Assembly (NCBI GenBank): GCA_951799425.1
Contig: OX637397.1
Span: 1,550,001-1,614,000 of the forward strand
Reading direction: 5' to 3'
DNA length: 64,000 nt
From: Ilex aquifolium
Lineage: Eukaryota > Streptophyta > Magnoliopsida > Aquifoliales > Aquifoliaceae
The position numbers were made by a program, and so were the translations under genes. A model generated the notes under the pieces. That model made no database searches and was not told where the DNA came from. It worked only from the letters and a program-made list of their open reading frames with translations. Shown in pieces: positions 1 through 64,000 of this stretch (position 1 is its first letter; each line of letters begins with the position of its first letter).

Positions 1-481
1 TGGGTAATTGGGTTTGCTCCATTTGGTATGATTTGTCACCGTTGGGTTTCCCCATATCTGGGAGGTTTCTACTTTTTTTAGTTCTTGATTTGATTGAACC
101 TACCCATGTTGCCACCTGATAATTATCTCTACAATACTGAGATCTATTAAGTTTTAATTAGGGCTAAACAGTTCTTGTTGTATTTAAATAAACTTTTTCA
201 TTTGCCAATGACTACTATGTCTTATCATATGGATTGGTCCTAATACATGCATTTTTATTTTATAAAGCAGAAATTCATGGCTTTATGAGGAATTCAGGAA
301 GGTAAACCAACCCCACAAAAAAAAATATTATTTTTGAGCCTCCACAACTTAGGTATGTGTTGATATCAGATTTGCACACTATCTTCAATAGTAAGCTTCT
401 ATCTTTTTCATTAAGAGGAAGATCATCATCCTCATGACATACTCCTTGAGTTGATGACTTCAAGGTTAAAGGATACACATA
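1..481. other. No gene recognised; probable GA2ox intron or 3' side
   Basis: AT-rich sequence without recognisable coding signal. A 67-codon minus-strand frame at 275-478 has no family resemblance that I can see and no splice context. If the gibberellin 2-oxidase exon at 2161-2540 continues leftwards, this stretch is inside its first intron. Confidence 0.4.
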
Positions 482-952
482 GGGCCCGTTTGTTTTGAGT
501 ATAAAATAAGTCCGGTATTAGATTTATCTCCATTCCATTCCAATCCAATAATATATTATACCCGGTCTTAAACTATAATCCCATCCTTCCCCTTGTTTGT
601 GTATCACAAATATTATCTATGTAATACCTATTTAAAAAAGTCAACAATTGCGGCTGGGGTGTAAAAAGACAATTTTATCCTTATAAATCAAAGTCAACAA
701 TTGCGGCTGGCTTTGTAGTTGAGGGCATTTGAGTATTTTACCACTTTAATACCTCCTTCCAACATTTTATACCACCGGGTAGGTGGTATTGAATAGCACC
801 TTGTACAAGGCATTAACGGCACTGTTCATAGCGGGTCGGTATTGCGACCCGCAAATTAATACCGACCAAAAAAAGTCAAACAAACATGGTATAAAATAGG
901 TCCCACGTACTATTTTCTTTATACCACCCTTATACTCCTACCAAACATGCCC
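482..952. mobile_element. MITE-like element with terminal inverted repeats and ATA target duplication
   Basis: The left end (GGGCCCGTTTG, then GAGTATAA) and the reverse complement of the right end (GGGCATGTTTG, then GAGTATAA) form imperfect inverted repeats. The trinucleotide ATA flanks both ends (479-481 and 953-955). The 471-bp size and lack of coding fit a non-autonomous DNA transposon. A 3-bp duplication suggests PIF/Harbinger, although that superfamily usually uses TTA or TAA. A ~22-bp internal segment containing CAACAATTGCGGCTGG is present twice (about 637-657 and 691-711). Confidence 0.6.
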
Positions 953-2160
953 ATAATCATTTAAAAGTTGCACCAATTAGATAAACTATAATTCTTTTAT
1001 AAGAATCAAACTTAAAGATCTCCGTGTGGTTGTCTTTCGAAATACCCGAGCAACTAGAGTCTTACTTTTACCTCAAATAGAAGGGAATGAATAGAGGGAA
1101 CATCTAAGATTATTTCCGTGGCATTGAATGTGTTACAATGTTTAGTATAACATTAAGATGCCCAAAAATCTAACTTCTATAAATAGACTTGACAGAAATG
1201 AAACCATGGCTTGATATTTAAGCATTGCAATCCAGGTGGTATACTAGAAAAGATCCAACATGGTCAAGACAGGTAGAGTGATCCTACAGCTGGCGGGATG
1301 CATGCAAGAGATATGTTGATGGTCATCCCAACCTCAAGCCAGCTACAACTAAATTCACTTCGATACATTCTAGAAATATGCATAACAAACTCCTAAACAC
1401 TCCCTCAATTTAACAGCCAAAAAATAAAAAAGCAACGTCCGTTACACTCCACGTTCATTATAGTGCGATCTTGCCGTTAAATAGGACTATAACGACATCG
1501 GATTCCTCTCGTAACGGCCGAGTTTTAAAACAATGTCACATACACACAAAATATTAAAAAGTGATGGAGGTCATATTCTATATCGATCGCCACTTTTTTC
1601 AAAGAAAACATGACATATTTACTATGTAGCATAATCCATTAGATATTAAGGTTTGAACGGATGCTCCAACGAATGTACATGATTACAGATAATAATCTGA
1701 TGGATATTACGAGTTAAACACAAGCCAACTGACTCTATATAGCACCACCGATATAACTTATGTAATAGTAGTATACGAAATCGGATGATGCAACCCATTC
1801 ATTAGCTAGTGTCATACTTGGAGATAGTAGGAGAGAGAAAATGAAATGAAATTAGTTCAAATGGTTTCAGGCACCTAATATAGCAGCGTGAGCTTTCCAG
1901 AAGATCAAGAGTATGGTTCTAATCAAGAATTCCAAGAATCACACACATGCATTGATTTTTCTGCCTAGATAGTTCTCAAGATGCACAAGCCCGTGCTTAG
2001 AATGAAAAAAAAAATACATGACCATTTAAAAGTTGCAGCCTCAAAACATACACATTCGAACACAGACACACAGATAAAATCTATACCCACTTATGTGTAT
2101 ATGAACAAATGGAGAGAGAGAGAGATAGAGAGAGAGAGGCTGAAATCAAATGTTTAGTAC
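953..2160. other. Putative first intron of GA2ox; no further exon seen
   Basis: I searched the minus strand for the hallmarks of later GA2ox exons (the iron-binding GEHxDPQ region, the NGRFxSVRHR region) and found none. The stretch is AT-rich with a GA-repeat near 2111-2138 close to the exon-1 donor. Either the intron is longer than 2.1 kb and exons 2-3 lie left of the window, or the gene is truncated. Confidence 0.45.
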
Positions 2161-2540
2161 CTGAATTTTGAGGGGTCATTGGCGACAGACTTGGATTCCT
2201 GTATTATGGAGAGAGGGTTGATATCAAGAAGAAGATATTCAACCTCTCCAACATCTCCATTAAAGCCGATGTTCTTTCTGCCATATCCGTACGGATTAGG
2301 CGGCCCAGCTAGCTGTTTTTCCGAGGCTGGTTTTTCAAAAAACTCACAACTTTCATCTTCCATTTTTGTTATAACATCCTTGGGAACCCCATGGTTGATG
2401 ACCTTGAAGAAACCATACTCTTCACAAGCTTTTACAATGAGCCTTGACACCTCTGATCTTTCGGCCAAAAGGTCAATGATTGGAAGGTCAAATACTTGGA
2501 TTTTTTCACTAAGAACTGGGCTTGGATTAGCCACCACCAT
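2161..2540 (-). CDS. GA2ox: Gibberellin 2-beta-dioxygenase, first exon only (partial)
   Basis: Exon 1 of a C19-type gibberellin 2-oxidase, a cytosolic 2-oxoglutarate/Fe(II) dioxygenase that inactivates bioactive gibberellins by 2-beta-hydroxylation. It encodes 126 residues plus two bases. After a short variable N terminus the DIOX_N-type domain carries KACEEYGFFKVINHGV, the GPPNPYGYG segment and NGDVGEVEYLLL, an arrangement closest to the AtGA2ox6/GA2ox1 group by recall. The ATG at 2540-2538 is the natural start, with a TATA box about 90 bp upstream. The exon ends TTCAG before a GTACTA donor, so it stops inside the Arg codon of SKFR. The catalytic His-Asp-His and the 2OG-binding Arg should lie in exons 2-3, which are not found between 1 and 2160. 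The gene may continue beyond the left edge or be a truncated copy. Confidence 0.88.
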
Positions 2541-2625
2541 ATTTTTTTTCTATGGCTATGCAATAAGGAGAAAGATATCGAATAATGAGAGAATAAGGGA
2601 GTTTGAAGAGAAGGTCCTAGTGGGT

Positions 2626-2633
2626 CTTTTATA
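2626..2633 (-). promoter_or_regulatory. TATA box of the GA2ox gene
   Basis: On the minus strand the sequence reads CACTATAAAAGACC, a strong plant TATA box. A start about 30 nt downstream (near 2595) would give a leader of roughly 55 nt before the ATG. Confidence 0.6.
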
Positions 2634-2985
2634 GTGCCGTTTAAGAGAGAGAGAAGAGAGATAAATGGGGGGAGGGGGCATAAATAAATCTTGGGCATTC
2701 TGGAAACGTAGACTTTGGGTGGAAGTACAACTAGCAAATTTATGTAACACATAAAAATTTATGTCACACAAGAGGTTGACATTTTTTACTTTGTTGACCA
2801 GATTTTTTTTTATTCCTTTTACATATATTTGTTTACCTTTTATTGACTAGGTTTTCCTTTATTTACCTTACAATCACCTTTCTTGACTAGGTTTCTTTTC
2901 TTTCTATGCCTTTACTATCACCTTTCTTGACATAATCTACTCACAATTCAATAACACTCATCCACTTTTATTCACAATTCAGTAA

Positions 2986-3050
<65 letters not shown>
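2986..3050. repeat. Compound (CT)n(CA)n microsatellite
   Basis: About 13 CT units pass directly into about 19 CA units. It lies upstream of the GA2ox promoter and is probably polymorphic. Confidence 0.95.
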
Positions 3051-3052
<2 letters not shown>

Positions 3053-6000
3053 CATTTGCAAGCAAGAATTTGCTTACAGTCTGATCTGTACTTTCTACAT
3101 GTGTTTTCCTCCAATTTTGGTCATTATTTTCCAAGTACTACAAATGATGATCACCATTTGTACTATGTTTTTAAACCAAATAAACATAGAGTTAGGATTT
3201 AATACCTTGTCAGTTAGATACCATCGTTTCCAATCAAGTCACCTGCTGAACCAGATACGAAGGGTCAACCATCTTGTTAATGATTTGGAAAATGAATTAT
3301 GATCTCAAATAATTCAGTAGAAGCTTATCCATTATGGAAAAAATCGAGACGATAGGGCACATGACAATGTAATTGAAACTCCTCTAGGGATAGATCTCCC
3401 TAAATAGCATTAGGGTCTCTGCTATTAATTTATGGAGTGCTTGGATAAGATGAAAGATGCACATTAAGCTATGTCTATGAAATGAAGCAATAATTGAACA
3501 AGTTGGTGATAAAATATTCTCATATTTGGTAATCAACTACAAAGTAGATGTGTTCGTGATAGTTCTGGTGTTCAAGCACCAATGATTTAAAAAGCATCAA
3601 AAGACAGTTCTTGTGTGGATGTTGAAATTTCATTTAAGATTAGGAGCACCTAATGGGTAATGACCTACCAAATGTAGATATCCTTATGGGAATAAATGTT
3701 TTGTTGAACCCAAATCCCATAAGAATAATATGTACATAGGGTTTAATTTGTATTCCACCACTGCCCACAATCAATTTTTTTTTTTGATCAAAACTGCACA
3801 AATCAGTTCAAGGGCAAAGCTCTTGCCCCTCTCACCCTCTCTCTAATCTCAACCCTTTTCTCTCTCTTCTTTCCAACTAACCAGGACCCTTTTACATCAT
3901 CAGAAAAATCCGAAGGTCCTCATCTTAATAATTGAATCGGGTAGACCGTGGACCACAATATTCTACAAGTAAACGTAACATGTGATCCCTAGAGTATATA
4001 CTTTATCAATTTTTAGTACGATAAGCATTGGTGTCGCCTTAAAACTATATTACTCTCGTTTCACTCGTTCTCTTCTTTTCTTTTCTTGTACTAAATATGT
4101 TGCTTTGGTTTTACTCAACTCATTGTGATTTATTCATTAATAAGTGAACAAAAAGAGAATCAGAAATAACTCGGGGCAAGAGTTGAGGAGGGTCCTCAAG
4201 CTAGGCCCCCAATTCTCACACTTGTCTTTCATATAATGCAAAAAAAAAAATGGGCCACAACATGGTAAATTATTCAAAGGTCTCCGTAGTCTAAGCTCAC
4301 GATTTTCACTTTATGCCTAAAGTAATCTCACTGTATCCCTAATTTCCCCGACCATTCTACATAGAGTTTCCACCCTTTGCATGCTCAAATGTCCCATCAG
4401 TGATATAGATGCATGCACCAGCAGCTTAACCACACAATAATTGGAGTTACAAAAGCATATTTTATTGATAAATTAATAAACGTACCCCCGAAAGGAAATT
4501 ATTTGAATGAATATATAATTTTTTTTTTGTGATATCCCTCCTTTTCATATAATTTTGACTAAGCAGAGCACCGCCTAGGTACAGATTCTTGAAATAAAAA
4601 GCAAGTGGTCGTCTCAATTCCCAAGAAATGGAATCTTTCCATTTCTAAAGTATTCCACGGTATGAAAAACAAGCATTCAAAACAAATTCTTGCACAAGAA
4701 AAAGAAATTAATTAAAAATGGGATATATTCTATTAAAATATGTCACACAATGAGAATTGCGACCTTTTCAACTTAGTATTGAACATTATTTTCTTAGGAA
4801 TTGGGTGGGAAAGCGGCATGGGATTTACACTACTTTTTGTTTCTTTAAAGTCTTCAACATATCTTTCAAAAAAAAAAGTCTTCAACATAAAGTACTAACA
4901 GCATGCACATACTAAAAAACTACATGATTGGTTGGTCTCTAGATTTTTATATGATTTGAAGGGCGTTGTGACAAGTTCAAGATCTTGCCAACTTGAGGAC
5001 TTGTTCGATTTTATTGTGGGGAGTATTGTGGTGGGGTTCAGTTCAGTACTAGGCATGGTGGGAGGTTTTGTGGTGGAGGAAGATTCGACATGGAAAGAGT
5101 CAAACCCTCAATGGCTTTTCACCCCTCACATCCAATTCTTTGTGCAACTGTTCACCCTAGGTGAAAAAAATATTAATAATCTTTATCAGAATCCATCATG
5201 ATTTGATGCTAAAAAATATAATGCAGATTTTCTTGGATTATTCAACAACTGATTTGTATCTTCTAGTCCGATATTTGGACGTATTAAAAGAGTTTATCTT
5301 CTTACAGACAGTCTTCCAAGTGGACAGAGACCTAAATTTCCATTAGATTCATTCCTATGCTGCATTGTTGCAGCAAGATTATCGGTCCAAGAGTTTTGAC
5401 AGCTTATTGTACATATTAAAGCATGACAGTTGTGTATTCTGAGTTTTTTTTTTTCCAAAATAAAGGACCAAGTCAACTACAATGAAAATAATAAAGTAGT
5501 CGGGCATTGGATTATCCGTTCTTTAAGACAGAAACTGTCCCCTAATCCCAGGTGATGATTCTGTAATACTACCTATTTGAGTATTGCTTAATTTTGTTGC
5601 TGGATTGATATTAAGTTTTGTAAGAATACATCTGTATCCTTTCTGGTTACCAGATTTCACAGAAATGTTTTGAAGGCCCCAGAGAGCAGAGCAGACACGG
5701 CTTTCCTAATAAGAGTTTAAGCAGAAGATGTTAGAAACAATGCCTTTCACATTACGGAACTTGCCATGAAGTTATATTTACAAACATTCTTTCGAAACAT
5801 TAGCTGTTAGTCTTTTCAAAAATATTGTATATACATTAGGATCCAGTACTAGAAAATATTGTATACACATTAGCATGAGCTGTCAAGTCTCGTCAGAATG
5901 AAAATAACATGTCAAACCAGTAGGAATGAGATGAGATCAAGAGAAGAAATCATGTTGGTTATTTGGGTGGTTAACAGTTTCATTTAGTTAATTAAGCCAA

Positions 6001-8884
6001 CAACCAATGACAGAGTTTGAAAACCACGCGCACATACCAACAATTTGTTACTTATAATTAATTTATCATTTAGATCACGACAATAGCTAAGAAAGTATTA
6101 AGATCGGGACAATTTACAAAAGGATTATATGTCACAGTTCCTTCGTGTGACCGTCTTTAGTATATAGAATATAGTTTCGGAGCCAAACATGGAAGACAAC
6201 AATGAAAAAAGAAGATCCGTCTAATCTACTGCTTAGTATAAATAATTCAAGATATCCTTGAACCTTTGTTATCTAAGCAAGGGATTTCTATATTATCCTT
6301 ACTTATGTTTCGTTTAATTTTTCAAAGGTTGAAATAATTTAAACAAAATTCGAAACCTAAAATATATCCATATGCATAAAGATTCAAGGTGTATGGGAGC
6401 TACTTAAGTTGGAAACAATAACCCTAGAGGTTGGAATTAAAATGTAGTCATGAAGAAACATAAATATACAAAATGAAGGCAAGGCAATATGGTTTTCATG
6501 CAAGACATGAGAGGGACACCATGAGCAAAACACCTTCTTTTTTTTTGGGTTTATCAGAAAGTTATGAGCAAAACACTTTAATGGGGAATGTTCACTTTAG
6601 CTCCGAAAGGCCAATTTCCATGTAGTGATTGAATTATCTCAATCAATAAAGGTGATGACTCTATGGGATTAAATTCATTTTGTAGGTGGACTTTTTAGGG
6701 ACATAATTAACTTTAGGAGCATGGTTTTTAATGTTTAGGATTTGTAATTTTCCTTTTAGACTATACTTGTACGTTATATAAAAGGACTTTCAAACTAAAA
6801 AAAAAACGATATATCCAAGGGGGTCATAGTTTATAATTATATTAACAGTCAGGAAGTATACACATACATATTTATGAATTATTATATGATGGTATTGTTC
6901 ATTACGTAAAGAAAGAATAATTGTTGCATATATGAACTAGTCCAGGTGGTGAACTAAAAATAAGCTGTCGCTTTGTAACCTTTTTTAGGCGATTTGTTCG
7001 CTAAAAACACAAATCTCGTTTATTGTTTGCATCTTAGTATATTATTAATACACATTTACATATTTATAAATGTACTACTGTACATGCTAGTATGTTTAAA
7101 AGAAAGAGAAAACCCAAGGAAAAAAGAATTACAAGATCACAAACGTTTGATTTCGATACACATTGAATGAGCAATCCAAAAAAGAGTTCGGATCAAAATT
7201 GGTATTGAGGTACTGATATACCATTTACATCCAACCTCGCTTTGAATAAGTTTTACAACCCTAATGAGCTAACTCGACTTGGAAACCTATAAAATCAATA
7301 AAACAAAACTAATACTATCTACATAATCTGGTCAAGAGTCCATTGATCATGCTCCCCCATTGAAGCTTATGGGCTATAAGTTGAACTGGTATATTCACTT
7401 GAAACCATGCCTCAAAGATGAAGGTTTTTTTTTTTGGCTATTGTACAAAGGGGGGAAAGTGCGTGTCTTCCACTGTAGAATGCCTTTTTGGAGTCATAAC
7501 TATTAATCTGGAAAGACAGTTCATCACCATAACACTACCAAAACCAAGCAACAAACCATATTACTCAAGTGAATTGAACCCTATTTGATAACCGTTGCCT
7601 CATAGATGAAGTTGATTCTACATTTTGCCATGCATAGAATTGGTCCAGCTAGACTTCTCAATTTGGTCCAAGACAAGGAGAAGAAAGAGGCCGGATGAAA
7701 CAAAATTGCCTGCTTATTTTGCTTTGTGTCAAAGAAAATGGAGGCCCAACCTGTGCGGACCCTTAAAGCCTGTTTGTAAAAAAAAGAAGAAGATGATTCA
7801 AAATCAAGTGAATGGTCTCTTAGAAAATGTGCATATTCATGTTGGGATTTTGATCAATCAGCTCAGAACAAAACACAAGAACGGAAAGCCCAGCAAAATT
7901 GAGCTCTCAAGGCGACTAAGACCCAGAATAAGGGACTAGCTAGGTCAATACTCAAAGAAGCTCTATTCACAGACCCAGATCTAACTTGAGCTTAACAACC
8001 CCCATAATTCCTTGTTTCTCTAGGTAATTTTTTTTTTTTTTTTCCCCAAATGATCTCGAGTAATGTCTAATCTGTCACCAAGTGTTTGAGATTAACACGA
8101 AAATTTTCAAAATTAGAAGGGGGTCCATGAATCATTGTCTATGGAAAAGAATGTCCAATCATGAAATTAACTCATATCTGGGTCTGGGTCTGGGTCAGGC
8201 ACATGATAATTTTATTTTTTTGAAAAAAGTAGTAATTTTTTTTTTAAGTTTTGATTCATCAAACACACCCGTTAGTCAGCATAACAGAATTAATTGATTC
8301 ATTCATCAAGGCATTATTGCGTGGTCTTTGGCAAAGAGTCATCAGATGCTCTACTTTTCTTAGAGGTCTTGAAATGAATGATTGCAGTAAAAGTAGAGGA
8401 CCTAATCAAAGCTCCATGTTACCATGTTACCCAAAGTTGAAAAATGGCTTGTCAAACATGGTCCCATTTATGGCGGTGCCAAGCACAAAATAGGATAATT
8501 CTATACTTTATCAATTTTTTTTTTCAAATCTCTATTCTAAATGACACCGTTTTTCACAATCAGATAAGTGAGTCTCATTAATATTCAATGACGAAAATTG
8601 TGTCACATCATTTAGAATAAAAAATTTAATAAAAAAATTTGATAAACATAACATTTTTCCACAAAATATAGCATCAAATTAGGGTATGGCCAAAATCATT
8701 AGAAAATTTTCAATTCAAGGTTGTGTCTTGATCCATTCTCTCTCACATTGATGATGTATATATATATATATGGAAAAAATAATAGTATTTTTCCATATGA
8801 TGTCAATAAAACAATTGTAAATATTAGTTTGAGTTTTATGAAATCATTGATCATATTAGGTAGAAAATAATACAAATTTTTTTT
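3051..8884. other. Intergenic stretch without recognised genes
   Basis: AT-rich DNA with many homopolymer runs. Frames of up to about 100 codons occur (for example 4932-5201 and 7625-7939), but none shows a family motif or a convincing exon structure. A short (TA)n tract lies at 8757-8771. I see no RNA gene here. Confidence 0.5.
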
Positions 8885-9091
8885 AACATATTACATTGTG
8901 ATTAGACAAAAAATGTAGGATGTCGAAAAATTAATAGGTATCATTAGGTCTGTCAGTTCTGTCGGGTGAGGCGAGTTCGTGTTGGGTTAACATATTACAT
9001 TGTAATTAGACAAAAAAGGTATGATGTCGAAAAATTAATAGGTATCATTAGGTCTGTCAGTTCTGTCGGATGAGGGGAGTTCGTATTGGAT
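8885..9091. repeat. 104-bp tandem duplication
   Basis: The unit starting AACATATTACATTGT at 8885 is repeated from 8989 with few differences, including ATGTCGAAAAATTAATAGG and TCTGTCAGTTCTGTCGG. It is the left part of a repeat rich in CGTGTCG/TTCGTGTTG motifs that runs to about 9390; a related right end recurs near 29890-30005. Confidence 0.85.
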
Positions 9092-9404
9092 TTTATCGGG
9101 TTCGTGTTGAAAAGTATTCTACTCATACCCGATTTGTTTATTAATTCGTGTCTAATGAGTCGTGTTATATTCGATTCGTGTCATATATGAATAATGTATA
9201 ATCGGTATATAAATGAGTCGTGTAGAGTATTATTTTTGATTAGTTTTATCCATACCCACTTTGTTTACTAATCGTGATGTTTGAGTTCATTCGTTTACGA
9301 AACGGGTGGCTTAAAAGAAAGACCTAAATCCTCTAATTTTATGTCGTGTGTCGTATTAATGAGTTGTGTCATATTTTTACACCTTTAAGTACAATCCTTT
9401 AACT

Positions 9405-9441
<37 letters not shown>

Positions 9442-9455
9442 GGGGGGGGGGGGGG
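9405..9455. repeat. Compound (TA)n(GA)n(G)n simple repeat
   Basis: TA units run into about nine GA units and then a run of about 15 G. Read directly from the sequence. Confidence 0.95.
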
Positions 9456-10911
9456 TTTAAATATGTAAGACAGAGGGTACAGTTATATATATAGCTTTTC
9501 AATGGCCACTTGTGGGCATCATCATTTTTGTGTTGAAGACATGGCTTTTCTTACCTTTCCTTGATACTCTATTACAAAGTCTAAGCACATGGTGAGTACT
9601 TTGCAGTGGGGTGCCAATTTCGTCTAAATTTCTGAATCACTTAGGGTAAAATAAAATTAATAATGTGTGATATAATCGTTCTGGTGTGACAAATGTGGGC
9701 CCTACCTGCTTGAACTTGGCATGCAACTTTAACTACTATCATAATTAAAAAAAAAACATATGCTACCCACTTTTTGTATACATATATTGAAATCTTCGCA
9801 AAATTCCATTCAAGTCTACTTGAAAATGCTAAAAAAAAAAAAAAAAAACTATTCAAAAACAGTGTCCCCATCTATCTTTTTAATTGGGTACAACAATTGA
9901 CTGTAGAGCGATCATCCCAACACGTTCGAAAAAATTTCGATGTTAAATAGGCTCTCACTCTATACCATTTTAAGTTTGGGATTGAGATTTTTAGAGTAAT
10001 CTACTTGGAAGATGTCATTTGGGCAGGCAATTTGTCAATGTCTCGATCGTTAAAGTTAAGGACAGATGGTTGTATAATGAACCTTATCTGTAATTAAGAC
10101 TAAGGTTTGAAGTGGAAAAGTTAATAAATCAATTGGATTGTATAAATTCTATAGTCTAGGATGCCTAGAACAAGGAGGGTACGTATTCTAGGTGAAATGT
10201 TTGTTTTTTTTGTCATGAGTTTAACTTTATTGTCTTCTGGACCACTTCAAAGCTGTGGGGGAAGACCAACTGCAAGATTATGTTGAGCTAGAACCCAAAG
10301 TGGCTGTGTCCATGTCTGCTCCCAAATCTGTCCAATGTCTCACATGCTACGAATCCTTAATCTGGTTTTAAAAATACTAGTGATGAGCGACGTTCTCATA
10401 TTTATCTAAAAATATTACAAAACTCTTCGAAATATAATTTTTTTTTTATTTTTCTGTCCTTCCTCGGTTGCAAGGGAAACAAAAGTTTGAATCTTGGTCA
10501 CGAGACAAAATAAGAAAATGAAAGCGAGAGGAAAAATGAGAAAAAAAAGATGTAAATTGTTCTGGGTTGAGTTACTTATTGGGGAAAAAGAAACTGGTAG
10601 ATAGGTTTGATTAAGTACGACAAACCACGAGTGAGTTGTATATTTCATAGAATTAATGCATCAAATGCAAACTTATATAGCTGTCAATATCCAGTTCTAA
10701 TAGTCTTGCATAAAAGAAATAACTGGTAAAAGAAAAAGAAAAAGAAAAAAAAAGTACTTGGAAAATTTATCGCTCTCTTACAGTCTCTAACAAAAGCCAG
10801 ACACGTTTGTGTGTACCAGAAAAGTTGTTCGTAGAAAAGCTGATTACCCTATAGTGAGATGTTTTTCTGCACCCCATAAATGTGATGAGCTCATTGAAGA
10901 AAAAGGAAATC

Positions 10912-10945
<34 letters not shown>

Positions 10946-11430
10946 ACAATAATACAGAGGATATTTTTGTACATGAGAGCAGTCACGAGGAAACTCTTCC
11001 ACAGATCTGCAAGAATATTTATCCCTCTTACTTCTCAGCCAAACAACATATAAAACAACCAAACTGAAGCCTTGAATTAGCATATTTCTTGCTATCTAAT
11101 ACACTCGAAATTGATGGGCCCTAGCAGAAGAATATATAAGGTACACATGCACCTACACACATATATATGTGTGTATATACATATATATATTTATATGTCT
11201 GAGAGAGAAAGAGAGAGTATGGTGGTGAAGTAATATATAACCGTAAAGAGATAGATTATGAGTAGCTTGAGTACTCTTAACATCTCTATATCAAGGAGCA
11301 ATTGAGGAAATATATATAGTTTCTTCCGATCATAAGTTTACATGAAGGTAAAGGTAGAACCGAATTGGATTTGAGATCTTCAATGCTTGTATGAACTTTG
11401 AAAGGCTCTCCATTTTTCCAGACAATTCCT
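9456..11430. other. Intergenic, no recognised gene; 3' flank of TAS3
   Basis: The sequence holds a (GA)n tract at about 10916-10942, short (TA)n tracts near 11160-11190 and T-rich runs. The frames here owe their length to the dinucleotide repeat. The part near 11400 is likely to include the TAS3 transcript end, which I cannot place. Confidence 0.5.
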
Positions 11431-11465
11431 AATTAAGGAGAGATGCTAAAAAAGTCTAATTTGAA

Positions 11466-11486
11466 TAGCTCAGGAGGGATAGACAA
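11466..11486 (-). promoter_or_regulatory. TAS3 3' miR390 site (cleavable)
   Basis: The plus strand reads TAGCTCAGGAGGGATAGACAA, which here is described against miR390: positions 2-17 are identical, including 10 and 11, so the minus-strand RNA pairs perfectly across the slicing position. Cleavage is predicted between 11476 and 11475. Mismatches are confined to miR390 position 1 and the 3' tail (18-21), as usual for this site. Confidence 0.93.
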
Positions 11487-11602
11487 GGAAGGAGAATGTG
11501 AGTTGGGCACGAACGGGGAAAGAAAATGACCAAACCCTACATTCGGGAGAGTAGATGTAGGGTTTCTAACACAATAAAAAATAAAAATAAAGGAAAGAAA
11601 AT

Positions 11603-11623
11603 GGGGTCTTACAAGGTCAAGAA
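11603..11623 (-). ncRNA. tasiR-ARF unit, D7-like
   Basis: The minus strand begins TTCTTGACCTTGTAAGACC and ends CC, matching the conserved plant tasiR-ARF that targets ARF2/3/4. It ends one base away from the seventh 21-nt register counted upstream from the predicted miR390 cut (11602-11622). Confidence 0.93.
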
Positions 11624-11644
11624 AAGGTCTTACAAGGTCAAGAA
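11624..11644 (-). ncRNA. tasiR-ARF unit, D8-like
   Basis: It directly abuts the other unit, with no spacer. The minus strand begins TTCTTGACCTTGTAAGACC and ends TT, differing from its neighbour only in the last two bases. It corresponds to the eighth register with the same one-base offset. Confidence 0.93.
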
Positions 11645-11731
11645 GACTCAACATGAAAGAAAAATAAAAGGCAACAAGTCAAAAAAATCATAAAATAAAA
11701 AGAAAGTGAGATGAAACTACGGTAACGGGAA

Positions 11732-11752
11732 AAGCTCAGGCAGGATAGCACC
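11732..11752 (-). promoter_or_regulatory. TAS3 5' miR390 site (binding, non-cleaved)
   Basis: Compared with miR390 the plus strand is identical except at positions 10, 11 and 19. The two central mismatches fall exactly where AGO7 would cut, as in other TAS3 genes, where the 5' site recruits AGO7 without slicing. It begins 3 nt after the stop codon of the leader ORF. Confidence 0.93.
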
Positions 11753-11755
11753 CAA

Positions 11756-12028
11756 TTAAGATGAAAAAGCCACCATTAAGATGGAGCCTTCAATGCTGAA
11801 TTCAAGGCCTCCGGTGACCCTTCCATCAGCAAAGACCTCTGTGCCCCCATGGTTCTGCAGAGGGTTTGGCAGGATGGTAGAGGGTATGAAACCATTTGTG
11901 TTACTGGCTTGAGGTTGATAACCTGCATCAAAGATATATATATGAGATAAGCCTAATTGTATTAAGAACAAGAAGATCTACATTTATATGTTTTTTTGGG
12001 TACATCTTCTGCTTCTAAATGATGTGTG

Positions 12029-12061
<33 letters not shown>

Positions 12062-12401
12062 TTGAATCTATCACCAATTGCAAAAAAAGCCATGAAGACA
12101 TTGTTGTCAATCAACTGATCAACAAAAGATTATAAGCTGGAAGGTGTCATTCAGTTTAAAATTGAAAGAACACAAAAGTTATTTGCTTGGCACTGAAAAA
12201 AGGAAGAAGCAGAAGAAGAAAGATGCTTAGCTTTGTTTATATTATAAGAAAGGTTCAACTAGTCCTCAAATTCCACAAATTGTGGTACAATGAATTGACC
12301 ATACAAAAGATGATAAGTCTGAACATCCCATACTAAGTTTTCATACCTTGTAGGAATTTCAGTCTTGCTTTCTGCTTTGCAATCTTCTCTCTCTTCCCCA
12401 T
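11756..12401 (-). CDS. TAS3 leader short ORF, two exons, 73 aa
   Basis: Exons are 12401-12347 and 11922-11756, joined at CAAG-GTATGA and GATGCAG-GTT, in frame (222 nt with stop). The peptide starts MGKREKIAKQKARLKFLQ, a basic helix-like segment, and ends GGLEFSIEGSILMVAFSS; I recognise no domain. It is the first ATG after the predicted transcription start. TAA (11758-11756) sits 3 nt before the 5' miR390 site. Arabidopsis TAS3 also has a short ORF ending close to this site, where ribosomes stall at the AGO7-SGS3 complex, so its position, more than its peptide, is likely to matter. If the intron is not removed, exon 1 reads only a few codons further. It could alternatively be a coding gene sharing the locus; the fit to TAS3 makes that unlikely. 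Confidence 0.75.
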
Positions 12402-12424
12402 AAAAAGCACACCACACACTTGCA

Positions 12425-12427
<3 letters not shown>

Positions 12428-12469
<42 letters not shown>
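12428..12469. repeat. (GA)n microsatellite in the TAS3 leader
   Basis: On the transcribed minus strand this is a CT-rich tract between the predicted start and the leader ATG, a common composition for plant 5' untranslated regions. Frames running through it (LSLSLS runs) are not genes. Confidence 0.9.
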
Positions 12470-12510
12470 GGGTGAGTGAGGGAATGAAGAAAGTGAGAGA
12501 GAGCATGGGC

Positions 12511-12518
12511 TTATAAGA
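12511..12518 (-). promoter_or_regulatory. Probable TATA box of TAS3
   Basis: The minus strand reads CTTCTTATAAGCCC. Transcription starting about 30 nt downstream (near 12482) gives a leader in which the first ATG is that of the 73-codon ORF; the only nearby upstream ATG (about 12504) would lie before the start. Confidence 0.5.
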
Positions 12519-12670
12519 AGGAGAAGTTTTGGGACAAGCCAGTGGGCTGTGTTGTGGACCTGACAGCGACAGGTCCAAGGCCCAGAAATAATGTTAGCCG
12601 ACCCGTTGGTGACGTCAGCAAGAGGCTGCCCTCTGCCCGGGCTGCCCGGCCGACCGTGGTAAGAACTCAA

Positions 12671-13699
12671 AAGTGATAAAGATAATAAGGGTCAGTTAAA
12701 TAAAGCCAAAGCCTTTTGTTTGGTTGTTTTTTTCCAATTAGGTCCGGCGCGTACTATGTGGGTGAGGATCGAATGGTCCTATGATTGTCCAAGTGGCAAA
12801 GTTTTGTCTGGTTCCCAAAAATCTCACGTGTATGTATGTATGTGGCCATTTGTATCCTCCTCATTCACACTATTTCGTAGGTAGGCTTTTTTAATTTATT
12901 TGTATTATCTACAAATATTTTACATTGTGGGCATCAAAACATAGATGGCTGGCTAATGAGAATTCTCATGTATTTGTTCTATTTAGGGTTTTTTTCTTAA
13001 TTAAAATTGTATATTGATTGAATAATTAGAACGGTGACGTTTTGATCCGAATAACATGCAGTGTTGTTCTTTGAGAATTGCAGGCGAGCTAGACTTCTCC
13101 TGAGATACTCTAAATGCCTAAATTGAGCCTGATTTAATGGAAAACTAAGGGGATTTTCATGGCTTATGGCAGGGAAGATGGGAAAAGAAAGGGGGAGACA
13201 AACATCATCTACTAGGTAGGTAACTGTAATTGACCTTAAACTAAATAAAGAATTAATGAGATTTTGTAGTGTTTGTTTTTCTTTATGTTCCGTTCAAAAA
13301 TCAAATATTTCCAATGTGAAGTTATATGTAAGGTTTGGGGAATGGAACCCCCTTGGGCATGCGGGCCAGCAGGCATTTCCGTCACAGTCTTCTAAAATTA
13401 ACGGTGGTCAAAGTAGTCGAACTCACCTTAGTCGTTGCATTATGTTTTGAACAATGCTACAAAATTCAAATGAAACTTAAAAAGTTGAAACTTAAATGCA
13501 TGTCATTTCTTGAATGAAGAGGGTCCTATCAATTTTTTCTGTGGAGCCCACTCATCCAAAAGATAATATACATTTGAATTTTAATTTTTGAATTTCATTT
13601 GGGTTATGTAGTATTTTTCTTATATTTTTATTTATTTTAAAAGTAAGCAAAATTAATTCTAAAAATAGTTCAAATAGTAATAGAGACGAGTTGTAAATC
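12671..13699. other. Upstream flank of TAS3, no gene recognised
   Basis: Intergenic sequence beyond the TAS3 promoter. Frames of 60-64 codons (13256-13517) lack any recognisable motif. Confidence 0.45.
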
Positions 13700-13831
13700 T
13701 AGACATTCAAGCCAAGCATGAGGGACCCTAATCTCGGTGTGGATGGACTTGTCTTTGATTGGAGCAGAGGGAGAATTAGTCGAGGCGTGCATAAGCTGGT
13801 TTAGACACTCCTAATCGTTGAACAAAAAAAA
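13700..13831 (+). mobile_element. SINE-like retroposon 3' portion
   Basis: The segment with GGACTTGTCTTTGATTGG, GAATTAGTCGAGGCGTGC and a terminal A-run matches, with substitutions, the 3' part of the copy at 15941-16127. The tRNA-like head is not evident, so it appears truncated or diverged. Confidence 0.5.
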
Positions 13832-15940
13832 CAAGTTATACTAATAACGGGTTTATAAATTAATGAAAAACAGTTAAAAAAAACACATTTTTCTTACCTT
13901 AGGCTTGTTCTTTGTTTCAAGTGATAATTCTTTCGAGATGGTGTTCAGGGTTTAGCATATGGACCTCATATAAGAAATTCATCCAAAACACCATGGTAAT
14001 ATGGGTAATGGCAGATCTCTTTATGAGAAATTCGGTTTTTTAAAAACTAAAGCCAATTTGCACACAATTGAGTGAAAATATCTTAGTATCGGCAGTATAT
14101 CGACAAATGTCCGCCCATTGTTTGTTTGCTGAAAATCGCAGAATATATCATAAACAAAAACGCGTACAGAAACATATATATGCATATATATACACGCGCG
14201 CGCTCCACGGAGATGTGTATGCAGTGCAGGCAGCGCAGTAACGCATGGTTGACTACTTCCACCTTAAGGCCATATCCAGCTGCAGTTTTGCTTGCCCTAT
14301 CCTCTGCTGGCCAGCGACCCAGTGAGGGGTAGGATAATTGCCCATTTGTCTCTCTGTCATTCAATTCCTACCAGGTTGTTCGTCTCATCTATATGTCTCG
14401 TACAACATTGAAGCTTAGGACATGGCAAAGTATGAATGACTGAACCAATTGTTGTGATTTTTCTGGGTTGTGATTTGAGGAGGCAAAAGCCGGCTAAGGC
14501 TGCAATTGATATTCATCCCAATCTCAATCTTTACCTTCAACACACTAACCTCATATTGCTTCAAACCACACGAGTTAGTTTAGTAGTCGAACAATGGAGA
14601 ATGTGTAAATTTTTACGTCTTAAATTTGAATTTTATTGAACTCGTAAAATTATAATCTAATTGATTCGCATGATTTGCGGATGATTTAGATTTTTTTGAG
14701 ATTTGTATTGTAATTATAAGTTTAAAAACATATGATTGGAAGAGTTTTTTAGTTACGAAAAACAATTGCCTTGTATTAGTTCCTAATTGAGCCATATGGG
14801 TGCTTTCAATTGCACGTTTGAGGGAGGAAAGAAACAGAACCTGCTAAGATTCTTGCAGAGAAAAAGCCATTGGTTTAAAATTGGTTCCTTGGTCCACCTA
14901 CAACTCCCTAGTAAAATGGGACACCAACTCTTGTTTAACCCTTTTATTTACAAACTTTCAGACCACTAACATCATATCCTAAGTTTGCCCACTGGACACT
15001 TCACTTGCAAATGTGAGGAACCCTATGTCCTACATTTTCAATTTTAACATAACCTCTCCCAAATATTTATAATTCTATAGTCATAAACAAAGAGATATGA
15101 TAATTATAATCACTACTTCGAAACAATGGTTCTATAACTACGACAAAGTGTCACTCCTAATGACTTTAATAACTCGGGTTTGAATTGTCTTTCATTTCTC
15201 GTTGTATATAAAAAAAAAAAAAATCTTACAAACTGTCCAAATATCATTAATTTGGTTGCAAATTGTTTAGTATCGATTAGGTCGTAAGTTATAATGTTCT
15301 ATAGAAACGAATGTATCATTTCCAACACAAATATCTCGAGATTTTAGCGCCTCAAATTCTTGCAATGTAGTTCCTTTTTTATTTTTAACCATTCACGGGA
15401 CTTCACAACAAGGGGAATAAATGAACAATCACCAGATTTCTGATTCTGAGACAGACACCACACAATGACCATGACTGGTCATTTTATGAAGGGCCGAGTC
15501 CATTTTGCTACCTAAATAATCCAATGCTCCCATGCCCTTTTCATGTAGGGTAGTGAATAGTAGTGATGGACTTTAACTTACCCTGCAGCTCAAAAGGTTA
15601 GGTAGTTCACATGGACAGTCTAATTTTATTGCATGGAGGTAAACTAGAGGAGGGAAGGGTTCATCCAGAACAAAATGGTGCTAAGAGTTAATTCTGAAAA
15701 TGATATATCCTGGGGGGGTTGACTCTTAATGAATGACCAGTTGCTTTCTTTCCAGAAATTCCCTGAACAAGTAATGATTATATCATACCCACCACCACTG
15801 CTCACTGCATGGAATCACATTTTTATATTTCACATGTGAGTGGTCCACACTTGTTTTCTTGTCTTTGATTCTTTATTCTCTTCACCATCAGGACTATTTT
15901 TCAACAAATACGACAAGCAAGAGAGAGAGAGAGGGGAGAT
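13832..15940. other. Intergenic, no gene recognised
   Basis: Only short frames without motifs. Alternating CG/TA runs occur near 14176-14202. I see no RNA gene. Confidence 0.45.
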
Positions 15941-16127
15941 ATATGTCTTGAGTTCAAATTTTGATAATCTTTTATGGTCAGGTCATGAGAGATTTAACCC
16001 TCGTGAATACCCTAGTTTCGGAGTGAATGACCTGTCTTTGACTGAAATGAGAAAGGGATTAGTCAAGGTGCGCGTGAGTTGGTTCGAATATCTCTGACTG
16101 TTAACCGAAAAAAACAAAAAAAAAAAC
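15941..16127 (+). mobile_element. SINE-like retroposon, 5' truncated
   Basis: It contains a box-B-like GAGTTCAAATTTTGAT, then GGTCAGGTCATGAGAG and TTAACCCTCGTGAATACC, and ends in an A-rich tail. The same order of blocks occurs in the fuller minus-strand copy at 30621-30838. A GA-repeat replaces the expected box A region. Confidence 0.6.
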
Positions 16128-18179
16128 AGAGAGGGGGAGCGGGGTGGCATTTCTCTTTGCAGCTGAACTATGGAGTGTTGAAGAAGAGCTGGGTCATTCC
16201 AATACAAGTCCCAATTGTGAAAGGGCTGAAAAAGTGTAGAGTACATTTAACAATCCAACGTGTGTGTATATATTCTCTCACCAATCCTCAGTTACAGCAA
16301 GCAATATTAAACAAGCCGAAACTGTTTTGAGGTAGTTAGGCCCAGTAGGCCCTGTCCAATTCTCCATTATTTTGGATGAGTTTTAGGTCCATAATCCTGA
16401 TCCAGCATTTGATATGATGACTAGACGTCTTAGTTGGGCCGGTTTTGTTAAGTTTAAGTATGTTCGTGTTTGGGCTCAATTTTGATCGTAACACAATAGC
16501 TTAATTAACTTAAGTTTAAAATAAAATTAATAAAAATTTAAAATATATTTAAAACTTATGTGTGTGTGTGCGTGTGTATATATATATATATATTTTAATT
16601 TTTGGTTGAACCTGAATTTTGAATTCGGGTTGAATTCGATTTTAGTAATTCAATTTGAACCCGTGAACTTGAATACGAACCGAATTCAATCCAAATCAAA
16701 GTTTTTTAATCTAAGTCTAACCCAAATTTTAAAAACTCTAATTCAAACCTTATTTTTATCGGGCTGAGCTCGAGCTCTGGTCCTCCCATCTAGACCACCA
16801 GAGCTTGTAATGGATAAGAGCCAACCGACTCTTATTCAAAAGCTAATCTTTCTCACACGTCTGTTAACGGTTGAGGATTGATTGGCATAAAGGATTCAGA
16901 TCCTCTCCATTACTCATTTCCTTCAATTTCACCCAATACACGACTAGATGAATGATACGTGTCTAAATTTAATCCAATGAACTATATTTCTACAAAGCAA
17001 CCACACTGCTTAAACCATAGTTAATTGTATAGCTAAAGACATTCATTGAAATGACTAACTATACACGTTAACTACATCATCTATTATGATATCATATATG
17101 GAAAAATAATCTGTAATTAGTTGAAATAATATGGAGCTAACTGATAATTCACCCTTCTGTTCATCATGCAGCATATTAAGCCACTTGGTTGACATTCATA
17201 AACCGTACAGCCTAAAGTCCAGCTTGAGGAAAAACATAATATTAAGACATTTAGTGAGATACACGTTAACTGTTAAGCAACCATAGAAACTGCATCAATT
17301 TTTTTGAACGAGAACGACATCGATTTCTCCTTCATGAAAAAACCATATTTCTTGGTTCATCTTAATCAAGTTGTTCAACATCAATTTTTTATATATAGAT
17401 AGATTTGATTGGACAACTCTATTGACCATGAGATGTTTGTCAAAAGTCTTGAATGAAATTTATTTATTATGTAACAATAAGATGCACCTTCTCCCCAGTT
17501 TGGAGAACTCTAAAGAAGTTCCTCTGTTTTTTTTTTTATAATTCTGCAATATAATTTGGAATTACATGATATAGCAACCCAAACTCCATCCTCTCTATAG
17601 ATATCACCCTTGATTCGGTTGTTCTTAGTTAGAAAGGACATAGAGTCCCTTTCTTTTTTTTGGCTAATATAACAATAGTCAAACTTGAAATATGGGATAA
17701 GGAACTCTAACCACTAAAATTTGACATGATATTTATTTCAGCAAATGTCTCAATAAATTTAAATATTGAATCCATCATGTTGGAAGAAAAAAAAACAAAT
17801 TATAGCTTCCAAACAGTGATGCCCCATTGGTATGTTGAGAACACTCTTCCAAAAAGTATTAGCGACTATAGTAGTCTTTGAACAAAATATTTTGACTTTC
17901 TTGTGAATCCTACACTTGGAAGCCTGTATCCATTTTCAGCAAAGTAAAAGAAAAAGTTAATCTTTGTAGTGCATATCGAAAATGCACAATATGGAAGTAT
18001 TTAATCATATAGATACTAACTCTTATGAGCTGAGACAAGTCTCCTTGAGACAATACTTGAGATTGCTGAGAAATACACAAAGGATTATAACCCGGTACCT
18101 CCAGTCCCTAGCATTTTGAAAAAAGTTAGACTGTGAAAATGACTTAAAGAATTAAATAAGATAGAATGAAATTACCAAC
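16128..18179. other. Intergenic, repeat-like, no gene recognised
   Basis: The part from 16440 to 16790 is rich in AATTCGGGTTGAATTCG-type motifs typical of old repeats and carries a (TG)n(TA)n tract at 16559-16593. The remainder is featureless AT-rich DNA. Confidence 0.45.
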
Positions 18180-20229
18180 TGGACATGAGTTGGAGTGGGT
18201 TGCGTCGATGAAGCCTTTTTTTTACTTCTTGAAATCTTTTCCACGGAGCTTTTCAGTCGAGTGTTACGACGATGTTTTGGATCCTTTCTCTTTAAACCAG
18301 CCACCTTTGTAACATTTGAACTGTCAACAAAAACTCATGCACCATTATTATTTAGTGAATCATCAAATCTGGTCGACGAGGTTACTTGAGCTTCGCATCT
18401 TGCCTTTGCGACATCTTTGAGCTTTGCAATTATCTCATTAACGTACTTCGCAACCATTTCATATCCTTCTCTAGATTCCGAAGCTTCAGTTGAAATTCGA
18501 ACAAAAGTCAGACATAAATGTCTATACCTTTTGGTGGCTTCCAAGACTAGATCATCTTCTTTGTCTTTGGTTATTTTCAATTGGATTTATAACAGTAGCA
18601 CCATTTGTCTATCTTTTCAAGATGTAATGGCTTGGTATAGTCTCTTTTATATTCATAACGTCAAATATTTTTAAGGCATGCTTGCAAAGAATCCCAAGAT
18701 ATTTAAATAATTTGCAGCTACAAGAAACCATTATTTCTGATGGGTGTGAAATAATCATATGCTCCCGACTACTTCCACAGACTCCAACCTTGTATATACG
18801 ATACATTTCATCTTCACTACAATCCTTAATTCTAACAAGCAATGACTTCTCCCATTGATATTGAAACATATCAAACATAGCCGACGCATAAATAACCCTT
18901 GCATGCCTTAATAATGGAAATTTAATCTTCAATATTGGAAGTCGTTGTGTCATGTCAAAAAGAGCATTTGACTCATTGTATCATTTATCATCAACTGTCC
19001 TTTCATATGTAATGGACCATTTCTCTCTCAAATCAATTGTCTTCTTTAACCATTCATTTTTCTTCAGATTATACTTCACAAACATAGCATCCCAAGTTTT
19101 CACAAATTCATGCTCATCCTCGTAGTGGTGAAAAAGCTTACCAAAATCACTGCTAAATGAATCATGACCTCTAAAGACATGGCTAAGGTGCATACATGCA
19201 TTTTTTTCTAAGTGCCATATACATAACCGATGATATGTCTCTGACGTTACTAGTGAAATTGCCTTAGCTATAGCTAGATCTTGGTCAGTGATAATTGATA
19301 TTGGTTTTTTCCCTGACATTGCCCTTAAGAATTTCTCAAAAAGCCACTGAAACGATTTAGTTGTCTACTCATATAATAAGGAAGCACCAAAAATCACCAT
19401 TTGCCTATGATTATTCATTCCAACAAACAATACGAAAGACCTACAATTTTTGTTTGTCCTGTACGTAGTGTCAAAGGACACAATGTCCCCATAAACATCG
19501 TAGTCCATCTTCATTTTAGCATCAACCCATAGTATGTTTGTTATTAGGTCATTAGCATCTAACTGAATCGAAAAATGAAAAGTAGGATCTTCCGATCTTC
19601 GTTTTTCAAAATAATCTAGTATATATGCTACTTGTTTCCCCCCGTCTTAGATCATTTTTCCGTCTGTCACAAAGATAGTTCTTATGATCAGTGATAATAT
19701 AACTTAGATTAGCTCGATCACCAGCTTGTCGAATTGCAACCTCAAAAGCAGATTTAGGGCATATTCCAGAATCATCTGCTAAGTCAATTTGATGTGCATG
19801 AACCTTATTTTTCTTCCTTTGTGATGACAATATGTGAGCAATTGAAATAGGAACAAGAAGATGATTATGCCTCGTTTCAAATGAAGTAACATTGAATTTT
19901 ACATTTGATTGACGACTAATAACAATGTAAGCTAAACAACCAGTTCTAGTCTCCTTTTTGTGTTTCTTCACCATGGAATTTCGCTTGTCATTCCCTCGAA
20001 AACCTTCTTTATAGCATTTTAACTTTCTAGATGTAACTTAACCATGAACTTTATTCTTGTTCACATACTCCTTCCGAATACTAAAACCAATGGCTCCATT
20101 ATACTCATTGTAATATAGAAATGTTTCATCATCAAAATCAAATTCCAACCCAAGTTTTATTGGCACTTAAGGCTTAGAATGCGGCACATCAACAAAGTTG
20201 TCTTTACATTCATTGACCATAGCTTCCAT
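18180..20229 (-). pseudogene. Decayed FAR1-related sequence (FHY3/FAR1 family, MULE-derived)
   Basis: Reading the minus strand from the ATG at 20229 gives, in order, a FAR1 DNA-binding region (FYNEYNGAIGFSIRK-like, then LKCYKEGFRG and RHNHLL), a MULE transposase core (GDIVSFDTTYRTNKNCRSF, MNNHRQMVIFGASLL, then IITDQDLAIAKAI and RLCIWHLEKNA), a SWIM zinc finger (VSCSCKLFKYLGILCKHAL) and the family's C-terminal RHLC helix region. In-frame stops interrupt it near 20174, 20040, 19368, 18983 and 18609, and frames shift near 19640 (a G-run) and 18590, so it cannot make a full protein. FAR1-type proteins are transcription factors domesticated from Mutator-like transposases in light signalling. This copy could be a dead paralogue or a degraded transposon; I saw no terminal repeats. 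Confidence 0.9.
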
Positions 20230-20825
20230 ATATATGTTATTATTAATTATATGAAACAAAGGTCAACACCCAAAGCAGAGATAAAAAAAGAACAATCATT
20301 TAGACAATTAAACAAACAATTCATGGCATAATAAACATGCAATGTATAATTGTGTATCAAATCCAGAGAAGAAAAAAGAGAGATAAGATAATGAATCTGA
20401 AGAAGGAAGAATACCTAATTGATCAACCAACAAAGAGTTTTGTGTAAATAAGAGGTATTATATATGAGAAATACACACATTGTCTCTTGAGTAATGGGAG
20501 TAGAACTGAAACAAAATAAATTCAAGATAAATTGGTTGAAAATCGAAAGAAATTTTAGCGAATTCCCTCTATTATGATTTAAACGTGGGCAATAAAGCTG
20601 TGTGACAAGTGTTTAATTTAACTTTAACAATTAGTTATCTCAATAACTGAATAATTAACTATGTTTAAACACGTGTCATTCAGTGATGAAATTGAGAGGG
20701 ATGGGGGTAATGGACAGGATGGATCTTTTACGCCAATCAATCCTCAGCAGTTCAGTTCTGTTCATTTCACCACTCGAACATACAACAGTAGTTTTGGGAC
20801 TTAATTTCAATCTCTTCATTCAGTG
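20230..20825. promoter_or_regulatory. Upstream region of SFR2 (shared with the FAR1-like pseudogene)
   Basis: The region lies between the divergent FAR1-like pseudogene and SFR2. It is AT-rich with no clear TATA box close to the SFR2 ATG. I see no gene in it. Confidence 0.4.
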
Positions 20826-23800
20826 ATGGCGTTGATAACACTGTTCGTGACGGCGACGAAGCTCGCCGGACTCGTAGTAACAGTCACCGTCGCCGCCAAC
20901 GCCTTCTCCTTCTCTCGTTTCCGTAAGAAGAACCTCAAATCCTTCCGCTCTCCCATCGACGAGTCTTCTGACACTCTCGCTGTCTTCAACGTCAATCCCT
21001 CCACCGGTAACTTCTATTCTTCAAAACCTAATTTAGACATATGTACATATCATAACCACTATATAAGCATACTCAAATGGTAAACGAATTGTTGAAGATG
21101 CGATACAGATACTTCTAATTTTTTGTTCGTTAAACAATTCGTGAGATTCCAAATGGAGGTTTTGATTCCTCAATTTGGAATATGTCTTTTTTATATGATT
21201 AATTGTTTATTGTTGCGTGTCGAGCATTATTGATCTCTGTAGTAGTGTTCAGATAGTTAATAAAAAAATTCGTCTATTTCGTGTTCGAGAACCAATTCGT
21301 GAGATTCCAAGTGGAGATGTTGATACCTTAATTTGGAATATGTCTTTTTTATACAATTAATTGTTTATTGTTGCGTATCGAACATCATTGATTTCTGTAC
21401 TAGTGTTCAGATAGTTACTAGAAAAATCCTATACGCTTTGAGATATATGACGGCTTGTTGAGTTGAGGATTCAAAACTAATTGAACTGAGTCCGTTGTAG
21501 TGAAAGTGCTGGCTCACTTTGCTTGAATTTGACTGGAGCAAGCTCAGCTGGCCGGTTCTTGCTCTCTATGCCTTTTTACACTTTATTATTATAGTGTTCT
21601 CAATGGCCTAATTGAGCTTTTGAATTCCCGTTGTTATAAATTTTGAGCAATCAAGCTTTCAAATTAAGCTTTTAGCTGGTGGTTATTAAATTGTTGATTA
21701 GCCTTTCTAGTAACGTGAGCCAAGCAGATCCCCTACCATCCAGTGCTGACCTGCAATCTTTCTTGAATTTGAGTGGTTTAGAGGAGCCTCTTATCTTAGT
21801 AATTTTGCTGGTGGATTTTTGAGAAGCTATGGAGATGCCTAAATTTTCTCCACCAAACACTGATGAACTTCATATTGTATTATTTTTGCATACAATTAGG
21901 TGAGCATTCTCCTAGTGGGTTTGGTGGAAGCAATACTTTCTCCAGGCCAGTTCATGTTAGGTAACCCATATTCAGGATTTATTTTGGAGTTAGGAGGGAT
22001 TTACATTTCAGTTTCGCTGGTATGAATTTGTGAATATCATGTGACTTGTTCAATCTCAGGATACTCTGCCTCTTATTTTTGTCAAATGGATTTATAATGC
22101 AAGTGTCCTGTCATTCTCTGTAGAAGGGGACAAAGAGTTCTTTTTTGGGTTGGCAACAGCACCAGCACACGTTGAAGACAGGCTTGATGATTCCTGGCTC
22201 CAGTTTGCAGAAAACGATCCCTGCGACAAATCAGAGTCACAGCAAGGCCTGCAACCAGCGGATCCACTACTGAGTTCTGCTACTGGTGATGGTGGATCTC
22301 AGCAAGCTCCATTACCTGGCAGGGAAGTTAATAGGACCATAAGAAGAAAGAAGTCTCTTAAAATAGCTATGGAAGCAAAAATTAGAGGACTTGAGAAGTA
22401 CATAGAAGAGGAAGAACCTGTACCAATTGAAGAATGTCACCATAACGTTGCTGCCTGGCACAATGTTCCGCATCCGTAAGCCTAACTCTTTAAATATCAA
22501 TTTTTGAAAATCTAAGAGCTGGGTGCATAGGAAGGTATATGTTGTTTATGTCTAGTTCAACCCGTATTCAAAATCGTAACAATCTAGGGTCTGCTAAATG
22601 AACTCTTTCACCCTTACAACCTATCTAGCTCTTCCCACAATAACTTTTTCTTTTGTAAGTATCAATTACGTTTATCACACTCCAAAACTTCCACATAATA
22701 TTTTTTATCATTGACTAGAGAATAAACGGATTATTTAAATTACATTTCAGGGAGGAGAGGCTAAGGTTTTGGTCTGATCCTGATACGGAATTGAAACTGG
22801 CTAAAGATACTGGTGTCCGTGTCTTCCGAATGGGAATAGATTGGACAAGAATAATGCCAGAGGAGCCTGTCAATGGGCTTAAAGACTCTGTAAGTTTGTT
22901 GCTGACCAAGGCTCAATAATGTCATTTCTATGCCCAAAACATGCATATATCATCTTTGCATGCATAATACCTTGGAATATACATACATGTAAATCTGCAA
23001 ATAGGTTACTTATCTTTTGATGTGTCATAAGGACATGTGAAATTTTGCTTTGCAATACACATGAGGTTACACTGGAGGTCATTTAATTATCATGTTTTCT
23101 CGTGTTGGTAAACTGACAAAATTGAGTTGCTTCATATTCTTTGTTAGGTCAATTTCGCAGCATTGGAACGATATAAATGGATTATCGGTAGGGTTCGCTC
23201 CTATGGAATGAAGGTCATGCTAACTCTATTCCATCATTCACTGCCACCATGGGCTGGAGAATATGGAGGATGGAAGCTGGAGAAAACCGTTGATTATTTC
23301 GTGAAATTTACCAGGTTATACTTCCTGTCAGTGGTAGATTCAAAAGTTAATATCTCGAGTAATATTATTATTTGTTTTGTTTTATGTGGTTTTAGCTTCC
23401 CTATGCCTTTTCTCATCCCTATTCACTTTATGTAACTAATTGCATGTTGAAAGATCTTGGTGGGAATTCATAGATATTCTTATAGGTATGGCTTCATTTC
23501 TCGTGTATGTCATAGCTTGAACATAGTGGAACTCTTTACTCTTCTTTGAAGCAGAATAAGGGGGAAATTATTTATAGGGTCTTTTTCGTATTGTTTCCTT
23601 TTTAAGAGGGTCAGGTACTTGTGCAAAAAGGGGTAGTAGTGTGACCAACATTTAGCTAATAATAATATTTCCTTTTGGGGGTATGTAGTTAGTAAGTTGA
23701 TGCATGATTAGACGAGGAGGAAGTCTTAGAAAGTGTTACACTTCCTCAACGAACCGAAAAATGTGTCTTAATTAAAATCAATTAATTGCACATTTAATGC

Positions 23801-26800
23801 AGATTGTCTTAGAAATCATAAAAAATATACGAAATAATGCTAACAATAACCACTGGTTTTCTGAGTTCTTAGTCCAAGATGTTGTCCAAGATCTGATGGG
23901 ATCAATTGTACACTAGAGTGTTTAGAGTTATTGGAAAAGAGAGGTCAGAGGATTGAAACTTGGTACTAGATCCCGGAGGATTAAGTCTCCCTTTGCATGC
24001 GTAGCTGAAAATTTGGTAGAAATTTTTTGGCTCTATCCCCTTAGATTGTTCTCATTTATAGGCCATCCCACAGGAGGCTTGATCTTGAGGAAGGGCATGT
24101 TAATAGAAAAATTCAGACATTTCCAATTTATGCAATTGCTGTTGCTGCTGCAAATTCTTTGATAGCTGGTTTTGGCGATGTTGTGCCTTAGAACTCCAAT
24201 ATTCCTTTCCTTCTGCTTTAGATGCAATATGTGACCATCAAATGTACAATGAAAGACCAACTGACATGTCTATTGAAATAATACTGCAAACTCAAATAAC
24301 ACAATTAGAAGTCCACATCGTTTGTGTCATCTTTTGGTACACTCTCTTTGACCCTTTTCAGTTCCCCATGTTCAGGTAAATTTCAAGCCTTTCTACTTAT
24401 AGATCTACTTTCCTCCCTGCTAAATGTGGATGATTTTGACATAAGATTGTTGTATATCATCTAAATTCTTAATTCTGATACATGATGAGGGAAATCTGGT
24501 GCAATTTTTGGTTTGCAAATTTTTTTATTTTTAATTTCTAATTGGCAAATGCCTTATTACATTTTGCCTCGTACACTTAATGTCTGTAAAAATTTTCATG
24601 GGGATACTCATATTTGGCCCATCACTTCAGTGAACTCTTTTTACTGCTCTTTCTACTTTGCAGGCTTGTTGTTGACTGTGTATCAGATATGGTAGACTAC
24701 TGGGTAACATTTAATGAGCCCCACATCTTTTCTGTGCTCACTTATTGTGCGGGTGCCTGGCCTGGTGGACATCCTGATACGCTGGAGGCTGCCACTTCTG
24801 CTCTACCTACTGGTGTATTCAAGCAAACCATGCATTGGATGGCAATTGCGCATTTGAAGGCTTATGACTATATACATGAAAAAAGGTTTCTCTGCAAACC
24901 TATCAGATTCAGCATAGCCATAAACAGATGTGAAAAGTCATACTTTCTTGTCTTATTAGTTTATATCTAAAGTCTGTATTGTGGTGTGTAGACGTGTAAA
25001 AAAAGGCCATTACTCATTACCCATCGTTGCTCTGCTAAAGCTAGGTTTAGGAAGGGTAGACTAGCTGCTAACTTATCCTATAACCAAGTTTTACCGCATG
25101 CATCAATGGTCCCATATGTGCATCATATGCCGGTTTATTCAGAGCTACTGCATGGTGTGTGAGACCTATATGTGCATACATGCATATAAGTCCTGGTTGT
25201 CCACCGTTTAGTTTCGACAATGGGTGTAGTGTGGTCGTACCAAATGTGATGGTTTCAGCTATCGTAATTGATGATTCTCAAAAGCTGCATTTATACTTCT
25301 ACGAAGTATACCCTACTTCCCGCACAGTATCTCCCCCCCAACACCAAAGAAAAAACAAAAAAGAAAGAAAAAGAAAACAAGTCCAGGATGGCCCAGCTGC
25401 GCCATGGGAAGAAGATAAAAGGAAAAAATAATGGAATTGACCTTATCGGGTTGGCTTATGATGGCCTTGGTCATAGGCTTGTTTGGATCGACTTTAAAGA
25501 TGAATTAGCCAGGTTTGATTACAATTTGAAGTTTGTCAATTCATTGAGCACTCTCGATAAGCGAATAGTATTTTTGGATTATCTAAAAACCCAACTACCC
25601 AAGGTACTCGAACTGGATTCAAGATCTGTTTCAATAGAAGCTCAATCAAAGGAACATTCCTACAAAGGGCCAGGCTTCAGTTTGGAGATTTCTACTTATC
25701 AAGGCAATTATGAACAATGCATAATCATCTAAAGCCCTACATAATGGACTCTTTTACATTTATGTCCACCTACCTTTTGGTTGCTAATAGACCATCAGTT
25801 TTGCCCACTAACAAGTATGATAGTTTTGTTTATAATTACAATTTACAAATTTAGTTTTGTTTCGAATAACTATTCACAAATTTCAGTTGATCTCTAAGTA
25901 TTACCGTTGTACTGGACCAATTTTTGCTTCTGGCAGCATGATATCGGATTCAATTGTTGGAGTCGCACACCATGTCTCTTTCATGCGCCCATATGGCCTC
26001 TTTGATGTTGCTGCTGTTACACTGGCTAATTCATTGACTCTCTTTCCATATCTGGATGATATCTCTGGCAAGCTGGATTTTATAGGAATAAATTACTATG
26101 GCCAGGTTATGTACTACTTTGACATAAACACTTACTTTGTTATTCCAGCATAAAATTCAGGCGTATAAATCTTAATACTTTTTGTTCGTCAGGAAGTGAT
26201 CTCTGGTGCTGGACTGAAGCTAGTAGAAGCTGATGAGTACAGCGAATCTGGGCGTGGGGTATATCCTGATGGCTTGTATCGCATGCTGCTTCAGTTCCAT
26301 GATAGATACAAGCATCTAAATGTACCCTTTATCATAACTGAGAATGGTGTTTCTGATGAGACAGATTTAATCCGACGACCTTACTTTTTGGAACATTTAC
26401 TTGCAATCTATGCTGCTATGACAATGGTTTAAACTCTGAGCTTCACTTTTCAGTTCACCTGGAATTAAAAAATCTGTTAGAAGGTTCAAGAAATCACCCA
26501 CCTGAAATTATTTTACAGGGTGTTCCTGTGCTTGGTTACCTGTTTTGGACTATTTCTGATAACTGGGAGTGGGCTGATGGGTATGGTCCTAAGTTTGGAC
26601 TTGTAGCAGTTGATCGTTCCAATAATCTTGCACGGATTCCACGTCCTTCATATCATTTGTTTTCCAAAGTAACAACTGTTGCCTCTGGTTTCTCACTTTT
26701 CCATTTTTTTCTTTCTCATTATACTTACTCATTGATACTGTAGCTGGGAATTTAATTTCAGGTGGCGACCTCAGGTAAGATCACACAGGGAGACAGGAAA

Positions 26801-28265
26801 CATGCATGGAATGAACTTCAAAGAGCTGCTAAAGAGAAGAAAACAAGGCCATTCTATCGAGCAGTCAACAAACATGCTTTAATGTATGCTGGTAAGATGT
26901 GCATTGAACTTCTTTTATTTCCTTGTTGCAATCTTACGTCTTATGTTATCTGATTTTTGATGGTTCTTGGGATAATATTGATAGACTTTTCTGGCCCCAT
27001 ACTGGTTTCCAGATAGTTCCTTGACTGTATCCCGACTTAATTTTTGAGTGAGATCCAAGGGCGAAGCTTGTGCAGGACTGGAGGGCATGCAACCCCTCCT
27101 TTTTCTGGTTCCACAAAAGAAAAACAAATTCGGAAAATAGAAAACTCCAAAAATCTCCTTTTGGAATCCCCTGCTTATGACTTTGACAACTTAGAGGACC
27201 TGATCTCAAAAGCAATGTGATTTCCCCCTCCTTGGCTCTTGTACTTGCGGCATAGTTCAAGGTCGCGGTATTAGTCATCAACTCGGAGAGTTCTGAAACA
27301 TATCGGTCGCGGGCGCGCGGTATTGGGCAATATGACCTAAAATTAAATTTTGAACATGACAAGAGATTCAAATCATACCGCGGCGTCGCGGAATTAGCTT
27401 TTGGTGACAATAACTCGGTGATCTGGGATTGACCCGGATACAACTCGGACGACTCGGCCAAGTCGTATGAGACGCGGAGTTTGTACGTATCGTGTAACGG
27501 TATAGTTTCAGAAGGTGCAGAGTTGGAACAGTGTAATCAATTTTATCTGCTGCTAGAACCAATAAAGCCAGTCATTTGACACTTTGCTAGTTGGTTCACA
27601 AACAACATATTTCTGATGCTGGATCATAAGCACAAGCTGGGTGTAGCAGAGGTTCACTCACTGTTTGTGCTTGAGAATTTGGAGATATTAGAAATAGTGG
27701 TTAACATAGATATTGAGAATTCTGTTACTAGTCTGGATCATCTTCCTTCATATGTATACCAATATACCTTGGTCCCCATTGAAGTTAATTTCTGGTTAAT
27801 CAAACTTCTTAGTATTTTCAACATTGGCATTAGTTGTTTGACCGAAAAGGGTTTATTTTGTAATTATTGTTTTTAAAATCGTGTCGGTCATCACACTTGC
27901 TTGCTTTCCAAGTAAATGGCACAGGAGCAGAACAGCCATATCAGGACAATAATTCCTCCAGCAAATTTGAAGACCTTTTATTGTTCTTATGGTGTTCAAA
28001 TTTCATTAATTTGTATAAACTCACAAATTATCTTTTCTTAATAGAGGTACTACATCTTTCTTTCACAGGAGGAATTGATGAGCCCATATGGAGACCATAT
28101 GTTGAACGGGATTGGCGCTTTGGACATTATGAGATGGAAGGTCTGCAAGACCCATTCAGCTGCATCTCACGATATATCCTGCAGCCTCTCCCCTTCAAAA
28201 GAAAAGAAAAACCTCAAACTGATTTTGATGAATTGGTCCTTCAGCCACTTGAATCAAGCCTCTGA
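20826..28265 (+). CDS. SFR2: Galactolipid galactosyltransferase SFR2 (GH1 family), ten exons
   Basis: SENSITIVE TO FREEZING 2 sits in the chloroplast outer envelope and moves galactose between monogalactosyl lipids, making oligogalactolipids and diacylglycerol, which stabilises membranes in freezing. Exons: 20826-21006, 22124-22475, 22751-22889, 23148-23314, 24664-24885, 25937-26105, 26193-26426, 26519-26668, 26762-26891, 28069-28265. All junctions are GT-AG and in phase, giving 646 aa (Arabidopsis about 622). The N terminus is a hydrophobic anchor followed by FRSPIDESSDTL. FFFGLATAPAHVEDRLDD opens the barrel. TFNEP carries the acid/base Glu298 and ITENG the nucleophile Glu460. DWRFGHYEMEGLQDP near the C terminus is SFR2-specific and absent from ordinary beta-glucosidases. 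The ATG at 20826 matches the family start. Introns 4, 5 and 9 exceed 1 kb. Confidence 0.96.
27230..27510. other. GC-rich insertion-like segment in SFR2 intron 9
   Basis: Within an AT-rich intron this block is unusually rich in CG dinucleotides (GGTCGCGGGCGCGCGG, CCGCGGCGTCGCGG, repeated ACTCGG). It looks like foreign repeat sequence, but I could not define ends or a target duplication. Confidence 0.4.
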
Positions 28266-29146
28266 TTTCTTATCCATGCAGTTGTTAATAGACATCCCTG
28301 TAAATTTCCACCAAGCATGTTCAAAGAAAGGCAACATCAACACCAGTGGATTTTATTCAAAGTGACTTATGTCCTGGATTCCTAATACTATGGCACAATC
28401 CTTAATAATTCTGGATGAATGTTACTTCCCTTGGCACCCTATGTGGCGTGTGCTGCTTACACATGAAATGAAAGTTGGCATTTATATGTTTCCTCTTCTA
28501 AGCTGTATTTTAACTTAACGTATCTGTTTGTTGTATGAAACATTTCCTTGAATCCTATTGCAGATATATAAGGGGCAGATAGCTAAATTGCTGCAGCAAG
28601 GATGTGATTTAGTTCTTGTAAGTGAAGTTCCCGATTGTTCTTTTAATTTTACCAAGATATGTAAGCAATTTGATGGGAAAATGGGAGACGCCCTCTTAGT
28701 CGACAACCCTCTCAATCCCACAATTGCATTGGCGGCCTCATATCCATATATGCCCCCCTACATTACTTCACAGATTGGTTTTCTTTTCTTCAATTGAACA
28801 TAATTGATGTACATAAACATGACTGTTCATTACATATTTGGAACTCATACCCATTTAAGTTTATAGGAGGGGAGGCCATTAATATTTCTATTAGGATACT
28901 TCAATATTTTTTTTTTAATCCGACGTGGGATTTCAACACATACAAGACCAAACAGACACCAAGTACACATTGATGGACTTATATATGGCTTCTCCTCTTC
29001 AAGGGTATTGCTCCTCTAAAGCCAGCTATCGAAAGCCAAAGGAAAGTGGGTAAGCTTTCTATCTTCCCTTTTATTATATATATTTTATTTGTTTATTCTC
29101 TCCCCTTACCAATCACTCATCATTAGGAAGAAGGCTGCATGATCAC
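28266..29146. other. SFR2 3' flank with an orphan exon-like frame (28564-28797)
   Basis: This is the space between the convergent SFR2 and DUF538 genes. At 28564 a frame follows a good acceptor (CCTATTGCAG) and runs 77 codons to TGA, including KGQIAKLLQQGCDLVLVSEV and NPTIALAASYPYMPPYI. I do not recognise it. It may be an alternative 3' exon, a fragment of a decayed gene or chance. A CCGACGTGGGATT repeat motif lies near 28920. Confidence 0.4.
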
Positions 29147-29524
29147 TTACAGTGTAAAGGACACTGTTATGCCAGATCGAGTCCTGATTGTGATTTGACC
29201 AGGTGAAGGGTTGTCCATGTAGATTTCACTCAAGATGAACCAAAAGAAGAACTGCTTGGCCTGAACACCTGTTAGCTGGGTGATCTTTTTGGGGCTAACA
29301 TAGGCGGTGATGACATAGTCAAACCAGAGGAGCCTACCCCCAATGTCTTCAATTCTGATCACTCCCTTCTGCCTCTGTCTAATCCACACAAACCCAGTTT
29401 CTCTCTCGTACCGAAATTCTTCTATATTTTGGAGGGGTATTAGCCATTCAGAGAACCCCATTTCTATCAACAACAAACCCAGCTTCTCTCTGCATATTGC
29501 ATCTCCATAATAAACCTCAGACAT
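29147..29524 (-). CDS. DUF538 family protein, single exon, 125 aa
   Basis: The protein starts MSEVYYGDAICREKLGLLL and contains the DUF538 core: MGFSEWLIPLQNIEEF, RETGFVWIRQRQ, an ITAYVSPKKITQLTGVQAK segment and LSEIYMDNPSPGQITIRT. The function of DUF538 proteins is poorly defined; lipid-binding-like folds and stress roles have been proposed. There is no signal peptide, which fits the intracellular subgroup, and the length is usual for the short members. The ATG at 29524 is preceded on its strand by a CT-rich leader. It is convergent with SFR2. Confidence 0.92.
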   Translation of the reverse strand: MSEVYYGDAICREKLGLLLIEMGFSEWLIPLQNIEEFRYERETGFVWIRQRQKGVIRIEDIGGRLLWFDYVITAYVSPKKITQLTGVQAKQFFFWFILSEIYMDNPSPGQITIRTRSGITVSFTL

Positions 29525-29689
29525 CTCTTACTTATTCTCTACCCCCGTCTCCCTCTCTCCGTGTATGTGTATATGAAGATTTCAAGGAGATATATAGATA
29601 CACGAAATTCATAACATAGTAGAATATGTTCAGATTTTAGTTTTGATAGCTGTCTATATTTGGATTCATTGCTCATGTTGCTGGTACCT

Positions 29690-29860
29690 TAAAATACTGA
29701 GGCACCTGATGCTTTGATGATACATTGGAACTTTGGAAGTGTAAGCTTTGATAATACAAGGATGGCACCTGATGCTCATGTTGCTTGTACCTTAAAATAC
29801 TTTGGCACCTGATGCTTTGATAATACAAGGATGGCATATGGAAGTGTAAGCTTTTAACAA
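29690..29860. repeat. Short tandem duplications (GGCACCTGATGCT units)
   Basis: Blocks such as GGCACCTGATGCTTTGAT, GATAATACAAGGATGGCA and GGAAGTGTAAGCTTT recur two or three times in mixed order, showing local duplication. No gene is associated. Confidence 0.75.
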
Positions 29861-30620
29861 GAACAGTAAAAAGTCAAAGACTCAAACCTTCTAATTACGG
29901 GTCAGGTCGAGTCAGGTCTATTCGTTTATGAAATGATAGTTTAAGAAAGATTCAAACTCTCTAATTCCGAGTTATGTTCATGTTGTGCTATATTTTGACA
30001 TTTCTACTTGAGGTTCTCACAGTATAGGCTCCACGGATGGACTTTCCTCGTAGATTTGAGTTGTTATGGTCACATTAATTGGGGTTTCAACCCAATTGCC
30101 CCTCGGACTAATTCCATCTTGTAACTAACTACACATAATTATGCCATGTGCCCACCAGGAATTGATTTTCTAATAACCACACCCAATTGAATTTTTAGGT
30201 CACATGTCCTGAAAGTAATGGATTTGAGTAAGGGTTGAATTTTTCAATCGAACGGATCAAATTGGATTGAAACAATACAATCTGATCCATTTTAGACCGA
30301 GTGACAGTCCTTCGTTATGAGGAATCATATGATGCTACTTCTCTCTAGTCACATTGATTTCTTTTTTCCTGAGGAAGTATATGATGCTATCTATTATTCT
30401 TGTTTTCTTCTATTGTTCCTAAATCGCCCCATTTGTTGGTGATTATGTTAAAATTACGAAATAATGTGTGTGCATGCGTGCGCTTATGTATTGTCATGTT
30501 TAACATATAAAAAAAATGCAAAATAAAGAAAGGCCCAACAAAGTCTCATGTTATTGTTCCGCCTTAGAGGGAAGCACCCGCGCGAGTGGTAGTGCGGGTG
30601 TTACTCGGGTTTAGGAAGCA
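29861..30620. other. Intergenic, old repeat fragments
   Basis: The part from 29890 to 30005 resembles 9280-9385 (TATTCGTTTATGAAATG, then GAAAGATTCAAACTCTCTAATT and TTTTGACATTT). A short GC-rich inverted motif (CACCCGCGCG, then GTGCGGGTG) occurs near 30577-30600. No gene is recognised. Confidence 0.45.
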
Positions 30621-30838
30621 TTTTTTTTTTAATGGTCAAGAGTGTACATGTTAACTTACTCACATTTCGATTAATTTTTTCTTTGGTTCGTTTAAAGGTA
30701 GGTCATCCACGTCAGAACTATGGTATTAATGAGGGATAAATTCCTCATGACCTGCGCCCAAAAGAGTTATCAAGATTCGAATTCAAAACGTCTGAATGTA
30801 CATCTCGTTCTTATTACCACTTGAACTACCCTCTTGGA
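30621..30838 (-). mobile_element. tRNA-derived SINE, near full length
   Basis: On the minus strand a box A-like GGTAGTTCAAGTGGTAATAA is followed by a box B-like GAATTCGAATCTTGATAAC, then GGTCATGAGGAATTTATCCCTC and a terminal A-run (T-run on the plus strand at 30621-30630). This is the usual layout of plant SINEs with an RNA polymerase III promoter. Target duplications could not be fixed. Confidence 0.75.
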
Positions 30839-31073
30839 TTATCTAACAAACATTTTGTTTGACAATTTTTTGATGTTAAATAGCTGCTCCATATCTGTGT
30901 GAATCAAATACTTATACCAAAAAAAAAAAAAAAAAAGATTTATAATGCCCCCAACATTTTTTGATGCTTGGCTAAATTTTAAATTAGTCAAAAAAAAAAT
31001 ATATTTTTTATTGTAAAAGTTTTTAATACAAATAAATTGGGTAATACACTACAATTTAAAACATCAACACTCC

Positions 31074-31420
31074 TAAAGGCATCTCCAATGTTGACTTAAA
31101 CTTGAACTCAAATTTGAGTAAAAAAATGAGCAAAAAGTTTGATTTGGTACAAGACACTCTAATGGACAAATTCAAATTTAAAGAAGGACAAACTCAAATT
31201 TAAAGGAAAGTGAAATATGACAATTGAATATTTTAAAAGAGTGAAATATGATCATTGAAAATTTGAGTAAATATTTGAGTCTGCCTTGATTTGAGTAAAG
31301 AGTTGAGCCTTTCTTCATTTGGTATAGGTTTAAGTCAAAGACTTGAGCTTGTTTTTAGACTGTTTTTACTTAAATTTAAATTTGAGTAAGGGTTTGAGTA
31401 AGGAGTAGAGATGACCTAAT
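31074..31420. mobile_element. MITE-like element with GGCATCTC termini
   Basis: The left end AAGGCATCTCCAATG and the right end GAGATGACCTAA form short inverted termini. The interior is full of diverged TTTGAGTAA/ACTTAAATT motifs and TAA occurs at both flanks. It is about 345 bp and non-coding. Confidence 0.5.
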
Positions 31421-32069
31421 GATCCCTTATTTCTCCGAAATATGTTCTAGCCAACTCAAGTTACGATTGTAATTGCTGAACTCGATGGTATACTTGGCAC
31501 AAGTCTAGACACATGTAATAAATAAAAGTGTTACAGGTGTACAAACTTTAGGAGGTCTCTCCGTAATATTTTAAATGTCAGAGGGTTTGAGTGATTAAGT
31601 GACAAACCTCAGAGGTCGGAGTGTAATTCTCTCTAAATAGAAAAAAAATCAAGAAGTTGGTGTATCCTCCCAAAAAAGGGTTAAATGTATCCTTGAAATT
31701 ACCAAATACCCCATTGGGTTAATTGTACCAATGGTCTATGAGGTTTGTCACTTGTTATATTTTCATCCCTAAAGTTCTAATTTCGTCAATTTCGTCATTT
31801 ATATTAACACATTTACTCATTTTGGTTCTTATCTCTAAGGGCCACCCAAATAATAGACAGACAATATCATGTGCCTGGCACATGAGGAGATTAAGAGGCA
31901 TTTTTAATATTTTATAACTATTTATATATCCAAACACAATTATCCTTTATGTGTACATTAAACATGAACCTAAACACCCACCTTCTTCTTCCTTTCTTTT
32001 TTTTCTCTTCTCTCTCCCCCTCTCTCTCTCCCTCGTTACTACGTCTCCCCCCCCCCCCAAAACCCAACA

Positions 32070-32071
<2 letters not shown>

Positions 32072-32118
<47 letters not shown>
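32072..32118. repeat. (CT)n microsatellite
   Basis: About 23 CT units inside the Mutator-like element, preceded by a C-run at 32047-32058. The Ser-Leu-rich frames across it are artefacts of the repeat. Confidence 0.95.
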
Positions 32119-32122
<4 letters not shown>

Positions 32123-32630
32123 ACTGCGTCTTCACCCCCAAACCCAACACATCTGTCCCTTGGAAACCCTAACACAAACACAACACAAAATCACAAATAC
32201 ACACCCACAAACACAAATCCACATTCACGCATACCCACATGGATTCAAAACTTGATTTTCCAAGACCTTCATGGGCAATCAAGCCCTAATTTTTTCCATA
32301 ATCTCGGCTTTGATCTCTAAATTTGGGGGAGTTGCAACGGGCGATGCTTGGAGTTGTAGTGGGCAATGCTTCTGAGCTCTGTGAGAGAGAGAGAGAGATT
32401 TTTGATTAGGGATAAGGTTTATACACCCCTGTTTGTCTCGCATTGAACACACAGAGAGAGAGAGAGAGAGAGAACCATGGAGAGAGTAATGAGTTCGTCG
32501 AGGTGGTGGCAATTGCAGCGATTGTCAATTTTGTCGTTGCCCTTACCGTCATCGTCGTCGCTGGTGCAGTTGAAGTCGTTGGTGCCGTTGAAGAAAGATT
32601 ATTTTACAGAGTTATATATCTATATATATA

Positions 32631-32793
32631 GAGCAATGCTATAGAGACCTTATTTAAGGATTTGTGGCTTCAATACAACCATTGAATTAGTTGTGAGTTT
32701 CAATGTTAGATGGAGCCTACAACCACTCCAATGGTTGTATATCATTAGGTCACTAAATAAAATCCCTAAATAAAATCTATATAGCATTTCCCA
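32631..32793. mobile_element. Nested MITE of the GAGCAATGCTAT family
   Basis: The left end GAGCAATGCTATAGAGACC and the reverse complement of the right end (GGGAAATGCTATATAGA) are inverted repeats of nearly 30 bp. Alternating T/A sequence at both flanks is compatible with a 9-bp duplication but cannot prove it. Related copies lie at 40576-40875 and 44410-44581. Confidence 0.7.
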
Positions 32794-32969
32794 TATATAT
32801 ATAAGATATATCATATCTATTGAATTTATTTATTTTACATATGATATTACATTTGTACCCTTTGTTTTATAAGTCTAAGGACATAAATACCCTTTCAATG
32901 GAATGATGTGTCAAACACATGTTATTTTCCGTCAATGATTTAGACAGAAGTTAGTGCAAGGGATTACAT

Positions 32970-33560
32970 TAGGCCTATCAAAGTCCGACACGACACAATT
33001 AATCTACACGAATCGACACGAATTAAGCGGATTTTGGTGAGACCTTAACGAGTTTGGATGGTACACGGGTTCGCTCGTCAAACACGTTTAATAAACGGGT
33101 CGTGTTCGGGTGAGACCTATCAACTCGTTTATCACCCGTTTACCTGTTTAAATAAAATTAATATAATAATAAATTAATAATTATTTTAAAAAATTAGTCA
33201 GATTTTTTTTTAGTGACATCCATAGAAAATATATAAACCATCTAAAATTGTTAGATTGTTAGTTTTATAAAGTTATATAGCATTTTTAAACAAACAGGTA
33301 AATGGCTGCTCAAAAAAAAAAAAAAACAAACAGGTAAATGGGTCTAACAAGTGGTTTACCGTATTAACCCGACCCTACCCAACACGACTCGTTTAAAACT
33401 AAACGGGTTAAATGAGTCGTGTCGTGTTACACGTTTATTAAACGGTTCGTGTTCAGGTTGAAAATTTTCACCTCCTTATTAAACGTGTCGTGTACGAGTT
33501 TACATGTTTTTCACCCGTCACGATACGTAACCATTTAACCCGACACGATTGACACCCCTA
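32970..33560. mobile_element. hAT-like non-autonomous element (CGTGTCG family), nested
   Basis: It starts TAGGCCTATCAAAG and ends CTTGACACCCCTA-like (TAGGGGTGTCAATCGTGTCG on the reverse strand), with GATTACAT and GACTATAT at the flanks, an imperfect 8-bp duplication (6 of 8). The interior repeats AAACGGGTCGTGTTCGGGT motifs in both orientations. An inverted, interrupted relative lies at 56148-56740. Confidence 0.6.
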
Positions 33561-33599
33561 GACTATATTAGTTCAATGGGTGAACTTTGAGGACTAAAT

Positions 33600-34115
33600 T
33601 GATGAAATTAAAATTTTAGGGATAAAAATACAACAAGTGACAAATCTCAGGGACCATTGGTATAATTTACCCATACCCCATTCTCCCATTTTTGAAACCA
33701 ATGATCAAAATATCATTTCGAAACGGTCGAAACAACAGAAACATTTTCGTTTTCAAGGAGATCGAAATGAATCAGTGATGAAATCAAAATTTTAATATTT
33801 CGAGATGTTCCATAATGTTTCGAAATGATTTGTTATATCTTAATGCATTTGTATAATTATTTCGGAATGTTTCAAGATATTTTTGTATATTTTGACCAAT
33901 ATTTTGAAAAAATAATTCTTAAATTAGTTTTTTTTTTTTCATTCTGTTTTCAAAACGGTTGAAACGTTTTCGTTTTCTAAATGACCGAAGCAATGTACCA
34001 AAACAAAATTTTGATCCTCGTCTAAAACCCATGAAAATGCAATAAGTGACAAATTTCAAGGACGATTGGTGTAATTTACCCATACCTCATTCTCCCATTT
34101 CTGAAACCTGCTCAT
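33600..34115. repeat. Duplicated MULE right end plus flank, separated by inserted sequence
   Basis: The block AAGTGACAAAT...ATTTACCCATACC...CATTCTCCCATTT...TGAAACC occurs at about 33625-33705 and again at about 34040-34115. Because the second copy includes sequence outside the element, the element end and its flank were duplicated together. The roughly 330 bp between them begin and end with ATCAAAAT-type inverted motifs and may be another insertion. Confidence 0.7.
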
Positions 34116-34166
34116 AGTGTTGTTGCATATGGGATCGTCTAATCTTCTGATAACTTTGCTGACTCA

Positions 34167-36705
34167 ATGGACGGACTGGTGTTGAAATCTTCTTCAACTA
34201 CTCATCATCTCTCTCCGAGAACGGCAAAATTAACTGCGAATCGAAGTTGTTGTTTGGTTTCTGCAAATGGGTACTCTTCTTTCTCACCATTTTCTTCGCA
34301 GAAGCCCCCACCTATGCTTAGGACCTCAGTGATTGTAGCGGCCAACAAGGACAAGAAGAATAGGAATAAGAAGAAGGATGATAAGCATAGGTTTGTACCC
34401 AAGCCAGACGAAGCCACTGGCCCTTTCCCTGAAGCTGTCTTGCTTAAAGAGGTTCATTTCTACTACAAAGACGCTTATCTATGTATAGATATTCGCATAT
34501 GCATGTGTGTGTTTGTGTTGGGGGTGGGGGGTTTTGTATGTGTATATGGATGTAAGAGTTCTCGTCCAGGGTTTTGGATATTTACTTGTTGATTGTGCAA
34601 ATTCTGGTAACACTATGAGCACCATAACCACTGGTGAAACCCTAGGATAATAAGTGGGTGTGGTTTATATTTGGGTTTCTCAAAGATAAGTATAGATACT
34701 GCGCTGTTTAGGAGGAATTTTGTGAAATAGGGATTCAATAATGAACAAGCCTTGTGAGATATATACATATCTAGTAAATATTTGCATATGTGTGAACTCG
34801 TGTGTGTGTGTGTGTCTGCAATACAAGTTCTTGTTTCCTAAGTTGTGAGAAATTTTGGGTTTTGGTTGATCTTCACTTTTTTGAATCCAGGTGATAGAAT
34901 TTGTGGTTGCTAAAATTGTCTCAGTTTATTTCAAGTTCTTAATGGGTAGATTTCCGGTTGTTTTCTTGATATTTAGCTAAGCGTTTACTTCTTTTACTGC
35001 TTTGAATATCAGAAAAGAGTTCAAGAAGATGGTAGGCTTCTACCTGAGTTTGCTGATGCCGAGGAGCGTAAGTGATTATTTTTGTTCTGAATATCTTTTT
35101 GTTTGTTAATTCTTTATCAGAGAGTACCTGAGGTTGCGGTAGTTGAATTGGTTGTTCATTGCAGGGGAACTATATGAAGCTCTGAATCTTCAGCTAGAAA
35201 GTGATCTGAATTTAGAACGAAGTAAGCTCTTTCCTCATAATTCCTACTTTTTTAGAAATTGCAGTAGATTAAATGGTTAGGGGGGTTTTGAAGGCTTCTG
35301 GGAAACTTGCTGTATACCTGTTTACACTGCATGATAGGTTTACTATTTGGACCTCGAGGATGCCTAGTTTTATTTTTATCTTTCAACCCATTGCTGGCTG
35401 TTGGTTTGAAATTATGATGATACAAATACATGGTTCATCTCGTTTGCCAAGAAGACAACTAAAAGGAAGCCGATATGGACATAACGTTGGTACGCATATG
35501 ACTTAATCAAAAGAAATCAAGGATTTGATGGAGATCTTTTTAGTACAATTTTATTGTAAGATATCAAAATTTTCTTTCTTGCTGCCAAATCGATTACAAA
35601 AAAATAAAAACATTAGAAAATAGGTTATGTTTTTCTATTTCTTGTTCCTTTGTTGCTAGATGCATTTTGGCTTGATGTTATTTTTGTAAGAAACAATTGC
35701 TTTATGATAAAGGAAAATAGATGAAACATGGGTTTGGTTTGCCGAATTAACCTTGTTTCATTTCTCATTTTTCTTGTTTTCCCAGTGCGGCACTATGAAG
35801 TGGTTTATTTAATTCATGAGAACCATGTAGAAGATGTTGAGAGTGTAAATACAAAAGTTCAAGGTGAGTTTTCCTTTTGATTGGATGAAACTTCATCAAT
35901 TTTCCAGTTAATGCTCATTGAATTTTTCTGTAGATATTTTCAAATTGTGGGCTGCAATATCAATAGACTTTTGTCTTGTTTTATTATAAATAAATGGATG
36001 TTCCTTGCCATGAAGGAGAAGAGGTCAGCATAAAAAAAAATGAAAGAAAATGTCCTAGCGAAAACTTAGGTCAATTTTCTTTTGTGTTCTTTCTTTTTTA
36101 TGTGTTTTCATAGGCAACATTATTATGTTATATTTCTTCGACCCGTGCCATTTTGTGAGAAAGAAATAATGAGAGTTTCTTCTTAATATCCATGATGCAA
36201 AATTTTTGCAGACTTTATAAGGGAGAAGAAAGGCAAGATATGGAGATTCAGTGATTGGGGTCTTCGAAGACTGGCGTACAAGATACAGAAAGCCAGGAAT
36301 GCTCACTATATTTTGATGAATTTCGAGTTCGAAGCTAAATGGATTAATGATTTTAAAAGCATGCTAGACAAAGATGAGAGAGTCATTCGGCATCTGGTGA
36401 TGAAGAGGGACAAGGCAGAAACAGAAGATTGCCCTCCTCCTCCTGAGTTCCACAGCCTGCGATCTGGTACGGATGATGAGGAAGAAGATGAAGAGGACGA
36501 TGTAGAGTACGATGATGAAGATGATGGCGAAGAAGATTGGGTTGATGAGGGTGAGATAGATATAGCCAACTATAATGATGATGAAGATGGTATTATTTAT
36601 GTGGATGATGACCCACATGACAACACAGAAAACAGAAATAATAAGCCAAATAGTTTAAGTCATATGGGGAGAAGAAAGATGGAAGCTGAGAAAGTATCTA
36701 GGTAG
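34167..36705 (+). CDS. Plastid ribosomal protein S6-like protein (RFC3/bS6c family), five exons
   Basis: Exons 34167-34451, 35013-35067, 35165-35221, 35786-35863 and 36212-36705 join in phase at GT-AG borders to encode 322 aa. Residues 1-55 are Ser/Thr-rich and basic, as in a chloroplast transit peptide, followed by a Lys-rich stretch. The ribosomal S6 fold begins at Met133 (RHYEVVYLIHENHVEDVE) and includes FSDWGLRRLAYKIQKARNAHY and FEFEAKWINDF. The last 90 residues are strongly acidic. S6 binds 16S rRNA in the small subunit. The length and acidic tail resemble Arabidopsis RFC3 (about 314 aa) more than the shorter bS6c, but I cannot separate the two from memory alone. The gene is convergent with the PPR gene, 445 bp away. 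Confidence 0.88.
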
Positions 36706-37150
36706 TTTCTTTATTTTTACCATTTGCTTTGTATTTTTGGCTTGGGAAAGATATTAGTGCAGTCTCCTGAAGTTTCATCTTATAAGTTTGTCTCTCATTC
36801 TACTAGAAGAGAATATTTTTATCAAGGTAAGATTGCGTTTGTGATTGTCCATATCGAAACTAAGTCGTAGGGACAAAAAGAAGGCAGACGCTCAGGTCAT
36901 ATCAGCCCGCTGTTTCTTTATCTCGTAGTTCCACTTTTAGATTTTGGAGCAACACCAAAAAAGTAAGCTTTTAGGGTTAGGAAGTGAGAATAAGAGGGGA
37001 GACACTTTTAGGGTTAGGAAGTGAGAAGAAGAGTGAAGGTCTCCCCTCGTAGATTAATGCACACCATGAGAATCAGGATTGTAGACCTCAACTGCACAGA
37101 GGAGGCAGTGGCTTACTACATACTCTTGGACATGGTATTCAGTGGATAAT
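36706..37150. other. Convergent 3' flanks of the S6-like and PPR genes
   Basis: Probably the two 3' untranslated regions. GGGTTAGGAAGTGAGAA occurs twice (about 36973 and 37012) as a short direct repeat. No further gene is seen. Confidence 0.5.
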
Positions 37151-39166
37151 TCAGTATCTTTCATTTCTTCTATCATCCAAGATACAGTCAAAACAATCTA
37201 CTGCTCCTACATACCCTATATTGCTATACAAACACCGCACTAAAACGTTCCATGTAGCAATGTTGGGGCAAATTCCTTCCTCTAACATTCTCTTCAGATA
37301 AGTATTGGCTTCGTCTAAACCTACCCACTTACAAATCCCATATAAAAGACTAGTGTATACAAATATATTTGGACGCCAGCCTCCAGCCCTCATTGCATCC
37401 AGAAGTTTAATGGCACAGTCGACCTTACCCTGCTTACAGAAAGCGTTAATTACCATGTTAAATGAGTGAGTATCAGGCTTTATACCCCTGACCAGCATTT
37501 TCCCAAAGACCTTTAGAGCCTCCTCAAGCATGCCAACACAACAGAAGCCATAAATTATAGTGTTGTATGTCAATATGTTGAACTCAATTCTCCTGTCCTC
37601 CATCTCCATAACAAGCTCAAATGCCACCTTGAAGTTGTTGTCTTTGAAGAGACCATTCAAAAGCACGTTATACGTCGTTACATCAGGCAAGCACCCATAT
37701 TTTTCCATTTGATCAAACAACCTCATTGCCCAAGCAACTCTTCCACTGGCACATAAACTTTTAATAAATGGAGTGACTATAACTGCACTTGGGAAGCAAT
37801 TTCCCATCACCATATTCTCCACAAGACAATAGGCTTGGTCAAACATTAGATTCCTGCAAAGGGCATCCACCATGCAGGTATAGACTACATCATTAGGATG
37901 GCAACCATGTGTTATCATCTTGTTCCACATCTCAGATGCACCAACCAAGTTCCCAGATTTTGCAAACCCGTTTATGAGGGTACCATAAGTTGTTGCATTT
38001 GGAAAGCACTCACTTCTCTCCATTTGATTAACAATGGATACCGCTTTGCTCATATTCCCAACAGAGCACAGACCATGTATCAGTGTGTTATACGCGACAG
38101 TGTTGGGCAAAACTCCCTCCCTGATCATTCGGTCCCAAACATCAAGAGCTTCATACCATCTCCCATTCAAAAAAAACCCTTTTAGTAAGGAAGCAAAGGT
38201 GTAAATATTTGGACTGCTTCCTCTCACAAACATTCTGGCTAGAAGGGCAAGAGACAGCTCAACACTACCCAAATCAGAAAGAGCATTGATGATGGTTGTG
38301 TACGTGAGGACATTTGGGCTAAGTCCCTTTTTCTGCATCTCTTCCATCAACTGGAACGCTTCCTCAACTTTGCCTTCTCTACACAACCCTTTCATCAAAG
38401 CATTATAGACAGGCACAATTGGGGTGAATCTCAAGACAATTTCCCTCGCTTCTTTCACCTTGCCAAGCTTACACAAAGACGACACAATCGTGGTATAGCT
38501 CACCGCATCAGGAGAGCATCCCTTGTTTGACATTTCCACAAGCAACTTATAAGCTCCATCCACCCTATTATTCTTACACAATGCCTTCAAAAGAATGTTA
38601 TAAGTATACACATTTGGCTCCATCCCATCTTCTTTCATGTTACTATAAATTGGATTAATCATATGAAACCTATTCTCACTAAGCAATGCATCCAATAGGT
38701 GATTATAAATCTTAACCGTAGGTTTACACCCAAAATCGTGCATCCGATAAAAGGTTTTCAACGCTTGATCTGCACCTCCAGCTCGACGATACGAATTGAT
38801 CACACTAACAAACAAATCTTCGGAGCAACTGATACCCTCCAACTTCATCTGTTGCAAAAGGTACTGAACACCATCCATCTGACCTACATGACCCAGTTTT
38901 TCAACCATCATATGGTATGTCAGAGGGGTGTGTTTGAAAGATCTTGAATTGGATACAGATTTGAAGAACTCTAATGCTACATTGATGTCACGTTCATGAC
39001 TTAACCTCTTCAAAACATCAGACTCCTTAACTGTGTTTGGGGTTTGTTCATTTTGAGGATTGGAACTGAGAAGTGGGTTTGTATTGAGGACAAAAGGTAT
39101 TGAGGGTTTGTGGACTTTTAACAGTAGTGAACATCCTCCTTTCAAATGAATTGATTCCAAATTCAT
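37151..39166 (-). CDS. P-class pentatricopeptide repeat protein (At3g48810-like), 671 aa
   Basis: An intronless gene made almost wholly of 35-residue PPR units, for example PNVYTYNILLKALCKNNRVD and PDAVSYTTIVSSLCKLGKV, from about residue 75 to the C terminus. It has no E/DYW tail, so it is P-class. Such proteins bind organellar RNA and steer its processing, stability or translation. The open frame extends up to 39499, but I place the start at 39166 (MNLESIHLKGGCSLLL) because the Arabidopsis relative starts at the equivalent point and the upstream 111 residues do not resemble a PPR protein N terminus. The segment KIYNHLLDALLSENR and the spacing match At3g48810 (659 aa) by recall. Plastid or mitochondrial targeting is expected but not decided. 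Confidence 0.93.
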   Translation of the reverse strand: MNLESIHLKGGCSLLLKVHKPSIPFVLNTNPLLSSNPQNEQTPNTVKESDVLKRLSHERDINVALEFFKSVSNSRSFKHTPLTYHMMVEKLGHVGQMDGVQYLLQQMKLEGISCSEDLFVSVINSYRRAGGADQALKTFYRMHDFGCKPTVKIYNHLLDALLSENRFHMINPIYSNMKEDGMEPNVYTYNILLKALCKNNRVDGAYKLLVEMSNKGCSPDAVSYTTIVSSLCKLGKVKEAREIVLRFTPIVPVYNALMKGLCREGKVEEAFQLMEEMQKKGLSPNVLTYTTIINALSDLGSVELSLALLARMFVRGSSPNIYTFASLLKGFFLNGRWYEALDVWDRMIREGVLPNTVAYNTLIHGLCSVGNMSKAVSIVNQMERSECFPNATTYGTLINGFAKSGNLVGASEMWNKMITHGCHPNDVVYTCMVDALCRNLMFDQAYCLVENMVMGNCFPSAVIVTPFIKSLCASGRVAWAMRLFDQMEKYGCLPDVTTYNVLLNGLFKDNNFKVAFELVMEMEDRRIEFNILTYNTIIYGFCCVGMLEEALKVFGKMLVRGIKPDTHSFNMVINAFCKQGKVDCAIKLLDAMRAGGWRPNIFVYTSLLYGICKWVGLDEANTYLKRMLEEGICPNIATWNVLVRCLYSNIGYVGAVDCFDCILDDRRNERY

Positions 39167-39549
39167 GACTCCTAAAACCCGAAACCCATCAAAACTCTCA
39201 GAATTATCGAAAACCCAAGATGGGAAATGATCAGAACAATCAAATAAGCAACTGGGTACACTGAAAATACAGGTTTTGGGATTCAGTAGCAAAATTTCTT
39301 CTACCAGAAAAAAGAAGACAAGCAAGATTTCAAATTGAGGAACTATCTCAAAATACATCAAACTTACAGAGAAGGTGTGTACAGAACGAACCTCAGATGT
39401 ACTAAAACACCAACAAATTCCTGCCCAGTTTGGTTTGTGCACAAACTTTGTGCTGAGCAATGATCTAAGGTCGTTTTGTTTTTCAGTGCTCTGCTCCACA
39501 CGGCTCTTCGGCTACACGAGTTAATTGTGATCGTAGATCTTACATTGAT

Positions 39550-39755
39550 TGGGCCCTTCTAATTTTTGCTATAGCAAATGAAGCCCAGGCTTTTAGTTTT
39601 TGGCCGAGGGTTTTATATTAGTTGAGTTGGTCTTGGTGGTTTGGATTATGGGCCTTATAGGCCACACCAGTAAGATTGGCCCATTCTTCTTTTTGGTTGG
39701 GACTTGGCAAGAGATTTGGTTTGCCTTCATGCCTAAACAAAGACAAGCCCAAAAA
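39550..39755 (-). promoter_or_regulatory. Cluster of site II (TGGGCC/T-type) motifs upstream of the PPR gene
   Basis: TTGGGCCC (39549-39556), AGCCCAG (39582-39588), ATGGGCC (39648-39654), TTGGCCCA (about 39676) and AGCCCAAA (about 39747) lie within 210 bp. Site II elements are typical of plant genes for organelle biogenesis and ribosomal proteins, which suits a PPR gene. Confidence 0.55.
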
Positions 39756-39776
39756 GGGTTTCCTTCTTTTAAGTTA

Positions 39777-40500
39777 GGGAGAATTACCTCCGCTCCCTGA
39801 GTTTTGTTACTTAATCACTTATATTTCTTGACATTTGAAATATTACAGACAAACTCCTTGAGATTTGTATGCGCTTAACACTTAAACCCTACCGTCAATG
39901 TTCGTTACTAAATTCGTTAGTAAATTACATCTAAACCCCATGAAGTCTATATGTATATAACATTTAGAGCCCTCAAATTTAAAATATTACACTTAGACCA
40001 CTTATTAGTTACAGAGCTACCAAAATCTATTAAACGACCAAATTATTCAAATTAAAGATAAAATATATTGTATCAATTACGATTTAATCCCTTGTTTGAT
40101 TTTTTAGATTTATTCCAATAGCTAGTATAATTGTATACTAATTATGATTTTTTAAAGAAAAAAATAGTTTTTTATTTTTGATTTTATTTCAATAAATGAC
40201 ATAATAAGAACATGAATTTTAGTTGAAAAACTTAAAATATTTGATATTCTATCTTTGATTGAAATATTTTTTGTCTAAGTATAATATTTTAAACTTGAGG
40301 AGTCTAAATATTACATGCCTAAAAAACTTCAGAGGGTCTAAGTGTAATTTACTAATAGATAGACTAATGAATATTGAAAACAGGAGTCTAAATGTTACGC
40401 GCATATAAACTTCAAGGGATTTGTGTGTAATATTTCAAATGTCCGAGAGTCTAAATCATTAAGTGACAAACTTTAGGGGGTCTAGGTGTATAATTCTCCC
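39777..40500. mobile_element. Mutator-like MITE with perfect 9-bp target duplication
   Basis: The ends are GGGAGAATTA and, reversed, GGGAGAATTA, starting inverted repeats that stay recognisable for well over 100 bp (ACTTAATGATTTAGACT-, GACATTTGAAATATTAC-type blocks). TTTAAGTTA flanks both sides exactly (39768-39776 and 40501-40509). The 724-bp element has no coding capacity. A stray right end of the same family lies at about 31535-31640. Confidence 0.92.
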
Positions 40501-40575
40501 TTTAAGTTAATATCAAAACATTTGCATTTTGAAATCTTTGAAAAAGAATGGCAAAAAAAAAAAGAGATCTTATTA

Positions 40576-40875
40576 AAAAGTAATATTATTTGAACCTAAT
40601 TTATTGACTTAATGATGCAATTTTATAGGAATCATTGGATCAACATTTTCAATGTTTAATGGGGTCTACAATCAATCTAAAGATCACAGTTAATTAGGTC
40701 AATAAATTGAATAATGCTATTTGGACCTAAAATCTAATCTAATTTGCTAACATAATGATGTGACTTCATAGGAATCATTGGATCAACACTAAATTCTAAT
40801 GTTTAATGTGGTCTACAGTCAATTCAAATGTCACAGTGAATTAGGTTAATAAATTAAGTTCCAATAGCATTGCTC
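40576..40875. mobile_element. Two adjacent MITE copies of the GAGCAATGCTAT family
   Basis: Units of about 150 bp sharing AATCATTGGATCAACA, TAATGTTTAATG and GGTCTACA-type blocks follow each other. The second (about 40716-40875) has clear inverted ends (AATAATGCTATTTGGACC; reversed right end GGAGCAATGCTATTGGAAC). The first is more degraded. Confidence 0.65.
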
Positions 40876-41405
40876 CAATAAATTAGGCCTCAATAACATT
40901 GCTCTTAATTAAATTGCAACAGTTCAATACATCTAGCACTGATCTCATGTCATTATAAGCTCAACATTTGATTTGGTGACTCCAATTAATGTTAGGTTAT
41001 ATGTGAATGTAAATCTATCTATGAATGGTGGCTAGAGACCCGAAACCCGACCCGTCCGAAGTTATTTAGTTAATAAAATTCAAAAATAAAAAACAAGCAC
41101 TTATTATCAACCATAAGTTGTCAAGTTCAAGTTGTCATCATACTCTTTTTGTTCGAATCCTTACAGCACAAAAATGCAAAAGAAATGAGCTACAAAAACG
41201 TTTGGATTCAAAAAGAGTGTGGGACCATCCAAACTCAATTTTGTAGTCTATTAGTTTGGAGCGAGGACATGCTCTCTTTTTCAAACGATGCCAAAGTCTC
41301 AAGCACCACCTCACCATGCAAGACAATGAAATTTACGTGACCTCCTACACCTTCTCCTTCTCCTTCTCCGAAGTCTGTTGTCTATATTTACATGATGTCC
41401 CACGC

Positions 41406-41411
41406 CACGTG
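41406..41411 (+). promoter_or_regulatory. G-box/ABRE (GCCACGTGG) upstream of the PCC13-62 gene
   Basis: The palindrome CACGTG within GCCACGTGGA lies about 90 bp upstream of the TATA box. This is the core bound by bZIP factors in abscisic acid and drought responses, fitting a desiccation-related gene. Confidence 0.6.
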
Positions 41412-41493
41412 GAATATGGAACTTTGACAGTGGCTTCCCCTTTCCCCATGTGTCACACAACTCACTGACACCACACAAAGCCACCCTTATCAC

Positions 41494-41503
41494 TTTATAT
41501 ACA
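41494..41503 (+). promoter_or_regulatory. TATA box of the PCC13-62 gene
   Basis: TTTATATACA about 95 bp before the ATG at 41591, giving a predicted start near 41525 and a leader of roughly 65 nt. Confidence 0.6.
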
Positions 41504-41590
41504 TAGAGATAAGCTGCATGAAAACATAAAAATAGTTCCTCTAGCAGTTCCATTACCATAGAAAGAAAAGCATTAACAAGCTAGCTAGCC

Positions 41591-42955
41591 ATGGCATCGT
41601 CCACTTCCACCATCACCACCACCGCCATGATCGCCACCTTCTTTCTCCTCCCCAGCTTTTATGCGGCTGAGATCCTCACAAACAGGAAATCTTCTAGTTT
41701 ACCCAGATCAGATGTGGATCTGTTGGAGTTTCCTTTGAATTTAGAGTACTTGGAAGCTGAGTTTTTCTTATGGGGATCTTTGGGTCGTGGGTTGGATAGA
41801 ATAGCTCCCAACCTTACCCAGGGCGGTCCACCACCTATAGGCGCCAAGGCTGCCAAACTCGACCCTTTCACTAGGGATATTATTGTCCAGTTCGCATTCC
41901 AAGAAGTTGGACACTTGAGGTTCATTTTCATCATCATAGTTATTATTGCATACATCAATATAGACATATATAATAATCAATAAATATACATGGCCAAAAT
42001 ATGATTTCATTCCAAAATTGTGTGCACATCACCTGTTTAAATGGTCCAAGGATTTTTGCTAGATCATATTCTTTCGGAACGATTGTTTGTGATTGTACCA
42101 TTTACAAACAAAATGAGATTGGCCTTCTTACATGCATCTTAATGCAGGGCAATTAAGAGCACTGTACCAGGGTTCCCAAGGCCATTGATGAATCTAAGCG
42201 CATCATCATTTGCAACTGTGATGAATAATGCATTTGGACGACCATTGGTGCCACCGTTTGATCCTTACGCCAATGAACTAAACTATCTTCTTGCATCCTA
42301 CGTCGTTCCTTACGTTGGACTTACTGGATATGTGGGAGCTAATCCCAAACTCCAAAGTGCTACTGCCAAAAGGGTATTACCCAATTCCAGTCATCAACTC
42401 AATAGTCAATACTATACCAAAAATCTATGGATGACAGATTTAATTCAGAGAGAATGCAAATTTATTCTTTTGAGTTTTTTGATATACGGGTCATGCGTGT
42501 CAATCATAAAATGACGTATCACACAATTAATTAACTCCTAATTAATACTTACTCATGGTGTATGTATCAATCAGCTGGTGGCGGGGCTTTTGGGCGTGGA
42601 ATCAGGCCAAGATGCAGTACTGAGAGCACTACTTTACAAGCAAGCAGCCAAGAAGGTAGCACCATATGGAATCACAGTCGCAGAATTCACCAACAATATC
42701 TCAAAGCTGAGGAACAAGCTGGGACGCGCAGGTGTGAAAGACGAAGGTCTAATAGTGAAACCATTTCAAGGTGCCGAGGGGAGGGTCGCAGGCAATGTTT
42801 TAGCCGGCGACCAATACTCGATTTCGTTCGACAGAACGCCAGAGGAAATTCTCCGGATCGTTTATGGAGGAGATGAGAGTGTACCTGGTGGCTTCTACCC
42901 TAAGGGAGCTGATGGTCGAATTGCCAGATCACATTTAAAGGCAAAAAGGACTTAG
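41591..42955 (+). CDS. Desiccation-related protein PCC13-62-like (ferritin-like), three exons
   Basis: Exons 41591-41919, 42148-42373 and 42575-42955 join in phase to 311 aa, close to the 313 aa of the Craterostigma protein PCC13-62. The first 25 residues form a signal peptide ending near SFYA. The ferritin-like helical region follows: DVDLLEFPLNLEYLEAEFFL, VQFAFQEVGHLRAIKS and LNYLLASYVVPYVGLTGYVG. The C-terminal part includes FDRTPEEILRIVYGG, VPGGFYPKGADG and ends in KAKRT. Family members accumulate in dehydration and in developing or reproductive tissues; a biochemical role is not established. The sequence GRGLDRIAPNLTQGGPPPIGA is family-typical. A G-box and a TATA box precede it. Confidence 0.93.
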
Positions 42956-43280
42956 GCATTACTATTGGCATAATGTTACTGTACTGTACTGGCCTGTGCC
43001 TCCAGATGGAACAATATGGGTTGTCTTGTCTATGACAAATAATTTGAATAATTGTTGTTATGGGTGCTCTCTTATGGTCGAGGTCTGTGTAAATTTGTCC
43101 GAATAAAAGAAAATTACTTCGACAGAAGTATTTCTTGTGCGGCTTCTTCAAATTTCCTGTGGATTATACTTAAAGCAGCAGTTTGCTTATTGGAAAATGT
43201 ATGGAAATACCATCATTCGATGCTGGTTTTGTCACTCTCCAATTAATTCTATGGTCTTCCTATGTTTCTATCTAAATCAG
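42956..43280. other. 3' flank of the PCC13-62 gene
   Basis: Likely 3' untranslated region and spacer. No gene or repeat recognised before the repeat starting near 43281. Confidence 0.5.
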
Positions 43281-44865
43281 TGTTATCAGAATCGGATCAG
43301 ACCTGTCGGTCGGACCGGTTGAACCATGAACATGGACCTAAAGCAGTCCGGTTATTTAGTTAGACCGCCTAAAGAATTGAACCGTTGGAGAACCGGAAAA
43401 TCGGCCGGTTTTGTCCAAAATCGATGAACCGAAAATTCCTAAAACCGGCCGGTTCAAAGCTTAAAACCAGCCGGCAGCCCTTCATCTTCTCCGTTTCCTT
43501 CTACTTTGTCTTTTTCGTCGACCAGCGGCGAAGTAGATCTCGAAGACCACAGATCTAGATCTCGAAGACTCGAACACTACAGATCTAGATCTTTAAGACT
43601 CAAACACCACAGGCACAGTAACACACCACTTCGTCTCCTTCGACTTCCACAGATCTAGATCTCCTTCCACTTCATCTTCTTCGTCTCCTCTCTCTCTCTC
43701 CACTCCGACACAGTGATACACACCCACGAAAATGAAAGAAAAAAGAAAGGATGGCTTGCTGGGTCTTTCTTTTTCTCTCTCTCACATACAGGGTTTGCTT
43801 TTTGTCTATTTCTCTCTCTCTCTCTCTACACGTGCACACACACACGGTTATATTGACTAATTGAATATAAATTAAATAGTTAATACACACACATTCAATT
43901 CAACAGTAAAGAATTAAGACATTCAATTCAACAGTAAGGAGTTAAGACATATATAGTACACTATTTGATTTTTTTTGTGGTTGAACCATGAACATGGACC
44001 TAAAGCGGTCCGGTTATTTAGTTAGACCGCCTAAGGAATTGAACCGTTGGAGAACCGGAAATCGGCCGATTTTGTCCAAAATCGATGAACCGAAAATTCC
44101 TAAAACCGGCCGGTTCAAAGCTTAAAACCAGCCGGCAGCCCTTCATCTTCTCCGTTTCCTTCTACTTTGTCTTCTTCGTCGACCAGCGGCGAAGTAGATC
44201 TCGAAGACTCGAACACACAGCACAGTAACACACCACTTCGTCTCCTTCCACTTCCACAGATCTAGATCTCCTTCCACTTCATCTTCTTCTTCTCCTCTCT
44301 CTCTCTCCACTCAGACACAGTGATACACACCCACGAAAATGAAAGAAAAAAGAAAGGATGGCTTGCTGGGTCTTTCTTTTTCTCTTTCTCACATACAGGG
44401 TTTCCTTTTGGGAAATACTATGTATCCCAAATCTCTAACCCAAATTTTCATCCCAAATGAAGGAAGACCATTGAATGAGTGGGTCCCATCAACTTTTTTA
44501 AATGGGACTCACTGATCCAATGGTCTCCCTTGATTTGGGATGAAAATTTGGGTTAGAAATTTGGAATATATAGCATTGCTCTTTGCTTTTTGTCTATTTC
44601 TCTCTCTCTCTACATGTGCACACACACACACAGTCATATTGAATAATTGAATATAAATTAAATTGTTATTACACACACATTCAATTCAACAGTAAGGTGT
44701 TAAGACATATATAATACACTATTTGATTTTTTTTGTGATTGTAAATTTTTAGTTAAAATTTTAAAATTTTAAATTTTTTAAATTTTTTTAATTATAAGAC
44801 CGGTTCGACCATTAATCCAGTCCCTCTGTCGGTTTGATGTCCGGTCCAATTTTGATAACATTGAT
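43281..44865. mobile_element. Repeat with inverted TGTTATCA ends and a 662-bp internal tandem duplication
   Basis: The left end GTGTTATCAGAATCGGATC and the reversed right end ATGTTATCAAAATTGGACC are inverted, followed by ACCGGTT-rich sequence on each side, a common plant non-autonomous transposon pattern. Inside, the segment starting CCATGAACATGGACC at 43324 is repeated from 43986 almost base for base. The second copy carries an extra 172-bp MITE. The interior is CT-rich and I find no gene. A target duplication was not clear. Confidence 0.75.
44410..44581. mobile_element. 172-bp foldback MITE with 9-bp target duplication
   Basis: The arms are long inverted repeats (GGGAAATACTATGTATCCC; reversed right GAGCAATGCTATATATTCC; both continuing CTAACCCAAATTTTCATCCC). 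TTTCCTTTT (44401-44409) and TTTGCTTTT (44582-44590) flank it. The sister copy of the surrounding tandem duplication has a single TTTGCTTTT and no insert, so it is a true empty site. Confidence 0.9.
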
Positions 44866-45718
44866 CTACATTATATATGCATCCATATAACGGAGTAGAT
44901 GATCCATTCTAATATATTTTGTTTCTTAGTAGATAATCTATCGTGAATTCAAGTTGAACTAATTGTAATAAAGGGATTTCAGGTGATCTACAAAAAGAAA
45001 AAAATAGAAGAAAAAAAACGTTGGAAGGGATTTGCATCCGCATACATCCCTTTTGCATTGGAGAGGGATGTATACAACCGTTTGTATGAAGTTGGCATGG
45101 CCAAGAAAATCCAAATCAAGACTGACTTGGGATCGAATTTCACTAATGGGGAAACGCATCATTCAGTGGGCTTTGTTTAACATATTTCAGGACTATTGGC
45201 CCATAAATTTGGCCCAAAATAAGATTTTATGTCCTGTTTGGGTTGCAACCGAACCCGCTTAAACCAAACGATTCTAATCAGATACGACCACCAGAGATAC
45301 GAAGGCCGCCGGAAGTGCAAAACACATCAGATCGATCTCGTCTTTTCGGCCAATTTCAAGGTATGTACTTTTGTGCTTTCATGGACAATCTATCATCTTT
45401 GTTTGGCTCAATTTGTATGTATACGCTACTAATTTTGGCTGAATTTTTAAGACATTTGAGACCACTCCTAGTTCACAGATTAGTTTCTAGCTTAGTTTCA
45501 TTGTGTGATTTCAAATATACATTTATATTGATGTGTGTGTGTGTGTCTTTTCCTTAATTGTGTTTGAGTGGAGGTATTAGGTATCAGTGTGTTTCTGTTT
45601 TTGTTATGAACTTGTAGATATTACGTATTTTTTTTCGTCTTTCCGAAATTTTGTGTAATTAGGGTTTCGTCTTCTTATTGTTTAGAAGTTTGTGGTAGAA
45701 TTACTCCAAGTTCAAGTT
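44866..45718 (+). promoter_or_regulatory. EMC6 promoter and 5' leader with intron
   Basis: Two GGCCCA site II motifs (45198-45203 and 45211-45216) mark the promoter. A leader intron is likely from 45361 (TTTCAAG-GTATGT) to 45685 (ATTGTTTAG), leaving 33 nt before the ATG. The short frames here are not convincing genes. Confidence 0.5.
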
Positions 45719-47999
45719 ATGGCCGGGCATGATGATTCTGGAACGTCTGACAAGAAATCAAGTCAAGCTATAAACGATTTACCGACCTTCAATGCTGAGA
45801 ATATGCAAAACAACATGAGAGTTATCTATTACAGGTCTGTTTGAATACCTTATTTTGATGTACTGCCGTTCTGATTGATATGCTTGGTAGATATGTGTTA
45901 TGGGTTCGTTTCGAATTCAAATTTTCTTGAAAAATCAGAAAAGAAGCAGTCATCTGGAGACGTGCCTTTAGTCTTCTCTCAATCTAAGCTGTTAAATTTG
46001 ATATTATGCCCATATTGAGCATGAAACTTGTCTGTGTTAGATTTGCTGTTTGAATAACTACTTAGGTATGGGATAGATAGAAGAGTAAAAACTTTGGAGA
46101 AAGCATGTTGTTTCTCCAACAACTAGAACATTGTTTCCATTCCAAAAACATTGATCATGGTATGCTGATGTTTGAAACTGTGTTATGATTGTGAAACCTT
46201 TAAGGTGAAAATGGTAAAGCTTAGAAGGTGGCCTATGCCAGAGCTTTAGTGTTTATTTTTCTTGTTGCTGGTTCCTGCCCAAAGAATAGAGGGCTCTGAC
46301 ACCATATGGCTTTTATTGAATTTTTTGCTTATGAACATGTGATCTATTCAGTTAAAAAAAAAATGCGACCTATTTGCAAAGGGAAAAAAACAGTCTTTTG
46401 GTAGTTGGGTTTTACAACATTTGTGAATTGTAAAGTTTTGTTTTAAAACCACACATACATGTTTCATTGTTTACGGATCATTTTGTGCTATTATTATACT
46501 ATAATTTTATCTTGTTTGCTATTGTTTTCAAGAACTGTGTTGACGCACAAACATGAAGTTTTCTCGTTCCTGCAGCCGAACATTTATGTCTATTGTTGGA
46601 GGATTCATTGCTGGAATTTTTGGATTTACTGGCTTGATGGGATTTATCTTTTATTTTCTGGTCATGGCAATTACTTCCGTAGGACTAACAGCCAAAGCAG
46701 GGTTTTCCATTCATAAATTCTTCGATAGCTGGAACAGGATTCTGCTTGATGGCTTTTTGGGTGGTCTTATGGTACGATTCTCTATTATCTTGCTTATTTG
46801 TGCTCTTCAAGTTTATTTGTTTGTAGAGCTTTTTGCCTATTGTTTCTTGGGTTCGACCACTGCATGACTAACACTTCCTAGAGCTGTCACAGAAAGCCAA
46901 AATAGAAAAAAAGATGCCATGCGTATTCAAGTTTTTTTTTTCTCTCCGGTTGTCGATTCTTTATCTGGTGTAATCTAGTTATGTTGGCATTACAAAAAAG
47001 TACTGCATGGTTCAGAGTGTTTGTTATGTCCGTAATGTATAAGTGACCATCTTTTCTGGTCTTCTACCATAGGTTCAGAGTCGCAAAAGCTTAATTTTTC
47101 CATACCTAGATGATTTTCCTTTTTTTTTTCTTCTGATTTGTTGTGAAGTGACCCCACCAAAGCACATTTGCATCCCTTCAAAAGTGTTTGTTATGTCCGT
47201 AATGTATAAGGAATTATATCATGCCAATCTTTATTGGAATCCTTTTTTGGTTACTTGGTGGTGATGCCAATCACATAGATATGTTGGTTATGCCGAAGAG
47301 GAACTTTTTGGTAATTATTGGAGTAAGTTTCTCCAAAATCCCAAGTTTCTATAGTGATTGCATTAAAGGAAGATTCATTTGATAGTTACAAATGGGAGTG
47401 ATAATTCCTCTCTTCACGTCATATAAATGTTGTGGTTATATTTCCTATAAATAGACCATGCCAAAGTCGGATTTTGTTCCAAACCAACGCTTTTCTCGAA
47501 ATAGCTTGATGTTTCCATTTTGTGTTTGATTATGTTAATTGACTGACATGACGCATTTTTTGCAGTCCTTCGTGCTGTTCTGGACGTATCCTTTTGCTAT
47601 TTTTCCTTTTTTTAATACGTAGAAACCACATCTAGAAAAATGTAGAGTGCAAAATTGATGAGGTGACCAAGAATTATTCATCTCTCCCCATCTTTGTAGC
47701 ATAGATATCATTTGTCAATGGGCTCCATACTCACACCCATCACAGTGTGTGTGTGTGTGTCCTTGGAGTACATTTTGGTCAAAACAAATATAGAAGTGTA
47801 CTGCTAAAATATGTCAGAACAGAAGTATCTCTTTTTAAAGTAACCAGTTCCTGTGTAGTTCATTGAGGCAAGCTTTATTGAAATGTTTACCAGATATTAC
47901 AATGTTTTTTTTTTCTTTCTCCACATAAATATTCGCGTGTGATTCTGCATTTTCCTTGACATAAGAAGGTTTTCTTATGACATCGTGCATATATTCTGA
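45719..47999 (+). CDS. EMC6: ER membrane protein complex subunit 6 (EMC6), four exons, 120 aa
   Basis: EMC6 is a small core subunit of the ER membrane protein complex, which inserts transmembrane segments of client proteins. Exons 45719-45834, 46576-46771, 47566-47585 and 47969-47999 join in phase. The protein starts MAGHDDSGTSDKKSS, contains FNAENMQNNMRVIYYSRTF (the family signature), then hydrophobic helices GGFIAGIFGFTGLMGFIFYF and LVMAITSVGL, a loop with FFDSWNRILLDGFLGGLM, and ends SFVLFWTFSYDIVHIF. The final exons are just 20 and 31 nt; they were found by matching the expected C terminus (Arabidopsis ends with nearly the same residues). If the 20-nt exon were read through, the frame would stop after 12 more codons and lose YDIVHIF. 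Length agrees with the family. Confidence 0.93.
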
Positions 48000-48235
48000 G
48001 CTGAGCTGAGGGATTGCACCGAATGAAATTGAAGGAGAGTGTGTTGTTGCCGCCATCTGCTGTTATTAACTTATATCCAGTACTGTCGAAATTGGAGACA
48101 TCTTTTTCCATTTTTGGATGATTTCTAGTTTCATCAAATCGTTGAGGTGCTACTTTTGTGATTATTGTGATTATTAAATTTTGTGATTATTGTTTGGCTG
48201 AATAATTTTTATAATAAGTCCCATGGAGAATGTAA

Positions 48236-48540
48236 GAGCAACGCCAAGGGCCTCTCTATTCTCATTCAACTCTATTTTAGAGAATCAACTACCAAAAATG
48301 ACAACTACATTTGGAGAGTTTAACCACTCTCTATTCTATTTTTAATAAATGACAAGGTGATACATATGCATTTTTCATTAAATATTATTAACTATAAGAC
48401 TATTTTTCTTCTATAATAGAGAGTCCGTTGGAATTCTCAAAAATATTTTACTCTATATTTTAATTTTTTATGATAAATATTCTCTATTTAGAAAAAAAAC
48501 TGTTCTTTAAAATAGAGAATACTATTAGAGATATTCAAAG
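48236..48540. mobile_element. Degraded MITE-like AT-rich repeat
   Basis: CTCTATTCTC...CTCTATTTTAGAGAA on the left is mirrored by reversed CTCTATTTTAAAGAA on the right, giving imperfect inverted ends, with AT-rich non-coding interior. No clear target duplication. Confidence 0.4.
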
Positions 48541-49329
48541 GGCTTGGATGTGTAAGGAGAACGTTTATGCAAGAGGTTGCCAGCTGCCCTGGTCAATTCC
48601 AGACTCGCGAAGAATTAGGTGGGTTTATGCCAATTTTTTTAGTTTGTTTTTGAAATAAAATGATAGAGATGAAGGTAATTTTGTAATTTTGATTTAATTT
48701 AATTTAACTTTAGGGGGTAAATTGTTTAAATTGAAATTAGAGGGAATTCTAAATTAAAAAAAAATAAAAATGTACATTTATTATTTATATTCATGACGTG
48801 ACATGTAAAATTGACATAATTACATCCACTTCGTCCTTGTTTTTTAAGATATTCATTTGAGGGATTTGTTTTAAATTTTGGTATTATATTGAAATTTATT
48901 ATATTTATGAGCATTTTTATTATATTTGTAGGTATTTTTACTGTTGTTTTGATACTTAAAAAAATGATAATAATAGTTATCATAACAGTAATAAAAAGAC
49001 TCATAAATGTGGTAAAAATACCTACAAATGTAATAATTTTTTTTGTACCTATGAAAAGTAGTAAAAATATTTATCATAAATAGGATAAAAATACTCATAA
49101 CAGTGATAAAAAATTCACAAAAAATAGTAAATTTTTTAGTTATAAAATAACTCATAAAAATCATAAAAATAACTTTTAAAATAATAAATTTTAGAGGTAT
49201 AATATGTAACTTTTTTTAGAGGTACCGCCTCATTTGAGAATGAATATATATATATACATGAGGGTTTGACGCGCACCTGGCCTGCCTTTACTTATGCTAT
49301 GTAGTGTGCTAATTTGTCTTTTCGTTCGG

Positions 49330-49330
<1 letters not shown>
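48541..49330. other. AT-rich intergenic sequence with imperfect inverted motifs
   Basis: The part from 48890 to 49180 repeats AATACCTACAAATGTAATAAT- and CTCATAAAT-type motifs in both orientations and yields long frames on both strands that consist mainly of Ile, Tyr and Asn. I treat these as low-complexity artefacts. Confidence 0.5.

Positions 49331-49334
<4 letters not shown>

Positions 49335-49373
<39 letters not shown>
49335..49373. repeat. (GA)n microsatellite
   Basis: About 19 GA units. Glu-Arg runs in frames crossing it are not genes. Confidence 0.95.
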
Positions 49374-49377
<4 letters not shown>

Positions 49378-50765
49378 TGGGGTTCAAGCCAAGCCAAAAT
49401 AGATAGGATTGCCAGCTCAGCCTGCCCAGTTTGGCAACAAGTAGACAAGCTAGTGAAGGCCCACTTTGAATATATCCTCACAATTCTTGATGACGAAGGC
49501 CCACTTTTGTCTTCCATGTGCTTTGCTTTGTTTTGTTTGTCCTCCTCACTTGCTCTGATGCTTCCGTTGACACCTGTCAAAGAAATAATCACATTAGTGA
49601 AGTAGATGTTAGTTGACGAATGAAAGAGGAGAGGATAATTAAATTCAAATAAACAAAAAAATAAAGCATGAATTATATTAAATACAACTCGTAATGATAT
49701 ATCAGTGTTCAGTGTGTGTACATTAACTACTGACCGCAGCAAGTAAATTTTTTTAATGGCACTTCAATCTTCTCCCTAATTACGCTACAGAGCAGATTGT
49801 CAAACGTCGGTCAAAAAGGACCGTTCAACATGTGCGGTGTGGCCCATAAAATTAACAGTATTCCCGTTGGCAAGGCCACGTTTGTGGTAGGAATATTATT
49901 ACAACATCTGAGATAATTTTTACCCAAACTATCATTTTCTCTCGGGGATCTATTTTCATTTATTATTAATAGATCTTATCTTACCTATGAAATGGCACTA
50001 TTATTACTATACAACAAAAATTGAAGTGGGATTACCGATTTTGCCACCTCGTGCCTTCCGAGGAACGTTGATTTACCACAAACTAGGCCCAAATAACCCT
50101 TGAAACGGATCATACATACCAATTGGCTGTCAAAAGAGGGTCCAACTCTCTTAATCCAAGACCCACCCATCCACGTTACCCATCTTGAACCATTTTCATT
50201 GCATCGCCAAGACGATCATATAACCGTCCAGACAATCTAGAAATAGCCGACCAATTATCACCCATGGAATGGAAGAGAGGGAACTCTAATTCTGTAACTC
50301 GATCGTCCTCTAACCTAAAGCATTTCAAATCTTACCAGACTACTTTACGAGTAGCAATAACGGATACTGATTTTGCTAAAGAGCTCACCTATATAAAAAA
50401 CCATGAAAAGATCCAAAAAGCACCCAACCAACAGATATACAACACTAAACTTCAACTAGTAAAACTGGAATTACCCCCAACACAAGAAGTATTCAGAGTT
50501 ATGTAACTTTAAACCTTACACAAAAGCCTAAACCAGAAAGCTTTCAAAAGGTCCTAGACGAACGCATATGACAATGCATTGGAAAGGTAAAATCAAACCC
50601 TAATAATACTGCAACATGATCATACAACAAGAAACAACACAAAACATTGAGCTTCCTCCTATCTTTCTTTCTACAAAGAGGTTGATGGATCTAGAAAAGA
50701 AAGGGAAAGAGAGATTGACCTATGCGTCAATGGTGTCAGTCTTCAAACCCAAGAAAGGCCCAGTC
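49374..50765. other. Intergenic; 3' side of the acidic protein gene
   Basis: No family motif in the frames present. The last few hundred bases probably include the 3' untranslated region of the minus-strand gene that ends at 50766. Confidence 0.45.
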
Positions 50766-53143
50766 CTATCGCTTGGATGGTGGTCTCTCATCATCCTCTC
50801 CACCATCATCGTCATCGGAGTCATTGTCTGGCCTCTTCCTCTTTGGCAGAGCCTCGACTTTGCCACCAGCATCAGCATCCTCATCCTCTTCATCAGGATC
50901 GTCTTCACCACCATCCTCCTCTGGTTCAAAATCACTCGCATCTTCCTCGTCTTCAGCACGAGCCACTGGTCGAACAAGGTACTCGGTTCCAACATCCTCC
51001 TATGCAGTTATTTGCAGTGAGATGTCAGCAGAAAGTGTAGATATGAAGAAGTTAAGAGCAAAGCAATTCACAAACAATAGGAACACAGAGGCTTTGTGGG
51101 TAATAAAAGTCAGCCAAATAGTAGATTGATGACAACAACATTCTGTGTTTACCAATGACCTTGGCTACCAAAATCCACATTTATGTTTCAAATGACCTTA
51201 AAAATAAAAAAGAGATGCCAATGACTAAAAACTAAAGCTTAGACTAACACTACTGAAATTTCATGCATATAATCAAAGATCAACAAAACATCTAAAATAC
51301 TTACCGAAAAAAAAAAACCATCTAAAATCACCTGCAAAAATCAGCCAAGCAGGAAAAAAATCCTGGCCACTTCAACAGGAACAAATGTACTACACAAACA
51401 TGCGTATATTTCAAGACAAAAAAGAAGGAAATACAAACATGTAGGAGATAAGACTTCCATTTGGACAATATGAAAAAATCAAAATTAAGGTGTATCAAAA
51501 GAAAACAAACTGTATAAACACAAATCTCACCACACACATTACATGTATGTGAGATGCTAATAAAAGTCACCAGATCTATAAAACACTAATGGAGAGTAAA
51601 AACTACAGTAAGTTAATCTCACACATGTTAAGAGAAACTAAGACCTCTAGATGATATTATATACAATTTTCATAAAAGTTGAAGACAAATCACAAAAACA
51701 AAGGGAAACCGATCCCATAAGAAATCCTGAAACTGGAATTTTTGCAAGGAAGAATGATGGAAAGGATCGGTAGACTAGATAAGTAGTTCGGACCCTGGAG
51801 CAAAGGTTTTTGTGGGGGATAGAAAGTTAAGAACAAAGCAATATGAAGCAGCTGGACATTTCTCTATTGTCTATAACCTATATTTCTGACATCTCAATGC
51901 ATATTCTGTATCGGACCGGCTATACCAAGTATGTCCCATGGTGGAAAACAGCCCTCAACCTGAAACCTACGTCTGCCATGGGAAAAATATTGCAATGAAC
52001 AGAGTTCATGACCAAATTAACCTGAAAGCAGATGTGTGTCAAGATTATAGACATGTCCAAGGGACAGATACACAAATTTTAATCTTAGAAAGGGTGTGAC
52101 AAATAGCAGTAAGAAAATACTACATCCATGAATCCTCTAGAGCCCTACGCCATTATAGCTGTCAATTGTAGTGCACGCGTACTATTGGTGATTATGAAGA
52201 CTCTTATAATCAAATAAGAGAATAAGAGAGATGAGCCAACAGGAAATTTCATTGGAAACTATCACCTAGAAAATTTTCTGTTTTTTAACATATAACTGCA
52301 ACAATTGGGAACTTAAAGTTTAGATCACCAGATCTGACCGTGTCAGCACACATTCTATCAATAATTTACAGATCACAACACTAAGAAGCAAGCAAAAAAA
52401 TTACTTAGCTCTGAAGATTGAAGATTTTATCAGATTTCTACAATCAGCTCAAAGAAAAATATTCAGAACTGTCAGATCTTAACAATTTAACTACATATTT
52501 CACCAAATAGTACAAGATGTCACATTAAACACTACAGATATATTAAACTGCAAGGCTTGAATATTTTGTAGAAGTTCATCAATCAGCTTCAAGAGGAAAA
52601 AAAAAAAACTCTCTCCGAAATAACGTTTCCTTCAAAGCAAACAGAGAAAATAGAAACAACTTAATATAAAATCACCACACAGATCTGAACAATTAGTTTC
52701 AAGCAAAGCACATCGAATTTACCAGACATAGAAGTAAAAAATTGAAAAAAATTAATGACATATTAGAGAATAGACTGAATAATTTTCAAAAGTATCACCT
52801 CTCCTTCACCTTCTTCATCGGCATCGTCGTCGTCGTCGTCGTCATCATCATCATCACTATCGCCTTCACCATCCTCATCTTCGTCATCGTCGTTCTCATC
52901 ATCCTCATCATCATCGTCTACTGACTGAATCGGTGGACCACCAGAGCTATGCAAAACCTCCCTCTCATCATCCAAATCATCCTCCTCGTCCTCATCACCG
53001 TCATCGTCATCATCATCCTCTCCATCCTGTTCCTCTTCACCGTCGATCTCCTCGATATCATCCTCACCGTCAACCTTGTCTTTATTCAAAAATTTGATTT
53101 CGCTCTTTTCTTCGAAATCTCTCTCTTCCTCTATGATTGCCAT
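50766..53143 (-). CDS. Highly acidic nuclear-type protein, two exons, 192 aa
   Basis: Exons 53143-52799 and 50999-50766 join in phase around a 1.8-kb intron (GAG-GTGATA; CATAG-GAGGAT). The N-terminal 35 residues start MAIIEEERDFEEKSEI. Residues 35-115 are almost only Asp, Glu and Gly, interrupted by HSSGGPPIQS. Exon 2 gives the better conserved part, EYLVRPVARAED, SDFEPEEDGG and a C terminus KRKRPDNDSDDDD...PPSKR with nuclear-localisation-like basic clusters. Plant relatives are usually labelled by composition only (prostatic spermine-binding-like or VHS3-like) and have no assigned function; histone or nucleic-acid chaperone activity is a guess from charge. The only ATG in this frame is 53143, in good context. 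Long frames on the opposite strand are mirror images of its GAT/GAA codons. Confidence 0.82.
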
Positions 53144-53523
53144 TTTCTCGAGAATATTCAATATCAAAACCAGAAAATTTCACCGAAAAAAATAATTTCT
53201 AAATTAAATTCCTGGAAATTCTTGGGGAAAAACAGGGGAAGAGAGAGAAAGGGAGAGAGAATAGAGAAGCTTCTTCGTTCAGTCCAGTAGCTCTGTGGAA
53301 CTTTGATCTCGACCGTTGAATTACGAACTGACGCGGATCTCTGACGTGGTATGAGATCGGACGGTTGTGTTACAGCAAACTCGTATTTCTTTGTGCTAGT
53401 AGGGGTTTTCGGCGCACAATGCCTTTTTTCTTGTTGAGTTGATGGTCACGTGACACGCGTGTGAGGGTATTCGGTGTCAACGTCATATACAATTCCGGGC
53501 CTGGCCACTTTAAAACTTCATTT

Positions 53524-53557
53524 TGGGCTGGGCTCCTCCATCTGAAATGAGGGCCCA
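53524..53557 (-). promoter_or_regulatory. Site II motifs upstream of the acidic protein gene
   Basis: TGGGCTGGGCT (53524-53534) and GGGCCCA (53551-53557) lie about 390 bp upstream of the ATG. Such motifs mark many broadly expressed plant genes. Confidence 0.4.
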
Positions 53558-53559
53558 AT

Positions 53560-54210
53560 GGATCAAAGCTTTTTATTTTTATTTTTTGTTTCAGGAAATT
53601 ATAAATTGAATAAGATGCATATGTAAAAACTGAAAATTAAGATGATGTGGGATCTAGATTTTCTTCAATACACAATCTCAGATTGATGATTTGTTTTGAG
53701 GAAGTGGTGATAGTAGAGAGGATAGTGGTAGTGGTCGAGGTGGAGGTGGAGGTGAGAGTGGTGATGGTAATAGCATCAACGGTGGCAGTAGGAATGGCAG
53801 TGAATTAGGGGGGCGGGGCAAGTGGTTACCACCTTTGTACCCACTTCAAAAATGTCCGTCAATCTCTTGTCCGTCCTTGTTAATGGGTGAAGTTTTAATC
53901 TCCATCCTCACTTTGGATAAATTCTAATCTCCGTTCTGCCATGTGTCACCACCCATTACAATAATTTCTGTAAATTTAAGAAAAAAATTGAAAAAAAAAA
54001 CCCATAACAATTAACAAGCAGAATTGGCTAGGAACAGGTACAAGCAGAATGCATAACATAATCTAATCAACATCTCATTGCCAAAGTCAATAGATAGGCT
54101 TGGGGTCCCACTCCCCACCGAACAGGATACATTGATCAACCTCAACTACCAACCTAACTTTCAAAGGTTGCCAAACACAACCAAGCGTCTAGAATTAGGG
54201 CAGAAGATAT
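53560..54210. other. Intergenic with GGT/GGTGGA-rich patch
   Basis: The part from 53704 to 53800 is rich in GTGGTGATAG/GGTGGAGGTGG units on the plus strand. It would encode Gly/Ser-rich peptide but no bounded frame is convincing. Confidence 0.4.
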
Positions 54211-54780
54211 ATATATATACTAGTAATTACCCGTGCCTGAAGGCACTATATTACTTGTAAAAAATTACAAATATTTGTTCATAAATAAAGACAATGTCAA
54301 ATATAATTTAAACAATACAACGATCAAATTGATATTGTTCAATTTATATGAAAAACATATATAATTAAACTTTTATATAACGAAAGTCACGGTACAACTA
54401 CTGCAACATATTAATTCAAAAATCTGAGAAAATATAATTATTATTGATAATACATCTATGATTTTAACATTTTTAATAAACTTTATCTTAAATTTGAAAA
54501 AATTATAACTATTTGTGTTTCTGCAGGTTTTTACCTAATGTTTATAACATTATCTCTGCACTATTTTTTCAATGTGAGTTTGTGTAACTTTTGTGAGGAA
54601 AATATTCATAAGTTTCACGTGAATTTTAGTAAATGTAAAAAATTTTGTTAAGAAATTAAAATCAATTTCTATTTCAGTTCAACTTAAATATTTGTAAAAT
54701 TCAATCGAATTTAAGTTTAAGTAAGAATTTGTACTTTATACTTGACAGTCAAATTTAGCGCAATTCGAGTTTTAATCATA

Positions 54781-55700
54781 ATTACGTCAAATCGAGAATT
54801 GAATTTAAGTTTGACTCAATTAACACTTCTATCTTAAACATACAAACTAATTCTTATTTATTCTCGTTCATAATGACACCATAATTTTTTTTTAATTTAA
54901 TTATTCATTATTATTTTTACAATCAATTTCAATTTTGACTTCAACTTTGAATATTCGTAAAATTCAAGCAAAATTAATTTTAAACAAAAATATATACTTT
55001 ATACTTGACAATCAAATTCAACTCAATTCGAATCATAATCATAATTACTTTGAACCGATAATCGAGTAAAATGAAAGGATTCTAGTAATTTTTGCGCGGG
55101 AAAAAAAATTTGGAAGAGTAGTTTTGATCAATAATATTAAAACAATTTGACCCACAAAAACTCAAGACAAACAATGATAACTCCCTTAATATATAGATAT
55201 ATCACAAATTATATACATTATTCGCTTATTATAGCATAATTACGTCAAATCGAGAATTAAATTTAAGTTCGACTCAATTAACATTTCTATCTTAAACCTA
55301 TAAACTAATTCTTATTTATTCTCGTTCACAGTGACACCATAATTTTTTTTTAATTTAATTATTCTTTATTATTTTTACAATCAATTTCAATTTGACTTCA
55401 ATTTTGAATACTCGTAAAATTCAAGCAAAGTTAAGTTTAAACAAAAATATATATTTTATACTCGACAATCAAATTCATCTCAATTCGAATCTTAATCATA
55501 ATCACTTCGAATCGATAATCTAGTAAAATGAAAAAATTCTTGTAATTTTTGGGCGGGAAAAAAATTTGGAGGAGTAGTTTTGATCATTTGATCAATAATC
55601 TTAAAACAATCTGACCCACAAAAAATTCAAGACAAACAATGGTAGCTCCCTTAATATATAGATATATCACAAATTTTATATATATATTATTCGCTTATTA
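54781..55700. repeat. 458-bp tandem duplication
   Basis: The unit beginning ATTACGTCAAATCGAGAATT at 54781 recurs from 55239, and similarity continues to TATTCGCTTATTATA near 55700, including ATTCTCGTTCA(T/C)A(A/G)TGACACC and the CAAGACAAACAATG end. Divergence is modest. Confidence 0.85.
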
Positions 55701-56147
55701 TACCATTTGAATATTTTAGTATTTTTATTTCAATACAAAATATGACAAATATTATAGTCATTCAACTTGTTTTGATGCAAAAAATATGTATTTAAGGTCC
55801 ATTTGTTTATTTAAAAATTTTAAAAATAATCTGTAATTATATAGAGTCATAATTAACGACCTAATTAACGTGTAGTATGAGATAGAAAAAGAGAGGCTTA
55901 TAAGAGATATCGAAGTCTTAGAATTGTGGAAGGAATAAAAGTCTTGTTCAAAAATTGGGAGAGAGAATTTCGCATTAGGACCGTCAGATCAATAATCGTC
56001 AAACGATCTGAGCCACAATGTAAGTGAGAAGTGATGGAATTGGAGGGGGAGAATTCAATGTGAATGGTTTTAAGAGGGATAATGGTGGCTGCTGGATAAG
56101 TCTAGTTAAGACTGTCGGATGAGCTTATTGAAGTCTATGATGTTTTA

Positions 56148-56640
56148 TAGGGGTGTCAATCGTATCGGATTAGCCGGTTACGTGTCGGGTTAAATGGGTA
56201 ACGGGTGAAAAATATATAAACTCATACATGATACGTTTAATAAACAGGTAAAAAATTTTAACACAAACACGAACCATTTAATAAACAGGCAATACGACAC
56301 GATTCGTTTAACCCATTTAAAAAAAATATTATTTTAATAAATTTTTACACTTCATTTATTTGCTTCCAACTGTACTTTCCTCAATTGAAGGAATTCCAGC
56401 CAACAGCTCACGTGAAAATCACACCACAAATGTTAGTTAAAATGAGAAGTCCACTACCTTTTTTTATAGGCAACTGAAGTCTCCCCTCTTCATTCATTGT
56501 CGATGTGGGATTCAAAGAAAATGGCCAAAAGGCAATTCAATGCCTCAAGGCTCAAAACTTCACTTTCCTACTACTGATATCTTTACTTTTTTTTTTTGAA
56601 ATGTTTTCTTTATTTTTTTTTCTTTACTCATTCATTATTT

Positions 56641-56672
<32 letters not shown>

Positions 56673-56740
56673 TTATATTAAATTTATTTAAACAGGTAAA
56701 CGGGTTGACAGGTCTCACCCGAACACGACCCGTTTATTAA
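56148..56740 (-). mobile_element. Second CGTGTCG-type hAT-like copy, inverted and interrupted
   Basis: TAGGGGTGTCAATCGTATCGG opens it (core GGGGTGTCAATCG), followed by motifs matching the reverse of 32970-33560 such as TTTAATAAACAGG. The end AAACAGGTAAACGGGTTGAC and GTCTCACCCGAACACGACCC reappears only at 56689-56740. The roughly 330 bp between (from about 56350) are unrelated, so another sequence was inserted. Confidence 0.65.
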
Positions 56741-56861
56741 TATAGATATATAGATAGATAGATAGATAAATAGGGCAGCATATGTTAATGAACTTATATT
56801 TTTTTAGAGATAATCCTTATTATTAGAGTTTTAATAGATTTAACATATATTTTGTTTTTAT

Positions 56862-56900
<39 letters not shown>

Positions 56901-57130
56901 ATATAACCATCAAAGTCAATCTCTCCCATGAGAATGAAGAGAGATAAAAAAGAATGTGGTAGAGTCCTGTAAGAATGTAGATATTTATCCAATGGTTTGA
57001 ATGAGGATGAGGAGAGATAAAATGAATGTAGTAGAGTCCTGTAGAAATGTAGATTAATTAGGATCGTTGGATCAAAAACCTGAAAATGATCTGAGCCGCG
57101 AAAAGCTCAAGACAAACAAATCTAGCTACT

Positions 57131-57979
57131 TTATTATATAGATATAATGGGATTTACAGGACAGAGGTAGCGGTAAGTGTCAGTTTATCTCTGTACAAAT
57201 TTATATGGATATTTCGTATCCATTCACCATCCAATACGTATAATTTATCTTCAATTCAAATAGGATGAATTTGGACTAATTCTTGTTTTTCTTTGATCCA
57301 CTATCATCCCTAGATGGTGATCACTTTTTTTTTGGTATCAGTTGATTTGAAGTTATTATTCAATGATTTTATAGTATATAATATCATCTCATATTTGGTA
57401 TATACAACACAATTAAAAATATGTGTGTTTGTGTCTGTATACGTGCAGGGTTAGAAGTTGGAACGGATAGGAACTGGGCCTCGTTTGCAGCCGTTCAAAG
57501 TTCAAATCCGTGTCGTGGGAAATAATACTGCCACATCAGCCAAGAATAATCCAGAAAATCTTCAGAGAAAGTGATAGCCCGAGGCATATCGTATAGTTCA
57601 AAAACTTAACCACTAAGGCAGATCAAATATTACTCTTATAAACAGAAAATACTTCGGATCTCAAATTTGCGATTGGATCCTCAATGGGTGTCGAGATTTT
57701 TAAATTAATTGAAATGCGCATAAAATAATTTAAATACCCTTCTAATACAAGGAAAAAAAAAATAGAAAAGAAAGATGGTTAAATCGGTCCTTATTGAAAC
57801 ACGTTTATATTTATCTTATTTCATGAGACCGACAAAGCATACCAAATAAATCCTGCCAATAATTGCTCAAGTCCTCCATCCACTTTAATAATCTGAGTTC
57901 TCAGTATATCAACAAATTTGTATAATATTTATATTCCCATAAAGATAAGAAGAGAAAACAACGTTTATAGGCAAGAGAG
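57131..57979. other. Intergenic, no gene recognised
   Basis: On the minus strand TGCCTTAGTGGTTAAGTT (about 57610-57627) resembles a pol III box A, and a box-B-like GGATTTGAACTTTGAAC lies near 57493-57510, but the spacing exceeds 100 bp and no tRNA fold is apparent. Confidence 0.35.
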
Positions 57980-58237
57980 ATGTGTTTGTGGTGGTACTGG
58001 TCAACTTTCAGTTTCAGGTGGCCTCAATTCGAGTTCTCTATACCATCCTCGATTTTCCGGTGGCCGCCAATTAACTTGTCATACTTCACGGCGGGTTGGA
58101 CGGCCGAGAGCCTCCGGTGGTGGTTCGATTCCTTAATCGTCGATAACGTGTGGTGGACCGTCGTGACTGTCCTCGAGTCCGTCGCCTTGGTCGCTATGCT
58201 TTTCTATTTCTTCATCTTCTGCGGCTGTACCCTTTGA
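57980..58237 (+). CDS. Small Trp-rich membrane protein, 85 aa
   Basis: A single-exon frame starting MCLWWYWSTFSFRWP. The N-terminal half has repeated RWP and aromatic residues (FRWPQFEF, FRWPPINL); the C-terminal half ends in one predicted membrane span, WWTVVTVLESVALVAMLFYF, followed by FIFCGCTL. The pattern of aromatic N terminus plus a C-terminal anchor with VESVALV...FFxFCGC resembles small uncharacterised plant membrane proteins I recall, but I cannot name a family. The start has no competing in-frame ATG upstream. The overlapping 72-codon frame at 57918-58136 has ordinary Arg/Gly/Ser composition and is rejected. It might be real and short or the remnant of a larger gene. Confidence 0.65.
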   Translation: MCLWWYWSTFSFRWPQFEFSIPSSIFRWPPINLSYFTAGWTAESLRWWFDSLIVDNVWWTVVTVLESVALVAMLFYFFIFCGCTL

Positions 58238-58519
58238 ATTCAAACCCTTCATAGTATTTTCCGATGGTCTCGCCGGAGAAATTCTCCGCCTGATTGGTAC
58301 GTTAGTTAACTGGTAATTGGAGAATTCCTTAAACGGTTTTATTATTTTTCTCTTTCCTTAACCTATTTGTTTCACATATATTGAGGAATGCTATTCTGTA
58401 TTATAGATTACATGAATTTACAGTTGTACATGTTTGTTTGGGAAGAGTTAATAACATAGAGATATCTGGGTCTTATAGCTTTTTTGTCCGAAATTTAAAG
58501 ATGAGTTGTTCGGGTAGAG

Positions 58520-59372
58520 GAGTATGGATTGTGAGTATGTAATTTATGCCGTTGTGTAGTAAAGTTTGGGGCTCAAAAGAGAAAAATAGATTAAAGGTTT
58601 ATTAGGGGTGATAACGGAGATTTACTGGGATGTTCAGTTAGAACTACTAGGCTCGTAGTGGTGAATAGTCAATCACAAAGATAACAACCATCAATAGTTA
58701 CGATAGACATGAGATTTATAGTAGTTCATAACTCGAAAGTTTGGCTAGTCCATTCTAATTGAGTCTCTTACTCTTGGAGAGTTTTCTATTACTTGGAAGA
58801 AGAAGGTTACAAGGCTATAGAGAGTCTATTCTCCAATCTCGGATCCTCCACAAAACGAGAGATCAATCCATATTTATAGTGTATAGGAGCTTCGCGTAAT
58901 CAACATAATACCTGCATAGCCGTCGTGATCCTGACGTAACAGTCGTGATCCTTACGTAATAGTCGAGATCAACATGATTCTCTTGGGGTTGTTACGACCC
59001 ATAAGGTGGAATATTTGACCGTTAGAGACTACATTCCCTGTGCATGATGTGACCTTCTGGAAAGTGTGAGCTGTCGCTGTCACAGTGTGCACGAGGGTCG
59101 TGTTGATGATGGTTCCTGACCTACGCCTATAAGGTGGGAGACCTGAGTTGGGAGGTCCAAACTAAGGTCTAAGCTGGAAGACCTGAAGTGGGAGGTTCGA
59201 GTTAGAAGATTTGAGCTTCAAGACCTGAGCTGGGAGTTGAACTCGTTCACCCGATCTTAGTTGTCTCAAATTGGAACTCAAATTTTGATGTTATCATGCG
59301 GCTCATATTGGGGGCATGTCTCCGAGCTGCTTCTGGGCCGAGTTTAACCTTGGATAATTTTTGGTATGATCA
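58520..59372 (+). mobile_element. LTR-like direct repeat, left copy
   Basis: About 850 bp starting GGAGTATGGATTGTGA and ending CTTGGATAATTTTTGGTA match 61084-61904 in order along nearly their whole length (GGAGCTTCGCGTAAT, TTGGGGTTGTTACGACCC, GGGGGCATGTCTCCGAGCTG). TATTTATAGTGTATAGGAGC near 58870 resembles an LTR promoter. GACCTGAG/GGGAGGT units near 59145-59235 form a small minisatellite. No gag or pol is near, so this is probably a solo LTR or a non-autonomous element. Confidence 0.7.
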
Positions 59373-60125
59373 GATTGAATATCATAATATCTCCAAAGAG
59401 TTTAGAAGACTCTCTCTTCTCTGTCTCTACTATCATTTAAAAATGACAAATTGATCTCCTGGTTCTTTTGAATTAGATATTTCAAAACTTAGGCGGTACG
59501 GAATAGATTTTTGACTGTCCTAAAGTAGATCAGGGGAAAAAGACAGTCCAATTTTTGTCCAACCTTAAATTGAGTCCACTCCGGGTAAAAATGCCCCTTT
59601 TCATTAGTGCACTATGCAAAGTGCTTTCCATTTGTGGGAACACTCGATCACTCACTTTGAATTCGTGGTTTAATGTAAATTAACATAAATTTGTGATGTG
59701 AACAATCAAGCATACAAATGTGTATTGGGTTAGCCAATACTTTCTTTATATTGAGATTTGAATATGAGATTTTGATTTATTAATAAATAATACTTTATTA
59801 TTCAATCTAGAGTGAAATAAAGTTTGTAGATACGTATGAGTTGCCTTTTTTCTTTAGATTTATTTTTTCCTTTATGGTCATTAGAAGAAATCCCTAAACT
59901 AAATTTCAATTAATAGTTTTTGCCAACAAGAGACCACAATCTCATTATTTTTTAGAACTATTGTTTTATGATAATAAATATAAGGATAAGACAGAGTTTT
60001 TTGGGGTTAGTCATAGAACTAACACGTTAATAGATTATTTGGTGTAAAGGAGCAAACACACCTTAGCATAAATAACACCTTCAACAATCTTCTTCAACTC
60101 ATCATTTGCTCTCTAGATATGCAAA
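59373..60125. promoter_or_regulatory. Upstream region of the invertase inhibitor gene
   Basis: AT-rich sequence between the left LTR-like repeat and the inhibitor ATG. CACACCTTAGCATAAATAACACC lies about 60 bp before the ATG (core CATAAATAACA could serve as a weak TATA region). No other gene is seen. Confidence 0.35.
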
Positions 60126-60647
60126 ATGGTGAGAAGATTGATCTTCCTAGTGTTCATCTTCCTCCTTCATCTCTTTCTTTTTAGCCAAGTCTCCGCCCTG
60201 GCTCGAGGAAAAGATTTGATAGCCAGAACATGCGAGCAAACACCGTACTATGAACTTTGTGTCTCGTCACTCAAATCAAACCCTCGAAGCTCAAATGCAG
60301 ATGTCCGTGGTCTTGCCTTCATAATGTTCGATACAATTAAGGGTAAGGCAGCAGAGGCGCTGAAACGCGTCGATGAAATCATGGAAACAAAGCCGCAGTG
60401 GAGACAACCCTTGCTTAAATGTGTGTTTGTATACGAGTATGGCATTTTGAGTTCTTCTATGCCACAAGCCATAGAGGCATTGGGTAAAGGAGTACCCGAA
60501 TATGCTGAGACAAGCACATCAGATGCTGCCAATGAGGCCAATGTATGTGAAGAAAATTTCAAGCCAAACAGATCACCACTTGCTGATTTGAACAAAGTTG
60601 TCCATGATCTGTCCGTTGTAGCTAATTCAATAGTAAAGATGTTGTGA
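60126..60647 (+). CDS. Invertase inhibitor / PMEI-domain protein, 173 aa
   Basis: A secreted four-helix-bundle inhibitor. Relatives block cell-wall or vacuolar acid invertase, controlling sucrose breakdown; sister proteins inhibit pectin methylesterase. Residues 1-26 are a signal peptide. The four conserved cysteines are Cys36 and Cys45 (C-x8-C, in TCEQTPYYELC), Cys99 (LLKCVFVYEYG) and Cys141 (ANVCEENF), forming the two family disulfides. PQAIEALGKGVPEYAE and SPLADLNKVVHDLSVVANSI match tobacco cell-wall invertase inhibitor best by recall, favouring an invertase target. The Pro-Lys-Phe motif that enters the invertase active site is Pro124-Glu125-Tyr126 here, so inhibition strength or target could differ. 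No intron, as is usual for the family. Start chosen at the first ATG in frame; an ATG 6 bp upstream (60120) is out of frame or gives the same context and is not preferred. Confidence 0.93.
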   Translation: MVRRLIFLVFIFLLHLFLFSQVSALARGKDLIARTCEQTPYYELCVSSLKSNPRSSNADVRGLAFIMFDTIKGKAAEALKRVDEIMETKPQWRQPLLKCVFVYEYGILSSSMPQAIEALGKGVPEYAETSTSDAANEANVCEENFKPNRSPLADLNKVVHDLSVVANSIVKML

Positions 60648-61083
60648 GGTGGGGTTTGTTGGTCCTTTTGGTTAGATGTGAAAGTTTGTTACATGTCTCA
60701 TTTCCTCTCTATAATCACATACGATTAATAGTTTGTTTCATTAGGACTGTGTGGTGGTATTTAATTGATTTGTGATAGGTAAATTATACTTTACCCCTTA
60801 AACTATTACCTTTATTTTATTTTGCACTCTCAACTATAAAATTTCTCACATTGCACCATAAAGTATTAATTTTGTTTCATATCACTCCAATAGATAACAT
60901 TTGTCAAATTTTTGACGGTAAATGCGCATGAGTGATTTGTACTGTCAATAAGCAACTGCCTACTATACATGTACAAGTCAAAAATCAAGAAAAATACATA
61001 TTCATAATTTTGCCCTTCCTAAGTTCCAATTTTTCTTCCTCTGTCTGACCTTCTTTTTCTTTTCAACAATCATTTGGTTAAAG
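60648..61083. other. 3' flank of the inhibitor gene; repeat end
   Basis: The part from 60780 to 60960 (GGTAAATTATACTTTACCCC, TTTGCACTCTCAACTATAAA) resembles the ends of the GGGTAAATTA repeats seen elsewhere in the window, but no mate or target duplication was found. Confidence 0.4.
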
Positions 61084-61904
61084 GAGTATGGATTGTGATG
61101 TTGTAATTTATGAGTTGTCTACCAGAGTTCGAGGGAAAAAATGAGAAATTAGATTAAAGATTTATTAGGGATGATAATTGGGATTTACTGGGATGGTCAA
61201 TCAGAGCTACTAGGCTCGTAGTAGTGAATCAATCACAAAGACAACAATAATTAATAGTTACGATAAACAAGAGATTTATAATAGTTCATCAACTCAAAAG
61301 TTTTGGCTAGTCCACTCTAATGGAATCTCTTGCTCTTGGAGAGTTTTCTATTACTTGGAAGAAGATGGTTACTGGACTATAGAAAGTCTATCCTCCAATC
61401 TCGGATCCTCTACAAAGTGAGGGATCGGTCCCTATTTATAGTGTGTAGGAGCTTCGCGTAATAAGCATGATCTCTGCATAGTCGTCATGATCCTTACGTA
61501 ATAGCCGGGATCCTTGCGTAATCAACGTGACCCTCTTGGGGTTGTTACGACCCATAAGGTGGAATATTTGACCGTTAGAGGCTACATTCTCTGTGCGTGA
61601 CGTGGTCTTTTGGAAAGTGTGAGTTTTCGTTGTTACAGTGTGCACAAGAATCGCGTTGATGATGGTTCCGAATCTGCACCTATAAAGTGAGAGACCTGAG
61701 CTGGGAGGTCCGAACTAAGAGGTCTGAGCTGGAAGACCTGAGCTGAGAGGGCCAAGCTGGAAGACCTGAGCTGGGAGCTGAGCTCGTTCGCCCGATCTTA
61801 GTTGTCTTAGAACCCAAATTCTGACCTTATCATGCAGCCCCCTGTTGGGGGCATGTCTCCGAGCTGCTTCCGGACCGAGCTTAACCTTGGATAATTTTTT
61901 GTAG
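61084..61904 (+). mobile_element. LTR-like direct repeat, right copy
   Basis: Colinear with 58520-59372 in the same orientation, with scattered substitutions. It carries CCCTATTTATAGTGTGTAGG (a TATA-like promoter) near 61432 and the GACCTGAGCTGGGAGGTCC minisatellite near 61690-61780. No polypurine tract precedes it and no primer binding site clearly follows the left copy, so the pair is not proven to be one element. Confidence 0.7.
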
Positions 61905-62806
61905 GAAAAATTTCATTTACACCCCTTGTAATTAGGTCTAAATTCAATGACATCTACTCCCGATTCTGAAACTTCACTGCCATCCTCAGTCAGTATCTGT
62001 CGGGTTACGACATTAACGACAATTGATAATTTAAAAAAATATCCCTAAATATTTTATAGGGTAAATTTTATCAACACTCATTGTAAATAGACATAACTTC
62101 AATGACACTCCCTATAAATAGACTTATTTTTAACAATACTATGAGACCCGAGAAAACTAATTAGGCATTTTATTTTATGTCAGGGGTTTATATACAAATA
62201 TTAATTTTAGTCATCATACATAAAATTAAAATAGTTGAAAACACAAAAAAAAATAATAATAATAATAATATCTTTACTTGTTTCAGATTGATAAGTCAAA
62301 TTTTGGGGACGAAATTCCTAAAGAGGGAAAAGTTTTACAACCCGAACAAGCATAATAAACATGTAATATTTTTAATAAGCATATTCATATGTGACATGCA
62401 TCCGTAGGAGGGGCAACCAGTATTTAATTACGAGTAATGATATGAGACCTGAACTTGAACAATGAATATTTTAATATCCAGAAATAATTTATAAATAATG
62501 ATTACAGGGGGAATTGTTTTATTCGAGTGTGAAAAGTTAAATAAGAATATTGACAGATATGAGTTTATTATTTTATGTACGTTAGCGCATGTGGAATTAA
62601 TTGGGTGGCAAGCATATGACATCAATTTATTGTTATTAAAATAAAATGTGTTAGTATATACAAGGAGTGGTTAAGGGTCCAAAATACGAATTTAATGGGT
62701 GATCAATAATTTGGATATATATATATACATGTCTATGTATAAATATGCATATAAAGAAAAAGTGGACACATAAATATAAGTATGTATACATATACATTAT
62801 ACAAGG

Positions 62807-62846
<40 letters not shown>

Positions 62847-64000
62847 ATTAGTAATGATGGAAGTCTCCACTTAGGAAGACATGCAAGGCATGTCTTGCAT
62901 GCAAAAAAAAAAAAAGGAAAGAAACAAACAAACAAGAAGTCTTACTTAGACATTTTCGGCAAGAACAAGAACAAGAAGGAAAGAAGAAGAAAGAAAGGAA
63001 AGAAGAAGGAAAGAAAAAAAAAATGTGGGTTCAAAGGTAAGAATTATAATCCATTTTCTTCCTCTAAGATGTAGAAATCCAACTCTAGTATATATATTTT
63101 GAGTGTTGTATGTATTTAAAGTATGGTATCTTGTAAGTATGATGCTTAGTAAGAATTTTGATTAATACATGAAAGATTTACCTCAATATTTATGTGGGTT
63201 TGTAAATTAAGTTAATGTTGCATGAAAAATAGAAGAGTAGAATTATTGCATGTAGGTTTGTGGGGATGCTTGTTATGAATGCATAGTATCATGGGTGTTG
63301 CTTGGAAAAAATTAACATAGTAGTTTGGTGGGTAGCTTAGAAATCTTGTGAATTGTTTTTGAATTTTCATGAATCCATGAATATGAGTAATTAAAAGTAA
63401 ACATGTCATTTTATGCTTGAATAGAAACTTACGCAAATTTAAGTTTATTTTTGTGATGTTTATAATTTTATGAAAAATGTTAAATTTTGGTGTAATTGAT
63501 TCAAATAAATATTTTCTAAACGGATTCAAGAAGATTAGCTAAATTTGATTCGAGTAGATAATTTTACTCGATGCGAATTGATTACTTAATTTGACTCGAG
63601 TTGATTATCAAACTATTAGTTTAATCGATTCGAATAGATAATGTTATTTAATATAAATAAATTATTTAATTCGAAGGGATATAATCCTTAAACTAGGTTC
63701 GAGTAAACCATCTCGAACTTAAGCGGTATTACGTATTAATGTATGAATGAAATTGTGAATATCGGTTATGTCAGGTCTGGAGACGAACAATGCTAAAAAA
63801 AACGCCGCACTAGAAGCTTTGGCGGAGGGGTCGTCTACGAGTAAAACATCGTGCAAGGTAGGTGCACCACCCTACAATTTTTTTTGTGATAATTTATTAG
63901 ACTCTTAAACATATATTTTTGTTACGGTTATTATTGGGAATAATTAATTGAGTGGAGACACACGGTAGTGTTATGAGAGTCGTTTAAGTGACGAGAGAGG
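61905..64000. other. Right end of the window, no gene recognised
   Basis: AT-rich sequence with an (AAT)n tract near 62250, (TA)n(TG)n at 62806-62847 and a GAAAGAAG-rich purine tract at 62960-63022. The part from 63530 to 63720 repeats ATTCGAGTAGAT/ACTCGAGTTGATT motifs. A short exon-like stretch (63776-63859: TCAG acceptor, then CTGGAGACGAACAATGC, ending CAAG-GTAGG) may belong to a gene or element continuing to the right. Confidence 0.4.
62806..62847. repeat. (TA)n(TG)n microsatellite
   Basis: About eight TA units followed by about twelve TG units, read directly. Confidence 0.95.

Follow-up and report, generated by a model that had tools for sequence, protein, structure and literature searches.

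Arabidopsis TAS3a (AT3G17185) yields its tasiR-ARFs at the seventh and eighth phased steps. TAS3 subfamilies with two tasiARFs and with one, together with a noncleavable 5' miR390 site, are described in PMC3835848 and PMC5902766. Translation of the TAS3 short open reading frame (sORF) and ribosome stalling are treated in PMC11062462 and PMC5207768, and the placement of the sORF beside the 5' site in Arabidopsis TAS3 is covered in PMC11062462 and also in PMC5207768, PMC12127299, PMC6572396 and PMC8860578.

The locus described here lies on the minus strand of the window, the whole 64-kb stretch of Ilex aquifolium DNA analysed (C7:1550001-1614000), and on the strength of its sequence elements we read it, at a probability of about 0.96, as a functional two-tasiARF TAS3 gene of the TAS3a type. 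With Arabidopsis TAS3a and other seed-plant two-tasiARF TAS3 genes, as described in PMC3835848, it shares a pair of miR390 sites, with mismatches at the cut in the 5' one, and a pair of tasiR-ARFs that abut and occupy nearby phased steps. As in Arabidopsis TAS3, an sORF lies upstream of the 5' site, a layout that is already known because PMC11062462 describes it for that gene; the sORF comprises 73 aa here versus 50 aa in Arabidopsis TAS3a, and here it appears to be split by an intron. Arabidopsis TAS1 and TAS2 likewise combine an sORF near the miRNA site with phased output (predicted, in our case), but they use miR173 (22 nt), AGO1 and a single hit, according to PMC5207768 and PMC5902766, and have other targets. 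A short one-unit TAS3 elsewhere in the genome (C10:9435540-9435730) has the same two-site miR390 layout and an ORF, of 29 aa, ending near the 5' site (its stop lies 10 nt before it); it differs in having one unit, 5' mismatches at positions 12 and 17 instead of 10 and 11, and sites 149 nt apart, and its unit lies 105 nt (5 x 21) from the 3' cut, free of any 1-nt offset. The window locus is probably a functional, ordinary TAS3, another member of a well-known kind of gene, and the word "hidden" in the earlier note overstated the case because TAS3 is a well-known family of plant noncoding RNAs.

miR390 sites, tasiR-ARF units and phase

When both window strands were scanned for miR390 complements, with up to six mismatches allowed, only two sites appeared; both lie on the minus strand, separated by a gap of 245 nt (11731-11487), the spacing first proposed in the earlier note. 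The 3' site (11466..11486) is perfectly paired over miRNA positions 2-17, again as claimed, with mismatches at 1 and 18-21. The 5' site (11732..11752) had been called mismatched exactly at positions 10 and 11; both mismatches are there, and a G:U wobble at position 19 makes "exactly" true only with wobbles allowed. The two sites flank the siRNA region; pairing runs through the predicted cut in the 3' site and is broken at 10 and 11 in the 5' site, where binding is expected but not cleavage. In a comparison by eye with the dicot TAS3 primers printed in PMC3835848, the window's 5' site agrees with its primer at 19 of 21 bases, and the 3' site agrees with TAS-Maca at 19 of 19.

Between the sites, two copies of TTCTTGACCTTGTAAGACC abut on the minus strand (11644-11624 and 11623-11603), in agreement with the earlier reading. 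Cleavage by miR390 is predicted between 11476 and 11475 in the 3' site, and the 3' fragment would start at 11475, the very position anticipated for it. The unit starts lie 148 (7 x 21 + 1) and 169 (8 x 21 + 1) nt upstream of the predicted cut, which places unit 2 (11603..11623, minus strand) at step 7 and unit 1 (11624..11644, minus strand) at step 8; the tandem units follow a 21-nt register, each 1 nt off the exact position. We count this offset against the reading as a functional TAS3. Also counted against it, provided that Rfam includes a TAS3 model, is the Rfam scan of the whole window, in which no family reached the gathering threshold. An ATG-started ORF at 11433-11654 (minus strand, 73 aa) does run through the tasiRNA units, as the earlier note had warned. 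Three features go beyond that note: a putative intron, an sORF lying upstream of the 5' site, and an offset of 1 nt in the phase.

The sORF and a decayed duplicate on C11

A TATA-like box, TATAAG, is found at 12510..12515 (minus strand), and transcription would start near 12485. On the same strand, the first part of the sORF would run from an ATG at 12401 through a putative exon (12347..12401), delimited by alignment to a duplicate on C11, followed by a predicted 424-nt GT...AG intron (11923..12346) and a second exon part (11756..11922) ending in the stop TAA (11758-11756). Removal of 12346-11923 links the ATG to a 73-aa frame whose stop lies 3 nt upstream of the 5' miR390 site; the sORF thus ends beside that site, its start in exon 1 depending on the proposed splice. 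In both the window and the C11 copies, conserved exon blocks flank a poorly conserved, GT/AG-bounded stretch whose interior is mostly unalignable, and the fact that exon blocks, splice sites and the TATA-like box are conserved in a diverged duplicate supports the reading as a functional TAS3. An in-frame upstream ATG at 12506 is missing from C11 and sits directly below the TATA-like box; it was therefore rejected as the sORF start.

The duplicate itself (C11:31944829-31945564) appears to be a decaying TAS3 in a largely collinear segment, with sORF frame and stop position retained. Window positions 1.1-12.7 kb align to C11 in inverted orientation in 11 blocks of at least 60 nt, including a dioxygenase-like gene; 10 of the 11 are collinear, the out-of-order block being 8302-8387, and we take the C11 copy to be a segmental or whole-genome duplicate. 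Window 33-57 kb yields a further 11 C11 matches, which are either scattered or repeated. The window's dioxygenase-type gene probably extends over 1150-2899, with DIOX_N in an ORF at 2154-2540; identity to the C11 segment is 77% in its block 1150-1267 and 79% in its block 2151-2899. Within 54656-57143, stretches align at up to 92% identity to a single spot in the C11 flank, several of them covering the same bases there, and perhaps represent a dispersed repeat or transposable element. The window also holds a DUF538 gene (29147-29524, minus strand), a pentatricopeptide-repeat gene (37151-39499, minus strand) and an invertase/pectin methylesterase inhibitor gene (60126-60647, plus strand).

In the C11 copy, the 5' site is mismatched at positions 9-12 and 19 and the 3' site at 1, 2, 8 and 17-21; of its two tasiR-ARF units one is intact, 170 nt from the would-be cut. 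Such decay, with a unit lost and 3' mismatches that include positions 2 and 8, lends something to the idea that the window locus too is a relic, its elements persisting after transcription or processing was lost, and that the short TAS3 on C10, which retains good sites and a unit at 105 nt from its cut, is the sole supplier of tasiR-ARFs. However, the window and C11 copies differ at 47 of 207 aligned sORF bases, and despite this divergence both units are intact in the window copy, as are the 3' core and the mismatch at 10/11; the elements therefore look selected, and we consider a relic very unlikely.

The same duplicate bears on the proposal that the locus is mainly a small protein gene, with the 73-aa sORF product as its selected output and the tasiRNA part secondary. 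Spliced at matching boundaries, the C11 sORF is open and ends at the same stop position, although the RNA elements of that copy have decayed, and its two length changes, of four codons and one codon, are both in whole codons. Neutral simulations, which ignore length changes and selection on the RNA, gave a pN/pS as low in 10% of cases, an open frame in 24% and both in 3.3% (an earlier, simpler simulation left 21% open). Against this, the NG86 omega of 0.50 comes from two copies only and has a bootstrap range of 0.24-1.10 that spans 1, the probability for pN/pS alone is 0.10, and the differences at codon positions 1, 2 and 3 (16, 13 and 18) are barely skewed to position 3. A protein search with the 73-aa peptide returned no candidate homologue, which says little unless the collection includes plant proteins. 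We give hardly any credence to a locus that is mainly a protein gene, and the two-copy evidence for selection on the peptide is suggestive at best. A narrower possibility, that the TAS3 sORF peptide is selected in this lineage and was kept in C11 while the miR390 and tasiR-ARF elements decay, so that the copy would become a micropeptide gene or a stalling-only RNA, strikes us as unlikely; among the matches listed in a search of open-licence literature, no report on a conserved TAS3 peptide stood out.

Rarity, trigger genes and candidate ARF-like targets

Searches of the 800-Mb genome (103 contigs) revealed three exact matches to the 19-nt core of the tasiR-ARF, two in the window and one on C11, versus none for the reversed control. 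The 16-nt core of the 3' site matched seven times, again versus none for its reversed control: four matches lie opposite exact MIR390 loci, and the others are the MIR390-like locus on C9, the window TAS3 and the C10 TAS3. These counts (3 versus 0 and 7 versus 0) argue for more than chance. Chance resemblance, for which we found no supporting point, is refuted by the genome counts, with two adjoining exact 19-mers, of three genome-wide, lying between the window's only two miR390 sites (up to six mismatches), and its probability is negligible. With up to two mismatches the 19-nt core gave 17 matches versus 9 for the reversed control: the three exact ones, nine sharing one single-base change, and five with two mismatches, among them the C10 short TAS3. 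The two-mismatch matches on C1, C5, C11 (9.4 Mb) and C15 were taken as chance, the reversed control alone having given 9, and miR390 sites (up to four core mismatches) were absent from the 3-kb loci around them. By these searches, the window TAS3 appears to be the sole intact two-unit copy in the assembly.

Exact miR390 occurs at four places, on C4, on C15 (two, 10.7 kb apart) and on C19, and all four fold into hairpins whose long stem carries miR390 on its 5' arm, each fold being the best of many window sizes, taken without a shuffle control. The 16-nt core match at C9:3740047 marks a fifth candidate, a MIR390-like locus whose mature sequence is a variant.

The nine core matches that share a base change are antisense to the 19-nt core save for that one base (G:U in RNA), and they read VLQGQE. 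The earlier note had suggested looking for paired target sites in ARF homologues, and these nine complementary sites fall in six ARF-like loci, two per locus and 207-210 nt apart on C3, C4 and C19 (19.83 Mb), and one per locus on C14, C20 and C19 (2.67 Mb). The frames that hold them are open for 240-334 codons at the six loci. Among ten pieces of these loci compared with Pfam, five match AUX/IAA, one per locus except C3, and the other five gave no Pfam match, two of these being from C3. The C14 piece matches ARF1, a solved ARF structure (E 1.3e-23), and a C3 piece matches chains of solved ARF structures at residues 154-187 (best E 2.1e-7), while C20 and C19 (2.67 Mb) are regarded as ARF-like from their AUX/IAA match and similar neighbouring frames. 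Because of site number and the missing C-terminal match, we infer that C3 would be ARF3, C4 and C19 (19.83 Mb) ARF4, and the one-site genes ARF2; ARF genes with more divergent sites would be missed by the search. The genome thus holds MIR390 genes as well as ARF-like genes with matching sites. Sequence elements, phase, MIR390 loci and ARF-like genes with sites were all read directly from the same assembly, and together they support the TAS3 interpretation put forward in the earlier note.

Proposed mechanism and significance

For a functional TAS3 gene, established TAS3 biology suggests the course of transcription, splicing, translation, AGO7/RDR6/SGS3/DCL4 action and ARF silencing at this locus. 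The minus-strand transcript would be spliced and then exported, and ribosomes would translate the 73-aa sORF and halt where it ends, 3 nt short of the 5' site. AGO7-miR390 would bind the 5' site without cutting, and miR390 would direct cleavage of the 3' site between 11476 and 11475. RDR6 and SGS3 would turn the 5' fragment double-stranded, and DCL4, starting at the cut, would release one siRNA every 21 nt; the seventh and eighth would be the tasiR-ARFs, which may silence the auxin-response genes ARF2/3/4.

The locus gives this genome a checkable TAS3 module of trigger, precursor and targets. The intact copy and the apparently decaying, sORF-keeping one form a natural pair in which the sORF as a peptide may be set against the sORF as a place for ribosomes to stop, and of the leads here only this retained sORF of the decaying copy merits a phylogenetic test.
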